This document shows, in pieces, positions 1 to 64,000 of a DNA stretch of 64,000 bases (its first letter is position 1; every line of letters begins with the position of its first letter). The stretch comes from an uncultured Hymenobacter sp. (lineage in GTDB: Bacteria; Bacteroidota; Bacteroidia; Cytophagales; Hymenobacteraceae): NCBI GenBank assembly GCA_913776615.1, contig CAJYPK010000016.1, forward strand, positions 1 to 64,000, given 5' to 3'. A model generated the notes under the pieces. That model did not search any database. It had not been told where the DNA came from and saw nothing but the letters and a program-made list of their open reading frames with translations. The translations under genes and the position numbers were made by a program.

Positions 1-116
1 CCTGGCTCAGCGCCTTTCGCCGGCTAGCCGTGGACTACGAACGTACCCCGGCTAGCCATGTGGCGTGGCTCTTACTCGCCAATTTGACAATCACGCTGAA
101 CCGACGACATTCCTAA
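1..116 (+). pseudogene. C-terminal end of an IS5-like transposase (cut by window edge)
   Basis: The frame starting at base 3 is open to a TAA at 114-116 and encodes 37 residues. It contains RRLAVDYERTP, followed by a hydrophobic tract and a terminal LNRRHS. This pattern (R-R-L-x-x-D-Y-E-R-x-P, then a short helix, then stop) is typical of the extreme C-terminus of IS5-family DDE transposases. The rest lies left of the window, so intactness cannot be judged. The family assignment rests on the C-terminal pattern only. Confidence 0.6.
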
Positions 117-127
117 ACACGCTCTAA
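110..127. mobile_element. Probable right end of the IS5-like element
   Basis: The transposase stop lies inside CCTAAACACGCTCTAA. This looks like the terminal inverted repeat of IS5-type elements, whose inverse begins TTAGAGCGTGTTTAGG. The partner end lies outside the window, so this is an inference from the motif and its position. Confidence 0.4.
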
Positions 128-165
128 AAGCAAAATTGAAGTGCTCAGCCAAGATTAACAGCTAG

Positions 166-221
166 GTACTACGCAGTAAAAAGGGCTACCCGATCGGGTA
201 GCCCTTTTTACTGCGTAGTAC
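166..221. terminator. 56-nt perfect palindromic terminator
   Basis: Every base from 166 to 221 pairs with its mirror position: 28-bp arms centred on GATC. The core is GGGCTACCC/GGGTAGCCC, flanked by an A-tract and a T-tract, so it can terminate in either direction. It lies 12 bp past the stop of the minus-strand TssO-like gene and just after the IS end. Nearly the same core (GGCTACCC/GGGTAGCC) recurs at 7428-7457 and 28438-28465. Confidence 0.85.
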
Positions 222-233
222 GAAATGGGTCTT

Positions 234-1094
234 TCACAGCAACCCAAAAAACCGGGGTGGCCGACCCAGCTCCACATTAATGGGCTCCAGGGTTTTCTCG
301 ATGCTGGCCTTCAGATCGTCGGTGGCTGGGGCCTGCAAAATTTGAATGAACGCAGTGCGCGACTGCTCCAGTAGCTGCTTGCGCTCCTTGCTGCGGTTCT
401 TGTGGTCGAGGGCGCGTTGGCGCAGGCAGTCGGCCTCGGCAAAGGCTACTTGGTCGCGCAGCAGCTCGATGAGCTGCTTGGCCCCGGCGGTGGGCGGGGC
501 CGCTACCGGGGCCGCCCCGCCGCCCCCACTTGGCTGCGGGCGGTTGAGGCTGGCTTGCAGCATGATAATCTGCTGCTTAGCTTGGTCGAGCTGCTGTTGC
601 AGGCGGTCGTTGCCAGCCACGGCTGCTCCGCTCTTTTCCGTTTCCTGGCGCAGCCGGTCGATGGTGCTGCGGTTGGAGCGGAACAGGTCGAAATCGCGCA
701 GGATATTGCGCGCAATCTGGCGGTGGGCGGGCACCTGCATCTGGGCCGAGTCGAGGCGCAGCTGGCTCAGGCTCACGGCAATGTCGTTGAGCTTATCCTT
801 GGTCAACACGTCGAGCTTACCGCGCACCAGCTCGTTGGGATTCACCAGCATCTGCTGGTCCACGGCGTCAATGCGCAGCAGGTGCTTCGTCAGGGTATCG
901 AACTGCACGACCAGGCGGGCCTGCTCCTCGTGGGTGCGGTCGAGCTCGCGCTTGAGGCGGGCGTTTTCGTCGGCAATGCTGCGGTTGGAAAACAGGTAGT
1001 ACGACGCACCCAGCGGCACGAGCAGCGCCAACAGGTACAGAACCGAAAACTGCCACAAGCGCGTGCGCCGCTCGGGTTGATTGAGGGGTTTCAT
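234..1094 (-). CDS. TssO-like membrane-anchored coiled-coil protein of T6SS-iii
   Basis: This 286-residue protein has a short basic N-terminus (MKPLNQPERRTRLWQ), one membrane helix at about residues 13-35, and a charged coiled coil (about 40-70 and 150-185). A Gly/Pro/Ala linker (about 187-205) precedes a helical C-terminal domain. The N-terminus resembles TssO, a single-pass inner-membrane component of Bacteroidota T6SS subtype iii. It is longer than I expect for TssO, so the identity leans on context: it starts 39 nt after the tssK-like stop, in the same direction. The ATG at 1094 is the natural start because the membrane helix follows directly. A generic envelope coiled-coil protein is the alternative. 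Confidence 0.55.
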   Translation of the reverse strand: MKPLNQPERRTRLWQFSVLYLLALLVPLGASYYLFSNRSIADENARLKRELDRTHEEQARLVVQFDTLTKHLLRIDAVDQQMLVNPNELVRGKLDVLTKDKLNDIAVSLSQLRLDSAQMQVPAHRQIARNILRDFDLFRSNRSTIDRLRQETEKSGAAVAGNDRLQQQLDQAKQQIIMLQASLNRPQPSGGGGAAPVAAPPTAGAKQLIELLRDQVAFAEADCLRQRALDHKNRSKERKQLLEQSRTAFIQILQAPATDDLKASIEKTLEPINVELGRPPRFFGLL

Positions 1095-1133
1095 GCGGAA
1101 AGGAAAAAAACGACCCGCCGTCGCGGCGCGGGG

Positions 1134-2339
1134 TTAAAAAGGATTCCAGCGGGCAATGCCGGCCGGCCGCGCCTCGGGGGGAACGGGCGCCGCGGTCGGG
1201 GCCTTGGCCACCGGGTTTTCGTTGATGAAAGTGCGCCAGCCCTCGCGGTTCTTGCCAATGTATTCGAGCTGGCTCAGCTGCCGGAATACTGTGCCTACCA
1301 GGTTCCACAGCTGCTGCTGCTGCCGCAGGTGCTCGTGCAGCTGCTGGTGGTTATAGCGCAGATTTACCGCGTCTTGCAGGGCGCCCAGCAGCGTCGCGGG
1401 CGCTACTTCCGACCACTGTTCCACGTACTTGAGCAGCTCCTCGCGCTCGGCTTCGGTGAGGCGGTCGAGCGAGGTTTTGAGTTGCTTGGCCACCCGCAGC
1501 AGGGCGTCGAGCAGGTAGATGGGCGGCTGCGCGGCGGCCAGCAGACGCAGCGTGGTCAGCTGCTGGGCCAGGGCCAGCACAGTGTGGTCGGCCAGCTCGC
1601 GCACGAGGTCGGCCAGCGGGCTGCGCTTGTCGGGGCGCAGCTTCACCTTGTGAATGATTTTGAAGGCGTCGGTTTCCAGCTCCGTCAGCTGCAAATCGAG
1701 CTGGTGCAGGGCCTGAAGCAGCGCCGGGTGGCTGGCCAGCGCCAGGCTCGGCGGAATAAACTGCGGCACCGGCCGCAGCTCGCCGTCGGCGTACAGCAAT
1801 TCGCCCACCACCAGCGCGAAGGCGGCGCTGGCCTCACTTTCCAACTGCTGGGTGGGCACGAAGCTCAGCTCGTAGGCCGGGCGCGAGTAGGGGTGGCGGG
1901 GCGGTACTTCCTCGGGGGCCGGCGTGCCGGTGGGCACCCGCTCAAACGGATTGACGGTCAGCACCACGCTGAAGCGCAGGCCCTCGGTAGCGGCCAGGTT
2001 GTAGGTAGTCAGCAGCTGGGCCAGGCTGGCGCGGGCCGTGAGCGGCGCGCTGGCGGCCGTGATTTCGATGCGGGCTCCGCCCGCCGTAACGGCCCGGCAC
2101 TGCGTGAGGCGGGCTTGCACCTCGCCCTGCACGTCGACGCTCAGCAGCAGCTCGAAGGCGGCGGGGCTGCCCAGATTATTGGTGGCGGGCAGCAGGCCGT
2201 AGTAGTCGGGCCGCAGCTGCACGGCCGTGGCATCGCGCAGGTGGTCAAGGGTAAAGCGCTCGGTTTCGGCGAAGTGCCGACGGGCGATTTTCATCCCATC
2301 CACCCAGTTTACGGGGTAGTAATTTATTTCTGGAAGCAT
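1134..2339 (-). CDS. tssK: T6SS baseplate subunit TssK-like
   Basis: This 401-residue soluble protein opens with MLPEINYYPVNWVDGMKI, the start seen in Bacteroidota TssK proteins. TssK trimers form the baseplate part that links the wedge to the membrane complex. An N-terminal beta-rich shell (about 1-170) is followed by a helical shoulder and a C-terminal head region rich in Leu and Gln. It is the middle gene of a minus-strand run tssN-tssK-tssO with gaps of 56 and 39 nt, so co-transcription is likely. No frameshift is seen. Confidence 0.75.
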   Translation of the reverse strand: MLPEINYYPVNWVDGMKIARRHFAETERFTLDHLRDATAVQLRPDYYGLLPATNNLGSPAAFELLLSVDVQGEVQARLTQCRAVTAGGARIEITAASAPLTARASLAQLLTTYNLAATEGLRFSVVLTVNPFERVPTGTPAPEEVPPRHPYSRPAYELSFVPTQQLESEASAAFALVVGELLYADGELRPVPQFIPPSLALASHPALLQALHQLDLQLTELETDAFKIIHKVKLRPDKRSPLADLVRELADHTVLALAQQLTTLRLLAAAQPPIYLLDALLRVAKQLKTSLDRLTEAEREELLKYVEQWSEVAPATLLGALQDAVNLRYNHQQLHEHLRQQQQLWNLVGTVFRQLSQLEYIGKNREGWRTFINENPVAKAPTAAPVPPEARPAGIARWNPF

Positions 2340-2395
2340 AGCCGCGAAAGTGAGGCGAAAGTAACGGACAAACGGAAGTGCCGGGTTCTCACCCC

Positions 2396-3256
2396 CTAGC
2401 CGGCGGTGCGGTCGGGGGGCGGTAGGGCCACCCGCTGGGCCACCACGATACTACCCTGGCGCAGAAAATTATCCTGAAACGTGAGGTCCGGGTCGAAGTA
2501 CCGACGGCGCTTCCACCACGGCTGCTTGGCGTAGAACAACCACCCGTAGGGCTGGCCCTGGCCATCCACGTATTGCAGCGCCTGGTCGGGCTTGAGCTGG
2601 TTGTAATCCGTGAGAAAGATGGCAAACAAGTCGCTCAGCCGCATCTGGTAAGGAGCCTTGGAGGAGAAGTCGTGGTAGAGGTTTTCTCCGTAGCGGCGCG
2701 TCATCCAAAAGTGCAAAACCATGAAGTGGTTGAGATCCATGCGCGACAGGTCGGGGTGGGGGGCCAGCGGGTTGTAATACCACAGCTTGTAGCGCCGGTG
2801 CGGAATGGCCAGCCAGGCCCGGTACGACTCCCAGAAAAAGAATGGCAGCACGAACGGAATAACGGCCAGCGCGAAGCCCGCCGGCTCCCAGCGGCCGTGG
2901 CCCCAGGGCAGCCAGCGCAGGGCATAAATCGCTCCCGCACCCAGGGCGGCCGTCAGCGTCAGGATGAGCGCGCCCTGCCAACGCGCCCGGGGGTTGTACC
3001 AGCCCAGCCAGCGGGGTAGCTGCGCAGCGTAGAGCCAGCCTAGCCCCACAATGGCCAGTTGCAACAGTCCCTGCGTAAGCGGAAACGACCACGGGCTATG
3101 CACCGCCGCCAGCCCCAGCAGGCCGAAGGCCAGCCCCGTGCCTACCACGTAGAGTAGGCCGCTGATGAAGGCTTTGCTGCCCTGCACCCGGGAGCTAAGG
3201 TCGGAAAGCGAACTCGTGACGGCCCCGCGGGCCTGCGACTCAGGATTGGGCAGCAT
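2396..3256 (-). CDS. TssN-like integral membrane protein of T6SS-iii
   Basis: This 286-residue protein has about four membrane helices in its first 140 residues, then a cytoplasmic or periplasmic domain containing RYGENLYHDFSSK, QPYGWLFYAKQPWW and a final FDPDLTFQDNFLRQGS segment. The layout and the C-terminal motifs fit TssN, a membrane protein specific to Bacteroidota T6SS. I start at the ATG at 3256 (MLPNPESQA); the 24 further codons upstream look non-coding and run into the divergent promoter region. It is probably the first gene of the tssN-tssK-tssO unit. Confidence 0.65.
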   Translation of the reverse strand: MLPNPESQARGAVTSSLSDLSSRVQGSKAFISGLLYVVGTGLAFGLLGLAAVHSPWSFPLTQGLLQLAIVGLGWLYAAQLPRWLGWYNPRARWQGALILTLTAALGAGAIYALRWLPWGHGRWEPAGFALAVIPFVLPFFFWESYRAWLAIPHRRYKLWYYNPLAPHPDLSRMDLNHFMVLHFWMTRRYGENLYHDFSSKAPYQMRLSDLFAIFLTDYNQLKPDQALQYVDGQGQPYGWLFYAKQPWWKRRRYFDPDLTFQDNFLRQGSIVVAQRVALPPPDRTAG

Positions 3257-3391
3257 GTGGAAAAGGCAATCAGAAGAATAGCAGCGCAGCTTGGCTACCG
3301 AAGTAGGCACGTGCCGAATGTACGGCAAAATACAAGCCGGCGGTTATGCCCCGCCCCGCGGCCGGGGCCAACGGCGAGCCCGCCGGGACCG

Positions 3392-3399
3392 TACGTTTG
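3392..3399 (+). promoter_or_regulatory. Candidate Bacteroidota -7 box for the TssG-like gene
   Basis: TACGTTTG matches the Bacteroidota -7 consensus TAnnTTTG and lies 47 nt upstream of the ATG at 3446. No clear -33 TTTG is visible at the usual 19-21 bp spacing. The box supports starting the gene at 3446 rather than further upstream. Confidence 0.4.
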
Positions 3400-3445
3400 C
3401 GCGGGTGGCCTGCCTTCTCCGCGCTGGCTCACCCCTTGCTTCTCT

Positions 3446-4423
3446 ATGGCCGAATCATCTTCCGTTCACCGGCTGCTGGCCCACCTGCGCCGCCAGCCCT
3501 TTGACCTGCGCATCGAAGTAATTCTGGCCGAATTGCTGGCTTACGGCTACGCGTTCGACGATTTTCTGGTGCAGCCGGTGGGCTCGTTTGCCCGTCGCTA
3601 CCGCCGCGACCTCGGCGCCGTGCGCGACGAAGACTACCGCCGCGCCCACCGGCCCGTGGTGCGTACCGTGCTCGAAGTGCACCGCGAAGGGCTCTACGAC
3701 GCGCTCCCGCAGCAGGCTTTTCACCAGCCCGGCACCCCAGCCCCCAGCGTGCGGGCCATGATCGAGGACATCCACGTGCAGCGCCGCAAGGAGAAGGCCA
3801 CCCGGCTGTTTTTCCTGCCCTTCGAGCAGGAGTTTTTTCGCTTCCGGGTGCACATCGAGCAGGAGGAGCGCCGCTACTTCACCAACCTCTCGGCCCGGTG
3901 GTACAACGAGGCGCTGGCCCGCTTCTGGGGCCTGGCCGACCGGGGCCTGCCGCCCGAAGTACTGACCAATCTGCTCTACCTCTTACCCCTGGCCCACAGC
4001 GTAGTCGGCGACCTGCCCCGCACGCAGCGCTGCTTCGAAAGCGTGCTGGGCCAGCCGGTGCAGCTGCGCGTGGTAGCCCCGCTGCGCCATCCGCTGCCCG
4101 CTGCTCCGGCCGGCCCCGCCGAAGCTGCCGGCGGCGCGACGCTCGGCAGCCTGGCGCTGGGCCGCGACCTGGTGCTGGGTGGCGACTACCAGGAAACCCT
4201 GCCCGCGCTTGAAATCAGCCTGCACCAGCTTTCCGTGCCCGAGCTCGAAGCCTACCTGGCCGGCGGCTGGCCCGCCACGGCGCTGGAGTTGTTGTGTAAA
4301 TACTTCATTGCCTTCGAAACCGACGTCGTGCTGCGCTACGAGCTGGCCGCTGCCGCGCTCACCTTTGAGCTGGGCGAGGGCGAGCAGGCCCCGGTGCTGG
4401 GCTACACCACGGGCGGCATTTAG
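3446..4423 (+). CDS. tssG: TssG-like T6SS baseplate protein
   Basis: From the ATG at 3446 (MAESSSVHRLLAHLRRQPFD) the protein has 325 residues. The N-terminal third is basic and helical. The C-terminal half has the order expected of TssG: a leucine-rich LLYLLPLAHSVVGDL segment, a VLGQPVQLR strand, then LGRDLVLGGDY and SLHQLSVPELEAYLAGG. TssG joins TssF and TssE in the baseplate wedge. It is divergent from tssN-tssK-tssO with about 190 bp between starts. No tssE, tssF, tssB/C or clpV lies in the window, so the locus is either split or continues left of the IS end. Confidence 0.6.
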   Translation: MAESSSVHRLLAHLRRQPFDLRIEVILAELLAYGYAFDDFLVQPVGSFARRYRRDLGAVRDEDYRRAHRPVVRTVLEVHREGLYDALPQQAFHQPGTPAPSVRAMIEDIHVQRRKEKATRLFFLPFEQEFFRFRVHIEQEERRYFTNLSARWYNEALARFWGLADRGLPPEVLTNLLYLLPLAHSVVGDLPRTQRCFESVLGQPVQLRVVAPLRHPLPAAPAGPAEAAGGATLGSLALGRDLVLGGDYQETLPALEISLHQLSVPELEAYLAGGWPATALELLCKYFIAFETDVVLRYELAAAALTFELGEGEQAPVLGYTTGGI

Positions 4424-4444
4424 GGTGGCAAAAGGGGGCGTTGG

Positions 4445-4475
4445 TTGCCGGGGCAGCCGCGCTGACGTACCTTTG
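4445..4475 (+). promoter_or_regulatory. Bacteroidota-type promoter for tRNA-Pro
   Basis: TTG at 4445-4447, a 20-bp spacer and TACCTTTG at 4468-4475 match the -33/-7 arrangement of the Bacteroidota primary sigma factor. The tRNA begins about 73 nt downstream. Confidence 0.6.
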
Positions 4476-4547
4476 TCCCAATCAAACGGATTACCAGCAC
4501 CGAATAATAGCCCCAGTTGCTTGCTTTTCAGTGCTCACGTAGTTTTT

Positions 4548-4621
4548 CGGGGTGTAGCGTAGCCCGGTATCGCGCCTGCTTTGGGAGCAGGAGGCCGCAG
4601 GTTCGAATCCTGCCACCCCGA
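4548..4621 (+). tRNA. tRNA-Pro (anticodon TGG)
   Basis: The acceptor arm CGGGGTG (4548-4554) pairs with CACCCCG (4614-4620), with A4621 as discriminator. The anticodon stem CCTGC/GCAGG encloses the loop TTTGGGA, giving anticodon TGG at 4582-4584. The T-arm contains GTTCGAATC. No CCA is encoded. Confidence 0.95.
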
Positions 4622-4645
4622 CTTGTTTACTTGGTAAGCTGCCGC

Positions 4646-5008
4646 CTAAGCAGCGTGCCGGATGCGGTGGCAATTGGCGCACAGCAGCACACATTTTTCC
4701 AGCTCGGCCCGGAGGCGGGCGTTGCTCGCCAGGCGCAGCTTGCTCCAATCGACGTCCTTTTGCTGAGGGTCGAGGTGATGAAACTCGAAGACCGCGTAGT
4801 GGCTGTCGGCCAGGCGCAGGTGGCAATCGAGACACTGCCCGCCCTTGTCGGCAATCGCCACCAACTTGCGCTGCACCCAGCGCCGTTGGCAGCGCAGATT
4901 GAAGCAGTGTTTGCAATAAGACATGACTCCCTGCGCATGGCACCGCTGCGCGTAAAATTCGTTAAGGGGTTTGTGTAACTTGCAGTCGGCGCAGCATTTC
5001 GTATTCAT
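4646..5008 (-). CDS. Small HNH endonuclease, antisense between two tRNA genes
   Basis: This 120-residue protein starts at the ATG at 5008 (MNTKCCADCKLHKPLNEFY). It has one Cys cluster (CCADC, then YCKHC), a second pair (CLDC), and an HNH core: EFHHLDP, a central Asn-containing helix, then CVLLCANCHRIRH. HNH domains are metal-dependent nickases or nucleases. It lies on the minus strand between tRNA-Pro and tRNA-Arg, both on plus, with its start codon abutting the 5' end of tRNA-Arg. The 22 further codons upstream are antisense to the tRNA and I exclude them. It could be a solitary homing-type nuclease or a domesticated one. Confidence 0.75.
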   Translation of the reverse strand: MNTKCCADCKLHKPLNEFYAQRCHAQGVMSYCKHCFNLRCQRRWVQRKLVAIADKGGQCLDCHLRLADSHYAVFEFHHLDPQQKDVDWSKLRLASNARLRAELEKCVLLCANCHRIRHAA

Positions 5009-5080
5009 GCCCTGTTCGTATAACGGATAATACGATGCTCTTCTAAAGCATCTATGGGGGTTCGATTCCCTCACAGGGTA
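5009..5080 (+). tRNA. tRNA-Arg (anticodon TCT)
   Basis: The acceptor GCCCTGT (5009-5015) pairs with ACAGGGT (5073-5079), including one terminal G-U, followed by discriminator A5080. The anticodon stem ATGCT/AGCAT encloses the loop CTTCTAA, giving anticodon TCT at 5042-5044. The T-loop is GTTCGATTC. No CCA is encoded. Confidence 0.93.
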
Positions 5081-5121
5081 CTAAGCTACTGGCTAAAATA
5101 ATTCGCCAGTAAAGTTGAGCT

Positions 5122-5159
5122 AAAAAAAGCCCTTGCTGCTAGCGGCAAGGGCTTTTTTT
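5122..5159. terminator. Bidirectional terminator after the tRNA pair
   Basis: A-tract plus GCCCTTGC, a short loop, then GCAAGGGC and a T-tract form a strong hairpin 41 bp past tRNA-Arg. It separates the tRNA transcript from gyrB. Confidence 0.85.
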
Positions 5160-5218
5160 GCGCCCGAAAATACCCGGAAAATCCTGGCCGGAAACTAGGC
5201 AAAATGGAGCTAAAAGAG

Positions 5219-5226
5219 TACCTTTG
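5219..5226 (+). promoter_or_regulatory. -7 box of the gyrB promoter
   Basis: TACCTTTG matches TAnnTTTG and lies 50 nt upstream of the gyrB ATG. The -33 TTTG is poorly conserved. Confidence 0.55.
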
Positions 5227-5276
5227 GCTGTTCTGTTCCTGACCGTATTTCCGGTCGGTTTAACCCCCTCTCTCGC

Positions 5277-7301
5277 ATGAGTGAAGTAGTAGAAAAGAAA
5301 GCCCCCGCCGCCGATTATTCGGCCGACAGCATTCAGGTGCTGGAAGGGCTGGAGGCGGTGCGCAAGCGCCCGAGTATGTACATCGGCGACACGGGTATTA
5401 AGGGCCTCCACCACCTGGTGTGGGAAGTAGTCGATAATTCCATCGACGAGGCGCTGGCTGGGCACTGCGACCTGATTCAGGTTACCATAAACGAAAATAA
5501 TTCGATTACCGTCCGCGACAACGGCCGGGGGATTCCCGTCGATTTTCACGCCAAGGAGGGCCGCTCGGCCCTCGAAGTAGTACTCACCGTGCTGCACGCC
5601 GGCGGCAAGTTCGATAAAGACTCGTACAAGGTATCGGGTGGCCTGCACGGCGTGGGCGTAAGCTGCGTCAACGCGCTCAGCACCGACCTCAAGGTGACCG
5701 TGCGCCGCAAGGGGCACGTGTACCAGCAGGAGTACAGCATCGGCCAGCCGCTGTACCCGGTGAAGGAAATCGGTGACACCGACGAGCACGGCACGGAGGT
5801 GCAGTTCCTGCCCGACCCCACCATCTTCCCCGAAACCGAGTACCGCTACGCGACCATCGCCAGCCGCCTGCGCGACCTGTCGTTTTTGAACAAGGGCATC
5901 CGCATCACGCTGACCGACCGCCGCGAGAAGCCGCTGGGCGACGCCGCCATCGGCCACGTCGATGCCGAGGGCTTCCGCTACGAGGAGTTTTATTCGCAGG
6001 GCGGCCTGCGCGACTTCGTGCAGTACCTCGACGGCACCGAGCGCCCCTCGCTGCTGGCCGAGCCCATCTACGTGGAAAGCGAGAAGGGCGGCACGCCGGT
6101 AGAAGTGGCCTTGCAGTACAATACCTCGTACCAGGAAAACGTCTACTCGTACGTCAACAACATCAATACCATCGAGGGCGGCACGCACGTGGGCGGCTTC
6201 CGCTCGGCCGTGACGCGGGTGCTGAAGTCGTACGGCGACAAGAAGCAGCTGTTTGAGAAGGCCAAAGTGGAAATCACCGGCGACGACTTCCGCGAAGGCC
6301 TCACGGCCGTTATCTCGGTGAAGGTGGCCGAGCCGCAGTTTGAGGGCCAGACCAAAACCAAGCTGGGCAACTCCGAGGTGAGCGGCGCGGTGAATACCGT
6401 GGTGGGTGAAATTCTGACCCAGTACCTGGAGGAAAACCCCAACCAGGCCAACAAAATCATGGAGAAGGTGATTCTGGCCGCCAAGGCCCGCATCGCCGCC
6501 CGCAAGGCCAAGGACATGGTGCAGCGCAAAAACGTGCTGGGCTCCAACTCCCTGCCCGGCAAGCTGGCCGACTGCTCCGACTCCGACCCCGAAGTGTGCG
6601 AGCTCTACCTCGTGGAAGGGGACTCGGCCGGTGGCACAGCCAAGCAGGGGCGCAACCGGGCTTTCCAGGCCATTCTGCCGCTGCGCGGTAAAATCCTGAA
6701 CGTGGAGAAGGCCCAGGAGCACAAAATCCTGGAGAACGAGGAAATCAAGAACATGATTACCGCGCTCGGCGTCACCTTCAACGAGCGTAAGTCGCTGGCC
6801 TTCGGCACCGACGACGAGGGTAACGAAACTGGCCCGCTGAACTTCGACAAGCTGCGCTACCACAAAATCATCATCATGACCGATGCTGATATCGATGGCT
6901 CGCACATTCGGACGCTCATCCTCACGTTCTTCTTCCGCTACATGCGGCAGCTCGTGGATCAGGGCTACATCTACATCGCCCTGCCGCCGCTCTACCTCGT
7001 GAAGCGCGGTAAAGAGGAACGCTACTGCTGGACCGAGGACGAGCGGGCCGCCGCTACCGAGGAGCTCGGCCGGGGCCGTCCTGAAACCGTAAACGTGCAG
7101 CGCTACAAGGGCTTGGGTGAAATGAACGCCGAGCAGCTCTGGGAAACCACCATGCAGCCCGAAACCCGCACGCTGAAGCAGGTGACGGTCGAGTCGGCCG
7201 CCGAGTCGGACCACCTGTTCTCGATGCTGATGGGCGACGAGGTGGCGCCGCGTCGCGACTTCATCGAGCAGAATGCCAAGTACGCCAAGCTCGACGTCTA
7301 G
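5277..7301 (+). CDS. gyrB: DNA gyrase subunit B
   Basis: This 674-residue GyrB supplies the ATPase of the type II topoisomerase that introduces negative supercoils. The GHKL ATPase domain shows VDNSIDEALAG and DNGRGIPVD, with GGLHGVGVS at about 120-130. The TOPRIM region has LYLVEGDSAGG (about 445) and the metal-binding IIIMTDADIDGSHIRT (about 535). The C-terminal EMNAEQLWETTM motif is intact, and the length is normal for the short form lacking the gamma-proteobacterial insert. The stop TAG at 7299-7301 is followed with no gap by the repeat ACCGCAGATTTAACGGAT. Confidence 0.98.
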   Translation: MSEVVEKKAPAADYSADSIQVLEGLEAVRKRPSMYIGDTGIKGLHHLVWEVVDNSIDEALAGHCDLIQVTINENNSITVRDNGRGIPVDFHAKEGRSALEVVLTVLHAGGKFDKDSYKVSGGLHGVGVSCVNALSTDLKVTVRRKGHVYQQEYSIGQPLYPVKEIGDTDEHGTEVQFLPDPTIFPETEYRYATIASRLRDLSFLNKGIRITLTDRREKPLGDAAIGHVDAEGFRYEEFYSQGGLRDFVQYLDGTERPSLLAEPIYVESEKGGTPVEVALQYNTSYQENVYSYVNNINTIEGGTHVGGFRSAVTRVLKSYGDKKQLFEKAKVEITGDDFREGLTAVISVKVAEPQFEGQTKTKLGNSEVSGAVNTVVGEILTQYLEENPNQANKIMEKVILAAKARIAARKAKDMVQRKNVLGSNSLPGKLADCSDSDPEVCELYLVEGDSAGGTAKQGRNRAFQAILPLRGKILNVEKAQEHKILENEEIKNMITALGVTFNERKSLAFGTDDEGNETGPLNFDKLRYHKIIIMTDADIDGSHIRTLILTFFFRYMRQLVDQGYIYIALPPLYLVKRGKEERYCWTEDERAAATEELGRGRPETVNVQRYKGLGEMNAEQLWETTMQPETRTLKQVTVESAAESDHLFSMLMGDEVAPRRDFIEQNAKYAKLDV

Positions 7302-7602
7302 ACCGCAGATTTAACGGATTAAACGGATTGCGCCGATACGCCCGCCAGGACCGCAGATTTAACGGATTAAACGGATTGCGCCGATACGCCCGCCAGCCTG
7401 CGGCGGCGGGCTGACTACTCGGATGTGAAGAAGGCTACCCAATTGGGTAGCCTTCTTTTTTTGGGCTTACATGGCTGGTATCCAAATAGTCAGCCCGCCG
7501 CCGCAGGCTGGCGGGCGTATCGGCGCAATCCGTTAAATCCGTTAAATCTGCGGTCCTGGCGGGCGTATCGGCGCAATCCGTTTAATCCGTTAAATCTGCG
7601 GT
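7302..7602. repeat. Family A punctuation element, complete double-armed copy
   Basis: Two head-to-tail units begin at 7302 and 7350, each starting ACCGCAGATTTAACGGAT and ending near GATACGCCCGCCAG. A GC-rich tail and a palindromic terminator (7428-7457) follow, then two units in inverted orientation ending at 7602. The whole 300-bp block is a large inverted repeat filling the space between convergent gyrB and the deaminase gene. Its left tip abuts the gyrB stop and its right tip abuts the deaminase stop. Translations of this block look like short ORFs rich in RRNPLNPLNLR but are not genes. Confidence 0.9.
7428..7457. terminator. Palindromic terminator with GGCTACCC core
   Basis: A 30-nt perfect palindrome with 13-bp arms around AATT is followed by a T-run to about 7462. 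It terminates gyrB and probably also the opposing deaminase transcript. The core is shared with 166-221 and 28438-28465. Confidence 0.9.
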
Positions 7603-8100
7603 CTAGTAGGTAGTGCGGTCCTGTTTGTCGGCCCAGGCTTTGAAGGATACGAGCGCCTCCTCGCGCAAAAATTGTTGCATGGGCAGGCGGCGCTGGTCGA
7701 GCGGCTTTTCCAGCTCCTCGTAGATAAACTGGTCGTCGAAGCCGATGGCTGCCGCGTCGGCCTTAGTGTTACCGTAGAACACCCGGGTCGGGCGCGCCCA
7801 GTAGATGGCTCCCAGGCACATGGGGCAGGGCTCGCAGGAGGTGTACAAGTCGCAGCCATCGAGCTGAAAGGTACCCAGCGCCTGGCAGGCCTTGCGGATG
7901 GCATCGACCTCGGCGTGGCAGGTGGGGTCGTTGGTGCTGGTGACCTGGTTGAAGCCGCGGGCAATGATCTGGCCGTCCTTGACGACCACCGCGCCGAACG
8001 GGCCGCCCCGGCCGGCCTGCATGTTGGTGAGCGAAAGGTCGATGGCCTCGCGCATAAACGCGGCCTCGGGGGCGGGAGGAAAAGAAAATGAATTTTTCAC
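7603..8100 (-). CDS. guaD: Guanine deaminase (GuaD-type cytidine deaminase fold)
   Basis: This 165-residue protein aligns by eye along its length with Bacillus-type GuaD, which converts guanine to xanthine. It has GGPFGAVVVKDG, then the zinc motif CHAEVDAIRKAC and TSCEPCPMCLGAIYWARP. The His/Glu of HAE and two Cys of PCPMC form the zinc site. The GFDDQFIYEEL stretch after the core favours guanine deaminase over tRNA adenosine deaminase. Its TAG stop at 7603-7605 is fused to the family A repeat. Confidence 0.85.
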   Translation of the reverse strand: MKNSFSFPPAPEAAFMREAIDLSLTNMQAGRGGPFGAVVVKDGQIIARGFNQVTSTNDPTCHAEVDAIRKACQALGTFQLDGCDLYTSCEPCPMCLGAIYWARPTRVFYGNTKADAAAIGFDDQFIYEELEKPLDQRRLPMQQFLREEALVSFKAWADKQDRTTY

Positions 8101-8221
8101 GAATTGATAATCAGTTTTTTAGCCAGGGAGTGTAAGAAATATTGGGGAGCGCCGGAATCTTTTGGCCGCTCAACTGTTTCTACCTACGTGAAAGAATAGT
8201 TTTTTAAGGTGTTTTGGTTGG

Positions 8222-8254
8222 AAAGGCGAATGGCTCTGCTATTCGCCTTTTTTT
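8222..8254 (+). terminator. Terminator-like hairpin upstream of the acylase gene
   Basis: AAAGGCGAAT and ATTCGCCTTT pair around an 8-9-nt loop, followed by more T residues on the plus strand. No plus-strand gene ends here. It may be a leader attenuator for the acylase, the end of an unseen small RNA, or a relic. The remaining bases of 8101-8356 show nothing else I can name. Confidence 0.6.
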
Positions 8255-8356
8255 CTTGCCCGCCGGTGAGCGTGGCTAGGGGTGGGGCAGGGCGGTGGGC
8301 TAACTTGCGCCCGGGCCGCCGAACGGGCGAAATTAGGGAAAACGGCCCGACTGCCG

Positions 8357-10567
8357 ATGCGCAAACTCTCCTCGCTTCTCCTGCTGCTGGTCGCTACCGA
8401 GGCCGGCGCCCAGGCATTTACCCCCGCCGAATTGGCCCGCTGGCAGCAGCAGGCCCAGCGCATTACCATCGTGCGCGACACCTGGGGCGTCCCTCACATT
8501 ACGGGCAAAACCGACGCCGACGCGGTATTCGGCCTGCTTTATTCGCAGTGCGAAGATGATTTTGCCCGGGTCGAAGACAACTACCTGACCGCGCTGGGCC
8601 GGCAGGCCGAGGTGCGCGGCGAGGCCGCTTTGTACGAAGACCTGCGCCAGCGGCTGTTCCTGGATTCGGCCCGGGCGGTGGCCATCTACCAGCGCAGCCC
8701 GCGCTGGATGAAAGACCTACTGCACGCCTTTGCCGACGGTACCAACTACTACCTGGCCACGCACCCGGCCGTGCGGCCCCACTTACTGCACCGCTTTCAG
8801 CCCTGGATGCCGCTGCTGTTCAGCGAGGGCAGCATCGGGGGCAACGTGAGCGTGGTGCCGCTGGAGCGGCTAAAAGCTTTTTACAGTCAGCCCAAGAAAA
8901 CGTCGTGGCAGGCACCTTTCCCGAAGGCCGACCCGCTCCGGGCCGACGACGAGCCGGTGGGCTCCAACGGCTTTGCCATCGGCCCCAGCAAGAGTGCCAG
9001 CGGCCACCCGCTGCTGCTCATCAACCCGCACACGTCGTTTTATTTCCGCTCCGAGGTGCAGATGACCAGCGCCGCCGGCCTCAACGCCTACGGGGCCGTG
9101 ACGTGGGGGCAGTTTTTCATTTACCAGGGCTTCAACGAGAAATGCGGCTGGATGCACACCTCCAGCCAAGCCGACTCGATGGACGAATACCTCGAAACGG
9201 TAACTGAGCAGGCGGGCAAATACACCTACCTCTACGACGGCCAGCAGCTGCCGCTGGCGACCGATACCCTGAGCCTCGTGTACCTGCACGAGGGCCAGCG
9301 GCGCCGTCGCACCTTCACTACTTACCGCACGGCCCACGGCCCGGTGGTGGGCCAGCAGGGTGATAAGTGGGTGACGGTGAAAATGATGAATACCCCGCTC
9401 GAAGCTTTGGAGCAAAGCTACCTGCGCACCAAGGCCCGCGACTACGCCAGTTTCCGGGAAGTGATGCGCCTGAATGGCAACGCTTCCAACAACACGGTGT
9501 TTGCCGACAACGCGGGCACCATTGCCTACTGGCACGGCAACTTCATGCCCCGTCGCCCGGCCGGCTACGACTGGAGCCGGCCCGTCGATGGCTCGCTGCG
9601 GGCCAGCGAGTGGCTGGGCCTGCACCCGGTAGAGGACCTGGTGCAGGTGAAAAATCCGGCCAGCGGCTTTATTCAGAACTGCAACGCCACGCCCTACACC
9701 GTGGCTGGCCCGGCTGGTAGTCCCGACCCGGCCAAGTACCCCGCCTACATGGCCCCCGACGCCGAGAACTACCGGGGTATCAACGCCGTGCGGGTGCTGA
9801 GCCGCAAGCAGTCCTTCACCCTCGATACGCTCATCGCGGCGGCCAATGACCCCCACCTCGCCGGCTTCGAAAAGCTGCTGCCCGCCCTGCTCAACGACTG
9901 CCAGCTGCTGCTCGACGAGCCCGGTGGCTCGCTGCCCGCCGGGGTGGAGGAAGCCCTGCCCGTGCTGCGCGCCTGGGATTTGAACTATAGCAAAGCCTCG
10001 ACCGCCCAGACCCTGGCCATCTACTGGGCCGAGCGGATGCAGCGGCTGGCCCGGCCCCGGCTGGCCCCCGGCCAGCCCGCCGACTACCTCAGCTTTACCA
10101 CGTTCATCATCGAGCACACCACGCCCGAGGAAAAAGCCACCGCCCTGGCCGAAACCATCGCCGAGCTGACGCGGGACTTCGGCTCCTGGCAGGTGCCCTG
10201 GGGCGAGGTCAACCGCTACCAGCGCCTGACTGGGAACATCACCGAGACCTTCGACGATAAGCAACCCAGCTTGCCGGTGGCCTTCACGTCGTCGGCCTGG
10301 GGCTCGCTGGCGGCCTTCGGGGCGCATACCTACCCCGGCACCAAGAAGCGCTACGGCGGCGTGGGCAACAGCTTCGTAGCGGTGGTCGAGTTTGGCCCCC
10401 GCGTGGTGGCCCGCTCGGTGGTGACGGGCGGCCAGGCCAGCCGCCCCGGCTCGCCCCACTTCACCGACCAGGCCCCGCTGTATTGTGAGGGACAGTTTAA
10501 GGACGTGTGGTTTTACCCCGAGGACGTGGCCCAGCACGCGGAGAAAAGCTATCATCCGGGCGAGTAG
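8357..10567 (+). CDS. Penicillin-acylase family hydrolase (Ntn hydrolase), secreted
   Basis: This 736-residue precursor starts MRKLSSLLLLLVATEAGAQA, a signal peptide of about 20 residues. The family cleaves amides such as beta-lactam side chains or acyl-homoserine lactones after self-processing. RDTWGVPHI at about 38 is the usual N-terminal motif. The predicted autocleavage site is VGSNGFAIGPS, with Ser203 as the nucleophile at the start of the beta subunit. An Asn-containing SNNTVFADNAGTIAYWHG segment follows at about 375. I chose the ATG at 8357 because the signal peptide begins there. The substrate cannot be told from the sequence. Confidence 0.85.
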   Translation: MRKLSSLLLLLVATEAGAQAFTPAELARWQQQAQRITIVRDTWGVPHITGKTDADAVFGLLYSQCEDDFARVEDNYLTALGRQAEVRGEAALYEDLRQRLFLDSARAVAIYQRSPRWMKDLLHAFADGTNYYLATHPAVRPHLLHRFQPWMPLLFSEGSIGGNVSVVPLERLKAFYSQPKKTSWQAPFPKADPLRADDEPVGSNGFAIGPSKSASGHPLLLINPHTSFYFRSEVQMTSAAGLNAYGAVTWGQFFIYQGFNEKCGWMHTSSQADSMDEYLETVTEQAGKYTYLYDGQQLPLATDTLSLVYLHEGQRRRRTFTTYRTAHGPVVGQQGDKWVTVKMMNTPLEALEQSYLRTKARDYASFREVMRLNGNASNNTVFADNAGTIAYWHGNFMPRRPAGYDWSRPVDGSLRASEWLGLHPVEDLVQVKNPASGFIQNCNATPYTVAGPAGSPDPAKYPAYMAPDAENYRGINAVRVLSRKQSFTLDTLIAAANDPHLAGFEKLLPALLNDCQLLLDEPGGSLPAGVEEALPVLRAWDLNYSKASTAQTLAIYWAERMQRLARPRLAPGQPADYLSFTTFIIEHTTPEEKATALAETIAELTRDFGSWQVPWGEVNRYQRLTGNITETFDDKQPSLPVAFTSSAWGSLAAFGAHTYPGTKKRYGGVGNSFVAVVEFGPRVVARSVVTGGQASRPGSPHFTDQAPLYCEGQFKDVWFYPEDVAQHAEKSYHPGE

Positions 10568-10889
10568 GAGAGAAGGTAGGGCATTTTCAAAGATAAAAGA
10601 ATAGCCTACCGCGAAGCACATACTTAGGCTTAACGGCATCTGCCGTACCTGCTTGTTTTAGATAAGACGAGAGCTTTCAATCTACCTGCTTGGGTATCTG
10701 GCTTATACTCTCTTAGCCTTGATGGCTAAGGTTAGCTATGCTGTTACCCGTACCGAGTTTGCGTCCACCGCAGCCGTAGAATTGCCGACTACTGCCTCGC
10801 ATTACTCGTCGCCACGGTTTACGAGCTGGGTGGCAGGCCCTGCGGCGGCGACAAAGCCAGTGCCGACCGGGGGCTTGCAGCTTCCGGCA
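10568..10889. other. Gene-poor stretch after the acylase
   Basis: I see no convincing gene here. A small hairpin (CTTAGCC/GGCTAAG, 10711-10729) is present. The first part is less GC-rich than its surroundings. The later part may contain unrecognisable 5' remains of the decayed RloB-like gene. Confidence 0.5.
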
Positions 10890-11259
10890 TCCGCTTTCGG
10901 GGGCGTGGTGCCTGTGGCCCAAAATCGGAGCCAGTGGCCCGTTGGGGCGAGCAGCCCTACGACCAGGTATGGTGCTATTCAATAAAGACGATTCCGAGCC
11001 GGGCCGCATCCACGCCGCCATCGAGCGGGCGCAGGCGCTGGGGCTGCGCGTGGCGTATTCCAGTCAGTGCTTTGAGTTTTGGCTGTTGCTGCACTTGACG
11101 GAGCACCCCGGCGGCGGCCTGCGATGCGAGCTGTGCGGCAGCAACCTCGAAGCCCACGACCCGGCCGCTCGCCCCACCGGTCAGTCGCGCCGGGCGCTGG
11201 CCATTCGTCGGGCTGGGGCCATCGACGCCCGCTGGCAGGATAGCGGGCAGCCGCAATAA
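10890..11259 (+). pseudogene. Decayed RloB-like gene
   Basis: Two reading frames must be joined to recover the family pattern. One frame gives EQPYDQVWC ending near 10970. A shifted frame then gives LFNKDDSEPGRIHAAIERA and GLRVAYSSQCFEFWLLLHL up to about 11095. Together these match the RloB core (YDxVWxVFDKDD, then SNxCFExWLLLHF). RloB proteins are associated with restriction and abortive-infection loci. The N-terminal domain is missing, there is a frameshift around 10970, and much of the C-terminal region has been replaced. The end AIRRAGAIDARW again resembles the family. The gene is almost certainly non-functional. Confidence 0.65.
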
Positions 11260-11874
11260 GCCCGGGCGGCCGCTTCATCGGGCAGTTAGCATTATTGCCG
11301 TCCGCCGTACCAGGCGCGTTAGTGGGACAAGCGCGCCGGGCACGGCGGACGTGGCAGGGGCCGCTCGCTGGTAATCCAGCAGCCGATTCGTAGTGGGTAA
11401 GTCAGGCTGATGCTACCGGCGTTTTCTGCGGGGGGGCGTTCACCCGGTTGGTCGGTGACGCGGATGGGTCATTAACTGGTCGGCAGCAGTAGCCAGCAAG
11501 CCAGTTCAACGTGCCTATTCCCCCTTTTTCAGGTCGGCAGCTAGCATCAGGCCACGAAACAGCGCTGCTCCGAGAAAACGCGGTAATGTAGATAGGTAAT
11601 AGTGTAAAAATAATTGAGTTTTGATAGATCTCTTTAATATAACCTGAACAGTAGATCTACGCAAGATAGCTAACTATTGTACATACAGTGATTTACTGCT
11701 AAGTCTTTTATACTTAAAGCGATTGTTGGATTGGATTTTTTTCGCAAAAAATTTATAACCAATTCCACTAGCATAACGCGGCCTTTTGCTTTGAACTTTG
11801 CAGCGATAATGGACAGGTGTAGGCCTGGTTATCAACTTAGTTAGCTTGCTCTGTTTCACTTTTCTGCTCAAAGT
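11260..11874. other. Non-coding region ending in an AT-rich leader
   Basis: 11260-11560 is GC-rich with an imperfect inverted repeat around 11298-11352 (GTCCGCCGT/ACGGCGGAC). From about 11580 to 11874 the base composition turns strongly AT-rich, unlike any neighbour, and leads directly into the giant surface-protein gene. No perfect TAnnTTTG box is present; GAACTTTG near 11800 is the closest. It probably holds the promoter and a long 5' leader. Confidence 0.5.
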
Positions 11875-14800
11875 ATGAGAGTATTTTTAAGTAATTTAAT
11901 AATTGCTTGGGTACTGCTTGCTCGCCCGTTGGCCGCCCTGGCCCAACCGGCTGGCTGCACCAGTACGTACACCTCTACGGGGACTACCCCGGGGGGGGCC
12001 AGCGGCCTGTTTGCCGAGTACTACTCCGGAACGTTCCAGGCGCAGCCAGGCTACAGCGAGTCGAGTCCCAACACGTTTTTTACGACCACGGCGGTTGGGC
12101 AGAGCGGCGTTACGGGTACTCCCATCAATTATCAAAGCCCGGCGGCCGGTGGCTACGTCGCTTTTCCGGTAAACGTGCCGCCGGCCAGTGGCAGCGCGGG
12201 TACGCCTACTACCTTCAGCGCCCGATTCCGGGGCAGCGTCTACCTGAAGGCGGGCGCCCCCTACACCTTCACCATGCAGGGCGACGATGGGGCCTACCTG
12301 TTTTTGGGCAAGGAGGCGACGCTGGCCAACCCAACGCCCAACAACGCTTTCATTAAGAGCAGCGGGGGCAGCGCGACCAATCGGTTTGTCGCGCCGACTA
12401 CCGGGCTGTACGACGTACAACTTATCTACGGGCAGTACTCGGGCACGAGCATTCTGCGCCTCGACTACGCGGGTGGGCCCGACGGGCTCGGCCAGCAGCG
12501 GGTTGCCTTGTCGGCGCTGTGCGCGGGCCCCTCGGGCATCGACTATACCACGACCAACCTGACGCCCACGGCCAACAACGTCACCAACGGCCAGCTCTAC
12601 GCCAACGGCTCGCAGGCCGCGCTAAACGCGGGCTTTTCGGGCTACGACGCCGATGGTACGATTACCGGCTACACCATTACCTCGCTGCCGGCGCAGGGGC
12701 AGCTCCTGTACAATGCCAACGCCACGGGCGCGGCCAATTACCAACCCATCACCACCCCTTTCACGCTAACGCCGGCCAACCTTGGGCGGCTCGTGTACAA
12801 AACGCCGACGGCGGCCAGCGGCTCGTTTACGTTTCAATACCAAGCCGTAGATAACGCGGGGGCCAGCGGCTACCTGGCCACCTACACCCTGCCGGTAGCC
12901 ACGGCCTCGGCCGACCTGAGCAGCACGCTGGCATCGCCGGCTACGGCCCCGCAGGGTAGCCTGGTGTATTTCACGGTCAGCTTCGCCAACGCGGGTCCCG
13001 CGACGGTTTCCGACGCGGCCGTGACCATTCAGCTACCAACCGGGCTGACCGGTATCTCGCTCTCGAACAGCGGCAACTACAACAGCGGTACGGGGGTGGC
13101 CAGCTGGCCCACCTTCTCGATCAGCCCCAGCGGCAGCGGCACGCGCAGCATTGCCTTTACGATGCCGGGTACGGCGGTGAGCGGTACCTCCAACATCACC
13201 TCGGCCCTGTTTACCGACCCCAACAGCAGCAACAACCAAGGCACGGCTTACACCGGGCCGACGCAAGTGGCCGACGTATCGGTGGCCATCTCCGGGCCGG
13301 TGCGGGTGGTAACCAGCCAAAGCATCACCTACACGGTGGTGACTACCAACCTGGGGCCGAGCGCGGCCACCGGCGTGGCGCCGGCCGCCCAGCTGGACGC
13401 CGGCCTGACGGGCGTAGTGGTAAGCAACGGCGGGGTGTACAACGCTACCAACGGCCAGGTGAGCTGGCCCACGAGTACTTCGCTGGGCGTAGGAGCCTTT
13501 TTGGCCTACACAGTAAAGTTTAATGCCTCGGCCACGGCGGGTACCAGCTACGCGGGCGTGGCCTCGGCCAGCAGTACGACGGCCAATGGCGACCCGGCGG
13601 CTACCAACAACGATGGCAGTACCGGCCAGGCCCAGATCACGACCCAGGTTATCAGTACGACGGCCGCTACCACCGAGTGCATCAACCCCGAAGTGCCCGA
13701 TCCGGGCTACGTGGCCGTTCCCAACTCCTACTACCCCGGGCTGGGTACGGCCAGCGCCGGCAGCAATTCGCTGAGCGTAGGCCCCGTGCTGAATACGGGC
13801 AGCCAGAAGGCGATAGTTCCTGGCGACCTGGTGGTGATTATGCAGATGCAGGGCGCTGAGCTCAACACCACTAATACCGATGCCTACGGCGATGGGATAG
13901 ATAACAACAACGCGGCGGCGGGCAATTTGCAGAATAGCAATTTCCGGGCGGGCCTCTACGAGTACGCGGTAGTGAGCAGCTTCGCGGGCGGTACGCTCAC
14001 GCTGACGAGCAACCTGATCAACACCTACGTATCGGCCGATGCCAGCAGCACCCAGGGGCAGCAGCGCTACCAGGTAGTGCGGGTGCCGCGCAACGGCGGC
14101 CTGACGCTGACCGGCAACGTAACCGGCCCCCGCTGGAACGGCCTGACCGGCGGCGTGGTGGTGCTCGACGTAAGCGGCACCCTGAATTTCAACGGCAAGA
14201 ATATCGACATGGCGGGCCGGGGCTTCCGGGGCGGGGCCGGCCAGCAGCTAAGCGGAGCCAGTGGCATTGCCAACACGGCCTACCGCCACAGCAACACGCT
14301 TAGCACCGATGCCAACAAGGGCGAGGGAACGGCCGGTACGCCACGTTACCTCAACGACCCCGACAACTTCGCGGCCTACCGGGCCGGTACCGCCAGCACG
14401 CCCTTTCTCGATACGCAGGCCAGCGGCTTGCTGCCCGCCAGCCTGAGCGACGGCTACCCGGGCGGCGACCGGGCCCGCGGCGCGCCCGGCAACGCGGGCG
14501 GCGGCGGCACCGACGGCACCCCGAGCGACAACAGCCAGAACACCGGCGGCGGCGGCGGGGCCAACGCCGGCCGCGGCGGCCGGGGCGGCAACGGCTGGAA
14601 CTCCAACTCGCCCAGCGGCGGCTACGGCGGGGCCGACTTTACGCAGGCTACCCCTAGCCGCCTGATCATGGGCGGTGGCGGCGGGGCCGGCACTACCAAC
14701 AACGGTACCGTCGCCACGCCCACCAGCACCTACCCGGGCAACGCCGGCGTGCCGGGGGCGGGCAGCACCAGTGCGGATGGTACGCCCACGGGCGGCTTTA

Positions 14801-17800
14801 CCAGCTCGGGCTCGGCGGGTGGCGGCATCGTCATCGTGCGGGCCACCAGCGTCAGCGGGGCAGGCACTATCGACGTTAGCGGAACCGACGTGCCGTTCGT
14901 GCCCAACAACGACGGCAGCGGCGGCGGCGGGGCCGGCGGCTCGGTGCTGCTGCTGGTGAACGCGGCCAATGGCAACCCCAACAGCACGGTGCTGCAAAAC
15001 ATCAAGGTGCTGGCCAACGGGGGCAAGGGCGGTAGCAATACGGGTGGTGGCTCGCCCCACGGCCCGGGCGGCGGCGGGGCCGGCGGGCTCATCTTCGCTT
15101 CTTCCATGCTGGCCAGCGGCACGGCTTCCAACCCGTCCCCGAACGGTACTACCTTCGGCTTTGAGAGCTATGGCTCAGGCGTGGGGGCCGCCGACCAGGG
15201 GCAGAGCCAGACCGGCATCACGCGGGCCGACGTGCCCAACCAGATTTCGGGCTGCCCAGCCGACGTAGTAACGACGCTCAGCTCTTCGGCCAGCCCGACC
15301 AATACTGCTGCGCCCAGCACCAGCGTAACGTTTACATTGACTTCGACGAACGTCGGCCCGGGCACCGCCCTCAACGTGGCCCCCGCGCTGACGCTCGTGC
15401 CCAACCTGCCGGCCGCGGCCTTCACCAGCCTCGGCGGCGGCAGCTACAACCCGACCACGGGCGTCGTTACTTTCCCGGTGACGTCGCAGCTGACCAGCGG
15501 CAGCACCCTGACCTACCCGGTCACCTTCACCATGCCGGGGCAAACGGTTATCGGCACCGGGGCCTCGAGCTCGGACGGTGACCTGGACCCCCGCACGGCC
15601 AACAACGATGGAACCTCGCCCGACGCGCAAGTGCGCGTAGAGCCAATCTTCGACATCGCCGGCCGCATCTTCGACGACGTAAACTACGGCGGGGGCGCGG
15701 GCCGGCCCTACGCGACGGCCGAAGCCTCGGCCCGCAACTCCGGGGTAAGCGTGGGTGTCGATGGCTCGGCGACGGGCAGCGCCGGTACCACGGTGGAACT
15801 CTACGATGGTAATGGCCTGCTGGCCGCAACCACCACCAGCGGCCCCGACGGCCTCTATGGCTTCTCGGGAATCGTGAGTAGCAGCGGCACCAGCTACACG
15901 GTGCGGGTAGTCGGCGCAACGGTGAAATCGGCCCGCCGACCCGCCGCCAGCGGCGTCGCGCCGGTGCAGACTTTCCGCGCCACGAATGGGACCGACGATA
16001 CCGAACGCGTAGGCGGCGAGGCCCCCGAACTGCTGGACGCCCCGGCCAATACGGGCAGCCAGCCGCTCGGTGACCTCTTCGTGGCCGGCACCAGCCAGCC
16101 GCAATCGGTGGCGATGGTCACCTTCGGGAGCACGCCGCAGGTAACGGGGGTAGACTTTGGGTTCAACTTCTCGACTATCGTGAGCACCCGCGACGCGGGG
16201 CCGGGCTCGCTGCGTCAGTTCATCACCAACGCAAATGCCCTACCCAACCTGACGCTGGCCCAGGAAGCCAGCAGCAACGGCGGCGCGGCCCCGGCGGCGG
16301 GTACCGAAACGAGCATCTTCATGATTTCTGACGGCCAGGTGCACCCGGGGCTGCGCGCGGGCCTTACCAACCAGCTCACCAGCGACGGGGTGGCCAGTAT
16401 CGTGCTCAACCCGGCCCTCAGCGGGGGGCTGCCTGCCCTTACCGATGAGCACACGACTATTACGGGCTACACCCAGACCAGCAACGTAGGCAACACCAAC
16501 CTCACGGCCGACCTGGGCAGCGGCAACCCCAGCGGTGGCCTGGGTACCACTGGCACTACCCTCGACAAGGTGACGAGCCCCGAGGTGCAGCTGACGGTGA
16601 ACGCGCCCGGCAGCGCCGGCTCGGAAATCGGCCTGACGCTGCGTGGCGGTAGCCAGGCGGTAACGGGGCTGGCCATCTACGGCTTTGGCCGTACGGCCGG
16701 CAGCCTCACGGGCGCTGACCTCTACGTGACGGGCAACGCGGTGACGGGTACCGTCATCAGCGGAAACGTGCTGGGTACCTCGGCTACGAGCTGGAGCGAC
16801 CCCGGCAGCGGCACCCGCAGTCCGGGGAGCGGCATTGTGCTCGGTAATTTTAGCAGCAGCGCGGTGGGTGCGGTGGCGGCCACCATTAGCAACAACCTGG
16901 TCGGCTACCACGGCGGCAGCGGTATTCAAAACCTGGCCAGTGGCTCGCCCACGACGCTGCTCATCCAGGATAACGAGATTCGGGGCAACGGCCTCGCCGA
17001 TGGCACGGCCGCGGGCTTGCACCTGGGCGGCTACGGCGGCCAGGTAACGGGCAACTTGCTGGTAGCCAACCAAGGCGCGGGCCTCGACCTGCAAGGTAGC
17101 GCGGGTACGGCCACCATTGGCGGTAATACCGTGAGCGGCAACGGCCTGGCCGGGGTGGCGACGGCGGGTATCCGCCTCGATGGCACGGCCAACGTAATAA
17201 GCCAGAACATTTTGCGCGGCAACGCCGGGGCCGGGGTGCTGGGCATGAGCAGCGCGGCCGTCAACACCATCAGCCGCAATAGCATCTACGGTAACGGTAC
17301 GCTGGGTATCGACCTGATGACGAGCGGCGACGACCCGCAGCGCGGTACCAGCACGTACGTAACGCGCAACGCCAGCGGTAAAACGGCCAGCTCGGGCGGT
17401 AATGGCCTGCAAAACTTCCCCATTCTGCGCCAGGTAGCCCTTAGAAGTGGTATCCTTTACGTGCAGGGTTGGGCCCCGGCCGGTAGCCGTGTCGAGCTGT
17501 TCCTGGCCGACCCGGCCGCGTCGGCCTTCGGGCAGGGCCGTACGTACCTGGCGACCCGCACGGAAGGCGCGACCAGCGCCGCGGGTAACTCGCTCACCGC
17601 CGGGCAGGACTTCAACACCGCCACCGGCGGCTATACTGGAACCATTAACGGCCTTGACCAAGGCAGCGAGAGCAGCACCAACTGGTACGAATTCCGCATC
17701 ACGATGTCGCAGCTACCCAGCGCCGTGCAGGCGGCGCTGAACAGCACGAGCACCCCGGCTTACCTCACGGCGACCGCCAGCCGGGCCAGCGGGTCTAACT

Positions 17801-18405
17801 ACGCTACCTCGGAGTTTTCGGGCAACGCCCCGGTGAAGCTCAACCAGCCGCTGCCCGTGGTGCTGGCTACCTTCACGGCGCTCGCCGCCGACCGGGCCGC
17901 TCAGCTGACCTGGACTACGGCCAGCGAAATCAACAGCGCGTACTTTACGGTAGAGCGCAGCCTCGACGGCATCACCTACGCGGAGGTAAGCCGCGTCGGT
18001 GCCCAGGGCAATAAGCAGACGACTACCACGTATGCCTACCCCGATGCCAACGCGGCCAGTCTGCTGCCCGCGGGCCAGTCGCTCTACTATCGCTTGCGCC
18101 TCACCGACCTGGACGGCAGCTACAGCTACTCCTCGGTGCGGACCGTAAGCTTTGGTCCGGCAACTCAGCTGGCCTTGTATCCTAATCCCGCAACTGCCGC
18201 CACTCTGCTCGATTTGGGGGCGCTGCCCGCCGGCGAGGCTTGCCAGGTGCGCGTGTTCGACGCGGTGGGCCGGCTGGTGTGGGCCACCCCCGCCACCGGG
18301 GCTACGTCGTTGCCGCTGCCCGCTCAGCAGTGGGCCACTGGTATCTACTTAGTGCAGGTTAGCACCAAGAATTCCAATCAGACGCTCCGGTTGGTGCGGG
18401 AGTAA
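11875..18405 (+). CDS. Giant multidomain secreted protein with T9SS sorting domain
   Basis: This 2176-residue protein starts with a signal peptide (about 1-24). A PA14-like domain follows (about 40-215, with GLFAEYYSGTFQ and FTMQGDDGAYLFLG). Two DUF11-like beta-sandwiches come next (about 345-590), then a long Gly/Asn/Ser-rich region (about 780-1110) and a third DUF11-like domain (about 1135-1255). After these are an SdrD-B-like domain (RIFDDVNYGGG, about 1260), a DAGPGSLRQFI segment (about 1437) leading into a right-handed beta-helix (about 1600-1840), and a C-terminal type A sorting domain (LYPNP at about 2100). The last domain directs export by the type IX system and surface attachment or release. 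An adhesive or matrix role is inferred from the domains. The frame is open throughout. Confidence 0.9.
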   Translation: MRVFLSNLIIAWVLLARPLAALAQPAGCTSTYTSTGTTPGGASGLFAEYYSGTFQAQPGYSESSPNTFFTTTAVGQSGVTGTPINYQSPAAGGYVAFPVNVPPASGSAGTPTTFSARFRGSVYLKAGAPYTFTMQGDDGAYLFLGKEATLANPTPNNAFIKSSGGSATNRFVAPTTGLYDVQLIYGQYSGTSILRLDYAGGPDGLGQQRVALSALCAGPSGIDYTTTNLTPTANNVTNGQLYANGSQAALNAGFSGYDADGTITGYTITSLPAQGQLLYNANATGAANYQPITTPFTLTPANLGRLVYKTPTAASGSFTFQYQAVDNAGASGYLATYTLPVATASADLSSTLASPATAPQGSLVYFTVSFANAGPATVSDAAVTIQLPTGLTGISLSNSGNYNSGTGVASWPTFSISPSGSGTRSIAFTMPGTAVSGTSNITSALFTDPNSSNNQGTAYTGPTQVADVSVAISGPVRVVTSQSITYTVVTTNLGPSAATGVAPAAQLDAGLTGVVVSNGGVYNATNGQVSWPTSTSLGVGAFLAYTVKFNASATAGTSYAGVASASSTTANGDPAATNNDGSTGQAQITTQVISTTAATTECINPEVPDPGYVAVPNSYYPGLGTASAGSNSLSVGPVLNTGSQKAIVPGDLVVIMQMQGAELNTTNTDAYGDGIDNNNAAAGNLQNSNFRAGLYEYAVVSSFAGGTLTLTSNLINTYVSADASSTQGQQRYQVVRVPRNGGLTLTGNVTGPRWNGLTGGVVVLDVSGTLNFNGKNIDMAGRGFRGGAGQQLSGASGIANTAYRHSNTLSTDANKGEGTAGTPRYLNDPDNFAAYRAGTASTPFLDTQASGLLPASLSDGYPGGDRARGAPGNAGGGGTDGTPSDNSQNTGGGGGANAGRGGRGGNGWNSNSPSGGYGGADFTQATPSRLIMGGGGGAGTTNNGTVATPTSTYPGNAGVPGAGSTSADGTPTGGFTSSGSAGGGIVIVRATSVSGAGTIDVSGTDVPFVPNNDGSGGGGAGGSVLLLVNAANGNPNSTVLQNIKVLANGGKGGSNTGGGSPHGPGGGGAGGLIFASSMLASGTASNPSPNGTTFGFESYGSGVGAADQGQSQTGITRADVPNQISGCPADVVTTLSSSASPTNTAAPSTSVTFTLTSTNVGPGTALNVAPALTLVPNLPAAAFTSLGGGSYNPTTGVVTFPVTSQLTSGSTLTYPVTFTMPGQTVIGTGASSSDGDLDPRTANNDGTSPDAQVRVEPIFDIAGRIFDDVNYGGGAGRPYATAEASARNSGVSVGVDGSATGSAGTTVELYDGNGLLAATTTSGPDGLYGFSGIVSSSGTSYTVRVVGATVKSARRPAASGVAPVQTFRATNGTDDTERVGGEAPELLDAPANTGSQPLGDLFVAGTSQPQSVAMVTFGSTPQVTGVDFGFNFSTIVSTRDAGPGSLRQFITNANALPNLTLAQEASSNGGAAPAAGTETSIFMISDGQVHPGLRAGLTNQLTSDGVASIVLNPALSGGLPALTDEHTTITGYTQTSNVGNTNLTADLGSGNPSGGLGTTGTTLDKVTSPEVQLTVNAPGSAGSEIGLTLRGGSQAVTGLAIYGFGRTAGSLTGADLYVTGNAVTGTVISGNVLGTSATSWSDPGSGTRSPGSGIVLGNFSSSAVGAVAATISNNLVGYHGGSGIQNLASGSPTTLLIQDNEIRGNGLADGTAAGLHLGGYGGQVTGNLLVANQGAGLDLQGSAGTATIGGNTVSGNGLAGVATAGIRLDGTANVISQNILRGNAGAGVLGMSSAAVNTISRNSIYGNGTLGIDLMTSGDDPQRGTSTYVTRNASGKTASSGGNGLQNFPILRQVALRSGILYVQGWAPAGSRVELFLADPAASAFGQGRTYLATRTEGATSAAGNSLTAGQDFNTATGGYTGTINGLDQGSESSTNWYEFRITMSQLPSAVQAALNSTSTPAYLTATASRASGSNYATSEFSGNAPVKLNQPLPVVLATFTALAADRAAQLTWTTASEINSAYFTVERSLDGITYAEVSRVGAQGNKQTTTTYAYPDANAASLLPAGQSLYYRLRLTDLDGSYSYSSVRTVSFGPATQLALYPNPATAATLLDLGALPAGEACQVRVFDAVGRLVWATPATGATSLPLPAQQWATGIYLVQVSTKNSNQTLRLVRE

Positions 18406-18428
18406 TAATACAGGATAGATGCCACCCG

Positions 18429-18488
18429 CTTGGGGGTGGGGGAGTAGACTCGCCGCACTGTCGGCACAGTCGCTTCCCCACCCCCAAG
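18429..18488. terminator. Long hairpin after the giant gene
   Basis: CTTGGGGGTGGGG (18429-18441) pairs perfectly with CCCCACCCCCAAG (18476-18488) around a 34-nt loop, about 25 bp past the stop. It lacks a T-run, so it may be a transcript-stabilising stem rather than a classical terminator. Confidence 0.5.
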
Positions 18489-18533
18489 TGCATTATCGGC
18501 TCTGGGAAGCACCCCAAGAAGTCACTGGCGGTT

Positions 18534-18570
18534 ACTGGCGCGAGTTTAACGCAGCGTAACTCGTGCCAGT
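18534..18570. repeat. Family D hairpin
   Basis: ACTGGCGCGAGTTTAACGC is followed by an inverted GTAACTCGTGCCAGT. The same unit recurs at 42988-43080 and 51462-51686. Confidence 0.8.
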
Positions 18571-18652
18571 GCCGCCCGTGCAGCGGGCCAGCAGCCCCCG
18601 GTAGCCAAAGAAATCAGCGGCGCTATTTTAATCCAGTGCACCATCCACCCAA

Positions 18653-18660
18653 TACCTTCG
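18653..18660 (+). promoter_or_regulatory. Possible -7 box for the cytochrome gene
   Basis: TACCTTCG differs from TAnnTTTG by one base and lies 27 nt before the ATG at 18688. No -33 box is clear. Confidence 0.3.
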
Positions 18661-18687
18661 TAGGTGCATCCGTAACGTTTGCTTTCT

Positions 18688-19395
18688 ATGAAAAAACTTA
18701 TTGAGAAGCACCCGCTGGCCATTCGCTGGTTTCACTGGGTTAATTTCCCGGTGCTGCTGCTCATGATTTGGAGTGGCCTCTGGATCTATTGGGCCAACGA
18801 CGTGTACCGCATTGGCTGGGGCGATACTACGCTTTACAAATTCTTCCCGCAGTCGTTCTACGACATGGTGCACCTCGACCACAAGCTGGCCCAGGGCATG
18901 GCCTGGCACTTCGTGCTGATGTGGGTCTTCTTCCTCAACGGCCTGCTCTACGTGCTGTACACCCTGTTCTCGGGCGAGTGGCGCTACCTGCTGCCCAACC
19001 GCCACTCCTTCCGCGAGGCGGGGCAGGTTATCCTGCACGACCTGGGCCTGCGCAAGGCCGCCCCGCTGGTGCAGAAGTACAATGGAGCCCAGCGCCTGGC
19101 CTACACGGCCGTTATCCTGATGGGCGTGGGCTCGCTGCTCACGGGGCTGGCCATTTATAAGCCCACGCAGTTTGGCTGGCTTACGCAGGGGCTGGGCGGC
19201 TACGAGGCGGCGCGGGTGCAGCACTTCGTGCTCACCCTCGGCTACGTGCTATTCTTTGTGGTGCACGTGGCTCAGGTGGGCCGCGCCGGCTGGAATAATT
19301 TCCGCTCAATGGTAGCCGGCTTCGAAGTGGCCGACGTACCCACTGGCCCGGCCGGTGCCCCGCTGGCCCGGCGCGAACCCGATTCCCGCGCCTGA
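18688..19395 (+). CDS. Cytochrome b (b561/b6-type) membrane subunit
   Basis: This 235-residue protein has about four membrane helices. Candidate haem ligands are the His residues in HPLAIRWFHW, the pair in MVHLDHKLAQGMAWHF, and those in QHFVLTLGYVLFFVVH near the C-terminus. Such subunits pass electrons between the quinone pool and a periplasmic oxidoreductase. The next gene, 27 nt downstream, encodes a sulfite-oxidase-fold molybdoenzyme, so the two probably form one redox complex. The ATG at 18688 is preferred over the TTG three codons upstream. Confidence 0.8.
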   Translation: MKKLIEKHPLAIRWFHWVNFPVLLLMIWSGLWIYWANDVYRIGWGDTTLYKFFPQSFYDMVHLDHKLAQGMAWHFVLMWVFFLNGLLYVLYTLFSGEWRYLLPNRHSFREAGQVILHDLGLRKAAPLVQKYNGAQRLAYTAVILMGVGSLLTGLAIYKPTQFGWLTQGLGGYEAARVQHFVLTLGYVLFFVVHVAQVGRAGWNNFRSMVAGFEVADVPTGPAGAPLARREPDSRA

Positions 19396-19422
19396 TTGTT
19401 TATCCGCTAGCTTATTCGCTTC

Positions 19423-20286
19423 ATGGCCCTGGAACCTACGTCTACTTCCGCGCAAGAAATTCCCCCGCACCCCTCGCCCGACGGCGCAAACCTGACGCTG
19501 CCGCCCGGCTCGCCCCTGGCCCGCGAGGCCGCGCGCCGCACCCGACGCTCGTTTATCGGCCTGGGGCTGGCGGGGTTGGGCGGCGTGCTGGGCTGGCGCT
19601 ACCTGCTCAACGCGCCCGATGCTGATGGCATACCCGCGCCCTTCCGCCGCGTGCTCGATGCTAATGGCCGCCTTTCGGCCGCCTACTTCCGCGAAACCCG
19701 GCTGGCTCCCGAGTTTGCCAAAAGTATGGCCGTGCGCGAAGTGCGCACCAACGGCAGCGCCGGCCTGGAATCGGATATCGACCTCGCCGCCTGGCGACTG
19801 GCGGTGCAGCCCTACGGCGGCGGCAAACCCCAGAAGTTCACTTTGGCCGACATCAAGGCCCTGCCCCGCGTAGAAATGACTACCCAGCTCAAGTGCATTG
19901 AGGGCTGGAGCATTATCGTAAACTGGACCGGGGCGCGCTTCGCCGACTTCCTGGCCAAGTACCCGCTGGCCAGCCGCAGCGGCCAGCCGCTCACAGACAT
20001 CGCCCGCCCACCCGCCGACCTCGCGCCCTACGTCAGCCTCGTCACGCCCGACGAAGAATATTACGTGGGCCTCGACATGCCCAGCGCCATCCACCCGCAA
20101 ACTCTGCTTTGCTACGAGATCAACGGCCAGCCCCTGAGCCTGGAGCACGGTGCCCCGCTACGCCTCGTCACGCCCCTCAAGTACGGAATCAAGCACCTCA
20201 AGCGCATCGGTACCATCGCCTTCGCCGACACCCGCCCCGCCGACTACTGGGCCGAGCAGGGCTACGACTGGGACGCGGGACATTAG
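19423..20286 (+). CDS. Molybdopterin-dependent oxidoreductase (sulfite-oxidase/MsrP fold)
   Basis: This 287-residue protein has a twin-arginine signal (RRTRRSFIGLGLAGLG at about 36-51), so it is exported folded. TTQLKCIEGWS holds the conserved Cys (residue 158) that ligates the molybdenum. The C-terminal half has VTPLKYGIKHLKRI, typical of the family. Partners in other bacteria reduce methionine sulfoxide or oxidise sulfite; the substrate here is unknown. It is paired with the preceding cytochrome b. The TAG stop is followed directly by the family B repeat GTGAGATGG. Confidence 0.82.
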   Translation: MALEPTSTSAQEIPPHPSPDGANLTLPPGSPLAREAARRTRRSFIGLGLAGLGGVLGWRYLLNAPDADGIPAPFRRVLDANGRLSAAYFRETRLAPEFAKSMAVREVRTNGSAGLESDIDLAAWRLAVQPYGGGKPQKFTLADIKALPRVEMTTQLKCIEGWSIIVNWTGARFADFLAKYPLASRSGQPLTDIARPPADLAPYVSLVTPDEEYYVGLDMPSAIHPQTLLCYEINGQPLSLEHGAPLRLVTPLKYGIKHLKRIGTIAFADTRPADYWAEQGYDWDAGH

Positions 20287-20368
20287 GTGAGATGGTGAGA
20301 TAGTGAGGTGGTGAGTAAGATGATACACCATTTCACCACCTCACTATCTCACCATTTCGCTATCTCAC
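20287..20368. repeat. Family B inverted repeat between convergent genes
   Basis: GAGATGGTGAGATAGTGAGG and its continuation (20289-20314) pair almost perfectly with 20332-20357. Short TCAC-rich copies follow to 20368. The left end touches the TAG of the molybdoenzyme. The right end supplies the TGA stop (20365-20367) of the opposing gene. Confidence 0.85.
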
Positions 20369-20760
20369 ACCACCACCCGGATTTCGTAGTGTTCAGTACC
20401 TGAGCCGTCGGGGTTGGGGGTGCGCCAGGCGCCTACGCGGCTGGGGCCGTAGCCGAGGTTGACTTTTACCCACTCGTCGCGGGTGGGTAGCAGGGCCAGA
20501 ATTTCCTGTTTGAGGTGGTCGAGGTCGGCTTGGGCGTCGTCGCGGCGCTGTTGCAGCTCATCGGCGTGCTGGTCGAAAGAGCCGGTGGGCGGGCGCTGCT
20601 CGAAGGCGGCGGCCGAGGCAGCTACTTCGGCGTCGTGCGTTGCCTCGTTGTGCTCGGCAATGGTGAGTGTGCGCAGCTCTTTTTCGGCCGCGAGGTAAGC
20701 TTCTACTTTTTCTACCAAGGGCTGACGATCGGGAGCAAGGTAATCGAGGTTGGAGGCCAT
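20365..20760 (-). CDS. Hypothetical helical protein
   Basis: I do not recognise this 131-residue protein. It has no signal peptide or membrane segment. A charged, mostly helical N-terminal 90 residues (including LVEKVEAYLAAEKEL and HADELQQRRDDAQADLDHLKQ) suggests a coiled coil. The C-terminus (VNLGYGPSRVGAWRTPNPDG) looks like a small beta hairpin ending EHYEIRVVV. The stop codon lies in the family B repeat. Codon use matches the neighbours, so it is probably a real gene. Confidence 0.65.
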   Translation of the reverse strand: MASNLDYLAPDRQPLVEKVEAYLAAEKELRTLTIAEHNEATHDAEVAASAAAFEQRPPTGSFDQHADELQQRRDDAQADLDHLKQEILALLPTRDEWVKVNLGYGPSRVGAWRTPNPDGSGTEHYEIRVVV

Positions 20761-20918
20761 CTTTTAAGGTGATTAGGTGATGGAGTGAGGAAGTGAAAGG
20801 TGTAAGGAAAGCAGGGGCCGTGGGTTGGCCGGAAGCGGATAGCCATGAGTTGGAACGAGTTGCTTGCCTGACACCGGCTCACTAGCTTCCTTATCGTGCT
20901 GGCAGCGAAATCAGTTAC

Positions 20919-20936
20919 ATCCGTTAAATCTGCGGT
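20919..20936 (-). repeat. Family A tip (solo, truncated)
   Basis: Read on the minus strand, the stop TAA of the DUF2256 gene runs straight into CCGCAGATTTAACGGAT. Only the tip of family A is present and there is no inverted partner. Confidence 0.75.
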
Positions 20937-21094
20937 TATGGCTCCGCACCAGTTTTCTTATTGCGCTGGCAGCGTTCGCTGCAATACTTTACTTCCGGCC
21001 AGTTGTTGCGCCATTTCTTGCGGTACTCGAAGGGCAGGCCACAGGTAGCGCAGATTTTAGTGGGGAGCTGGCCTTTTTTGAGCGAAGCAGCCAT
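20936..21094 (-). CDS. DUF2256-type small zinc-finger protein
   Basis: This 52-residue protein (MAASLKKGQLPTKICATCG) carries CATCGLPFEYRKKW and a second pair in YCSERCQ. This Cys4 arrangement with an FxYRKKW motif is characteristic of DUF2256 proteins; the function is unknown. I start at the ATG at 21094. The open frame upstream is a shadow of the divergent methyltransferase gene, whose start lies 96 bp away. Confidence 0.8.
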   Translation of the reverse strand: MAASLKKGQLPTKICATCGLPFEYRKKWRNNWPEVKYCSERCQRNKKTGAEP

Positions 21095-21190
21095 GGGGCG
21101 GGGGAGAAAGCAAAACGCGCCGGACCTTTGCCGGCCGGCCAGGAGGTGTTTACGTTTAAAAGTGCCCCGCTGGCCATTCGCGCCCCTTAT

Positions 21191-21943
21191 ATGCCTCACC
21201 AAGCCCCCGACATTCTCGGCCAGGCCCTGCTCGACTACCAGCACGGCCACCACAGCGCCGCCCTCACCGTGCAGTGCAGCGCTGCTGAAGATGAACAGCT
21301 ACCCGCTGCCTACTTGTTTCGTACCCTGCTGGCCATGCCCGAGCTAGAGCGCCAGGCCCTCGACGAGTGCCGGGGCCGCGTGCTCGACCTCGGGGCCGGG
21401 GCGGGCTGCCACGCCCTGGAGCTGCAAAGCCGGGGCTTCACCGACGTGCGCGCCATCGACCACTCAGCCGGGGCCGTGCAAGTGATGCAAGCCCGCGGTG
21501 TGCAGCAGGTAGCCCAGCACGACGTCTTCGCGCCCCGCGGGAAAGACGAGCGCCCCTACGATACCATTTTGCTGCTCATGAACGGTATCGGCCTGGCTGG
21601 CACTCTCGAAGGGCTGGACAAGTTTCTGGCCCACGCCCGCACCCTGCTCGCGCCCGACGGCCAGATTCTGGCCACTTCTTCCGACATCAGCTACCTCTAC
21701 GAAGACGAGGACGGCGCGCTGGTTTTCGACCTCAACGGCCCGTACTACGGCGAAGTCACCTATACCTTCGAGTACAAAGGCCAGGTCGGCGAACCTTTTC
21801 CCTGGCTGTTTATCGATGCTTCACTGCTCGAAGATGCCGCCCGGCAGGCGGGCTACGAGGTTGAGTTTTTGGGTGAAGACGAGGCCGGGCAATACCTGGT
21901 GCGCCTGACGCTGGCCGGGGGCTTCGAGCCGGTAATTAATTAA
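21191..21943 (+). CDS. Class I SAM-dependent methyltransferase
   Basis: From the ATG at 21191 (MPHQAPDILGQALLDYQHG) the protein has 250 residues. RVLDLGAGAGCHALEL is motif I for S-adenosylmethionine binding. RAIDHSAGAVQVMQARG contains the acidic residue at the end of beta 2, and YDTILLLMNGIGL is motif IV. The substrate is unknown. In-frame codons upstream of 21191 overlap the divergent DUF2256 gene and are rejected as coding. The thioesterase gene follows after 17 nt, so the two are probably co-transcribed. Confidence 0.82.
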   Translation: MPHQAPDILGQALLDYQHGHHSAALTVQCSAAEDEQLPAAYLFRTLLAMPELERQALDECRGRVLDLGAGAGCHALELQSRGFTDVRAIDHSAGAVQVMQARGVQQVAQHDVFAPRGKDERPYDTILLLMNGIGLAGTLEGLDKFLAHARTLLAPDGQILATSSDISYLYEDEDGALVFDLNGPYYGEVTYTFEYKGQVGEPFPWLFIDASLLEDAARQAGYEVEFLGEDEAGQYLVRLTLAGGFEPVIN

Positions 21944-21960
21944 TAACAAGCTTCCTCAAC

Positions 21961-22368
21961 ATGCCACATAGCCAGGAATACACCGTGCGGTGGGCCGAAT
22001 TGGACCCCAACGGCCACATGCGCCACTCTGCCTACGCCGACTTTGCCGCCGACCAGCGCGTGCACTGGCTGGCCAGCGCCGGCTTCGACGTGCGCAAGTT
22101 TGCCGAGCTGCGCATCGGCCCCATCCTCTTCCGCGAAGAAACCAAGTACCTCAAGGAATTGCACGGCGGCGAGAAAATCAAAGTCGAAGGCCGCGTCACG
22201 GGCGGTACGCCCGACGGGGCCCGCTGGACCATCGAGCACGCCATCTACAAGGCCGACGGCCGCCTGGCCGCCACCGTTACCGTCGATGGGGCCTGGCTCG
22301 ACCTCGATCGTCGTAAGCTCACCGTACCGCCCACCGAGCTGGCCCAGGCCATGGCCGTGGAAGAATAG
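21961..22368 (+). CDS. Hotdog-fold acyl-CoA thioesterase family protein
   Basis: This 135-residue single hotdog domain has VRWAELDPNGHMRHSAYADF, the 4HBT signature in which the Asp of ELDPNGHM is catalytic, followed by RIGPILFREETKYLKEL. The length is typical of YbgC/FadM-like thioesterases. The C-terminal region LDLDRRKLTVPP also fits the family. It sits 17 nt after the methyltransferase, and a strong terminator follows at 22391-22448. Confidence 0.82.
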   Translation: MPHSQEYTVRWAELDPNGHMRHSAYADFAADQRVHWLASAGFDVRKFAELRIGPILFREETKYLKELHGGEKIKVEGRVTGGTPDGARWTIEHAIYKADGRLAATVTVDGAWLDLDRRKLTVPPTELAQAMAVEE

Positions 22369-22390
22369 CCTCCGACGTTGTCAGTCGCAC

Positions 22391-22448
22391 AAAAGGCCCG
22401 GCCGGGCGACGCTCATTATGCATAAGCGTTGCCCAGCCGGGCCTTTTT
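22391..22448. terminator. Long bidirectional terminator
   Basis: AAAAGGCCCGGCCGGGC and its inverse GCCCAGCCGGGCCTTTTT are the ends of a nearly perfect palindrome centred on TTATGCATAA. It serves the thioesterase (plus) and lies 26 bp past the stop of the convergent lipoprotein gene. Confidence 0.88.
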
Positions 22449-22474
22449 CAATTGCTCGTTGGCAGAGTTAGCCG

Positions 22475-23020
22475 CTATTTTTTCAGCAAGGCGGCGTGCT
22501 CTTCCTCAATTTTTTTGTGGTCAGCCACGAGCTGCTGGTGCTCATCCTGCATTTTCTGATCCTCGGCCCTCATTTGGTTGTGGTCGGCCAGCATTTGGGC
22601 GTCGGTCATGCTGCCAGCGGCGTGCTTGCTTTCCAGCTCGGCGTGGCGCTTCAGGATGGCCTCGTGCTGCGCTACGATTTCCTTGTGGCGGGTAATAATT
22701 TCGGTGTGACGCTTTTCCAAGGCTGCGAAGGCCGGGGTAGTGGCCTTGCCAGCCGCTTTGGCTGCGGCGACGGCCTGCTGGTGGTCGGCTTCCATTACGG
22801 AGTCGGCGGCGGCCATCGTGCGGTGGTCAGCTTCCATCTTTTGGTGGTCGGCCACGAGTTGCGCGTGGGCGGGCGACGATTTGGTACTCGCCGTGTCGGT
22901 GGTCGCGGTGGTGGGGCTTTCAGTGGTAGTGGTCGCGGTGGTCGTGGCTTTGTCACCGTCGCCGCAGCCGGTAAGAACAGCGGTCAGGGCCATAGCCCCC
23001 AGTAAAGCAATTTTTTGCAT
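22475..23020 (-). CDS. Lipoprotein with a heptad-registered histidine stripe
   Basis: This 181-residue protein has a lipobox (LTAVLTGC, Cys19) and a Thr-rich linker (about 25-49), then an almost wholly helical region. Histidines fall exactly every seven residues in two blocks. The first is 52, 59, 66 and 80, with Asp at 73. The second is 105, 112, 119, 126, 133, 147, 161, 168 and 175, with Asp at 140 and 154. Many repeats read ADHxxM or xxHxxI. The register puts a His/Asp stripe along one face of a coiled coil, which suggests metal binding or pH-sensitive assembly. No enzyme domain is visible. A family name cannot be given. Confidence 0.8.
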   Translation of the reverse strand: MQKIALLGAMALTAVLTGCGDGDKATTTATTTTESPTTATTDTASTKSSPAHAQLVADHQKMEADHRTMAAADSVMEADHQQAVAAAKAAGKATTPAFAALEKRHTEIITRHKEIVAQHEAILKRHAELESKHAAGSMTDAQMLADHNQMRAEDQKMQDEHQQLVADHKKIEEEHAALLKK

Positions 23021-23268
23021 GCGTAAAAAAATTATTTGAAACTACGTTGCAAATAAAGCTAAAAATACTGGATGGCTGGCAAGATTGCTTTTTAACACTG
23101 AGTTGTTTGTTATAAATTGTATCATGTCTGCAAGCTGCCGAGGTAATAACACTGGCTAATGGCTGGCTGTTGTTGCGCAATCGACTCAATGTTGCAGGTG
23201 CGGGAAATGGCAAGGAAAGCCACGCGCAAAGTCGCTCCCGCCAGTGGCATGCCCGGTAGGCGCCAGCC

Positions 23269-23811
23269 TTATTTCAGCGCTTTGCTGATGCGATTGAGCT
23301 GCTGCTGATGGTGTAGTGTGTGGTCCAGCACCGAGGCCACCGTTTGCCCAATGGTGAGCCAGCCCGCCCGCGGGTGCCGAAATACCGTGTGCCGCAGCTT
23401 GGTGCCCGGAAACTCGTGCAACACCTGCTCCAGCTCGCGGCGCACGCCAGCCCACTCGGCCCGGAGTGCGGGCAGGGGCGCAATGGTTTCGGGGGCCGGG
23501 GGCGGCGGCAGCGTCGGCGGCACTTTGAACTTGAGGCCCGGCACGCGCAGCGCCAGGCGCAGCAGCAGCGCCCGTACCTGGTGCTTGAGGGTACCCAGCC
23601 GCCACTGGCTGTGGTCGGCCGCCAGGGCGTGGCGCAGGGCCGCCACAATCTTTTTTTCGGCCGTGAGCAGGTGGTGAATTACCTGCGCCGCCGCCCACTG
23701 GCCGGGTACCGGCGGCGTGTGCGAGCGCGGCCCCAGGGCCTCGGCTGAGGTAAGGGCGCGCTCGGTGGCCAGGTCGAGCTGCTCCATCAATAGGTGTAAA
23801 CGGTTGGTCAT
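23269..23811 (-). CDS. DinB/YfiT-like protein
   Basis: This 180-residue protein is a predicted four-helix bundle. It has AAQVIHHLLTAEKKI and a C-terminal DHTLHHQQQLNRI; the spaced histidines are the expected metal ligands of DinB-superfamily proteins, many of which are thiol transferases. GWLTIGQTVASVLDHTLHH is the strongest match. I use the ATG at 23811 (MTNRLHLLMEQ); the longer frame runs into a degenerate family A repeat at 23847-23880. It is transcribed alone. The 23021-23268 spacer shows nothing I can name. Confidence 0.75.
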   Translation of the reverse strand: MTNRLHLLMEQLDLATERALTSAEALGPRSHTPPVPGQWAAAQVIHHLLTAEKKIVAALRHALAADHSQWRLGTLKHQVRALLLRLALRVPGLKFKVPPTLPPPPAPETIAPLPALRAEWAGVRRELEQVLHEFPGTKLRHTVFRHPRAGWLTIGQTVASVLDHTLHHQQQLNRISKALK

Positions 23812-23846
23812 GGTTGCTGAGGGAAGCGGGTGGGAGGGGAGAGAAG

Positions 23847-23880
23847 GACCACAGATTGAACGTGCTAAACGAATTGCGCC
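23847..23880 (+). repeat. Degenerate family A unit
   Basis: ACCACAGATTGAACGTGCTA and the following GAATTGCGCC match the family A tip with several substitutions. It lies 36 bp upstream of the DinB-like start in the orientation seen upstream of ppx, which suggests an eroded copy. Confidence 0.55.
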
Positions 23881-24082
23881 AGGTGTGCGGGTGTGGAAGT
23901 AGCGCAAATGCCTGCTAAGGCAGCAGATTATGCAGGGGGCGCGTAGATTTGGTCGGAGGGCAGAAGGCCAGCGAGCAATTAGCAGCGGGCAATTTCCTTT
24001 GTAGTAGGTCGAAGGACCTTCTGCAAAATTCGTGCAACCCCCGTACTGGTCTTTTGGCCCTTCGTTTTAAGCTGCTTGCTCC

Positions 24083-25768
24083 GTGATTTTTAAGAATACG
24101 ATTTCCAACCTGGCGCGGATTCGGCAGGTGGCCGAGGTGTTGCTCCGCTACGGTTTCGAGGATGTGGTGACGACCACGCCCCTGCGCCGGCTCGTGAGCC
24201 AGCGCCGCCGGGGCCGCTGGCTCGAAAACGACGACCGTCCGGTGTTCGAAACCACGCGCTGGGAGCGGATTCGTCTCATTATCGAAGAGTTGGGGCCTAC
24301 GTTTATCAAACTGGCTCAAGCCCTGAGCAACCGCGCCGACTTGCTGCCCCAGGAGCTTATCGACGAGTTTGAGAAGCTGCAAAGCAACGTGCCGCCCTTT
24401 CCCGTGGACGAGGCGCGGCTCATCATCGAGGCCGAGCTGGGGCGCCCACTGGAAGCGGTGTTCAGTGAGTTTGACGACGTGCCGCTGGGCTCGGCCAGCA
24501 TCGGGCAGGTGCACCGGGCGCGGCTGCACGGCGGCGAGGAGGTGGTAATTAAGATTCAGCGGCCCGGCGTGCGCGAGAAGGTGGAGGGCGACCTGCGCCT
24601 GCTGCACGAGCTGGTGCGGCTCACGGGTACGTTCCTGCGCAATCAGGGCCTGGCCAATCCGCAGGACGTGGTCGATGCCTTCGAGCGCAGCATGACCAAG
24701 GAGCTGGATTACACCTCCGAGGCCCGGGCGATGGAGCAGATGCGCAAGCTCTACGAGCACTATACCACGTTCTATATTCCGAAGCCCTACCGCGAGCTGA
24801 GTACGGCCAAAATTCTGGTTATTGAATTTGTAAAGGGCTGTAAAATAACTGACAAGCCGCAGCTGCTGGCCTGGGGGCTCAGCCCCGAAACGGTGGCCGA
24901 AACGGGCATGGACATCTACCTGACCCAGATTTTCGAGTTCGGGTTTTTCCACGCCGACCCGCACCCCGGCAACGTGCTCGTGCGCCCCGACGGCACGCTC
25001 GTGCTCATCGATTTCGGCATGGTGGGCAAGCTCACCAAACAGCAGAAATACGCCTTTGCGGGCGTATTCATCGGCATGGCCCGGCAGGATGCCCGCAGCA
25101 TGGCGCTCAATTTCCGCCGGCTGGCCCTGAGCAGCGACATCCCCGACATGCGCGCTTTCGAGGCCGATCTGAGCCTGCTCATCGAAGACTTTGCCGTGCT
25201 CGACGTCAAGGATATGAGCATGAACGACCTGGCCGATTCACTTCAGAACATCATTTACCAATACAAGCTGCAAGTGCCGGGGGCAGTTTTTCTCATCCTG
25301 CGCGCCCTGGTTATCCTCGAAGGCATCGGCAAGGTGCTGCACCCCAATTTCAATACTTTCGAGTTCGTGCGGCCCTACGGTGCCCGCATTCTGAAGGAGC
25401 AGTACTCGCCCCAGAATATCCTGAGCGAGGCCGAATACACGGGTACCCAGCTGCTGGCCCTGCTCCAGACCCTGCCCATCGACCTGCGCCAGATCATGCG
25501 CAAGGTTAGCAAGGGCGACCTGCGGGTGAAAGTCGAGCTCAGCGGCTATACCACTCTGCTGCGCAAGGCCGACCAACTCGTGACGCGCACCGTGCTGGCC
25601 CTGCTCACGCTGGGCAGCATCGTATTTGCGGGGCTGAGCCTGCTGGGCCACTACTCGGCCCAGATGCCGTACTATCGGGGGCTGCCCGTTATTACGTGGT
25701 ATAGCTTGGGAGTCAGTATGTTCATGGTACTGTTGCTCACCGCCCCCCGCCGCGCCCGGCGCGAATGA
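24083..25768 (+). CDS. ABC1/UbiB-family atypical kinase
   Basis: This 561-residue protein starts at GTG 24083. The ABC1 kinase-like domain contains the KxGQ-type motif in the form FIKLAQALSNRADLLP (about 74), an Ala-rich GSASIGQVHRA loop, VVIKIQRPGV with the ATP-binding Lys, HADPHPGNVLV as catalytic loop, and LIDFGMVGKL in place of DFG. Two hydrophobic helices close the C-terminus (about 495-555). The family supports quinone or lipid metabolism; in a menaquinone-type bacterium the precise substrate is not known. The TTCCTTTG at 23995-24002 is a possible weak -7 box. Confidence 0.85.
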   Translation: MIFKNTISNLARIRQVAEVLLRYGFEDVVTTTPLRRLVSQRRRGRWLENDDRPVFETTRWERIRLIIEELGPTFIKLAQALSNRADLLPQELIDEFEKLQSNVPPFPVDEARLIIEAELGRPLEAVFSEFDDVPLGSASIGQVHRARLHGGEEVVIKIQRPGVREKVEGDLRLLHELVRLTGTFLRNQGLANPQDVVDAFERSMTKELDYTSEARAMEQMRKLYEHYTTFYIPKPYRELSTAKILVIEFVKGCKITDKPQLLAWGLSPETVAETGMDIYLTQIFEFGFFHADPHPGNVLVRPDGTLVLIDFGMVGKLTKQQKYAFAGVFIGMARQDARSMALNFRRLALSSDIPDMRAFEADLSLLIEDFAVLDVKDMSMNDLADSLQNIIYQYKLQVPGAVFLILRALVILEGIGKVLHPNFNTFEFVRPYGARILKEQYSPQNILSEAEYTGTQLLALLQTLPIDLRQIMRKVSKGDLRVKVELSGYTTLLRKADQLVTRTVLALLTLGSIVFAGLSLLGHYSAQMPYYRGLPVITWYSLGVSMFMVLLLTAPRRARRE

Positions 25769-25949
25769 GCCGATTTACGTATCCTGCCGCTTGGCACATG
25801 CCCACCGGGCCGCCGGGCGCTGGCGCTAGCCGCACTATCTTACCGGCGGCGTGCCGACCACGTTTTTACGGCGACTACGTATTTAATTAATACACGGGTC
25901 CCGCCCAAGTCCCCGTTACTTTGCAAAACTGCCCGGTCTCCTGCGTACG

Positions 25950-25975
25950 GGGGCAAGCTAACGCTTACCCTACAG
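25950..25975. repeat. Family E/F hairpin (GGGCAAGCTAACGCTTACCC)
   Basis: GGGCAAGCTAACGCTTACCCTACAG is a short imperfect hairpin. Related units are found at 34704-34772 and 40591-40615. It sits directly left of a family A unit, so two families are stacked upstream of ppk1. Confidence 0.7.
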
Positions 25976-26035
25976 CCAGCCCGCCGGAGGCGGGCGTATC
26001 CCCGAAATCCGTTTAATCCGTTAAATCTGCGGTCC
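25976..26035 (-). repeat. Family A unit abutting the ppk1 start codon
   Basis: An inverted family A unit ends ATCCGTTAAATCTGCGGTCC, and the next base is the A of the ppk1 ATG at 26036. The native leader and ribosome-binding region of ppk1 are therefore made of repeat sequence. Confidence 0.85.
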
Positions 26036-28369
26036 ATGAAGTTATTTAAGTCGGCCGACCTTATTCGCAAAAGCAAGTACATCAGCCGCGATCTGAGCTG
26101 GCTGCGCTTCAACTACCGGGTGCTCGACCAGGCCAAAGATCCCGGCCGCTCGCTGTTCGACAAGCTGCGCTTCCTGAGCATTACCAGCTCCAACCTGGAC
26201 GAGTTTTTCATGATTCGGGTGGGCTCGCTGTATAATTACCTGGATTATGGGAAGGAGCGCGTCGATTACTCGGGCCTGCGCGAGCTGCCGTTTCGGCGCA
26301 AGCTGCTCGACTTTGCCCACCGCTTCGTCAACGACCAGTCGCTGACTTACCTCAACGAGCTCAAGCCGCAGTTTGAGAAACAGGGCTTCAGCATCCGCCG
26401 CGTGGAAGAGCTGACCGAGGTCGAGCTGAAAAAGGTGGAGGGCTACTTCAAAAACACCGTTTTTCCGCTGCTCACGCCGATGGTGTACGACTCGTACCAC
26501 GGCTTCCCGCTCATCATGAACCAGGTACTGACCTTCGGCGTGGTGACGCGGGAGGCCGGGGCCAGCGAGGGCGCGCCGACCGGTATGGCCCCTGATCTGG
26601 AAAAAGGGCAAGAGCGACTCACCTTCGTGCAGATTCCGCAAAACCTGACGCGCTTTTTCGAGATCACGCGCAAGGATCGGGTAGTGTTCGTACCCATCGA
26701 AGAAATCGTGCGGGCTAACCTGCACAAGCTCTTCCGCAACGTCGAAATTGTGTCGGCCGACCTGCTGCGCATTACCCGCAACGGCGATTTTACCCTGGAA
26801 GAGTCGGAAGATATCGACAGCGACTTTATCAAAGAAATCCAAACCGGCCTCAAAACTCGCAAGCGGGGCCGGGTAGTGCGCGTGGAAGTCGAGCCCGATG
26901 CCTCGCCCTACCTGATGAACGTGCTGCGCGAGCGCTGGAACATCGACAACGGCAACATCTTCGTGATTCCGGTGCTGCTGGATATGAAGGGGTTGAACCA
27001 GATTCTGCGCTACCCGAGCTTCAAGGGCAAAGGTGCCAAGCTGCCCGCGCCCGTGCTGCCCCAGAGCCTGCCCGAAGGGGCGGAGGACAACATGTTCGAG
27101 TACCTCAAGCACCACGACGTGCTGCTGCACCACCCGTATAATTCAATCGAGCCGGTGGTGCGCCTGTTGGAGCGGGCGGCCGAGGACCCGCAGGTGCTGG
27201 GTATCAAGCAAACGATTTACCGGCTGGCCGAAGACTCGCGGGTAACGGCCGCGCTGCTCAAGGCCGCTGAGAACGGCAAGCACGTATCGGTGCTGTTTGA
27301 GGTGAAGGCCCGCTTCGACGAGGAGCGCAATATCCGGGAGGGCGCTCGGCTCGAAAAGGCGGGCTGCTTCGTCATCTACGGCGTGGGGCGGTACAAGACC
27401 CACACCAAGATGCTCATGATTATCCGCAAGGAAGGGGAGAAGGTGACGCGCTACGTGCACATCGGCTCGGGTAACTACAACGAGCAAACCTCGCGCCTCT
27501 ACACCGATCTGAGCATGCTTACCACCAACGATACGTACGGTCACGACGTGTCGGAATTCTTCAACGTAATCACCGGCCACTCGCAGCCCGACGACTACGA
27601 ATACCTCATCACGGCCCCGCGCGACATGCGCCAGCAACTCATCCACTTAGTGCGCGAGGAAGCTAAAAATGCCAAGAAAGGTCTGCCCAGTGGCATCGTC
27701 ATGAAAATGAACTCGCTGGAAGACCGGGAGCTGATTGACGAGTTTTACAAGGCCAGCAAAGCCGGGGTACCCATCCGCTTTATCGTGCGGGGCATTTGCT
27801 GCCTGCGGCCGGGCCGGGCGGGCCTCAGCGAGAATATCGAGGTGAAGAGCATCGTGGGCGAATACCTGGAGCACGCCCGCCTGTTTTATTTCCACCACGG
27901 CGGCGAGGCCCGACTTTACGCTGGCTCGGCCGACGCGATGGTGCGCTCCTTCGACCGCCGCATCGAGGCGGTGTTCCTGATTGTGAATCCGCAGCTGCGC
28001 CGTGAGGCCATCAATATCTTACAGCTCAACCTGCTCGATACCCAGAATAGCTACCTCATGCGTGAGGATGGTGCCTACATCTGCCAGCGCCCGGCGGCCG
28101 GCGAGCCGTCGGTCAACATCCACCGCGAATTTTACCGCCGCCCCGACGAGGCACAGCTAGCCCAGGCTACGCCCGAGGGTCTGCTGGCCCTATTGCACGA
28201 CCAAACTGCCAAGCGCCGTCAGCAAGCCGCCGCGGGGGCTAGTCCTACGAATGCCGTTGCCCCGGCAATTGCTGTAGAAGAGGGCGCCGACGAATTTGGC
28301 CAGGGCGAGGCGCTGATGGAAGTTGAGGTAGAAAACGAGGCCGACATAACCGCAGATTTAACTGATTAA
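26036..28369 (+). CDS. ppk1: Polyphosphate kinase 1
   Basis: This 777-residue enzyme reversibly polymerises the gamma phosphate of ATP into polyphosphate. The N-domain opens YISRDLSWLRFNYRVL, followed by SSNLDEFFMIRVG. The catalytic C1/C2 domains carry HPYNSIEPVVRLLERA, IKQTIYRLAEDS, and RYKTHTKMLMI, whose His456 is the expected phospho-acceptor. The core ends near residue 700. The remaining 75 residues (Ala/Gln-rich, then acidic) are an extension. The last codons (ITADLTD) and the stop are read from a family A repeat. The ATG lies flush against another copy. The gene faces ppx. Confidence 0.97.
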   Translation: MKLFKSADLIRKSKYISRDLSWLRFNYRVLDQAKDPGRSLFDKLRFLSITSSNLDEFFMIRVGSLYNYLDYGKERVDYSGLRELPFRRKLLDFAHRFVNDQSLTYLNELKPQFEKQGFSIRRVEELTEVELKKVEGYFKNTVFPLLTPMVYDSYHGFPLIMNQVLTFGVVTREAGASEGAPTGMAPDLEKGQERLTFVQIPQNLTRFFEITRKDRVVFVPIEEIVRANLHKLFRNVEIVSADLLRITRNGDFTLEESEDIDSDFIKEIQTGLKTRKRGRVVRVEVEPDASPYLMNVLRERWNIDNGNIFVIPVLLDMKGLNQILRYPSFKGKGAKLPAPVLPQSLPEGAEDNMFEYLKHHDVLLHHPYNSIEPVVRLLERAAEDPQVLGIKQTIYRLAEDSRVTAALLKAAENGKHVSVLFEVKARFDEERNIREGARLEKAGCFVIYGVGRYKTHTKMLMIIRKEGEKVTRYVHIGSGNYNEQTSRLYTDLSMLTTNDTYGHDVSEFFNVITGHSQPDDYEYLITAPRDMRQQLIHLVREEAKNAKKGLPSGIVMKMNSLEDRELIDEFYKASKAGVPIRFIVRGICCLRPGRAGLSENIEVKSIVGEYLEHARLFYFHHGGEARLYAGSADAMVRSFDRRIEAVFLIVNPQLRREAINILQLNLLDTQNSYLMREDGAYICQRPAAGEPSVNIHREFYRRPDEAQLAQATPEGLLALLHDQTAKRRQQAAAGASPTNAVAPAIAVEEGADEFGQGEALMEVEVENEADITADLTD

Positions 28370-28547
28370 ACGGATTGCGCGGATACGCCCGCCAGCCTCC
28401 GGCGGCGGGCTGACTACTCGGATGGTCTCTTCAAAAGAAAAGGCTACCCAATTGGGTAGCCTTTTTTGGCGAGTCCGCTGGCTTAGTCAGCCCGCCGCCG
28501 CAGGCTGGCGTATCCCCGAAATCCGTTTAATCCGTTAAATCTGCGGT
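28349..28547. repeat. Family A punctuation element between ppk1 and ppx
   Basis: One unit on each side encloses a palindromic terminator. The left unit begins inside the ppk1 coding region at 28349; the right unit ends against the ppx stop TAG (28548-28550). The two arms differ at several sites (GCGCGGATACG on the left against TCGGGGATACG on the right), so pairing is good but imperfect. Confidence 0.88.
28438..28465. terminator. Palindromic terminator with GGCTACCC core
   Basis: AAAAGGCTACCC, AATT, GGGTAGCCTTTT form a perfect palindrome with T residues continuing. It is the same core as at 7428-7457 and terminates ppk1 and ppx. Confidence 0.9.
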
Positions 28548-29525
28548 CTAGACGAGGGGGCCGTTCTCCACATCCGGCACGGGCAAAATGCTGGGGTGCA
28601 CGGTGGGACTGATTTCGTCGAAATACTGTTCGAAAAGCGCCTGTAACATGCCGTCTTTCAAGCCAATATCCGGCACTATCATGTTGCTGACCCCAGCCCA
28701 TTCCATCGCGGAAAGGTAGATGTGGCCCGCGGGTACGATAACGTCGGCGCGGTCGGGGTTGAGCATGGCCACGTTGACGCGCTCGCTCATGCTCATCTTG
28801 CTGAGGCGGTCGAGCACGGCCTGCACGCTGCGCTTGGTGACGGGCTTGTTGGGGGCGGCGGGGGAGAGGCTGTAAATCTTGTTGATGTTACCGCCCGTGC
28901 CGATGGCCCGCGTTACGTGATAGCGGCGGGCATTTTCGTGCACCCAGGCTTCCATACGCTGCCAGAGGCCGTTCATTTCCTCGACGGTGCGGCCGCGCTC
29001 TTCCTGCTGCATCCGGCGGATGGAGCCGATTTCAAACGACTGCGCGGCCACCTTGCGGCGGTCGTAGTAGATGTTGAACTCGGTGCTGCCGCCGCCCACG
29101 TCGATGTGCAGGTAGTGGCGGTTGTCTTCGAGCAGGTGCTCGATTACGCGGTTGATGTAGGCAGCTTCGGCTTGGCCATCAATAACTTGAATTTCGAGGC
29201 CCAGCTCGTCTTTTACCCGCTGGGCCACGGCCGCGCCGTTGGCGGCGGTCCGCATGGCCGAGGTGGCGCAAATGAGGTGGTGCGATACCTCGTGCACTTC
29301 CATCAACAGCTTGAGTGAGTGCAGAAACTTTACGAATTTATCGGCCTTGCGGGCCGGAATCTCGCCGGTGGCAAACACGTCTTCGCCCAGTCGTAGCGGG
29401 TAGCGCACGTACTCCACGCGCTTGAGCCGGTAACGTCCCTGAAAAAACAACACGGCTGAAATCTGACAGCGCACGGCATTGGAGCCAATATCAATGGCGG
29501 CGAGCTTAGTCAGTTGATACTCCAT
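28548..29525 (-). CDS. ppx: Exopolyphosphatase / Ppx-GppA phosphatase
   Basis: This 325-residue ASKHA-fold protein hydrolyses terminal phosphate from polyphosphate or pppGpp. The phosphate-1 motif is LAAIDIGSNAVRCQIS (residues 8-23), and the phosphate-2 motif is HIDVGGGSTEFNIY (about 139). It has only the two N-terminal domains, like the short Ppx2-type enzymes, and lacks the HD-like C-domain of E. coli Ppx. It is convergent with ppk1, so synthesis and breakdown enzymes are neighbours. Its start codon directly follows a family A tip and its stop codon meets another. Confidence 0.93.
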   Translation of the reverse strand: MEYQLTKLAAIDIGSNAVRCQISAVLFFQGRYRLKRVEYVRYPLRLGEDVFATGEIPARKADKFVKFLHSLKLLMEVHEVSHHLICATSAMRTAANGAAVAQRVKDELGLEIQVIDGQAEAAYINRVIEHLLEDNRHYLHIDVGGGSTEFNIYYDRRKVAAQSFEIGSIRRMQQEERGRTVEEMNGLWQRMEAWVHENARRYHVTRAIGTGGNINKIYSLSPAAPNKPVTKRSVQAVLDRLSKMSMSERVNVAMLNPDRADVIVPAGHIYLSAMEWAGVSNMIVPDIGLKDGMLQALFEQYFDEISPTVHPSILPVPDVENGPLV

Positions 29526-29965
29526 AGACCGCAGATTTAACGGATTTAACGGATTTCGGGGATGCGCCCGCTGGCCTGTGGCGGCGGGCTATTCGAAAGT
29601 CCAATGATACAAGTAGCAAAGGTAGACCGCAGATTTAACGGATTTAACGGATTTCGGGGATACGCCCGCTGGCCTGTGGCGGATCGCAGATTTAACGGAT
29701 GAAACGGATTGCGCAGATACGCCCGTCGACCGGCAGCGGGCGGGATGATTAGGCAACTATACTAATAGAATATGGTACGGTACATGGTAAGGGAAAGGGC
29801 TCGCCACCGGCACGTTGATAGTCGAAGTCCCTAACGCCACCACCTGGCCCGCCCGCCGCCAGTCGATGGGCGTATCTGCGCAATCCGTTTCATCCGTTAA
29901 ATCTGCGATCCGCCGCAGGCTGGCGGGCGTATCCGCGCAATCCGTTTAATCCGTTAAATCAGCGG
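29526..29965. repeat. Family A cluster between ppx and the phosphoesterase gene
   Basis: Three plus-oriented units begin at about 29527, 29625 and 29685, and two inverted units end at about 29893 and 29965. The third and fourth units share private variants (GGATGAAACGG and TTGCGCAGATACG), making them mirror images of each other. The outer tips abut the ppx start and the stop TGA of the next gene. About 110 bp in the middle are unique sequence. On the minus strand, 29624-29617 reads TACCTTTG, a possible -7 box for ppx. Confidence 0.85.
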
Positions 29966-32900
29966 TCATTTGTCGATCCGGAAGCCCAGGCCGAACTGAA
30001 TAAGGCTGTTTTCTTCCGAAATCTGATAGGAGACGGAAAAGGCCAGCGTCTCTACTACCGGGGCCAGGTAAACGCCCCCGCCGTAGCCGGCGTGCCAGCC
30101 GCCGGGCGAGCTGCCGTTGTAGTACACCCGGCCTTGGTCGTAGAAGCCAAATACCCCGTAGCGGAAGGGCAGAAAGTGGTTTTTGCTCTGGCCCAGTGCG
30201 AAGCGCAGCTCGGAGTTGTAATACAGGCTGGCATCGCCAGTGAAGCGGTTGCGGTAGTAGCCGCGCAGGTTCTCGGCCAGGCCCAGGCTGGTGAGCTTGT
30301 AGAAGGGGATGGCCTCGTCGGGGCCGTAGTTGGCCGCGCCGCCGCCCTTGAGGACCAGCGTGATTGGAATGCCGATTTTGGCCGTGCCGTAGTATTCAGC
30401 AAAGCCCTGGGTGAGCCCGAAGCGGCGCTTGTCGCCGGTGAGGGCCTGGTACGAGTCGTGGCGCACGAGCAGGCGCACGCCGCGCTGGGCAAACGAGCGG
30501 CGGTTACGCAGATCGAGGTCGAGCAGGGCATTGAGCCCCACCAGGCGCTGAAAATCAGCATTCGGACGCGGGTTGTCCTGGCCGGGTAGCTGCTGGCGGA
30601 GGTCCTGGCCGAGCTGGCTGTCGGTGGCGTAGTTGGCGTTGTAGTGCTCGTAGCTGGGGCCGAATCGGAACACGCTGCGCTGCCAGAATACCCGCTCGCC
30701 GAAGGCCCGGATGACGAAGCCCTTGTAGCGGGCCCGGTAGTAGCGGGCATCGTACAAGTCCTCGGTTTTCTGGGTGTTATTGCCGATGCCGAAGAAGTTG
30801 TAGAACGGGAAATAATTACCGTAGCTCACTTCCGCCCCTAAGTCTACCTTGCCGATGGCGTAGCGGTGGCGGCTGGCCGCCGTAAGCTGGAACTGCCCGC
30901 CCGTCGAAGTCTGGAGACTAAAATCGTAGCGATTCTTATAGTCGGGCTTGCGGAAGCCCTGGCGTAAAAAGCTCAGGCCCAGGCTAAGGCCGAAGCCGTC
31001 GTTGCGGTTGTAGAAAATGCCGGCCCGGGGCGCGTAGCTATTGAATTCAAAGGCCTCGCGGTCGTAAGCGTTCACGCTGGGGCTATCGGAGCGGCGGTCG
31101 TCGGTTTCGGAGCCAGCGGTGAGGGTAGTGCCGGGCGTGTCGTACACCTTCGTCAGGGTGCGCAGGCCGGGGGCGCGGGAGTCGTCGGCAATCTGGTCTT
31201 TGCCCGCGCCGCCTACCACGTGCACCACGATACTATGCTTGTCGCTCTGACCGGTCACCTGAAAAATATCCTGGCCGTCGAGGCCGTACACGCAGATTTC
31301 CTGGGTTTCCCGGGGATCAAAGGTGCGGTCGAACAGCGCCGGGCCGTTGGGCTCCTGGGTATCGCCCTTGCGGTCAAATTCCTGCACGCGCACCCGGCCG
31401 TCGGCCAGGCGCTCCACCTTGAAAATCTCGGCCTTGTTGGAGCCTACTACATCGACGCGGCGGGCCAGCAGCAGGTAGTAGCGGTCGATAGCCTGGGGTA
31501 ACTGCTGGAGGCGGGCCTTGAGCTTGCGGTTGATTTCCTGGCCCGACAGCGGCTGGACCTCGGCTGGCATCGTAGCCGTAGCCTGGTCGATAACGGCCGG
31601 CGTGAGCTGGGCTTGCAGGTACTTGGCGGCGGTTTGCCAGTCCTGGCGAGTCAGGCTTTGCAGCAAGAAGCGGTCGAGATGGCGAGCCGGCCAGTTGAGA
31701 CTCTTCATATCGCCAAACTCCTCACCAAAATCCTCAATGCTGGGTACGGCCCACTCACGGTTGGCCAGGTAGGTGAGCAGGCCGTTCCACTTGGTAAAGG
31801 CCTGGTCGCGGTCGCGCGGAATGGGGCGGTATACGGTGCCCTTCCCTTCCTTGTAGCCCGCCCATTTCCAGTTATCCTCGTGCTTGCCGAAGTCGGCCAC
31901 GAGCATGTCGAAGGCGCGGGCGCGGGCCAGCGCGGGGGCATCCACCCGGTTGTCGTGGTCCTTATACAGCTTGCGGAAAAAGCCGTAGCTGCGCGTTACC
32001 TCGTCCGACTTGCCGAAGCCGGGCAGGTTGGGCTTCGGGTCGGTGGGGCGGTCTTCCAGCGTACCGAGCAGGCCGGCGTAGTCCTGGCGGTAGGGGCCGA
32101 GCTGGTTATTATCAGGCAGGCGAAACAAGCGCGGCCGGGCGTGCAAAATGTCGGTGTGGTCGAGCAGCGCGCTGATGGGCAGGCCCGAATACGGGTTGGC
32201 CGTGGCCGTGATATCCTTGAGAATATCCGACACGAACGACTGCTGCAGCTCGGGCGGCAGAATGCCGGTCACGTCCTTATCGACCGAGCGGAACACGTAC
32301 TCGGCGCTGTCGGCCGCGATGAGCTTGAGCGAGGTCGTTTGCCGCCCCCCGCCCCGGCCGAAGGGCGTGAGCCCACCCTTCTCGCGGCGCAAATCCAGCG
32401 TGGGCACCTGCACCGGCTGGAGCCACGACGACCGATAGAGCGACCCGATGAAAAACCGCTTTGAGGGGCCGGCCTTGTACTCCGGCCCCGGCACCACGGT
32501 GGTAGTGGCCCGAAACGGCGCGTCGGGCTTGCGTTCGGCGGGCGTCCGCTTGGTGCCAGGGCAGCTTGTAATGAAGGAGTTGACCGGCACCCCGCCCGCC
32601 GTGTCGGCCGCGCAGGGCGAGCGGAACAGCGTGCCTACGTACGCCTGCGTAGCGGGCTGGCCTTCGCCCGCAAACGTGAAGAACCGGCTCTTCACCGTGC
32701 CATCGGCGTAGTAGTCGAGGGCCGCGTAGCCGTCGGCCTTCTCGTTGAAAAGAGCCTGCCCATCGGCCCCCACGTGCTGGCTTTGCACGAAGCTGCCCGC
32801 CACGAGATGGTAGTTGCCCTGGAAAGGCGTGAGCTGCAAGGAATAGTCGTGCGAGGCAGCGTATACCACACCGGGGTTACTGCGCAAGGTGTTGTTGAGC

Positions 32901-33697
32901 AATTCTTTGCGCAGCTCCTGGTAGCGTGGGTTGGCCAGGTCGCGGGGCGAGCCCACGTTTTGGCGGTAGGCAGCGTAAATGGTGCCCAGCACGGGCGGGC
33001 TGAGGTGGCGGCTCAGCGGCTCGTGGCCGCCGTACACGCCGGTGGTCACTACCGGGTGGTGGCCCACCAGCAGCAGGTTTTTGCCCTTGGTGTCGTCGAT
33101 CACGTCTTGCAGCTGCTCGCGAAACTCCTCCTTGGTCAGGGTTTTGCAATCCGTATCGGGAGCTTCGGGGCGGTCGTAGGGGTGCGTAAACCAGGGGGTG
33201 TTGAGGGCCACGAGCCGCACGAGCGGGGCGATATCGACCACCTCGGGGCCGGGGCAGCCGTTGGTCGGCACGAAGGCGTTTTGGCCGGGTAATTCCTTTT
33301 CAATATACTTTTCGAGGCGGCGCACGGCCTTTAGGCCATTGCGGCCCGAGTTGGCCCAGTCCTTATCGCCGGGTACGAAGTAGATTTTGCCCAGCGGCAG
33401 GCCTTTAACCAAGTTAATCAGGGCGTCGGCGCGGCCTTTTTCCTGCTGCGAGAGGGCCGAGTCTTTCTTGGAAACCAGCCCCTCATTGCCCACGATATCG
33501 CCCAAGTGCACCACCGTGAAGGGCGTTTTTTGCTGCTCCAGCGTTTGGCGCAGCAGTCGCAGGCGGGCGGCGGGCAGCTCGCCCTGGGCCGTGTTGCCCA
33601 GCAAAAAAACGGTATGCGCCGGCTGGGCAGTTTGGGCTAAAACAGGGCTGGAAATCAGCCAGCCGGCAGCTAAGAGGGCGGGGAAAAGTTTCTGCAT
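29966..33697 (-). CDS. Metallophosphoesterase fused to an outer-membrane beta-barrel
   Basis: This 1243-residue protein starts at the ATG at 33697 (MQKLFPALLAAGW) with a signal peptide of about 22 residues. The calcineurin-like domain (about 25-330) has VVHLGDIVGNEG, a PGDKDW motif in place of the usual GNHD, LLLVGHHPVV, and YAASHDYSLQL. The central region (about 400-800) contains HEDNWKWAGYKEG and YRPIPRDRDQAFTKW, which I cannot name with certainty. The C-terminal 330 residues are alternating strands of a surface-antigen-like barrel ending FGLGFRIDK. It may act on phosphate compounds at the cell surface; its location beside ppk1 and ppx is suggestive only. The stop TGA is fused to family A. 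Confidence 0.8.
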   Translation of the reverse strand: MQKLFPALLAAGWLISSPVLAQTAQPAHTVFLLGNTAQGELPAARLRLLRQTLEQQKTPFTVVHLGDIVGNEGLVSKKDSALSQQEKGRADALINLVKGLPLGKIYFVPGDKDWANSGRNGLKAVRRLEKYIEKELPGQNAFVPTNGCPGPEVVDIAPLVRLVALNTPWFTHPYDRPEAPDTDCKTLTKEEFREQLQDVIDDTKGKNLLLVGHHPVVTTGVYGGHEPLSRHLSPPVLGTIYAAYRQNVGSPRDLANPRYQELRKELLNNTLRSNPGVVYAASHDYSLQLTPFQGNYHLVAGSFVQSQHVGADGQALFNEKADGYAALDYYADGTVKSRFFTFAGEGQPATQAYVGTLFRSPCAADTAGGVPVNSFITSCPGTKRTPAERKPDAPFRATTTVVPGPEYKAGPSKRFFIGSLYRSSWLQPVQVPTLDLRREKGGLTPFGRGGGRQTTSLKLIAADSAEYVFRSVDKDVTGILPPELQQSFVSDILKDITATANPYSGLPISALLDHTDILHARPRLFRLPDNNQLGPYRQDYAGLLGTLEDRPTDPKPNLPGFGKSDEVTRSYGFFRKLYKDHDNRVDAPALARARAFDMLVADFGKHEDNWKWAGYKEGKGTVYRPIPRDRDQAFTKWNGLLTYLANREWAVPSIEDFGEEFGDMKSLNWPARHLDRFLLQSLTRQDWQTAAKYLQAQLTPAVIDQATATMPAEVQPLSGQEINRKLKARLQQLPQAIDRYYLLLARRVDVVGSNKAEIFKVERLADGRVRVQEFDRKGDTQEPNGPALFDRTFDPRETQEICVYGLDGQDIFQVTGQSDKHSIVVHVVGGAGKDQIADDSRAPGLRTLTKVYDTPGTTLTAGSETDDRRSDSPSVNAYDREAFEFNSYAPRAGIFYNRNDGFGLSLGLSFLRQGFRKPDYKNRYDFSLQTSTGGQFQLTAASRHRYAIGKVDLGAEVSYGNYFPFYNFFGIGNNTQKTEDLYDARYYRARYKGFVIRAFGERVFWQRSVFRFGPSYEHYNANYATDSQLGQDLRQQLPGQDNPRPNADFQRLVGLNALLDLDLRNRRSFAQRGVRLLVRHDSYQALTGDKRRFGLTQGFAEYYGTAKIGIPITLVLKGGGAANYGPDEAIPFYKLTSLGLAENLRGYYRNRFTGDASLYYNSELRFALGQSKNHFLPFRYGVFGFYDQGRVYYNGSSPGGWHAGYGGGVYLAPVVETLAFSVSYQISEENSLIQFGLGFRIDK

Positions 33698-33731
33698 ACG
33701 GGAAGGGTAATGGCGCACTTACGCACAAAAA

Positions 33732-33755
33732 CACCCCTGGGATATGCCAGGGGTG
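33732..33755 (-). terminator. Terminator of the GT2 gene
   Basis: On the minus strand CACCCCTGG pairs with CCAGGGGTG and is followed by TTTTTGT. It lies about 150 bp after the glycosyltransferase stop and just before the phosphoesterase leader. Confidence 0.75.
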
Positions 33756-33791
33756 CGGAGTGAGCGTGAGGCAGCGGAGCGGACCTGAATA

Positions 33792-33868
33792 GAATTAAAA
33801 ATTAAAAATCTAAAAATAAAAATTACTGATTTATAAGCTTTTAATTTTGTATTTTTAATTTTTAATTC
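33792..33868. repeat. AT-rich inverted repeat
   Basis: GAATTAAAAATTAAAAAT (33792-33809) is the exact inverse of ATTTTTAATTTTTAATTC (33851-33868). The arms are almost pure A/T in a GC-rich genome. Confidence 0.85.
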
Positions 33869-33901
33869 AACCAAGAGGTGTACGCCAATTCGGAAACCGT
33901 T

Positions 33902-34663
33902 CTAGTGGCCGGGAGGCGCAATGCCCAGTGCCCGCAATTGCTCGGCGTATTTGTCGTAAATCACTTGCAAGTCAGCGTTGTGCTTGGCGGCGTCCACGCC
34001 CTGGCTCACGTTGGCCGAGTGGAAGCGGTGCAGGTGGCTGTAGTGCGGGCACACCACGGGCAGGTGGCCCGCCAGCAAAAACCGCACGTAGAGGTCCAGA
34101 TCTTCGGCCATGGCCAGCTCGGGGTCGTAGCCGCCTACTTCGTCGAGCAGGGCCTTGCTGTAGCACACGTTGCCTTGGATGAAATGCTCGGCCCGGAAAA
34201 TGGCCGTGAGCATGGCCGTGGGCGAGTCAAATTTCCAGGCGTAATAATCCTCGTTGGGTAGGTAGCGGGCCTGCTCATCGACCCGTAGAAAATCGGCGAC
34301 CAGCCAGGGCCGGCCGGGGTTGGCTGCGATGGCGGCGGCGTAGTGGTAAAGCGTGCGTTGCAGCAGCAGGTCGTCGTCGTCGAGGGGCACTACCCAGGCC
34401 CCGGCGGGCGTGCGTTGGCTGAGCTCGTTGCGGCAGAAGCCCGGGCGTTTGGGGTCGGGGTGCTGCCAGTGGCGCAGGGGCGGGTAGGGCTGGGTGGCCG
34501 CCTCGGCGAGCACGGCGGCAGTGCCATCGTCGGGGCCATTCTGATAAAGCAGGTGCTCGAAAGAGAAGTCCAGCGGGGCCGAGATGCTGGCGCGTACGCT
34601 GGCAATGGTCTCGGGCAGCAAAGCGCGCCGCTTGAAGGTCGGGGTAATGACGGTAAAATGCAT
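33902..34663 (-). CDS. Family 2 glycosyltransferase
   Basis: This 253-residue GT-A enzyme opens FTVITPTFKRRALLPETIAS. It has the metal-binding VVPLDDDDLLL at about 92-102 and the acceptor-side GGYDPELAMAEDLDLYVRFL at about 180, where EDLD matches the ED motif of inverting GT2 enzymes. It has no membrane segment. It probably adds a sugar to a surface glycan, but donor and acceptor are unknown. The MsbA-like exporter is encoded upstream in the same direction. Confidence 0.87.
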   Translation of the reverse strand: MHFTVITPTFKRRALLPETIASVRASISAPLDFSFEHLLYQNGPDDGTAAVLAEAATQPYPPLRHWQHPDPKRPGFCRNELSQRTPAGAWVVPLDDDDLLLQRTLYHYAAAIAANPGRPWLVADFLRVDEQARYLPNEDYYAWKFDSPTAMLTAIFRAEHFIQGNVCYSKALLDEVGGYDPELAMAEDLDLYVRFLLAGHLPVVCPHYSHLHRFHSANVSQGVDAAKHNADLQVIYDKYAEQLRALGIAPPGH

Positions 34664-34703
34664 GACTCCTTCATTCGGCCCGCTTCCGCTAAAGGTTGCG
34701 GCT

Positions 34704-34772
34704 TGTAGGACAAGCGTTAGCTTGTCCGGCGTAGAATAGCCTCGCGCCGGACAAGCTAACGCTTATCCTACA
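34704..34772. repeat. Family E inverted repeat overlapping the ABC exporter stop
   Basis: TGTAGGACAAGCGTTAGC and its continuation through 34731 pair with 34743-34772 around an 11-nt loop. The right arm encodes the last codons and TAA stop (34763-34765) of the ABC exporter. Confidence 0.85.
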
Positions 34773-36538
34773 GCTACTTCCTTGCGCTCGCCGATTTGTT
34801 GGCGCCACATGGCGTAGTACAAGCCTTTTTGGGCCAGCAGCTCGGCGTGGCCACCGGCCTCAGCCACCCGGCCGCGTTCCAGTACGAAGATGCGGTCGGC
34901 GTGTAAAATCGTGCTCAGGCGATGGGCAATGAGCACGGTGATGTGCTGGCGTGAGCCCGATAGCTCGCGCACCGTGCGGCCGATTTCTTCCTCCGTGAGC
35001 GAGTCGAGGGCCGAGGTCGCCTCGTCGAAGACTAGTAGGGTAGGGTGGCGCAGCAGGGCGCGGGCAATGCTGAGGCGCTGCTTTTCGCCGCCGCTCACCT
35101 TTACGCCGCCCTCGCCGAGTACCGTATCGAGGCCCTTGGGGGCGCGGGCCAGCAGGGTATCGGCCGCAGCCTGGTGCAGGGCGCGCAGGCACTCCTCGTC
35201 GGTGGCCTGGGGGGCCACGAAGCGCAGATTTTCGCGGATGGTGCCGGCAAAGAGCTGGGTGTCCTGCGTCACGAAGCCAATCTGCTCGCGCAATTCGTCG
35301 AGATCTACTTCTTTGCTCGAAACGCCGTTGTAGAGAATCTCGCCCGAGAGCGGGGGGTATAGGCCCACCAGCAGCTTCACGAGCGTCGTCTTGCCCGAGC
35401 CGCTGGGGCCGACGAAGGCGATGGTTTCGCCCAGTTTGGCCCCGAATGAAATGCCCGCCAGGGCCGGCGCCGGCGCCGTGAGGTGCTTGAACGTAACGTG
35501 GTCGAACGCTAGCGTTTCAATGCGGGCAATATCCACCGGATGGGCCGGCTTCACGTCGCGGGGCGTGTCGAGAATGGTTTGAAAGTTACCCAGCGAAATT
35601 TCCGTTTCGCGGTACGTGCCAATGATGGCCCCCAATTCCTGCAACGGCCCGAAAATGGAAAACGAGTAGATGAAGAACGAGAAGAATTCGCCCAGGCTAA
35701 TGTGATTCTGCACCCGTAAGTACAGTAGCAGCAAGATGATAACGTTGCGCAGCAAGTTCACAAACGTGCCCTGCACGAAGCTCAGCGAGCGCAGGTAGCG
35801 CACCTTACGCAGCTCTAATTTCAGAATTTTATCGGTGATGCCGTTCAGCCGCTCAGTTTCCTGTTGGGCTAGGCCCAGGCTCTTGATCAGCTCGATGTTG
35901 CGCAGGCTTTCGGTGGTGGAGCCAGCCAGGGCGGTAGTTTCGCCCACAATGGTTTTCTGAATGACCTTGATGCGCTTGCTCAGCACAAAGCTCAGAATAC
36001 CGAGCAGCGGGATAGTCAGGAAGTAGCCCAGCGCGATGGGCCAGTACACCGTAATGGCGTACCACATCACGAAGATGATGCCCACAATGGCCGTAAACAG
36101 CACGTTGACGAAGCTCTGAATCAGCTTTTCCACGTCGAGACGCACCTTCTGTAGCTTGCCCAGAGTTTCGCCCGAGCGTTGATCCTCAAATACTTGGTAC
36201 GGCAAGTCGAGCGAGTGCCGCAGGCCATCGGAATACATGCGCGCCCCCAGCCGCTGGGTGATGACGTTGACGTAGTAATCCTGAAAATTCTTGGCGATGC
36301 GGCTCACCATTGCCACGCCCAGCATGGCTCCGATGTAGGGAATGGCCTCCCAGAAAAATGGCCAGAAAGGTACCAGCCGCAGGCTGCCCACGGGGCCATT
36401 GCGGGGCACGAAATGGTCAACCAGCCGGCGGAATAAATACGGGTCGAGCAGCGAAAAAACTTGGTTGACGGCCGCCAGCACTAGGGCCAGCACCAGCAGC
36501 GGCCAGTAGCGGCGCAGGTAGGAGTACAGTAATTGCAT
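34763..36538 (-). CDS. MsbA-type ABC exporter (fused permease and ATPase)
   Basis: From the ATG at 36538 (MQLLYSYLRRYWPLLVLAL) the protein has 591 residues; an ATG eight codons upstream is also possible. The transmembrane domain has six helices (about 15-310). The ATPase domain has Walker A (VGPSGSGKTT), the signature VSGGEKQRLSIARALL and Walker B TLLVFDEATSALD, then the H-loop LIAHRLSTI. Such homodimers export lipids, glycolipids or drugs. The last residues (AVG) are encoded by the family E repeat. Confidence 0.9.
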   Translation of the reverse strand: MQLLYSYLRRYWPLLVLALVLAAVNQVFSLLDPYLFRRLVDHFVPRNGPVGSLRLVPFWPFFWEAIPYIGAMLGVAMVSRIAKNFQDYYVNVITQRLGARMYSDGLRHSLDLPYQVFEDQRSGETLGKLQKVRLDVEKLIQSFVNVLFTAIVGIIFVMWYAITVYWPIALGYFLTIPLLGILSFVLSKRIKVIQKTIVGETTALAGSTTESLRNIELIKSLGLAQQETERLNGITDKILKLELRKVRYLRSLSFVQGTFVNLLRNVIILLLLYLRVQNHISLGEFFSFFIYSFSIFGPLQELGAIIGTYRETEISLGNFQTILDTPRDVKPAHPVDIARIETLAFDHVTFKHLTAPAPALAGISFGAKLGETIAFVGPSGSGKTTLVKLLVGLYPPLSGEILYNGVSSKEVDLDELREQIGFVTQDTQLFAGTIRENLRFVAPQATDEECLRALHQAAADTLLARAPKGLDTVLGEGGVKVSGGEKQRLSIARALLRHPTLLVFDEATSALDSLTEEEIGRTVRELSGSRQHITVLIAHRLSTILHADRIFVLERGRVAEAGGHAELLAQKGLYYAMWRQQIGERKEVAVG

Positions 36539-36609
36539 GAAGAAGCGGACCACGCTAAGCATTGCGTAGCGTGGCATTCTGCGAAATAAACCAGTGAAAA
36601 AAGGGCTGG

Positions 36610-36981
36610 CTAGCCAGCCAGCGGCGTGGTCCGACGCAGGCGCGTCAGCACCACCAACAGCAGCAGGAGTAACAGCGCGGGCATACCATTGGGCAGCAAG
36701 CCCCCCGGAATACGCGTCGTGTGCATAAAGGCTGCCCCCACCATGATGAGCGCCAGCCCAATAGCGGCTGGCCGCACAAAGCGCGGCACCAGTAAGCCGA
36801 TACCGCCCAGCACTTCGGCTGCCGCGATGAAATAGGCAAACCACGCCGGCAGCCCCATCTTCTCAAAAGAGGTAACGGTATTGGACAGGTGCAGGAATTT
36901 CATAATGCCCGAGGCCGTGAAGGCAAAAGCCAGCAGGGCTTGTAAAATCCAGGCAATGACGTTGCGGGTAGAAACGGACAT
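36610..36981 (-). CDS. DoxX family membrane protein
   Basis: This 123-residue protein has four predicted membrane helices. The first helix contains LLAFAFTASGIMKFLH, followed by GLPAWFAYFIAAAEVLGGIGLLVP, the usual DoxX/SURF4 pattern. Members have been linked to thiol or redox homeostasis, but no function can be assigned here. It is transcribed in the same direction as the ABC exporter, with about 70 bp between them. Confidence 0.85.
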   Translation of the reverse strand: MSVSTRNVIAWILQALLAFAFTASGIMKFLHLSNTVTSFEKMGLPAWFAYFIAAAEVLGGIGLLVPRFVRPAAIGLALIMVGAAFMHTTRIPGGLLPNGMPALLLLLLLVVLTRLRRTTPLAG

Positions 36982-37117
36982 AGTACCAGCGTAAAAAAAT
37001 GATGAATAATTCCCTACTCGATAAATCGCTCCCGATGGTTGCCTTAGCAGAGCACAAAATCTTAGGGACTATTTAGTAAGCTGACTACTAGGCAAAATGT
37101 TCTGCCGGGCAGCTACG

Positions 37118-37147
37118 AAAAAGCCCCTCCTGTGGGGGAGGGGCTTT
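37118..37147. terminator. Terminator of the glycine-zipper gene
   Basis: AAAGCCCCTCC and GGAGGGGCTTT pair around a 5-8-nt loop, 25 bp past the minus-strand stop at 37172. The rest of the 36982-37171 spacer shows nothing further. Confidence 0.8.
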
Positions 37148-37171
37148 CACCAGAGTTAAAGGAGTGGCTAC

Positions 37172-38455
37172 TTAGTAGCGGTACACCTTATCGGCGTTGC
37201 TGTTCTTAAACTGCTCTTCGAAGTACTTAGCATCTTCGGCGTTGCGGGGTTTTACGCCCATTACAATGCCGCCGTTTTTGATGCCTTGCTCATACTCAGC
37301 AGCGTGCTCTTCCGGAATACCCGAGCCAACCAGCGCGCCTACCAGGCCACCCGTGAGACCACCGGCACCAGCACCAGCCAGGGCTGCGGCCAGCGGGCCA
37401 GCAATGATGAGGCCCAGACCGGGCAGTGCTACCGAAGTACCAATGGCCGCAATAGCGCCGATAATAGCGCCTGCCGTACCACCGATGGCCGAGCCTACGC
37501 CAGCACCTTCCATTGCCTTGTCGCCCAGCTCCGTACGCTCGGCATCGTATTCGTCATTAAACTGCGATTTGCGGGTCTCGTCCGACATCATCAGGTGCAC
37601 GTCGTCTTTGCTGTAGCCGCGCTCGTGCAGCGAGTTATAGGCTTTCTCGGCGCTGCTACGGTCGCGGAAAATACCGCTCGTGGTGCTGCCTTCTTTATAG
37701 TCGTAATCGTAGCTGTCTTTTTCGCCGGTGAACGCATCTTTCACGGCGTGGGCAGCGCGGTCGGTGGTATTTTGTACCGCATCAATGCCGCGGCCTACTA
37801 CGGCGCCGGCCGTGCCAGCCACGGCGGCACCTTTGGCGGTGGCGCTGTAGTCGTCACCGGGGCGCGACGAATCGGTGCCCAGCGAGTTAGCTACTTTGTT
37901 GTGCTGGTTGTAGTCGTTTTGCGAAAACTCGCTGCGCTTATTGTAGTTGTTATCCTGCGAGTAGTCGCTCGAATAATCATTGCGCTTATTGTAGTTGGCG
38001 TCGCTCGAATAATCGTTGCGCTTCGAGTGGTCGCCGTCGTAGCTGTCATTTTCACCGGTAAAGGCATCCTTTACGGCGTGGGCGGCGCGGTCCGTAGTAT
38101 TTTGAATAGCGTCGATGCCGCGGCCTACGGTAGCGCCAGCGCTGCCGGCAATGTGGGCGCCCTTCTGGGTAGCGCTATAGTCGTCGCCGGGGCGGGCGTT
38201 GGGGTCAGTCGAGTTGAGGGGGGCAGTGGGCGAAGTCGTGGACATCGGTTTGCGGTTGGTCGAGTCCAGTTCGGTAGCGTCCGAAGAAGTAGTGCCGCCG
38301 GTAGCGCTGCTGTAGCCGGTGCCGGCGCTGTAGCTTGTGCTCTCGTTGCTGGTAATGCCACTGTTGCCCAGGCCGGTGCCGGTGTTGCTGGTGCCGTAGT
38401 TGGCGCCTGCGCCAGTACCGGTATTCATCGGGTTGTTTGCATCGTTGGTGTTCAT
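37172..38455 (-). CDS. Stress-type glycine-zipper protein with internal duplication
   Basis: This 427-residue protein starts with a low-complexity Asn/Thr/Gly/Ser tract (1-75). A duplicated segment follows: RPGDDYSAT(Q/A)KGA, VGRGIDA(I/V)QNTTDRAAHAVKDAFTGE occurs at about 85-145 and again at about 200-260, separated by Tyr/Asn/Asp-rich short repeats. A domain like that of general stress protein 17M comes next (IFRDRSSAEKAYNSLHERGYSKDDVHLMM). Alternating Gly/Ala zippers (about 310-380) follow. No signal peptide is seen. An osmotic or oxidative stress role is inferred from the domain only. Confidence 0.75.
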   Translation of the reverse strand: MNTNDANNPMNTGTGAGANYGTSNTGTGLGNSGITSNESTSYSAGTGYSSATGGTTSSDATELDSTNRKPMSTTSPTAPLNSTDPNARPGDDYSATQKGAHIAGSAGATVGRGIDAIQNTTDRAAHAVKDAFTGENDSYDGDHSKRNDYSSDANYNKRNDYSSDYSQDNNYNKRSEFSQNDYNQHNKVANSLGTDSSRPGDDYSATAKGAAVAGTAGAVVGRGIDAVQNTTDRAAHAVKDAFTGEKDSYDYDYKEGSTTSGIFRDRSSAEKAYNSLHERGYSKDDVHLMMSDETRKSQFNDEYDAERTELGDKAMEGAGVGSAIGGTAGAIIGAIAAIGTSVALPGLGLIIAGPLAAALAGAGAGGLTGGLVGALVGSGIPEEHAAEYEQGIKNGGIVMGVKPRNAEDAKYFEEQFKNSNADKVYRY

Positions 38456-38586
38456 CGGAAAAGGGAATTTTGGTGGGAAAAGGAAGCGACAAGCCTACCG
38501 GCCAGCTTCGGATAGCTAAACGGGACGAGGCGAACGGGGGTTGCGCCGATAGGCCGACTATTCGTAGATTCGGGCGCACACGCCAC

Positions 38587-38618
38587 AAAAAAAGCCTCAC
38601 GGTTAGGTGAAGCTTTTT
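38587..38618. terminator. Terminator after the 38646 gene
   Basis: AAAAAGCCTCAC and GGTGAAGCTTTTT pair with one mismatch around a 4-5-nt loop. It lies 28 bp past the minus-strand stop. Confidence 0.75.
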
Positions 38619-38645
38619 AATGAAAAAATCCTGGTTTTCTGGCGG

Positions 38646-39032
38646 CTAGTAGGCCGTCTCGCCCATTGCAAACTGCACGTAGTTCGCTTCCTGCTGCCAG
38701 AAATCGCGGCACTCCTTGATCAGGTTTTTTAAAAAATTCTCGTCTTGCTTCAGGGTGCGCCACTCGCCCATGCCTAAGCGCTCGCACAGCTTGTAGAAGT
38801 TGTCGCCCTGTCCCTTGGAGCCCGGCACCCGCACGAGGCTGCTGAGAATGGGTCGCCCGGCGGCGTGCTCCTCGGTCGAAATCTCGGCCAGCATCTCGTT
38901 GAGGCGCGATTTTTCGTGTGAAATATCCAGATTCAGACCCAATTCGGATTCCTGCACCAGCGTAAGGTAGCTGACCGTACCGGCCTGTTGGCGAGCGTAG
39001 CGGATGAGGTAGTGGCGAAGACGGTTAATCAT
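38646..39032 (-). CDS. Hypothetical protein
   Basis: I do not recognise this 128-residue soluble protein. It starts MINRLRHYLIRYARQQAGTV and continues with SYLTLVQESELGLNLDIS. The segment GRPILSSLVRVPGSKGQGDNFYKLCERLG resembles bacterial proteins that regulate access to a binding site, but I cannot name one. No signal peptide or membrane helix. It has its own terminator and codon use like its neighbours. The 39033-39249 spacer shows nothing I can name. Confidence 0.65.
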   Translation of the reverse strand: MINRLRHYLIRYARQQAGTVSYLTLVQESELGLNLDISHEKSRLNEMLAEISTEEHAAGRPILSSLVRVPGSKGQGDNFYKLCERLGMGEWRTLKQDENFLKNLIKECRDFWQQEANYVQFAMGETAY

Positions 39033-39249
39033 TGGAAAATCGAGTGGCCGCTCCCGGCCAGCGAGCAGCCGGGCCAGCCTGGGCTTGGCAAAAAGTGGGA
39101 CAAGTAGCTGCTAGAAGGCTGAGCATCAGCAGCTGCGCTCCACGCAAGGCGTAGCTGCTGGCTCAGTACCCCGGCAAGGTACCAAAAATCGGGCCTACGT
39201 TGGTAAAATTCCGGGTCGCCGGCCAGAAAACCTGGCTCGCTAACGCCGG

Positions 39250-40458
39250 CTAGCGATTCTGGCGGCGGCGCAATTCCTTTTGAATCAGCAGAAATTCGCG
39301 GCTGCTCTGGCCCGCGATGGCCGTGTTTTCGTTGGCCCGGCGCAGCAGGTAGGGCATCACGGCCTCGACCGGGCCGTAGGGCACGTATTTGGCGGTGTGG
39401 TAGCCCGCGTGGGCAAGGTTGTAGCTCAGGTTGTCGCTCATGCCGTAGAGCTGGGCAAACCACACGCGCTCATCGCCGGGAGCCAAGCCCGCCTGCTGCA
39501 TCAACTGCGTGAGCAGCAGCGAGCTAGCCTCGTTGTGGGTGCCGGCGCAAATGCTAATGCGGTCGATGTGCTGCACGCAGTAGCGCAGGCTCTCGTTGTA
39601 CAGGTCGTCGGTGGCCTGCTTGGTGGGGTTGATGGGATTCTGGTGGCCGCGCTGCTGGGCTACGCGGGCTTCCTTCTCCATGTAGGCACCGCGCACGAGC
39701 TTCACTCCCAAGTAGTAAGCGCCGGCTACGGCCCGCTCGTGGGCGGCTTGCAGCGCCTCCAGCCGGTCGTGGCGATAGAGCTGGTAGGTATTCCACACGA
39801 TGGCGCGCTCCTGATTGTAGCGGCGCATCATTTCCTCGGCCAGGTCGTCGATGGTTTGTTGAAACCAGCTTTCCTCGGCATCCACAAACAGGCGCACGCC
39901 GTGCTTGTGGGCGCTGGCGCACAGCGCGTCGAGGCGCTGGCGGCCGCGCTCGAAGCTGGCTTGCTCCTGGGGCGTGAGCGTGGTACCCGCCTGCACTTTT
40001 TCGAGTAGCTCGGTGGGCATCAGGCCCGTCACTTTAAATACCGAGAACGGGATATTGGGCGTGGTAGCGGCGAGGGCGATGGTGGCCAGAATCTCGTCGC
40101 GGGTGCGGTCGAAGCTCTGGTCGTTGCCAGTGCCTTCGACCGAGTAGTCGAGGATGGTGCCGATGTGGTACTTGCCCAGCTCGGCAATTACCGGCTTGCA
40201 TTCCTCGATAGTTTCGCCGCCGCAAAACTGCTTGAAGATGCTGTGCTTGATGAGAAACTTGGTGCCCGGAAAATTAAATTTCAAGGCCGACTGCATGAGG
40301 CCGCCGCCGGCTTTTACCAGGCTGCCGTTGTTCATGGCTGCGAAGAGGGCGTACATCTTGCGCAGCTCGCCGTCCGTTTTGGCCTCGAAGGCAATGCGGG
40401 TGTCTTCAAAGGAGATAGGAGCCACGGGCGGAGCCGGAACGGGGGAGGGGGTAGCCAT
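39250..40458 (-). CDS. Proline dehydrogenase
   Basis: This 402-residue FAD-dependent enzyme oxidises proline to pyrroline-5-carboxylate. The beta/alpha barrel shows FVDAEESWFQQTIDDL, VKLVRGAYMEKEA and the conserved C-terminal YLLRRANENTAI with the paired arginines that bind the substrate carboxylate. The ATG at 40458 (MATPSPVPAPP) is preferred to a longer frame that runs through a GC-rich leader. It stands alone, without the P5C dehydrogenase, as in other Bacteroidota, and is divergent from the DAHP synthase gene. Confidence 0.93.
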   Translation of the reverse strand: MATPSPVPAPPVAPISFEDTRIAFEAKTDGELRKMYALFAAMNNGSLVKAGGGLMQSALKFNFPGTKFLIKHSIFKQFCGGETIEECKPVIAELGKYHIGTILDYSVEGTGNDQSFDRTRDEILATIALAATTPNIPFSVFKVTGLMPTELLEKVQAGTTLTPQEQASFERGRQRLDALCASAHKHGVRLFVDAEESWFQQTIDDLAEEMMRRYNQERAIVWNTYQLYRHDRLEALQAAHERAVAGAYYLGVKLVRGAYMEKEARVAQQRGHQNPINPTKQATDDLYNESLRYCVQHIDRISICAGTHNEASSLLLTQLMQQAGLAPGDERVWFAQLYGMSDNLSYNLAHAGYHTAKYVPYGPVEAVMPYLLRRANENTAIAGQSSREFLLIQKELRRRQNR

Positions 40459-40590
40459 GCGAAAATGCGAGGGTAATGCCAGGGAAGAAGAGCAGACTAC
40501 GAAGATAACAGGAGGGGGGCAGAACCCCGTTCCAGCCCGTGGAGTCACGGGAGGAGGTGCTTTAGCCGGGCGCGCGTATTAATTTTCGCT

Positions 40591-40615
40591 GGGCAAGCTA
40601 CAGCTTGCCCTACAG
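40591..40615. repeat. Family E/F hairpin upstream of the DAHP synthase gene
   Basis: GGGCAAGC, TACA, GCTTGCCC form a perfect 8-bp stem, followed by TACAG. It ends three bases before the ATG at 40619, so it occupies the position expected for the ribosome-binding region. Confidence 0.8.
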
Positions 40616-40618
40616 TTA

Positions 40619-41749
40619 ATGGAAAACACTACTACTGCCGATACTTTTTTCACGCGTCGGCTGGCTGCCAAGGGGCAGCCGCTCATTATTGCGGGGCCAT
40701 GCTCGGCCGAGTCGGAAGAGCAGGTGCTCACCGTGGCCCGCGCCCTCAAGGCGGCCGGGCAGGCCGACATGTACCGCGCCGGCATCTGGAAGCCGCGCAC
40801 CAAGCCCGGCGGGTTTGAGGGCCGGGGCACGGCCGCGCTGCCCTGGCTGCAAGCCGCCCGCCAGGAAACCGGCCTGCCGATGGCCATCGAGGTAGCCACG
40901 CCCAAGCACGTGGAAGACGCCCTGAAGCACGGCATCGACGTGCTCTGGATTGGGGCGCGGACTACCGTTAACCCTTTCGCTGTGCAGGAGCTGGCCGACG
41001 CGCTGGCCGGCACCGGCGTGCCGGTGATGGTGAAAAACCCCGTCAACCCCGACCTCGCGCTGTGGGCCGGGGCGCTGGAGCGGCTGGAGCGCGCCGGGAT
41101 TACTGACCTGGCGGCTATTCACCGGGGCTTCAGCACATTTGCGCCCTCGCGTTATCGCAACGCGCCCACCTGGGCCATCCCGATTGAGCTGAAAACCCGC
41201 TACCCGCAGCTGCCGCTCATCAACGACCCCAGCCACATCGGCGGGTCGCGCGAGCTGCTGCTGCCCATTGCGCAGAAGGCGCTCGACCTCGACTACGACG
41301 GGCTCATCATCGAAACGCACCCCGACCCCGACCACGCCCTCAGCGATGCCGCCCAGCAGGTGACGCCCGCCCGCTTGCAGGAAATCCTGAGCGAGCTCAA
41401 GTATCGCTACCGTTCCAGCGACAACGCCGACTACCGCAACAAGGCCGAGGAGCTGCGCCAGAAAATGGATACCGCCGACCACGAGATCCTCGAAATGCTG
41501 GCCCGCCGCATGGCGCTCATTCAGGAGCTGGCCGAGTACAAGAAGGAGAACAACGTAAAAATCCTGCAACTGGAGCGCTGGCAGGAGATTTTCAAAACCC
41601 GCCCCGAGTGGGGCCGCAAGCTCAACATCGACGAGAAATTCGTGGGCGAGCTGTACAAGCTGATTCACATCGAAAGCATCCGCAAGCAAACGGAAGTGCT
41701 CAACGGCCGCCCCGTGGATGGCCCGGTCCACCTGGGGCCAGGACTTTAG
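40619..41749 (+). CDS. Bifunctional DAHP synthase / chorismate mutase type II
   Basis: This 376-residue fusion catalyses the first step of the shikimate pathway and the branch to prephenate. The N-terminal DAHP synthase barrel has PLIIAGPCSAESEEQV, MYRAGIWKPRTKPGGFEGRG and NDPSHIGGSRELLLP. From about residue 280 a helical chorismate mutase domain begins (YRNKAEELRQKMDTADHEIL, with RRMALIQELAEYKKENNVKILQ). The arrangement is typical of Bacteroidota. aroB and aroA lie about 1.4 kb further on, beyond two opposing lipoprotein genes. Confidence 0.95.
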   Translation: MENTTTADTFFTRRLAAKGQPLIIAGPCSAESEEQVLTVARALKAAGQADMYRAGIWKPRTKPGGFEGRGTAALPWLQAARQETGLPMAIEVATPKHVEDALKHGIDVLWIGARTTVNPFAVQELADALAGTGVPVMVKNPVNPDLALWAGALERLERAGITDLAAIHRGFSTFAPSRYRNAPTWAIPIELKTRYPQLPLINDPSHIGGSRELLLPIAQKALDLDYDGLIIETHPDPDHALSDAAQQVTPARLQEILSELKYRYRSSDNADYRNKAEELRQKMDTADHEILEMLARRMALIQELAEYKKENNVKILQLERWQEIFKTRPEWGRKLNIDEKFVGELYKLIHIESIRKQTEVLNGRPVDGPVHLGPGL

Positions 41750-41911
41750 GGGAGTTATGAGTTATGAGTTAGAAATTATAAGTTGGCTGGGCTACGCCTA
41801 GTAACCCCGTGAGATTAGCTTTTTAAGGCCCTCGGCAGGAGTGTTAGAAGTTATGAGTTGGCTGGGCTACGCCTAGTAACTCATAACTTCTAACTTCTAA
41901 CTCATAACTTA
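41750..41911. repeat. Family C repeats between convergent genes
   Basis: GAGTTATGAGTTAGAA-type units start one base after the TAG of the DAHP synthase. A direct repeat, GGCTGGGCTACGCCTAGTAA, is seen near 41785 and 41860. Inverted TTCTAACTCATAACTT units end at 41910, forming a long inverted repeat. The stop and last codons of the opposing lipoprotein gene lie in it. Confidence 0.8.
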
Positions 41912-42312
41912 GTATAAGTATACTTGGGGCCGTCGGCGGCGCTGCACTGGTCAATTACTAAGGTATTGCCTTGCAGGGTGTAGGCCCCGTGGGGGGCGTA
42001 GGCGTCTTCTGCGGTGGGAGTAAGGGTAATAATGGGCTCGCTGGCCCCCCCGCCGCAGCTGACGCCCTCGCCGGTCGTGTAAGTACCTTCGGCGGCCAGG
42101 GCCTGGTTGCGGTATAGCTTGAAGCGCTGGCCCGGCTCGAAGGTCACCGACTCGTTGGGTACGGGCTGATTGGGGGGGCAATGGCACTGGTAAGCCGTGA
42201 GTTTCCAGGTGCCCACGAGCGTGGCGCTGGGAGCTTGGGCCTGAGTGGCCGCCCGTTGGCAGCCGCTGGCCCCGGCGGCCAACAGGGCCAGGGCAAAGGG
42301 AAGGTAGTGCAT
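41902..42312 (-). CDS. Small lipoprotein, META/lipocalin-like
   Basis: This 136-residue protein has a signal peptide with lipobox LLAAGASGC (Cys18). The mature part is a predicted small beta-barrel: TLVGTWKLTAYQCHCPP, SVTFEPGQRFKLYRN, CGGGASEPIITLTP and TLQGNTLVIDQCSAADG. Its four or more Cys may form disulfides. The last codons (TKL) and TGA are read from the family C repeat. It is a paralogue of the next gene (shared CGG(G)A..P.IT motif and Cys near the end). Function unknown. Confidence 0.7.
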   Translation of the reverse strand: MHYLPFALALLAAGASGCQRAATQAQAPSATLVGTWKLTAYQCHCPPNQPVPNESVTFEPGQRFKLYRNQALAAEGTYTTGEGVSCGGGASEPIITLTPTAEDAYAPHGAYTLQGNTLVIDQCSAADGPKYTYTKL

Positions 42313-42430
42313 GGGAAAAGGGAAAAGATGAAGCGCAGGAGCTCGTCCGGCCGCAGGGTGCGGGATTGCACCGAGCAGCTACTGCCAGGATTGTGCCAGC
42401 AAGGTAGCGGCGGGAAGCGAAAAGCTCGGC

Positions 42431-42892
42431 TTATTCGGCCACCCAGTGATAGGTTTCCACGGCGCCGCCGTCGAGGCACAGCGCCTCGCTGGTGATGGTC
42501 AGCACCTGCCGACTGGCCTCCTGCCGCAGCACGTAAAGCTTGCTATCGGTATTGCCTAACTCGGGCTCGCTGGGGTAGGTGATGAGCGGCACCGCGGCCC
42601 CGCCGCAGGCCTGCGATTTGCCCATCGACAGCTGGTACGTAGTGCGGTAGTCGCTACGGTCGGGGCGGTGCACCGTCAGCCGGCCCTCGGGGCCGAATGT
42701 CAGCTGCCGGCTAAAACCCAGGCTGGCCGGCGTTTGGGTGCCGTTGGCGTAAGCTGAGCTATCCCACTCCCAATGCCCGGTGGCCAGCGCCAGCGCATCG
42801 TAGTGCGCGGGGCGAACGTCGGCGTCGGTTTGGCAGCCGGTGACCAGCGGCAGGGCTGCCAGTAGTAGGGCGTAGCGCAGAAGTGGAGTCAT
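42431..42892 (-). CDS. Small lipoprotein, paralogue of its neighbour
   Basis: From the ATG at 42892 (MTPLLRYALLLAALPLVTGC) the protein has 153 residues with a lipobox at Cys20. The mature region has WEWDSSAYANG, LTFGPEGRLTVHRPD and CGGAAVPLITYPSEP, which parallels the preceding gene. A final LCLDGGAVETYHWV keeps a Cys near the end. The frame upstream of 42892 is repeat sequence, not gene. A tandem duplication followed by divergence is likely. The function is unknown. Confidence 0.68.
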   Translation of the reverse strand: MTPLLRYALLLAALPLVTGCQTDADVRPAHYDALALATGHWEWDSSAYANGTQTPASLGFSRQLTFGPEGRLTVHRPDRSDYRTTYQLSMGKSQACGGAAVPLITYPSEPELGNTDSKLYVLRQEASRQVLTITSEALCLDGGAVETYHWVAE

Positions 42893-42968
42893 AGCGATGA
42901 GATAGCCAGTTGAGAGAGACCAACGCATTGGCAAGCGTTGCACGACTGGCCGCCCTGATTGGCTGCAC

Positions 42969-43080
42969 TGGCCCACCCTTGCCCATACTGGCGCGAGTTT
43001 AGCGCAGCGTAACTCGCGCCAGTATGGGCAAGGGTGGGCCACACTGGTACGAGTTACGCTACGCCAAGCTCGCGCCAGTG
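42969..43080. repeat. Family D double palindrome upstream of aroB
   Basis: 42969-43041 is a palindrome with 31-bp perfect arms (TGGCCCACCCTTGCCCATAC at the outer edge) around an 11-base loop. A second hairpin follows at 43042-43080. It lies between the divergent lipoprotein and aroB genes. Confidence 0.9.
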
Positions 43081-43154
43081 CGGCCAGCGACAAGCCAGTG
43101 CGCGTCGATATGGGCGGGCAAGTATTTTTTAGCTCCACGCTTAGCGCCGCGCTA

Positions 43155-44255
43155 ATGTATGCTTGGGCTGGCCCGCCGTTTATTTGCATTCGCTTTACCC
43201 CCGCCGTTTTTGCCTTGACCAATCCGCCTACCATTGGCCCCGAAGCCCTGCCCGCGCTGGCCGAGCTGCTGCGCCAGGCACCACCGAGCCGCCTGTTTGT
43301 GCTGGCCGATACCAACACCGCCCGCGACTGCTACCCGCACCTGCGACCCTACCTCCCCGCCCACGAGCTACTGGTGATCGAGGCCGGAGAGGAGCATAAA
43401 ACCCTGGCTACGTGTGCTGAAGTGTGGCACTGGCTGACTGCCCACCACGCCGACCGCCACGCCCTGCTCGTGTGCCTGGGCGGCGGGGTGGTCACAGACC
43501 TAGGCGGCTTTTGCGCCGCTACCTACAAGCGTGGCCTGCGCTGCGTGGGCGTACCCACTACCTTGCTGGCCCAGGTAGATGCGGCCGTAGGAGGCAAGAC
43601 GGGCGTTGACTTTGAGGGCTTTAAAAACCACATCGGCGTGTTTCAGGAGCCCGAAGCGGTGGTGATGGACCCCTCCTTCCTGGCCACGTTGCCAGCGGGC
43701 GAGCTGCGCTCGGGCTATGCCGAGGTGATCAAGCATGCCCTCATTGCCGATGCGGCCGCCTTTGCCGACCTACGCGGACTGGCCGTGGCCACGGTGTCCG
43801 ACTGGACGCCCATCATTCGCCACTCGGTGGCCATTAAGGAAAACATTGTGGCCCAGGACCCGCACGAGAGTGGGCCGCGTAAGCTGCTCAACTTTGGGCA
43901 CACCGTGGGCCACGCTCTCGAAAGCTACCTCCTGGCTCAGCCCGGCCGCGCCGTGCGCCACGGCGAAGCCGTGGCGGCGGGCATGGTGTGCGAAAGCTGG
44001 CTGGCTGCCCAGCGCGGCTTGCTTGGCGCCGAAGAATTAACGCAGGTGCGCGAAGTAGTAGCCGCTTCATTTGAGCCGCTGCGCTTCGCGGCGGATGAAA
44101 TCGACGCTATTGCCGCCTACGCCCTGCACGACAAGAAAAACCGGGGCGATAGCATCAAGTGCACGCTGCTGCGCGGGCTGGGACACGGGATTTTCGATCA
44201 GGCCGTGACGCTGGCCGACATCGCCGCCTCGTTGCGCGCTTACCTCACCTTTTAG
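43155..44255 (+). CDS. aroB: 3-dehydroquinate synthase
   Basis: From the ATG at 43155 (MYAWAGPPFICIRF) the protein has 366 residues. It converts DAHP to 3-dehydroquinate. The NAD-binding region shows LVCLGGGVVTDLGGFCAATYKRG and PTTLLAQVDAAVGGKTGVDF, and zinc ligands include Glu in RSGYAEVIKHALI and His in NFGHTVGHALE. Codons upstream of 43155 continue into a repeat-bordered region, and other starts at 43098 or 43110 cannot be excluded. The 31-bp gap to aroA holds a hairpin at 44257-44276. Confidence 0.94.
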   Translation: MYAWAGPPFICIRFTPAVFALTNPPTIGPEALPALAELLRQAPPSRLFVLADTNTARDCYPHLRPYLPAHELLVIEAGEEHKTLATCAEVWHWLTAHHADRHALLVCLGGGVVTDLGGFCAATYKRGLRCVGVPTTLLAQVDAAVGGKTGVDFEGFKNHIGVFQEPEAVVMDPSFLATLPAGELRSGYAEVIKHALIADAAAFADLRGLAVATVSDWTPIIRHSVAIKENIVAQDPHESGPRKLLNFGHTVGHALESYLLAQPGRAVRHGEAVAAGMVCESWLAAQRGLLGAEELTQVREVVAASFEPLRFAADEIDAIAAYALHDKKNRGDSIKCTLLRGLGHGIFDQAVTLADIAASLRAYLTF

Positions 44256-44256
44256 C

Positions 44257-44276
44257 GCGGCGCGCTCCCGCGCCGC
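44257..44276. terminator. GC hairpin directly after the aroB stop
   Basis: GCGGCGCG, CTCC, CGCGCCGC form a perfect 8-bp stem that begins one base after the TAG. It has no strong T-run, and aroA follows 10 bp later, so it may attenuate rather than end transcription. Confidence 0.6.
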
Positions 44277-44286
44277 ATTCTTTCTT

Positions 44287-45540
44287 ATGAGCACCAACTC
44301 CCTGCGCTGGCCGGGCGGTCCGCTGACCGGCACCGGCCGGCTGCCCGCCTCCAAAAGCGAAGCCAACCGCGCCCTGCTGCTGCAGCGCCTGGCCGGCGGC
44401 GGCACCCTCGCCAACCTTTCCGAAGCCAACGATACCGTATTGATGGCGCGCCTGCTAGACGAGGCCGATACCTCAACCCTGCTCGATGCCCAGGACGCCG
44501 GCACCGTCATGCGCTTCATGACGGGCTACCTGGCCGTAACCGGCTGGCGCGGTACGCTCACCGGCTCGGCCCGCATGAGGCAGCGCCCCATTGGAGTGCT
44601 GGTCGATGCCCTGCGCACGCTGGGAGCCGACATCAGCTACGCCGAGCAGGAAGGCTACCCGCCGCTTGTATTTGGCGGGCAGCCGCTGGCGGAACGCACC
44701 GATCCGGCCGAGCTATCCGTGCGCGGCGATCTGAGCAGCCAGTACATTTCGGCCCTGCTGATGGTCGGCCCCACGCTGCCCGGCGGCCTGCGCCTGCGCC
44801 TCACCGGCGAAGTCGGCTCGCGCCCCTACATCAAAATGACGCTGAAGCTGATGCGGCACTTCGGGGCCACGGCCACTGAGGTCGGGCCGGCCGAAATCGT
44901 GGTGCAGCCCGGCGGCTACCGCCCGGCCGACTACACCGTGGAGAGCGACTGGTCGGCGGCCAGCTACTGGTACGCGCTGGTGGCCCTGGCCCCGGCCGGG
45001 ACCAGCGTGGTACTGCCCGGCCTGCGCGAAAAGTCGTGGCAGGGCGACCACGTTATCCAAATCATTATGCGGCCGCTGGGGGTCGAAACCGAGTTTTTGG
45101 CCGATGGCGGCGGGGCTCGCCTCACCCAGGTGCCCGCTACGCCGGTGCCGGCCGGGGCTCCCACCACCGACTTCACCGACTGCCCCGACCTGGCCCAGAC
45201 CGTGGCCGTAGTAACGGCCGCGCTGGGCCGCCCGCGCCGTTTCGCGGGCCTGCACAGCCTGCGCATTAAGGAAACCGACCGCATCGCGGGGATTCAGAAC
45301 GAGCTGCGCAAGTTCGGGGCCGACATGCTCGAGGTAGAGCCGGGTATCTTTGAGGTGCAGCCCGGCGCATTCCACGTCGAGGGCCAGACCATTGAAACTT
45401 ACGAGGACCACCGCATGGCGATGGCCTTCGCGCCGCTGGCCATGCGCGGCCCGCTGCGGGTGCACGAGCCGGAAGTGGTGCGCAAGTCGTACCCCAGCTT
45501 CTGGCGGGCGCTGGCCGCCGTGGGCATGGAAGTGGAGTAG
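44287..45540 (+). CDS. aroA: 5-enolpyruvylshikimate-3-phosphate synthase
   Basis: This 417-residue enzyme makes EPSP from shikimate-3-phosphate and PEP. Motifs are LPASKSEANRALLLQ with the substrate-binding Lys and Ser, DAGTVMRFMTGYLA near residue 72-85, RQRPIGVLVDALRTLGA, LSSQYISALLM, and LRIKETDRIAGIQNELRKFG near the C-terminal active site. EDHRMAMAFAPLA closes it. It is co-directional with aroB after a 31-bp gap. Confidence 0.95.
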   Translation: MSTNSLRWPGGPLTGTGRLPASKSEANRALLLQRLAGGGTLANLSEANDTVLMARLLDEADTSTLLDAQDAGTVMRFMTGYLAVTGWRGTLTGSARMRQRPIGVLVDALRTLGADISYAEQEGYPPLVFGGQPLAERTDPAELSVRGDLSSQYISALLMVGPTLPGGLRLRLTGEVGSRPYIKMTLKLMRHFGATATEVGPAEIVVQPGGYRPADYTVESDWSAASYWYALVALAPAGTSVVLPGLREKSWQGDHVIQIIMRPLGVETEFLADGGGARLTQVPATPVPAGAPTTDFTDCPDLAQTVAVVTAALGRPRRFAGLHSLRIKETDRIAGIQNELRKFGADMLEVEPGIFEVQPGAFHVEGQTIETYEDHRMAMAFAPLAMRGPLRVHEPEVVRKSYPSFWRALAAVGMEVE

Positions 45541-45618
45541 CGTCAGAGGTCTAGTTGGCTGGCTGGGGATAACTTGGCGAGGCGTGTAGAGCTGCCTTTT
45601 TTTTCAAGTAATTACGTC

Positions 45619-45702
45619 CGTCATGCTGAGCTTGCCGAAGCATCTTGGCAGGTCCGTTCAGACGCTGTCCTGCCAAGATACTTCGGCAAGCTCAGCATGA
45701 CG
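45619..45702. repeat. Inverted repeat with CGTCATGCTGAGC tips
   Basis: Arms of 34 bp (CGTCATGCTGAGCTTGCCGA at the outer edge) pair with one mismatch around a 16-base loop. The motif with GAAGCATCTTGGCAGG is a distinct family from A to F. Confidence 0.88.
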
Positions 45703-46053
45703 ACAGTGTGGTTTAGAGCATTAAAACCTCGTTCCTACCGCCTGTGAAAAACGAAGGGTATTATCCAAGTTAGATTTCAGCAGGTATAAGCTTTTGAGAA
45801 ATTTAAAAGCTCTGCTGCGGCAAAAAATTTACTGCTCAACGGCAACCTCTGCTTTTATCATGGCATTGAATGGCTAAGGAGTCGATTCAAAATTCACCAG
45901 CTTCCAATCCTACCCAAGCGCCACGCTCCACGTGCGAGCTTCGGTAAATTCGAACGTAGGCCGCATGATCTGTCCACAGGTGAAATAGCCTTCCTGGAAT
46001 TCTGCTGGGGGGCAAACTTGCAGCCATTCCATAGCGACTAGAGTAGCTCTTAA

Positions 46054-46158
46054 GTGAGGGTGCTGCCGTAACACCAAGCTCCGGCTTGGTGACTTGCCCG
46101 GCGAGTATGCCCTAACGCCTCACCAAGCTGGAGCTTGGTGTTACGGCAGCACCCTCAC
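46054..46158. repeat. Inverted repeat with GTGAGGGTGCTGCCG tips
   Basis: Arms of 39 nt are nearly perfect inverses around a 27-base loop. Each arm itself holds a smaller hairpin (CACCAAGCTCCGGCTTGGTG on the left). Confidence 0.88.
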
Positions 46159-46285
46159 CAGAGGACGGCGGAATCCCACTTGATCGACACGAGCAACGCC
46201 CCGCGGCATCGGCAGTAACTCAGCCGCTGCTTACTTTTCAGCGTCGCTTTGGTAAGAATTCCCGACGGCTCTGCCTTTCTCACCC

Positions 46286-48574
46286 ATGACCTATTACGAA
46301 CTGAGCGCCGCGCTGCTGGCCAGCGGGCTGCTGCTGGCGGGCTGCCAGGCCAAGCCCGCAGCCGACGAACAGGCCGACGCGGAAGCCGCCCCGGCGGGGG
46401 CCATCTGGCACTCGGCCGCGTACACGCTCTACCCCGACCGGGTGGTGCAGGGGGCCAGCCAGGCCCGCGCTACCTCGGCCACGGCGCTCGCTTCCGACTA
46501 CCACAGCCCGGGCGCGGCACCCGCCACCCGGCAGTGGCACCCCACACTGAACACCGCCGACCTGCCGCAGTACCAGTCGGACTATCCGCTGGCCGACGCG
46601 CTCTACAACCTGGCCCTGGAGGAAGCCCGCCGGGCCGTGGAACCCGACGGCACCTTCCGCACCGGGCAGGAGTGGGCGGGGGTGTGGACCCGCGACATCA
46701 GCTACTCCATCATCTTGGCCCAGGCGACGTTGCAGCCCCAAGTGGCCATGACGAGCCTGCTGCGCAAGGTGAGCCCCGAGGGCCGCATCGTGCAGGATAC
46801 CGGCACCGGCGGGGCCTACCCGTGCTCGACTGACCGGGCCATCTGGGCCGTGGCGGCCTGGGAAATCTACCTCGTGACCGGCGACGAGCAGTGGCTGCGC
46901 CGGGTGTACCCGGTGGTGAAAAAATCACTCGAAGAAGACGCCCAGAACGCCTACGACCCGGCCAGTGGCCTCGTGCGCGGCGAGTCGTCGTTTCTCGACT
47001 GGCGCGAGCAGACCTACCCCCGCTGGATGCAGCCCGCCGATATTTATCAAAGCCAGTGCCTGGGTACTAACGCCGTGCACGCCCAGGCCAATACCGTGCT
47101 GGCCCGCATGGCCGAGCAGCTGGGCGAAGCTGCCGTGGCCGAGCGGCACCGGCAGGCGGCGGCGATCATCCGGCAGGCCATCAACCAGCACCTGTGGCTG
47201 GAGCCGGCCGGCTACTACGGCCAGTACCGCTACGGCCGGGTGTACCCAGTGGTGTCGCCCCGGGCCGAGGCGCTGGGCGAGGCCCTGAGCGTACTCTTCG
47301 ACGTAGCCGACGCGGGCCGGGCGCGGGCGGTGGTGGCCCACGCGCCCACCGTGCCCTTTGGGGTGCCGTGCATCTACCCGCAGATTCCGGGCGTGCCGCC
47401 CTACCACAACGACGCCGTGTGGCCCTTCGTGCAGAGCTTTTGGGCGCTTGCCGCCGCCAAGGTGGGCAACGAAGCCTCGCTCACCGAGAGCCTGGCCGCC
47501 ATCTACCGGCCAGCGGCGCTGTTTTTGACGAACAAGGAAAATTTCGTGGCGGGCACCGGTGATTTTGCCGGCACCCAAATCAACAGCAGCAACATGCTCT
47601 GGAGCTTGTCGGGCAGCCTGGGGCTGGTGTACAAGGGGCTGTTTGGAATGCACTATGAAACCGACCGGCTGGTATTTCGGCCCTTTGTACCCCAGGCGTT
47701 CAAAGGGGTGCGGCGGCTGACCAATTTCCCGTATCGGCAGGCAGTGCTGAGTATTGAGCTGATAGGCTACGGCAACGAAATTCAGGAGATTACTCTCGAT
47801 GGCCAGCCGCTGCCCGGAGCCGCCGTGCCGGCCAGTCTGCGCGGGCCGCACGCCCTGCGCATCGTGCTGCGCAACCAGGCACCGGTTGGGGCGGGCGTGA
47901 TGCGCGTGGCCAATCGGTTCAGTCCCGCCACGCCGCAGGTCGCGCTGGCCGACGGCCACCTGCACTGGGCCGCCATCGACGGAGCCCAGACCTACCGCGT
48001 ACTCCGCAACGGCCTGCCCGTCAATGCCAGCGGCGCGCTCACCTACGCCGTGGCGGCCGGCGAGTTTGCCGAATACCAGGTGGTGGCGATTGATAAAAAC
48101 GGGCTGGAGTCCTTCGCCAGCGAGCCCATAGCAGTGGGGCCGCCCGCGCTGGAGGTGCAGCTCGAAGCGCTGGCCCCGGCCGCTGACTACGCCTACCAGG
48201 GCTTTAGCGGAACGGGCTTCATTGAAGTGAGTCCCGCTGTAAATCAACGACTGGCCTTGCCCATCGACGCTCCCGAGGCCGGCCTCTACGCCCTCGATTT
48301 CCGCTACGCCAACGGCAACGGCCCGCTCAATACCGAAAATAAGTGCGCCTTCCGCACCCTGCGCGACGGCCGGGGGCACTTGCTGGGCACCGTGGTGCTG
48401 CCCCAGCGCGGGGTAGGGGAGTGGAGCAACTGGGGCTTTTCCAACCCCGTGCTGGTGCCACTGATCAAGGGCCGTAATACCGTAGTCCTCACCTACGAGC
48501 CCGCCAACACCAACATGAACGGCCCCGTGAACCAAGCCATGCTCGACTACCTGCGCGTGCGCCGGGTGCCGTAG
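46286..48574 (+). CDS. Lipoprotein (alpha/alpha)6-barrel glycosidase with C-terminal carbohydrate-binding region
   Basis: This 762-residue protein has a lipobox (LLLAGC, Cys20). A six-hairpin glycosidase domain follows: WAGVWTRDISYSIILAQATLQP (about 131), FLDWREQTYPRWMQP (about 234) and GTNAVHAQANTVLARMAEQLG. The acidic residues in TRDIS and FLDWRE are candidate catalytic groups. Its C-terminal part has a short fibronectin-like stretch (about 550-600) and a beta-sandwich domain (about 620-760, ending MLDYLRVRRVP). Polysaccharide degradation is likely but the substrate is unknown. The TAG is part of a hairpin. Confidence 0.75.
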   Translation: MTYYELSAALLASGLLLAGCQAKPAADEQADAEAAPAGAIWHSAAYTLYPDRVVQGASQARATSATALASDYHSPGAAPATRQWHPTLNTADLPQYQSDYPLADALYNLALEEARRAVEPDGTFRTGQEWAGVWTRDISYSIILAQATLQPQVAMTSLLRKVSPEGRIVQDTGTGGAYPCSTDRAIWAVAAWEIYLVTGDEQWLRRVYPVVKKSLEEDAQNAYDPASGLVRGESSFLDWREQTYPRWMQPADIYQSQCLGTNAVHAQANTVLARMAEQLGEAAVAERHRQAAAIIRQAINQHLWLEPAGYYGQYRYGRVYPVVSPRAEALGEALSVLFDVADAGRARAVVAHAPTVPFGVPCIYPQIPGVPPYHNDAVWPFVQSFWALAAAKVGNEASLTESLAAIYRPAALFLTNKENFVAGTGDFAGTQINSSNMLWSLSGSLGLVYKGLFGMHYETDRLVFRPFVPQAFKGVRRLTNFPYRQAVLSIELIGYGNEIQEITLDGQPLPGAAVPASLRGPHALRIVLRNQAPVGAGVMRVANRFSPATPQVALADGHLHWAAIDGAQTYRVLRNGLPVNASGALTYAVAAGEFAEYQVVAIDKNGLESFASEPIAVGPPALEVQLEALAPAADYAYQGFSGTGFIEVSPAVNQRLALPIDAPEAGLYALDFRYANGNGPLNTENKCAFRTLRDGRGHLLGTVVLPQRGVGEWSNWGFSNPVLVPLIKGRNTVVLTYEPANTNMNGPVNQAMLDYLRVRRVP

Positions 48575-48637
48575 CGCGGACTCGGTAGTGCGCGTTTCGC
48601 CAGCTTACCAAAACGCGAACTACCGAGTCCGCGCTAC
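48571..48637. repeat. Hairpin containing the glycosidase stop codon
   Basis: GTAGCGCGGACTCGGTAGT and its inverse ACTACCGAGTCCGCGCTAC form the stem, with further GCGTTT/AAACGC pairing. The TAG stop (48572-48574) is within the left arm. The right end lies 14 bp before the next start codon. Confidence 0.87.
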
Positions 48638-48651
48638 TACTTTTGCTTTTC

Positions 48652-48909
48652 ATGACCGACGCCGAATTTGACCTGCTCGACGAACTATATTTTGTAACGC
48701 CTTTCCGGGTATTGCTGGAAAAAACCGGCCGGCCCGCGCCCGAGCTGCTGACCCTGCTGGGCAGCCTGCTCGAGCGCGGCCTGGTGCGCTACTACTGGCC
48801 CGACCCCGATACCGAGCTGGCCTACGAGCCCACCTCCTTCGGCGCGCTGGGCCAGGATGCCAGCTACCTGGCTTCGAAAGAGGGCCTGCTTCAGCATAAT
48901 AGCCGCTAA
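48652..48909 (+). CDS. Hypothetical protein upstream of the permease
   Basis: This 85-residue protein starts MTDAEFDLLDELYFVTPF. It is predicted helical with a winged-helix-like sequence (LLEKTGRPAPELLTLLGSLLERGLVRYYW). I do not recognise it by name. It ends two bases before the permease GTG, so the two genes are translationally coupled or nearly so. Confidence 0.7.
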   Translation: MTDAEFDLLDELYFVTPFRVLLEKTGRPAPELLTLLGSLLERGLVRYYWPDPDTELAYEPTSFGALGQDASYLASKEGLLQHNSR

Positions 48910-48911
48910 CG

Positions 48912-50003
48912 GTGGCCGCCGCGCCCGCTTTTCCCGACGCCCAGCCGGCCGCGCCCGATACGGCCGTGGTGGTGCCGCCCCCGGCGCGTACCCCCGGCTA
49001 CTACGTGCGCCAGCGCCTGTGGGCCAACCGTCCCGCCGTAGCGGGCCTGGTCTTTATCGGGCTCTGCACGCTGGTGGCGCTGCTCGGCTACTGGATCCTG
49101 CCCGACCCCTCGCCCAACGCCAACAACGGCTTGGTGCAGCTGCAAAAACAGCCGCCCGGCTTCGTGGCGACCCTCCGCCAGGTGCCCAACCCTGCCGCCG
49201 CGCCCCCCGGCAACCTCTGGCAAGTGTGGCTGCACGGCCGCTCGCCCCAGGTGAAGGAAGAGATTGCGACTGATACTCACCCTCTCACCACCTCACCCTC
49301 TCACCACCTCACCACCCGCCGCTACTGGCTGGGCACCGACAAGGCCGGGCGCGACGAGCTGAGCCGACTACTGCTGGGCACGCGCATCTCGCTGGGTATC
49401 GGGCTGGTGGCGGTGCTCATCTCGCTGGCCATCGGCGTGGTGGTGGGCGCGGTGGCCGGCTACTTCGGTGGCTGGGTCGATAGCCTGCTGCTGGGCCTGA
49501 TGACGGTGGTGTGGAGCATTCCGGGCATCATGCTCGTGATCGGCATTTCGCTGGCGCTCGACAGTAAGGGCGTGTGGGTGAGCTTCGTGGCCGTGGGCCT
49601 GACCATGTGGGTCGACGTGGCGCGGGTGGTGCGTGGGCAGGTGCTGGGGCTGCGCTCGGCTACGTTTATCGAGGCGGGGCGGGTGCTGGGGCTGCCGACC
49701 GGCCGGCTCATTTTCGGGCACCTGCTGCCCAATCTGCGCGGGCCGCTCATCGTGCTGGCGACTAGTAACTTTGCCGCCGCCATTCTACTCGAAGCCGGGC
49801 TGAGCTTTCTGGGTCTGGGCGTGCAGCCCCCGGCACCCAGCTGGGGCCTGATGGTAAAGGAGGGCTACGACCTGCTCGGTACCGAGGCGGGCCTCTGGCT
49901 CACGTTGCTGCCGGGGCTGGCCATCAGCCTGCTAGTGTTGAGCTTCAACGTGCTGGGCAACGGCTTGCGCGATGCCTTCGACCCCAAAACCCAGCTGAGC
50001 TAG
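48912..50003 (+). CDS. Opp/Dpp-type ABC transporter permease (DppC-like)
   Basis: This 363-residue permease starts at GTG 48912. A first helix (about 40-62) is followed by a long extracytoplasmic loop (about 65-135), then YWLGTDKAGRDELSRLLLGTR, the typical DppC entry motif. The EAA-like loop with EAGRVLGLPTGRLIFGHLLPNL (about 255) contacts the ATPase. Five further helices and FDPKTQLS close the protein. The partner permease, ATPases and binding protein are not in the window. The loop carries an in-frame family B repeat (49276-49313) encoding THPLTTSPSHHLTT. Confidence 0.85.
   Translation: MAAAPAFPDAQPAAPDTAVVVPPPARTPGYYVRQRLWANRPAVAGLVFIGLCTLVALLGYWILPDPSPNANNGLVQLQKQPPGFVATLRQVPNPAAAPPGNLWQVWLHGRSPQVKEEIATDTHPLTTSPSHHLTTRRYWLGTDKAGRDELSRLLLGTRISLGIGLVAVLISLAIGVVVGAVAGYFGGWVDSLLLGLMTVVWSIPGIMLVIGISLALDSKGVWVSFVAVGLTMWVDVARVVRGQVLGLRSATFIEAGRVLGLPTGRLIFGHLLPNLRGPLIVLATSNFAAAILLEAGLSFLGLGVQPPAPSWGLMVKEGYDLLGTEAGLWLTLLPGLAISLLVLSFNVLGNGLRDAFDPKTQLS
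49276..49313. repeat. Family B repeat inside the permease gene
   Basis: CTCACCCTCTCACCACCTCA and its continuation form tandem TCACC-rich units within the coding sequence. The insertion keeps the frame and falls in the extracytoplasmic loop. Confidence 0.8.
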
Positions 50004-50108
50004 GTACGGGGCGGCGAGTTGGGCGGCGGGACGCGTATTATTGTACCCCCTTCCTTTTCCCTTCTTTAGTCTGGCGCGCTTGGCGGGCCATTTCTCTCAC
50101 CCCGGCCT

Positions 50109-51359
50109 ATGCCCCACCAAGCCACCATAGCGGGCCTCGAAAAGCGCCTCTTCCTGAAGGAGCGCGAGCTAGGGGCGCTGCTGGAAATCACCCAGGCCAT
50201 CACCCACGACTCGTCGGAGGGCGATTTGTATAAAATCTATCAGTTCACGCTGATCGGGCAGCTGGGCGTGCGCCGACTGGCCCTGTACGTGCTCGATGAA
50301 GGGGCTTTCCGACTAAAGGTAAACTTTGGCACGGCGCTGCCCAACGACTCCAATTTTTTGCCCGCCGAGGTGGCCAGCTGGTGTCATTCGCCCACGTGCT
50401 TCGTAAAGGAATTGGGGCTGGGGCCGGCCTGGGAACACTTCGAATTGATGGTGCCCGTGCGCCAGCTGGAGAGCGTGCAGGCGTTGGTGTTTGTGGGTAC
50501 CCTGCACGGCGACTACGCCAGCAGCGAGGCGCTGTCCTTTCTCGAAACGCTGAGCAACATCCTGCTCGGGGCGGTGGCCAACCTGCGCCTGGCCCGCCAG
50601 CGCGAGGCGCTGCTGGTGGCCGAGTCGGCCGTGCGCCGCGAGATTGAGATTGCCCAGCAGGTGCAGCAGCGGCTGTTTCCGCAGTCCTTGCCCAACAACG
50701 GTCACTACGCGCTGCACGCTACCTATCAGCCCCACACCGAAATCGGGGGCGATTACTACGACGTAGTCGAACTAGACGACCACCGCCTGCTGGTGTGCGT
50801 GGCCGACGTGAGCGGCAAGGGTGTACCGGCCTCCCTGCTGATGTCGAATTTTCAGGCGGGCCTGCGTACGCTGCTGCGGCAGGGCGTGGACCTGGTGACC
50901 ACCGTGCGCGAGCTCAACCACCTCATTTTCCGCAACGCGGGGGGGGAGAAGTTCATCACGGCTTTCCTGGCGCTTTACAACCGCGACTCCCAGGTGCTGG
51001 AGTACGTCAACGCCGGGCACAACGACCCGCTGCTGCTACCCGATACCGGCCCACCGCAGCCCTTGCACGAGGGTACCGTGATGCTCGGTATCATGCCGAG
51101 TTTGCCACCCTTCCGGGTTGGTATCGCCGCCATGTTGCCGCACTCGCTGCTCTTCACGTATACCGACGGCCTTACCGAGGTCTTCAACGCGCAGCAGCAG
51201 GAATTTGGGGAGGAAGGCGTGCTGCGCGCCCTGGTGCGTAATCGCTACCTGCCGCTGCCTCGCCTGCACCAGGAGCTGCTGCACTGCATCCGCCAGTTCA
51301 ATGTCAACGGCGAGCGCTTCGCCGATGATGTCACCATGCTCAGCCTGCGGGTGAAATAG
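50109..51359 (+). CDS. GAF-domain PP2C (SpoIIE/RsbU-type) phosphatase
   Basis: This 416-residue protein has a GAF-like domain (about 15-180), a short linker helix (EIEIAQQVQQRLFPQSLP) and a PP2C-SpoIIE domain. The metal-site motifs are TEIGGDYYDVVEL (about 212), CVADVSGKGVPASLLMSNF (about 232), TYTDGLTEVFN and FADDVTMLSL at the end. Such enzymes dephosphorylate anti-sigma antagonists in response to signals. No partner anti-sigma gene is nearby. The TAG stop is followed at once by a family B repeat (GTGAAATGGTGAG). Confidence 0.9.
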   Translation: MPHQATIAGLEKRLFLKERELGALLEITQAITHDSSEGDLYKIYQFTLIGQLGVRRLALYVLDEGAFRLKVNFGTALPNDSNFLPAEVASWCHSPTCFVKELGLGPAWEHFELMVPVRQLESVQALVFVGTLHGDYASSEALSFLETLSNILLGAVANLRLARQREALLVAESAVRREIEIAQQVQQRLFPQSLPNNGHYALHATYQPHTEIGGDYYDVVELDDHRLLVCVADVSGKGVPASLLMSNFQAGLRTLLRQGVDLVTTVRELNHLIFRNAGGEKFITAFLALYNRDSQVLEYVNAGHNDPLLLPDTGPPQPLHEGTVMLGIMPSLPPFRVGIAAMLPHSLLFTYTDGLTEVFNAQQQEFGEEGVLRALVRNRYLPLPRLHQELLHCIRQFNVNGERFADDVTMLSLRVK

Positions 51360-51778
51360 GTGAAATGGTGAGGAGTGAAATGGTGAGTGCTGCAGCGATA
51401 AATCTCGCTTGCAGGTAGCAATTAATACCTTACGTAAGCTCACTGACTTGGTCCGGCTGGTACTGGCGCGAGTTTAGCGGAGCGTAACTCGTGCCTGATG
51501 ATGACGTGGAGGCGGCGCCTCCACTGCCGCAACGCGGCAAGCCGACGATAGGGAAGCTCTTCTCTACTGCTGCCAGCACCGGAAAGAGCGTAGAGTCAAC
51601 GCTGATTTGCCGCGTTGCGGCAGTGGAGGTGCAGCCTCCACGTCTCATTAGGCACGAGTTACGCTCCGCTAAACTCGCGCCAGTGAAAGAAGAGAACAAA
51701 GAAATAGGCGATCTAATGACGCCAACCCGCGCACCGACTCGCCGTTCCACCATCTCACCATCTCACCATCTCACCATC
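51360..51778. repeat. Compound repeat block (families B and D plus nested palindrome)
   Basis: A short family B array (51360-51385) is followed by a 225-nt nested palindrome (51462-51686) with outer family D tips. A family B array of six ATCTCACC units starts at 51752 and runs into the next gene. No gene is visible in the palindrome loop. Confidence 0.85.
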
Positions 51779-51799
51779 TCACCATCTCACCATCTCACC
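51752..51799. repeat. 8-bp tandem array, six units of ATCTCACC
   Basis: Six identical 8-bp units overlap the 3' end of the O-antigen ligase gene. On the minus strand each unit contains one TGA and the period is 8, so TGA appears in all three frames within 24 bases. Confidence 0.9.
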
Positions 51800-53254
51800 A
51801 TCCGCCTCTTTGAGCCAGGTGCCGGTGCGGATGAGCAGCGCCAGGGCCACGAAAAAGATGGAGCCGATTTTATCGGTTTCTACCAATTCGTTGAATAGCA
51901 AGTGGAAGACGATGATGACGAAGGACAGGGCAACGGCCACTACCACGCGGCGTAGCTCGGGGTGCGGCTGGGTGGCGTGGTACAGGCGCTCGGCGGTGAG
52001 GAGGGCCGCGCCCACCAGCGCGCAGAAAAGCACAAAGGCCGGAATACCCTGCTCGGCTAGCTGAAGCAGGAAGTAATTATGTACGGTAGAGCCTTGGTAG
52101 TTAGCGCTGATGGAGGTGCGGAAAGCGCTCACGGTGTAGCGCTTGTATTCGGGGAAGAAAGTGGAGGGGCCACTACCCACTAGCGGCTTGTCGGCCACCA
52201 TGCGGGCGGCGGCTATCCAGCGATAGAGCCGCTCCATGCCCGAGGTGTCTTGCAGCTTGTAGGTCGAGCGCAGATGGGCGATAAAGCTTTCGCCGTGCCA
52301 GGCAGTCTGGGCGTAGTCGGGCCGGTAGCGCATGTAGTTGTCGTTGTGCACCAGGTAAGCGACTGTGCCGGCCGTGCCCAAGGCCACCGCCAGCAATACT
52401 ATTCGCGTGAGGCGCAGCCGTATCACGACGTAGTAGAGACCCGCCACCGGCAGGGCCAGCCACGAGGCCCGCGTGTACGAAGTGAGCAATCCGAATAGTA
52501 ACAGCCCCCCGGCCCCCAGCCACAGCCAGTGCCAGCGGCGGTTGCTGGCCCGCCACGCTAGCCCCCCGGCAAACGGCAGCAGCAGGGCCAGCGTGGTAGC
52601 GTAGATGACGTGGTTGAGGTAAAAAGGCTGGAGCGCCCAGTTGACCTGCGCAAAGCTGAAGCCGATGCTGGCGTGGCGCGGTAGTACCCACAGCAAGCTC
52701 GCCACGGCGCTGCTTACGTAACACATCGCCAGCTGCCAGAAGTCGGCGGGGCGGCGCACCACCAGCAGCGAGCCGAGCAGCAGTGGCACCAGATACCAGC
52801 ATTTTGCCAGTAGATACTTGATGGACTTTATTTTATCGACCGAGAAAAACGTGTCGATGCCCGCCCAGAGCAGCAGGCAGAAAGGCAGTACCAGCAGCGG
52901 ATGCCGCCATTCGCGCCGGGCCAGCTGCCGCCAGCCACCCGGGCCAGCCAGCAGTGCCACCGGTACGCAGACGAGCAGCGCCAGGAGCAGCGGCTCGGAA
53001 GGAACGTCGATCTTCCAGCTGCCCACCAGCGCAATTTCGCGGGCGAAGGGGAGCGTTAAGAACAGGCCGTAGTACAGCCAGTGCCACCGGGTGGCCGCCA
53101 GCACGCCAACGGGCACTGCCAGCGTCGGCAGGAGCCAGGCTGGCTGCCGCGATACCAGGCTGGCTGCCAAGCCCCCCAGCCCCAGGATCAGCAACCCCGC
53201 CAGCAGCCAGTGACTGACCCTGGCAAGCCGTAGGCGGAGCAATAAAGAATACAT
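51779..53254 (-). CDS. O-antigen ligase family polysaccharide ligase/polymerase
   Basis: This 491-residue protein has about 12 membrane helices. A large extracytoplasmic loop near the C-terminal half contains KLQDTSGMERLYRWIAAARM and PLVGSGPSTFFPEYKRY, the pattern of the WaaL/Wzy superfamily. It transfers or polymerises lipid-linked glycan at the outer face of the inner membrane. The last seven residues (DGEMVRW) and TGA are encoded by the 8-bp repeat array, so the natural C-terminus may have been rewritten. The flippase and GT4 genes follow on the opposite strand. Confidence 0.82.
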   Translation of the reverse strand: MYSLLLRLRLARVSHWLLAGLLILGLGGLAASLVSRQPAWLLPTLAVPVGVLAATRWHWLYYGLFLTLPFAREIALVGSWKIDVPSEPLLLALLVCVPVALLAGPGGWRQLARREWRHPLLVLPFCLLLWAGIDTFFSVDKIKSIKYLLAKCWYLVPLLLGSLLVVRRPADFWQLAMCYVSSAVASLLWVLPRHASIGFSFAQVNWALQPFYLNHVIYATTLALLLPFAGGLAWRASNRRWHWLWLGAGGLLLFGLLTSYTRASWLALPVAGLYYVVIRLRLTRIVLLAVALGTAGTVAYLVHNDNYMRYRPDYAQTAWHGESFIAHLRSTYKLQDTSGMERLYRWIAAARMVADKPLVGSGPSTFFPEYKRYTVSAFRTSISANYQGSTVHNYFLLQLAEQGIPAFVLFCALVGAALLTAERLYHATQPHPELRRVVVAVALSFVIIVFHLLFNELVETDKIGSIFFVALALLIRTGTWLKEADGEMVRW

Positions 53255-53843
53255 GGGGGTAAAAAGCGGAAGGGCGGAAGTGGCTACTGCCGCCTACGTC
53301 GGGCGTGGGCGGTGCGCACGCCTACAGTAGCTCCACCGGCAAAAATAAGGAAATTTGGCAAGGCCTAGCCAAATCTGCCGGAGCCGCACCCGGCGAAAAA
53401 AGAACAAGTACCACCAGCCGCGCGGCTGGGCCTGGCGGTGGCCGCCAGCCACGATGAGGCCAGCGGGCGACCACCCGGTTACCTGCCCCGACGGGTGCCC
53501 GTTGCCAGCCGTCCGGGCAGCGTTGGGATAGCTACCCAAGTCGTTGGGGGGCAAACAATACCGAATGCTGATTCACCACCGACGCTGAACTGCCGGTGAC
53601 TAAAGTAGCGGGGGAGATGGAATGAGCAAAAAGATAGGTAACAGGAATTAAGCGGCTACTTACAGCGCAGGCAATCGAAGAGTATCAGCGCCAATAAGCG
53701 CGGCTAGCAGCAGAAAAACGCGACGCTGGCCGGTCGTTTCGCAAAAGAGCAGAAGGCAGGACAGTAGGAGGAAGCAAAAATGCCCGAATGCCGGGTTGCG
53801 AGGGGCGGCTAGCGAGCGGCAGCGCACTGACAGGGCTCTATCT
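53255..53843. other. Gene-free spacer between ligase and flippase
   Basis: Nothing coding is convincing. The longest minus-strand frame (53554-53294) has an unlikely composition. A TATCTTTG at 53839-53846 matches the -7 consensus. Confidence 0.5.
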
Positions 53844-53846
53844 TTG
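53839..53846 (+). promoter_or_regulatory. Possible -7 box before the flippase
   Basis: TATCTTTG matches TAnnTTTG. It overlaps the only in-frame TTG candidate start of the flippase, so one of the two readings must be wrong. No -33 box is evident. Confidence 0.35.
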
Positions 53847-55337
53847 TGCGTTCACTGGTCACGGGCTACCCCCGCACTCATCCGCATCAAACGCTTTCTC
53901 GGTAACATTAGCCTCGCGGTAGCGCTCAACCTGCTCGTAAAGCCGGGCTGGGTGCTGCTCGAAAACCTGGTGCAGGATCGCCTGGGCCATGCCACCTTCG
54001 GCTTGATTGCCGCCTGTTCGGCGCTGGCCGTGGTAGTTGCCACCTTTGCCGACCTGGGCCTGACGCAGTTCACGGTGCAGCGCCTGGCCGCCGAGCCGCG
54101 CTTCGCCGCCCGGCAGTTCGACACGCTGTTTCCCTTGCGCGGGCTCCTCACGCTGGGCTCGCTGCTGGCACTGTTGGCGCTGGGGTGGGGGCTGGGCTAC
54201 CGGGGGCCGGAACTGAGCTTGCTGGCGGCGGTGGGCGCAGGAATGCTGCTCACCCAGTACGGGCAGTTTTTGCGCGCCCCGGTGCAGGCCCGCCAGCATT
54301 TCAACACCGATGCCCTGCTGTCGGTACTCGAAAAGCTGCTGGCGCTGGGGATGGTGGGCGTGTTGCTGGTGGGCGGCAAGCTGAGCCTGAGTTCCTACAT
54401 CGGGTCGCGGCTGGCGGCGGCGGCGTTTACGGCGGTGCTGTTTCTGGGGCTGCTGCGGCGGCTGTTTGGGCGCTTGCCGCACCGCTGGCCCCGGCGGCGG
54501 CGGGCGCGGCGGTTGCTGCGCGGCAGCTTGCCATTCGCTTTTATTGCCCTGCTTTACGGCATCAACGAGCGCGTGGACATGGTGCTGCTCGAACGGTTAT
54601 CGTCGGCCCGGGAGGCCGGGTATTACGCGGGTGCCTACCGCTGGCTCGACGCCGTTATGATGTACGCCTGGACGGTACTGCCGTTGTTTTTTGCTCGCTT
54701 TGCCCACGCCACCGCCCGGCCCCGCGAGCTGCGCCAATTGCTGTGGGTGGGCCAGCGGGTAGTAGCCGTGCCCCTGCTGCTGGTAGTAGCGTTCGTATTG
54801 TTCCGGGGCGAGGTTCTATTCTGGCAATTCGACCGCAGCAGCGGGGCCGAGGTGGCGCACATGACGCTGTGCCTGAAAATCTTATTCCTCAACGTGCTGG
54901 TCAATGCCTTCTTTGCCATCTACAGCACCCTGCTTACCGGTACGCGCCATCAGCGGCCCGTCAGCTGGCTTGTAGCGTTGAGCATCGGCCTCAACCTCAC
55001 GCTGAACCTAGTGCTGCTGCCCCACTACGGGGCCGTGGCCGCCGCCCTCAACACTCTCGTGAGCGGCATCCTCGTGTCGGGTGGCTACGTGTGGCTGGTC
55101 GATAAGCGGATGGGCATTCCCGTACCCTGGCACCTGCTGGCTAAGCTCGCGCTGGCTTTCGGGCTGCTGTGCGGCGGCTGGTACCTGGCCCGCACCCAGC
55201 TAGCCCTGAGCTGGTGGCTGGAAACCGGGCTGATGGGCCTAGTCTTCGCGGGCCTGCTGCTGCTCACCGGCCTGGTGCGGCCGCAGGAGCTGCGCCAGTT
55301 GCGGCGGCGCAAGCCAGGGGCGACCCCGGCTGCCTGA
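53844..55337 (+). CDS. Polysaccharide flippase (MOP superfamily, Wzx-like)
   Basis: The conserved region begins IRIKRFLGNISLAVALNLLVKPG at about 53880 and holds about 12-14 membrane helices. It moves lipid-linked glycans across the inner membrane. The C-terminal half has RPVSWLVALSIGLNLTLNLVLLPHYGAVAAAL, typical of the family. The start is unresolved: there is no in-frame ATG or GTG near the conserved start, and I list the TTG at 53844 provisionally. It fits with the adjacent O-antigen ligase and GT4 genes as one polysaccharide set. Length about 497 residues. Confidence 0.8.
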   Translation: MCVHWSRATPALIRIKRFLGNISLAVALNLLVKPGWVLLENLVQDRLGHATFGLIAACSALAVVVATFADLGLTQFTVQRLAAEPRFAARQFDTLFPLRGLLTLGSLLALLALGWGLGYRGPELSLLAAVGAGMLLTQYGQFLRAPVQARQHFNTDALLSVLEKLLALGMVGVLLVGGKLSLSSYIGSRLAAAAFTAVLFLGLLRRLFGRLPHRWPRRRRARRLLRGSLPFAFIALLYGINERVDMVLLERLSSAREAGYYAGAYRWLDAVMMYAWTVLPLFFARFAHATARPRELRQLLWVGQRVVAVPLLLVVAFVLFRGEVLFWQFDRSSGAEVAHMTLCLKILFLNVLVNAFFAIYSTLLTGTRHQRPVSWLVALSIGLNLTLNLVLLPHYGAVAAALNTLVSGILVSGGYVWLVDKRMGIPVPWHLLAKLALAFGLLCGGWYLARTQLALSWWLETGLMGLVFAGLLLLTGLVRPQELRQLRRRKPGATPAA

Positions 55338-55528
55338 AGTACTGCGAAAGCGCGCTGATTCGCAGCGTAAAACTACCAAAAGGTCGTTTTCTTAGTCGGA
55401 GAAGCGGCCCGCCGCGCCGGCTTTCCGCACTAAAAACCAGGTAGACTAAGAATAACCGGAGTAAGCACTTCTATTTACTAAAAAAAGCCAGGCGCTGCTG
55501 GCCCTGCCTCCGTAGCGGTCCCTTTTTC

Positions 55529-56689
55529 ATGCACATCGCCGTCACTACCCGCTTTCTACTGCCCGGCGGCCACCTCGAAGGGTTGGGGCGCTACACGTTC
55601 GAGTCCTTGCGCTGCCTGGTGCAGCAGCGGCCCGAGTGTACGTTTCACTTCCTGTTCGACCGCGCCTACGACTCCCGCTACCTCTTCGGCCCCAACGTGG
55701 TACCGCACGTGCTGCTGCCCCCCGCCCGCCACCCCCTGCTAATGCTGGCATGGTACGAAGGCGCGGTAGGCCACTGGCTGCGGCGCCACCGGCCGGCCGT
55801 GCTGCTCTCGCCCGAGGGCTTCACGGTGCTGGGCACCACGGTGCCCCGCGTGATGGTGCTGCACGACATCGCCTACCTGCACCGCCCCCAGGATACGGGC
55901 CGGCTGATGCGGCGCTACTACGCCTATTTTTTACCGCGCTTTGCCCGCGCCGTCGAGCAGCTCGTAACCGTGTCCGACGCTACCCGGCAAGACGTGGCCC
56001 GGCAGTACGCCCTGCCGGCCCGCCGCATCCTCGTCGCGCACAACGCGCCGGCCGAGCATTTCGCCCCGCAGTCTGCGGCGGCGCAGGTGGCGGTGCGTGA
56101 GCGCTTCAGCCAGGGGCAGCCGTACTTTCTTTTTGTAGGGGCGTTGCAGCCCCGTAAAAACCTGCCCAATCTGCTCCGGGCCTTTGCTCAGTTCAAGGCC
56201 GAGGGCGGCGCGGCGGCCGGCCCGGTGCGCCTGCTGCTGGTAGGGCGCACGGCCTGGAAGGCAGGACCGGTATTTGAGCTGTTTCGCAGCCTGCCGGCGG
56301 CGGTGCAAGCGGCCGTGGAGTTTACGGGCCGGGTGAGCGAAGCCGACCTGGCAAGTCTCTACGCGGCGGCGTTGGCTACGGTGTACGTGCCTTTCTTCGA
56401 AGGCTTTGGCTTGCCAGTGATAGAGGCGCAGGCCAGCGGCTGCCCGGTGCTGACGTCCAGCGTATCATCGTTGCCCGAGGCGGCGGGCGGCCCCGAAGCG
56501 GCCGTGCTCTGCGACCCAACCCAGCCGGTGGCCATTGCCCAGGGCCTGCACCAGTTATTTGCCGACGAGGCCCTGCGCGCTCGCCTGCGCACGGCCGGGC
56601 TGGCCAATGCCGCTAGCTTTAGCTGGGAGCACACGGCGCAGGTACTCTGGCAGGCCGTCCAGCAGGCGCTGGCGCCCGTGCCCCAATAG
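55529..56689 (+). CDS. Family 4 glycosyltransferase
   Basis: This 386-residue GT-B enzyme starts MHIAVTTRFLLPGGHLEGLGR. The C-domain has YFLFVGALQPRKNLPNLLRAF (about 195), and the E-x7-E region PFFEGFGLPVIEAQASGCPVLTS (about 289-311) that binds the nucleotide sugar. It probably builds a surface polysaccharide with the neighbouring flippase and ligase. A gap of about 190 bp to the flippase shows no named element. Confidence 0.9.
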   Translation: MHIAVTTRFLLPGGHLEGLGRYTFESLRCLVQQRPECTFHFLFDRAYDSRYLFGPNVVPHVLLPPARHPLLMLAWYEGAVGHWLRRHRPAVLLSPEGFTVLGTTVPRVMVLHDIAYLHRPQDTGRLMRRYYAYFLPRFARAVEQLVTVSDATRQDVARQYALPARRILVAHNAPAEHFAPQSAAAQVAVRERFSQGQPYFLFVGALQPRKNLPNLLRAFAQFKAEGGAAAGPVRLLLVGRTAWKAGPVFELFRSLPAAVQAAVEFTGRVSEADLASLYAAALATVYVPFFEGFGLPVIEAQASGCPVLTSSVSSLPEAAGGPEAAVLCDPTQPVAIAQGLHQLFADEALRARLRTAGLANAASFSWEHTAQVLWQAVQQALAPVPQ

Positions 56690-56703
56690 GGCGTAGGCGC
56701 TGC

Positions 56704-56711
56704 TACCTTTG
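56704..56711 (+). promoter_or_regulatory. -7 box for the 56828 gene
   Basis: TACCTTTG matches TAnnTTTG and lies 116 nt upstream of the ATG. The -33 box is not clear. Confidence 0.4.
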
Positions 56712-56827
56712 CCAGCAGCCGGTGGGCCAGGTAGCAGCAGCGACCGTCGCCCACGGTTTTGGAAGTAGCTAGCAATCTATTATCAAGCAGCCGCGGGCTA
56801 CCCGCTCCCGGCTGGTCACTCAGTCGC

Positions 56828-57412
56828 ATGGCCCGCCTGCATCCCCACCACTTTGCCTACCTGATGCTGCCCCAGCTGGTAGGGCGCCGGCCGGCGGCCG
56901 TGCGCCGCGAGCTGGCCGACCCGCTGCTGGCCCGCGAACTGCTGCTGTACATGTGGGATAAGGCTGCCGAAAACCTGGCCCCGCGCGAGCGGGTTTCGCC
57001 CCGGGGCTTGCACCTGAGCTGGCACCAGGTAGCCGGCCGCGCCACTGCGCTGCTGCAACTGCCCGCCCCCCAAGCCACGGGGGAGGCCCATTTAGTGGCC
57101 ATCGTGTACGAAGGGGCCGAGCCCGGCCCGGACGACCAGCCGCATTTCACACCCGAGGACGACGAAGACGACTTGGCTCCCGAAGAAGCGCAGCCGCGCT
57201 ACTTCCTGCTCGAAGCTACCCTGGGGCGCAGCCTGGAGGAAGCGGGTACGCCCACGCTGCTCGGCGAGCTGCACGGCGAGCAGCATCGCCACCATGCGCC
57301 CGGGCCACCAGCCGGCCGGCCCGATACGGCCGGCCGGTTTCTACAGGCACTAGCCGAACTGCTCGGCCCGCTGCCGGACGTGGTGCCCTACATGCGCATC
57401 GTGCGCGGCTAG
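56828..57412 (+). CDS. Hypothetical protein with acidic linker
   Basis: I do not recognise this 194-residue protein. It starts MARLHPHHFAYLMLPQLVGRR with a helical N-domain. A strand-rich middle (GLHLSWHQVAGRATALLQLP, then HLVAIVYEGAEPGP) follows. An acidic linker (PEDDEDDLAPEEAQ at about 117-130) precedes RYFLLEATLG and a C-terminal helix. No signal or membrane helix is seen. Its stop abuts the convergent gene at 57413 with no spacer. Confidence 0.65.
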   Translation: MARLHPHHFAYLMLPQLVGRRPAAVRRELADPLLARELLLYMWDKAAENLAPRERVSPRGLHLSWHQVAGRATALLQLPAPQATGEAHLVAIVYEGAEPGPDDQPHFTPEDDEDDLAPEEAQPRYFLLEATLGRSLEEAGTPTLLGELHGEQHRHHAPGPPAGRPDTAGRFLQALAELLGPLPDVVPYMRIVRG

Positions 57413-57862
57413 CTAGCGCTTAGCTGCGTCCAGTACGGTAATGTCGTTGCTCGTTTCGGGGAAGTTGAAGCGACCCCCCACGGCTTTTTTGCCGTTGACC
57501 CGGCATTCCCACGTGTAAGCTCCCGGCGTAGGTTGCGCCGCCAGGCCAGCCATGTTCTTGAAGTACTCCGGGTCGCTGGGCTCCGTCGGGAAAAAGACGT
57601 CCACGCCGTTTTCGCCCTTGGATACCTGCTTGGTGAGCATGAATTCCTGACCGGTTTTCTCGTTCTTCACGATGAAGTTCGCACTGTAGCCACCAAGCGC
57701 ATTGTACTTATCCAGAATGCCGAGCTTGATGTAGGGCGAGGTCGATACCATCCACGTCTGGGCGTGCGCGCTCGAAGCACTCAGGCTCCCAATCAGTAAA
57801 GCAGCTGCCGCTACACCGTGCCGCACCCAAGTGCTTTGAACAAGAGTAGAATAGTGTACCAT
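57413..57862 (-). CDS. Secreted protein of unknown function
   Basis: This 149-residue protein has a signal peptide ending near SSAHAQ (about residue 35). The mature domain (WMVSTSPYIKLGILDKYNALGGYSANF and on) is predicted beta-rich with one Cys in TWECRV. No family is recognised. The leader upstream (57863-57895) is a pure polypyrimidine tract on this strand. Its 3' end touches the 3' end of the plus-strand gene at 57412. Confidence 0.65.
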   Translation of the reverse strand: MVHYSTLVQSTWVRHGVAAAALLIGSLSASSAHAQTWMVSTSPYIKLGILDKYNALGGYSANFIVKNEKTGQEFMLTKQVSKGENGVDVFFPTEPSDPEYFKNMAGLAAQPTPGAYTWECRVNGKKAVGGRFNFPETSNDITVLDAAKR

Positions 57863-58033
57863 TTAGAGAAAAAAAGAAAGAAAAAAGAGAAGAAAGGCTT
57901 ACAAAGAATTAATAATGCGTAAACATGCAAAACTGCGGTCAATATAAGGGGCTAATGGATTACAATGCAACTCGTAACGCTTAAAAGTAGTTAAAATGCA
58001 GCAACAGCTTAACTTACTCCAACTATTCACTTT

Positions 58034-58369
58034 GTGACTCGCCGTCAGCAACTTGCCCAGGCTGCCGCGGAAGCCACCGCCCGCGCCCAGCAGTCGACCG
58101 ATACCCGCTGCGGCTTGTGCGAGCGCGCCGTGCAGCACACCAGCCGCCACCACCTCGTGCCCCGCGAAGAAGGCGGCCGCCACGGCGAAACGGTAAATCT
58201 GTGCCAGCCCTGCCACAGCAGTGTGCACCGGTTTCTGACAAACCGCGTCTTGGCCCAGCGCTACCACACTGTAGAAGCGTTGCGCGCCGCCGAAGAATTG
58301 CAGGGGTATCTTAGTTGGATTCGTAAAAACCGCGTGGAGAAGATTCGCAACCGGCGGGGAAGTAAATAA
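58034..58369 (+). CDS. HNH endonuclease-like protein
   Basis: This 111-residue protein starts at GTG 58034. The core reads CGLCERAVQHTSRHHLVPREEGG followed by NLCQPCHSSVHRF. This is a Cys4 zinc site around a His-His pair and a C-terminal His, as in HNH nucleases. Basic residues fill the C-terminus (IRKNRVEKIRNRRGSK). It ends two bases before the next gene, so the two are co-transcribed. A role in DNA or RNA cleavage is plausible but not shown. Confidence 0.8.
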   Translation: MTRRQQLAQAAAEATARAQQSTDTRCGLCERAVQHTSRHHLVPREEGGRHGETVNLCQPCHSSVHRFLTNRVLAQRYHTVEALRAAEELQGYLSWIRKNRVEKIRNRRGSK

Positions 58370-58371
58370 AC

Positions 58372-59463
58372 ATGAGTGAGCAGCAAGCAGCGGCTCCGGG
58401 CGAGCCGGCCCGGTATTTTGTGCCATTCGGGCAACTGCGGCGGCAGCCCACCATTGTGGTAGATAGCACGGGCCTGGGAGCGGCCCTCACGCTGGCGCAC
58501 TGGCGTGGGGCGGCTACGCCCCCGGCGCTGCGCGACGATACCAGCGCCGGCTCGTGCCTGCGGGCGTTGCACGCGCCGGCTACCCCGGGCCTCGCGGCCC
58601 GCGCCGTAACGGCCAACCATTTTGATATCGACGGCTTTATCGGCGTATGGGCGCTGCTGCACCCCGCGCTGGCGCTGGCCTACGAGCCCCTGTTGCGTCT
58701 CACGGCCACCCTGGGCGATTTCCGCGAGCTGGATTGGCAGCACCCGCTGGCCGAGCAGGCCTTGCAACTGGCCTGCTGGCTCAATGCCGAGGAAAAGGCC
58801 CGCTTTTACGAGCCCTTCGGCGCGCCCGCCCGGCGCCGGCGCGAAGACGAGGCGTCGGCCGAAAAGTTTGCCTGGTTTCTGCCCCGCTTTGCGGCGGTTT
58901 TGCAAAACCCGGAGCTGGGGCGGGCCAGCTGGGAGCCGGAGTTTTACCGGGTACAGCAGGCCGTGGCCGTGGTGCAGGGGCCGCTTTCCCAGCACACCAC
59001 CTATCCCGCAATTGGCCTCGTGGTGGTGCGCACGCCCCAGCCAGGACCGTACTACGCGCAGTTTGGCGCTACGGCGGGCTTCGATTGGGTGCTGAGCCTC
59101 TACGATGGCCAGCGCTACGAGCTGGAAGCCAAGTATACTACCTGGATTGATCTGGAAAGCCGCCCCACGCTTCCCCGCCTGGGGCTGGCCCCGCTGGCGG
59201 CGCGCCTCAACGAGCTGGAAAAAAGTGGCTACCGCTGGGCCGCCGATCCCCTTACCGATACCGGCCCACTGCTGCGCCTGACGGGCCGGGCGCTGTCGAA
59301 AGCCGAGCGCTACGCCGACCCGGATGGCCGGCCCATCTACGCCTCCTCGCTGGCACCCGGCACGGTAGAAAGCGAAGTAGTGGCCTTTCTGCAAAATAGC
59401 TACGCCACCGTGCAGCCCAAAAAATACTGGACCTGGGCCGAAATACGGAGCGTAGGAGTGTAG
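58372..59463 (+). CDS. DUF6687-like protein of unknown function
   Basis: This 363-residue soluble protein begins RYFVPFGQLRRQPTIVVDSTG, then TLAHWRGAATPPALRDDTSA, and has AVTANHFDIDGFIGVWALLHP (about 82). The His-Asp-Asp spacing in NHFDIDGF looks like a metal or phosphate site. The overall pattern resembles DUF6687 proteins; I am moderately sure of that name. Co-transcribed with the HNH gene just upstream. Function unknown. Confidence 0.65.
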   Translation: MSEQQAAAPGEPARYFVPFGQLRRQPTIVVDSTGLGAALTLAHWRGAATPPALRDDTSAGSCLRALHAPATPGLAARAVTANHFDIDGFIGVWALLHPALALAYEPLLRLTATLGDFRELDWQHPLAEQALQLACWLNAEEKARFYEPFGAPARRRREDEASAEKFAWFLPRFAAVLQNPELGRASWEPEFYRVQQAVAVVQGPLSQHTTYPAIGLVVVRTPQPGPYYAQFGATAGFDWVLSLYDGQRYELEAKYTTWIDLESRPTLPRLGLAPLAARLNELEKSGYRWAADPLTDTGPLLRLTGRALSKAERYADPDGRPIYASSLAPGTVESEVVAFLQNSYATVQPKKYWTWAEIRSVGV

Positions 59464-59545
59464 GGTAGGCTTTCGCCTGCTTACGTAAGGTCGGTCGCAG
59501 CTTTATCCGAGTCACCGGTTGCGCTTACGCCAGGCCGGCGGAAGC

Positions 59546-62500
59546 TTACCCGACGCAGTCGGTCTCGGTGCCGGTTACGTCGACTACGCGCACGGTGCTG
59601 TTGCCGCCCGCGCCGGGCTGTACTCTGATTTGGGTGCCGATGCGCTCTTTTAAATCGGCAACGTGTGAGATAATGCCAATCATCTTGCCCGAATGCTGCA
59701 AGCGCTCCAGCGCATCGAGGGCCGTGTTGAGCGAATCGGGGTCGAGCGTGCCGAAGCCCTCGTCGATAAACAGCGATTCGATACGGGCTTTATAGCCCGC
59801 TAGTTCGCTCAGCCCCAAGGCCAGGGCCAAGCTCACCAGGAAGCTCTCGCCACCCGAGAGCGAGGCCATGGGCCGCACGGTATCGGCCTGGTCGTGGTCG
59901 ATTATCTGCAATTCCAGGTTGCGATTAGGCGTTTTGAGGATGGTGTAGCGGCCCGTAAGCTGCCGCAACCGCAGGTTGGCCAGCCGGGCCAAGTGGCTGA
60001 GGGTAAGACCTTGGGCAAACTGGCTGAACTTATCTCCCTTGGCCGAGCCGATTTGTTCGGCCAAGTCTTGCCAGCGCTGTTGCTCCCGCTGGCGGGCGGC
60101 TAGCTGGCGCAGGCCCTCGGCCTGCTGCTGGCGCGCCGCGTCATCCTGGGTTAATTGGCTGGCGGCAGCCCCCAGGCGCTGGTGAAGCTTCTCGTTTTCG
60201 GTGTGCAGCTGGGCCAGCTCGGCCGAAAGGGCCGTGGTAGGCAAATGCGTGAGCGCCAGCTCGTGGTGCTGCGCCAAGTCGGCCGCGAGCTTGGCTTGAA
60301 GCTGCTGCGCCGCTTGCTGATCGGTGCGGTGCTGCTGGCGGCGTAGCGTTAGCTGTCGGGCTTCGGCTTCGGGGAGCAAAAGTGCCTGGGCCTCAGCAGC
60401 CGTAGCGAAGCCAGCCGCCGCGAGGGCGGCGGCTAGGTCGGCCTGGCGGGCCTGGTGAGTTGCTTGGTGCCGGTGCAGGTCGGCCTGGCGCTGGGCTAGT
60501 TTTTCGCGGGTGCCCGCCAGGGTGAGCTGCTGGTGCGTACGGGCTTCGTCGGCCTGCTGAGCGGCTTGGCTTAGCTGCTTGGTGGCTTGGTGCAGGCGCT
60601 CAGTTTCGGCGGCGGGATCGGGGCCGGCGTAGCGAGCCAGCCGGGCCGCCTGCTGGGCGTTGAGGGCCAGCTCGGCGGTGGCCAGGTCGGCGGCGGCCGC
60701 CGTGAGGCGGGCTTCATTGCGGGTCAGCTCCTCGGCCTGCGCCAGCTGGCGGGCCTGCAAGCCCGCCAGCTGGCTTTGTAGCCTGGCGCGGTCACGGGTC
60801 TGGTTGAGAAACGTATCGGCCCGCTCGTTGAGGGTAGCCAGCAGGCCATCGTAGGGCAGCGGGGCGGCTGGCAAGAGCAAGCCGTGAGGGTGGAGCAGCT
60901 GCTGAATGTCAGCGCGATAATTCGTGGCCTGCGCCCGGGCGTCGGCCAGGTCGGCCCCGAGGGGAATTAAATCCTGCTGGGCCTGGTGCCGGCGCTCGGC
61001 AGCCAGCTGGGCTTCTTGCTGGGCGCGCCGATGCTGCTCGCCCGCGGCGGTATGCTCGGCTTTCAGGCCCGCCAGCTGCTCGTTGAGGGCGGCCAGCTGC
61101 CGGCGGTCCTGGTCGGCCCGCGTTTGTTGTTCGGTAGTAGCCGCCAGGGCCTGGGCCACCGTCGCGGGGTCGGCCGCGGCTGAAATAGGGGGCAACAGCG
61201 TCGCGCCCAGGCTGGTGGCCTGGTGGTGAGCCTGGGCCGCTGCGGTGGTGGCCTCGTCGCGCTGGGCCAGTCGCTGCTCCTGGGCGTAGCGCAGGCGGGC
61301 CAGCGTTTGGCCGGCCTGCGCCAGCTCGGTATGCAGCTGCTGTAGCGCTGCCTGTTGCTGGCGCACGCGGTCTTCCTGCTCATCGGCCACCGCCGCAAAA
61401 TCGGGGGCAAAGGCGTGCTCGGCCGCCCCGCACAAGGGGCAGGGTTGCCCCGGTTGCAGTTGCTGGCGATGAGCGTTGAGGTCGGCCAGGGCCTGCTGGG
61501 TGCGTAGCTCGCGCTGGTAGCTTTCGAGTAAGCGCTGCCCATCAGCTTGGCGCTGAGCCAGGTGAGAGGCTGCCAGCTCGGCCCGGGCCAGCGCCGGGGC
61601 TTCCTGCTCGTGCTGCTGGGCGAGGGCCGCCGCCCGGGCCGCGTGGTCGTGGGCCGCCTGGGCCAGCGGGGCCAGGCGCTGCAACAGCCGCAGGCGAGCC
61701 GTCAGCGCGTCGTATTGCTGGTCGAGGGCCTGGGCATCGGCGCCCTGCAAGAGCGCCGTAACTTTCTCGCGGCAGGGCCGCCCCTGCTCCACGAGGGCCC
61801 GCTGCTGGCGCAGGGCTTCGGTGGCGGCCTGCTCGTGGCGCTGGTGGTCGGCAGTGGCCGCGGCCAGTTGCCGCAGCAGCGCCTTTTGCTGCGCCTCCAG
61901 GCCAGCCAGGTTTTTATTCACCGCTTCCAGATCGAGAAACTGCCGGGTGATTTCGCGCAGCTCCTCCGGTAGATTTTTCTCGTGGTCGTGGGTTAATAGC
62001 CAGCTTTCGAGCTCGACCTGACGCTGGGTCAGGTGGGCGAGCTCGCTGTTTTGCGTGTGCTGCCAAGTCTGCCGGGCGGTAGTGTGCGCGGCGTAGTCGC
62101 GGTCGTAGGTAGCGCGCTGCTCGGCCAAACGGTAGCGATTTTCCTTGATGCGGGCATCCTGCGCCAGCGCTTCCTGCAAAACCGGGTGCAGCCGGTCGGC
62201 CTCGGCCTGGGCCGTGGCCTGGCTGGCAATGGCGGCGGCGTGGGCCAGCTCGGCGGCGGTGGCGGCGGTAAGCTGGGCGGGGAGCTGCTGTTCCAGCAGC
62301 GCCAGTTCTTCGGTGTGGCGGCGCAGCTCCTGGTGAGCTTGCTCGCTCAAAGCCAAGGCGGTAGACAAGGCGGGAGCGGCCGCCCGCTCGTGGTCGGCAA
62401 GGCGCGCAAAAGCCGGTTGCAGCTGCTCGGCGGTGGCTTGCAGGGCGGCGACTTCGCGCTCGGCCTGGGCGAGCTGCTGGTCGAGCTGGTCGAGGATGGT

Positions 62501-63271
62501 GCGCCAGGCCAGGCAGGTGGTGAGCTCCTGCTGGTGCTGGTAAAGTAGCTCGGCCTCGTCGTGCAATATACCCAGCAGGTTTTCGAGGCGCTGGCGCTCT
62601 TCCTCGGGTAGCAGGCGGGTGGCGTGCAGGGTAGCTTCGAGTAGCTTGGTCTTGTGTTCTTCCTCCTTGGCTTTCTCAAAAGCCGCTATCGACAGCCGCG
62701 AGTAGATGCCGACGTTGGTCATCTTTTCGAGCAGGGCGCTGCGCTCGCGCTCGGGCGCGTGCAGAAAGCGCGCAAATTTGCCCTGGCTCAACAGCACGGC
62801 CTGCTCAAACTGCCCGAAGTCGAGCCCCGACAGCTCGCCCACGCGAGCCGGCACGGCTTCCTTGCCGCTAATGACTGCCTCGCCCGACGGACTGAAAACC
62901 AGGGTCATGGCGTCCTGACCCAGGCCGCCTTTGTCCTCGCCCCGCGTTTTACGCTTTACCTCCCAGCGCGAGCGGTAGCGCACGCGCCGGGCGAGGCCAG
63001 TGTCGGCATTGGTTTCGTACACCTCAAATTCGACCTCCGAAAACGCGTTGGGAGCGTGGCGGCTCACCATTTCGCCCACCTGGCGGTCGTGGCGCGGCAC
63101 CCGGCCGTAGAGCCCCACCGCGATGGCGTCGAGCAGCGTACTCTTGCCCGCCCCCGTGGGGCCGGTAATGGCAAATAATCCCGTGTCGGCCAGCGGTGCC
63201 GCGTCGAACCGGATGTGGTACGGGCCGGGCAGCGAGTTGAGGTTGGCAAAGCGCAGGCTGATAATCTTCAT
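59546..63271 (-). CDS. sbcC: SbcC-type nuclease ATPase (Rad50-like)
   Basis: This 1241-residue SMC-family protein powers the SbcCD nuclease, which opens hairpins and DNA ends. Walker A is GPTGAGKSTLLDAI (about 37-50). Long Gln/Ala/Leu coiled coils flank the zinc hook CPLC at about residue 610. The signature is LSGGESFLVSLALALGLSEL and Walker B is LFIDEGFGTLDPDSL. It follows sbcD in the same direction with a 111-bp gap. Palindromes are natural targets of SbcCD, and this genome segment is rich in them. Confidence 0.93.
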   Translation of the reverse strand: MKIISLRFANLNSLPGPYHIRFDAAPLADTGLFAITGPTGAGKSTLLDAIAVGLYGRVPRHDRQVGEMVSRHAPNAFSEVEFEVYETNADTGLARRVRYRSRWEVKRKTRGEDKGGLGQDAMTLVFSPSGEAVISGKEAVPARVGELSGLDFGQFEQAVLLSQGKFARFLHAPERERSALLEKMTNVGIYSRLSIAAFEKAKEEEHKTKLLEATLHATRLLPEEERQRLENLLGILHDEAELLYQHQQELTTCLAWRTILDQLDQQLAQAEREVAALQATAEQLQPAFARLADHERAAAPALSTALALSEQAHQELRRHTEELALLEQQLPAQLTAATAAELAHAAAIASQATAQAEADRLHPVLQEALAQDARIKENRYRLAEQRATYDRDYAAHTTARQTWQHTQNSELAHLTQRQVELESWLLTHDHEKNLPEELREITRQFLDLEAVNKNLAGLEAQQKALLRQLAAATADHQRHEQAATEALRQQRALVEQGRPCREKVTALLQGADAQALDQQYDALTARLRLLQRLAPLAQAAHDHAARAAALAQQHEQEAPALARAELAASHLAQRQADGQRLLESYQRELRTQQALADLNAHRQQLQPGQPCPLCGAAEHAFAPDFAAVADEQEDRVRQQQAALQQLHTELAQAGQTLARLRYAQEQRLAQRDEATTAAAQAHHQATSLGATLLPPISAAADPATVAQALAATTEQQTRADQDRRQLAALNEQLAGLKAEHTAAGEQHRRAQQEAQLAAERRHQAQQDLIPLGADLADARAQATNYRADIQQLLHPHGLLLPAAPLPYDGLLATLNERADTFLNQTRDRARLQSQLAGLQARQLAQAEELTRNEARLTAAAADLATAELALNAQQAARLARYAGPDPAAETERLHQATKQLSQAAQQADEARTHQQLTLAGTREKLAQRQADLHRHQATHQARQADLAAALAAAGFATAAEAQALLLPEAEARQLTLRRQQHRTDQQAAQQLQAKLAADLAQHHELALTHLPTTALSAELAQLHTENEKLHQRLGAAASQLTQDDAARQQQAEGLRQLAARQREQQRWQDLAEQIGSAKGDKFSQFAQGLTLSHLARLANLRLRQLTGRYTILKTPNRNLELQIIDHDQADTVRPMASLSGGESFLVSLALALGLSELAGYKARIESLFIDEGFGTLDPDSLNTALDALERLQHSGKMIGIISHVADLKERIGTQIRVQPGAGGNSTVRVVDVTGTETDCVG

Positions 63272-63382
63272 ACCTTAAAATTACGCCCTGGCCCGCGTGG
63301 TCGCGAACCGGGGCATTTTTCGGCGGCTACCCGGGGCCGGGCGTGGTCGGGGCAACGGCCGGCGGGCCGGCGGACGGCGGCG

Positions 63383-64000
63383 CTAAGCCGGTGCCTCGCC
63401 GCCCCAGGCCTGCGGGTCAGCCTCGGTCAGCAGTTGGCGCAGTTCCTGAAACGTGCTGGTGAGGGCAGCGGCGCGCTCGGGTGGCAGGCCCGCTACCCGG
63501 CGGCGAAACACCTCGTCTATCGTCAGCTCGTGCAACTGCTCGATGGGGGCAATGGCCTCGGCCCCTACGTTGGGGGCCTGGGTAAGCCGGTGGTGGCGCA
63601 CGCCGCGCGGGGCCAGCACTTGCTGGCGCTGCTCTTTGAGTACGAGCTGGATGCGGCGCTGTACCTCGGTGGTCGCCTCATCCGAATGCACGACTACATC
63701 GGCCCAGGCCACCAAGGAAAACGCCTCGTTGCTAAACGCCAGGATGGCGGCCTCTACCTCCTCCAGCGTACCGTGAAAGCGCTGGAGGCGGCGCGCAACG
63801 GGTACGGCCAGCGGCGTGATAACGGGTGCGCCAGCCCCGGCAAAATCCAGGAGCAGGACTTGCTGCTTGTCGTCGGCTTCGGTAAAAGATAGCGGTACCG
63901 GCGAGCCGGAGTAGCGGATGTGCGCCCGGCCGCCCACTACCTGCGGGCGGTGCAGGTGGCCCAGCGCCACGTAGTCGAAAATAGCCGGGAAGTGCTCGGC
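63383..64000 (-). CDS. sbcD: SbcD nuclease subunit, C-terminal part (cut by window edge)
   Basis: The open frame continues past 64000 and encodes the last 205 residues. FDYVALGHLHRPQ is the final metallophosphoesterase motif (GHLH), followed by IRYSGSPVPLSFTEADDKQQVLLLDF, which is diagnostic of SbcD/Mre11. The C-terminal capping region is normal. With SbcC it forms the Mn-dependent nuclease. Confidence 0.92.
   Translation of the reverse strand, partial: AEHFPAIFDYVALGHLHRPQVVGGRAHIRYSGSPVPLSFTEADDKQQVLLLDFAGAGAPVITPLAVPVARRLQRFHGTLEEVEAAILAFSNEAFSLVAWADVVVHSDEATTEVQRRIQLVLKEQRQQVLAPRGVRHHRLTQAPNVGAEAIAPIEQLHELTIDEVFRRRVAGLPPERAAALTSTFQELRQLLTEADPQAWGGEAPA

Follow-up and report, generated by a model that had tools for sequence, protein, structure and literature searches.

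Two mirrored repeat arms beside the ppx gene of an uncultured Hymenobacter form the inner pair of a nested element in a dispersed repeat family, and copying of one arm onto its partner probably keeps them alike. They lie in the window, the whole stretch of 64,000 nucleotides that was analysed, between a Ppx/GppA phosphatase gene on the left (28548..29525, minus strand) and a 1250-aa ORF on the right (29966..33718, minus strand), which has no Pfam match and was labelled a phosphoesterase in the first-pass annotation. The genome holding the window, a 6.08-Mb draft, is referred to as G000. Across the family, the arms of a pair are alike, they change jointly between species, a repeat unit has been gained on both arms of a pair, and spacers have been inverted in two cases. 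We infer from this the chemistry of the copying and any enzyme involved: one arm would be copied onto its mirror partner, most likely by polymerase template switching or by recombination between the inverted arms while these are folded into a hairpin or cruciform, and the same process would flip the spacer and pass an added unit from arm to arm.

The inner left arm (29682..29739, plus strand) carries ATCGCAG, GGATGAAACGG and TTGCGCAGATACG, and the inner right arm (29853..29910, minus strand) is identical to it at 55 of 58 positions, including all of the first 43. The pair is nested inside an outer pair, 29625..29682 (plus strand) and 29910..29967 (minus strand), whose arms match at 51 of 58 positions and whose right arm abuts the stop end of the ORF at 29966-33718; the nested mirror element fills the junction. 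Positions 29625-29744 and 29848-29967 together make a single 120-nt inverted repeat with 92% complementarity. A further plus-strand unit, unpaired in G000, is situated outermost at 29527..29584, 2 nt upstream of the ppx start codon. An Rfam search of the window returned two tRNAs only.

GGATGAAACGG occurs in the window solely at 29697 (+) and 29885 (-), and TTGCGCAGATACG solely at 29709 (+) and 29871 (-). The bare 7-mer ATCGCAG has four more minus-strand matches in the window (11119, 34324, 37562 and 42611), none of them among the repeat matches. The family 16-mer, allowing up to three mismatches, matches the window 17 times versus 0.26 expected. The first-pass annotation had held that the inner arms share variants unlike those of every other copy in the window and that they are near-exact mirror images; both claims stand, and the observation is confirmed as real and far above chance. 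All three variants together are found in two of 148 arms from the 80 G000 regions examined, namely the inner pair, and in none of 130 arms of the relative G120, another uncultured Hymenobacter MAG. Singly, ATCGCAG is present in 27, TTGCGCAGATACG in 22 and GGATGAAACGG in 4 of the 148 G000 arms.

The family to which the pair belongs is large. With up to two mismatches, CGCAGATTTAACGGAT is found at 157 or more places in G000 versus one for the reversed pattern. The 148 arms were collected by a profile search of the 80 regions (L068-L147), and 98 of them form 49 inward-facing pairs with a separation of at most 700 bp, while 50 have no partner within 700 bp and outward-facing neighbours within that distance are absent. 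The arm begins beside the gene with a 9-nt periodic outer part, often followed by a small GC hairpin that takes several self-complementary forms, then by CTGACTA and the spacer. The arm motif may bear some resemblance to the attC site of integrons, a class defined by an integrase gene and a cassette array. When the longest ORF is simply taken as the gene, an ORF boundary lies within 3 nt of 55 of the 87 arms that face gene 3′ ends and of 27 of the 60 that face 5′ ends. We also note that arms in L068-L147 of G000 are flush with stop and start codons far oftener than free insertion would predict. Spacers are mostly unrelated from locus to locus, and many of them, judged by eye, contain a terminator-like hairpin. 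Some loops are nevertheless common to non-orthologous loci (57 nt at 94.7% and 73 nt at 87.7% identity), so units or parts of units can move. A further repeat, of the form GTCATGCTGAGCTTGCGAAGCATC, recurs in the long loops of L088, L091 and L114.

Elsewhere in the window, a second mirrored pair (28346..28550) is located between the polyphosphate kinase and Ppx/GppA genes; its G120 orthologue carries TGCTTACAGCGG in both arms, the only two among 125 arms. Lone minus-strand units with no partner nearby are seen at 20904-20936 and 25985-26034. At C16:75657-75774 and C1:202718-202776 of G000, contig ends fall inside repeat copies, which indicates that the draft assembly breaks at repeats. The 22-nt family pattern is present in at least 20 of the 120 genomes of the genus, and among the matches listed are also Alkalitalea, Flavobacterium and Salinivirgaceae records. 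In Alkalitalea saponilacus (L253), eleven related repeat copies are situated within 8 kb, all in one direction and none mirrored. A literature search on the repeat strings gave no title concerning bacterial repeats of this kind, and one naming GxxExxY, the family of the spacer genes described below, gave no title concerning such repeats; in the literature searched, we came across no account of the family, nor any of GxxExxY genes enclosed by mirrored repeats.

Likeness of paired arms recurs across the family. Within-pair identity in G000, measured over columns 3-43 for the 47 of 49 pairs in which both arms are long enough, is 0.920 versus 0.879 when partners are shuffled (sd 0.005; reached in 0 of 5000 shuffles). 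Between loci, left arms resemble left arms (0.873) and right arms resemble right arms (0.882) at the shuffled level. The same feature is observed in G120 (0.933 versus 0.887, 0 of 3000 shuffles; 48 pairs, two of them counted double as one stretch was taken twice), in H. polaris (0.904 versus 0.840, 8 of 3000; 14 pairs) and in other Hymenobacter pooled (0.805 versus 0.747, 2 of 3000; 11 pairs). In the G000 and G120 tests, pairs nested at the same locus are not independent of each other. Arm identity shows no clear fall with spacer length (Spearman -0.18, p 0.10).

Comparison with G120 allowed change to be followed in orthologous pairs. Thirty-six orthologous G000-G120 pairs were matched via their flanks, and 32 quartets of arms were retained after four were dropped: a false match, L093 (1850)/L198, whose flanks are themselves arms, and three with an unalignable arm. 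Columns beyond about 48 of L093/L181 and L095/L172 are non-orthologous inner sequence and were not used. The same change is present in both arms at 24 sites, versus a single instance of the swap pattern, which should be as frequent as the concerted one if the arms had changed independently and in parallel. At 40 further sites, concentrated at few loci, the two arms differ from each other in both species, and homogenisation is therefore incomplete. The difference between the two classes of site follows the position in the arm: columns 2-8 have no concerted site and 11 kept differences, and columns 9-43 have 24 and 29, respectively (Fisher p 0.005). The first-pass annotation had proposed that arms changing together between strains would speak for conversion or pairing; in the comparison made here, between species, the concerted sites agree with this expectation and the kept differences do not. 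On these alignments, joint arm evolution at many loci is well supported.

Joint change would also result if a ready-symmetrical arm-loop-arm unit inserts or recombines as a whole, in which case both arms change without local copying, and we regard this as a possible, though less probable, general explanation. In 17 of the 32 quartets the loop identity is below 0.75, and there replacement of the whole unit explains the joint change equally well; these quartets hold 17 of the 24 concerted sites and the one swap. The loops common to non-orthologous loci are likewise what moving units would leave behind. The 15 quartets with loop identity of 0.75 or more, however, still contain 7 concerted sites and no swap.

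Gain or replacement of a whole unit may also apply to the ppx junction itself. G120, which is 93% identical to G000 in the genes flanking the inner pair (among the matches listed), has conserved orthologues of both outer arms and of the flanks, and lacks both inner arms together with the loop of the G000 type (29740..29852 in the window). Compared forward (57%) or reversed (54%), the G000 loop is not clearly homologous to that of G120, and an inversion of the loop at this junction is unsupported. As the inner arms and the loop are missing together, they were gained in G000 or lost in G120 as one unit. By this comparison, the last event at the inner pair may have been such a gain or loss of a whole arm-loop-arm, or replacement of the whole unit, and the likeness of the inner arms may be older than that event or may have been maintained afterwards. 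The claim that two separate insertions would not share the variants had thus left this whole-unit route out of account. The arms upstream of ppx nonetheless match each other through variants that are rare elsewhere in each of three species: the three-variant combination in G000, TTTCGCCGATACG in G120 (4 of 125 arms, two of these at the junction) and CGGAGATACG in H. polaris (2 of 41 arms, both at the junction). The between-species comparison at this junction therefore favours joint change.

Structural changes at other pairs point to copying from arm to arm. The third mirrored element of the window (7301..7603) has two units per arm versus one in G120, so an extra 48-bp unit is present on both arms. 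In G120 its loop matches the G000 loop in reverse complement (94% over 89 nt), with flanks in the same orientation. The L091 junction is the second case of spacer inversion between unchanged flanks: here the GxxExxY spacer gene is inverted in G118 versus G036, G098 and G074. In G120, C196 contains a mirrored array, three units on the left and two on the right, in which the second units of the two sides share rare variants; its G000 orthologue has one and two units. A unit gained on both arms and two spacers inverted in place would be expected of copying between arms, and exchange of whole units leaves unexplained both the inversion between unchanged flanks and the symmetry of the donor unit.

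A second arm type ends in CGGATTTTGTGGACG and has exact copies in G118 (25), Hymenobacter sp. UV11 (G098; 37), H. polaris RP-2-7 (G074; 19), G036 (17) and G000 (7). By hand count, 14 of 21 distinct second-type junctions in G118, G098, G074 and G036 align to first-type regions of G000, a set covering 5.3% of that genome; two of the G000 junctions were matched twice. Twelve second-type comparisons, nine of them from the aligned junctions, were inspected closely, and both flanks are anchored in 11. The second-type arms are well mirrored within species in several (84/85, 34/34, 44/46 and 41/44) and poorly mirrored in L317 (56/95) and L333 (91/145). Among the four relatives of L072, L154 (45/57), L157 (80/123) and L160 (64/98) are poorly mirrored and L284 is well mirrored (41/43). 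The position of a junction and its mirror symmetry can thus outlast the sequence of the arms. A counter-example to stability of the site is the G120 pair L223, whose G000 site has no arms. At that G000 site (C15 189488-190147, L307) a small ORF is present together with a terminator-like palindrome that is long and perfect, and several other loops contain, by eye, terminators with unusually long perfect stems.

The spacers of some pairs contain a gene. Three loop ORFs, in L073, L327 and L364, were tested, and all match GxxExxY (TIGR04256) and PDDEXK_3 (PF13366) above the cut-offs. A tblastn search with the L327 protein over the examined loci, with copies merged, identified eight Hymenobacter loci, and in all eight the gene is located between mirrored arms, in a sample that favours the association since its loci were chosen for holding arms (L351, L358 and L364 for wide arm spacing). 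By their flanks, the eight loci represent three junctions: L073 (66/68 arm positions matching), L186 (63/69) and L351 (55/58); L327 (81/81), L339 (75/81), L358 (79/80) and L364 (82/82); and L331 (46/48). In L327, L339, L358 and L364 each arm ends, by eye, in a terminator-like hairpin and a T-run. In L358 an insertion that carries a transposase-like ORF interrupts the GxxExxY gene. At the second of these junctions the arms agree within species (81/81 in G036, 75/81 in G098 and 79/80 in G074), whereas left arms compared among G036, G098 and G074 agree at only 67/85, 71/83 and 68/84 positions. The gene between them is orthologous, and arms that match within a species and differ between species around an orthologous spacer gene stand against replacement of the whole unit. 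The L091 junction has a GxxExxY gene in G036, G098, G074 and G118, and arms only in G000 and G120.

Outside Hymenobacter, the arm pattern led to a locus of Flavobacterium chilense that contains a GxxExxY gene with imperfect arms (34/41). Eight plasmid records with a GxxExxY gene (L367-L374) were also compared, and further plasmid searches yielded these eight again. Inverted arms are clear in those of Bacteroides, Bernardetia and Sphingomonas (0 of 300 shuffles each; rank 1 of 18, 38 and 38 genes, respectively), and direct repeats flank the gene in the Fusobacteria and Prevotella records (0 of 300 shuffles each). The Treponema record gives a weak inverted-arm signal (14 of 300 shuffles), the Gemmatirosa record failed the 100-nt test and has a 505-nt inverted repeat of 73% further out, and the Persicobacter record has no repeat around the gene. 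Short periodic repeats are seen beside GxxExxY genes of the plasmid records in several phyla. In viral contigs, 57 stretches fitting the GxxExxY pattern were considered and none was confirmed, and no GxxExxY gene was found in phages. A single-sequence structure model of the L073 protein had a mean pLDDT of 38.9 and was discarded. The 64-kb window has no GxxExxY gene, hence the inner pair at the ppx junction has none.

Judged from sequence, the link between GxxExxY genes and mirrored arms is an association only. A tentative and rather doubtful extension is that mirrored arms bound gene-edge elements of a class so far undescribed, the gene-bearing form of which would encode a GxxExxY PD-(D/E)XK nuclease that cuts or resolves the arm hairpin or cruciform and so drives arm copying, spacer inversion and loop exchange; the many pairs lacking the gene, the ppx pair among them, would then be derivatives from which it was lost, as at the L091 junction in G000 and G120, and the periodic repeats in other phyla would belong to the same class. 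We keep this reading tentative since only three junctions account for the eight loci. The link is the part most worth following, and location between mirrored arms gives the GxxExxY family a clue from genome context that experiments can address.

Selection for an RNA stem, in which the transcript must pair and a mutation in one arm is matched in the other, is an unlikely source of the likeness. The predicted folds are strong (z-scores for 29625-29967 of -22.4 as DNA and -23.9 as RNA), transcribed genes flank the pairs (of 89 pairs, 37 have convergent and 46 have co-directional neighbours), and the small in-arm hairpin keeps its self-complementarity in several forms. In the 46 co-directional pairs, however, transitions compatible with wobble pairing are as frequent on the transcript (38) as on the other strand (37), and neither the 48-bp unit on both arms nor the inverted spacers are compensatory point changes. 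The transcribed strand thus shows no surplus of wobble pairs, and this test lends RNA compensation no support. The first-pass annotation had named gene conversion, template switching and selection for a stem as candidate causes; homogenisation is upheld as a genome-wide process by joint change, recurring likeness of pairs, mirrored unit gain and spacer inversions, and the compensatory alternative is not. The paired arms may have a role at the level of DNA or a weak role in RNA.

That a Y1 (RAYT-type) transposase moves the pairs as REPIN-like mobile doublets, with likeness reflecting subfamilies, is very improbable: the inverted doublets are dispersed at gene edges and G000 has four Y1_Tnp matches, yet no arm lies within the approximately 3.2-kb loci of these four genes, arms of the same side resemble each other between loci at the shuffled level and less than partners do, and most spacers are not common to different loci.

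The mirrored pairs can be placed beside known bacterial and eukaryotic systems. REP, BIME and REPIN sequences (PMC3116915, PMC3733652) are like the Hymenobacter arms in being extragenic, in opposite orientation and able to fold together. PMC3733652 further describes REP ends that provide a neighbouring gene with its TAG stop, and many Hymenobacter arms similarly sit on stop codons. The REPIN layout of two inverted units around a spacer is found in the 49 inward-facing pairs among 148 arms. In contrast to REP and REPIN, the Hymenobacter arms are longer, have a 9-nt periodic part and enclose long unrelated spacers, some with a GxxExxY gene. The REPIN tag GTAG/CGTC was considered by eye: the small hairpin of the window arms is preceded by ATACG and followed by CTGACTA, and the second arm type ends in GTGGACG, the complement of which contains CGTC. 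The element is REPIN-like in layout but fails the transposase link.

Homogenisation of arms and inversion of spacers by template switching are already known. Both have been reported in yeast genes (PMC8604942), and template switching has been proposed to make inverted-repeat arms alike for RNA hairpins (PMC8794818). The Hymenobacter pairs are similar to these systems in that arms converge, spacers invert and several bases change together. They differ in that the repeats are dispersed and many, with arms of 45-85 nt and spacers of mostly 58-540 nt, and in that we infer the mechanism. Since arm copying can imitate compensatory evolution, covariation of the arms of a bacterial stem is alone no proof of a selected RNA structure. 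The family thereby offers a many-locus bacterial system for measuring copying between inverted-repeat arms.
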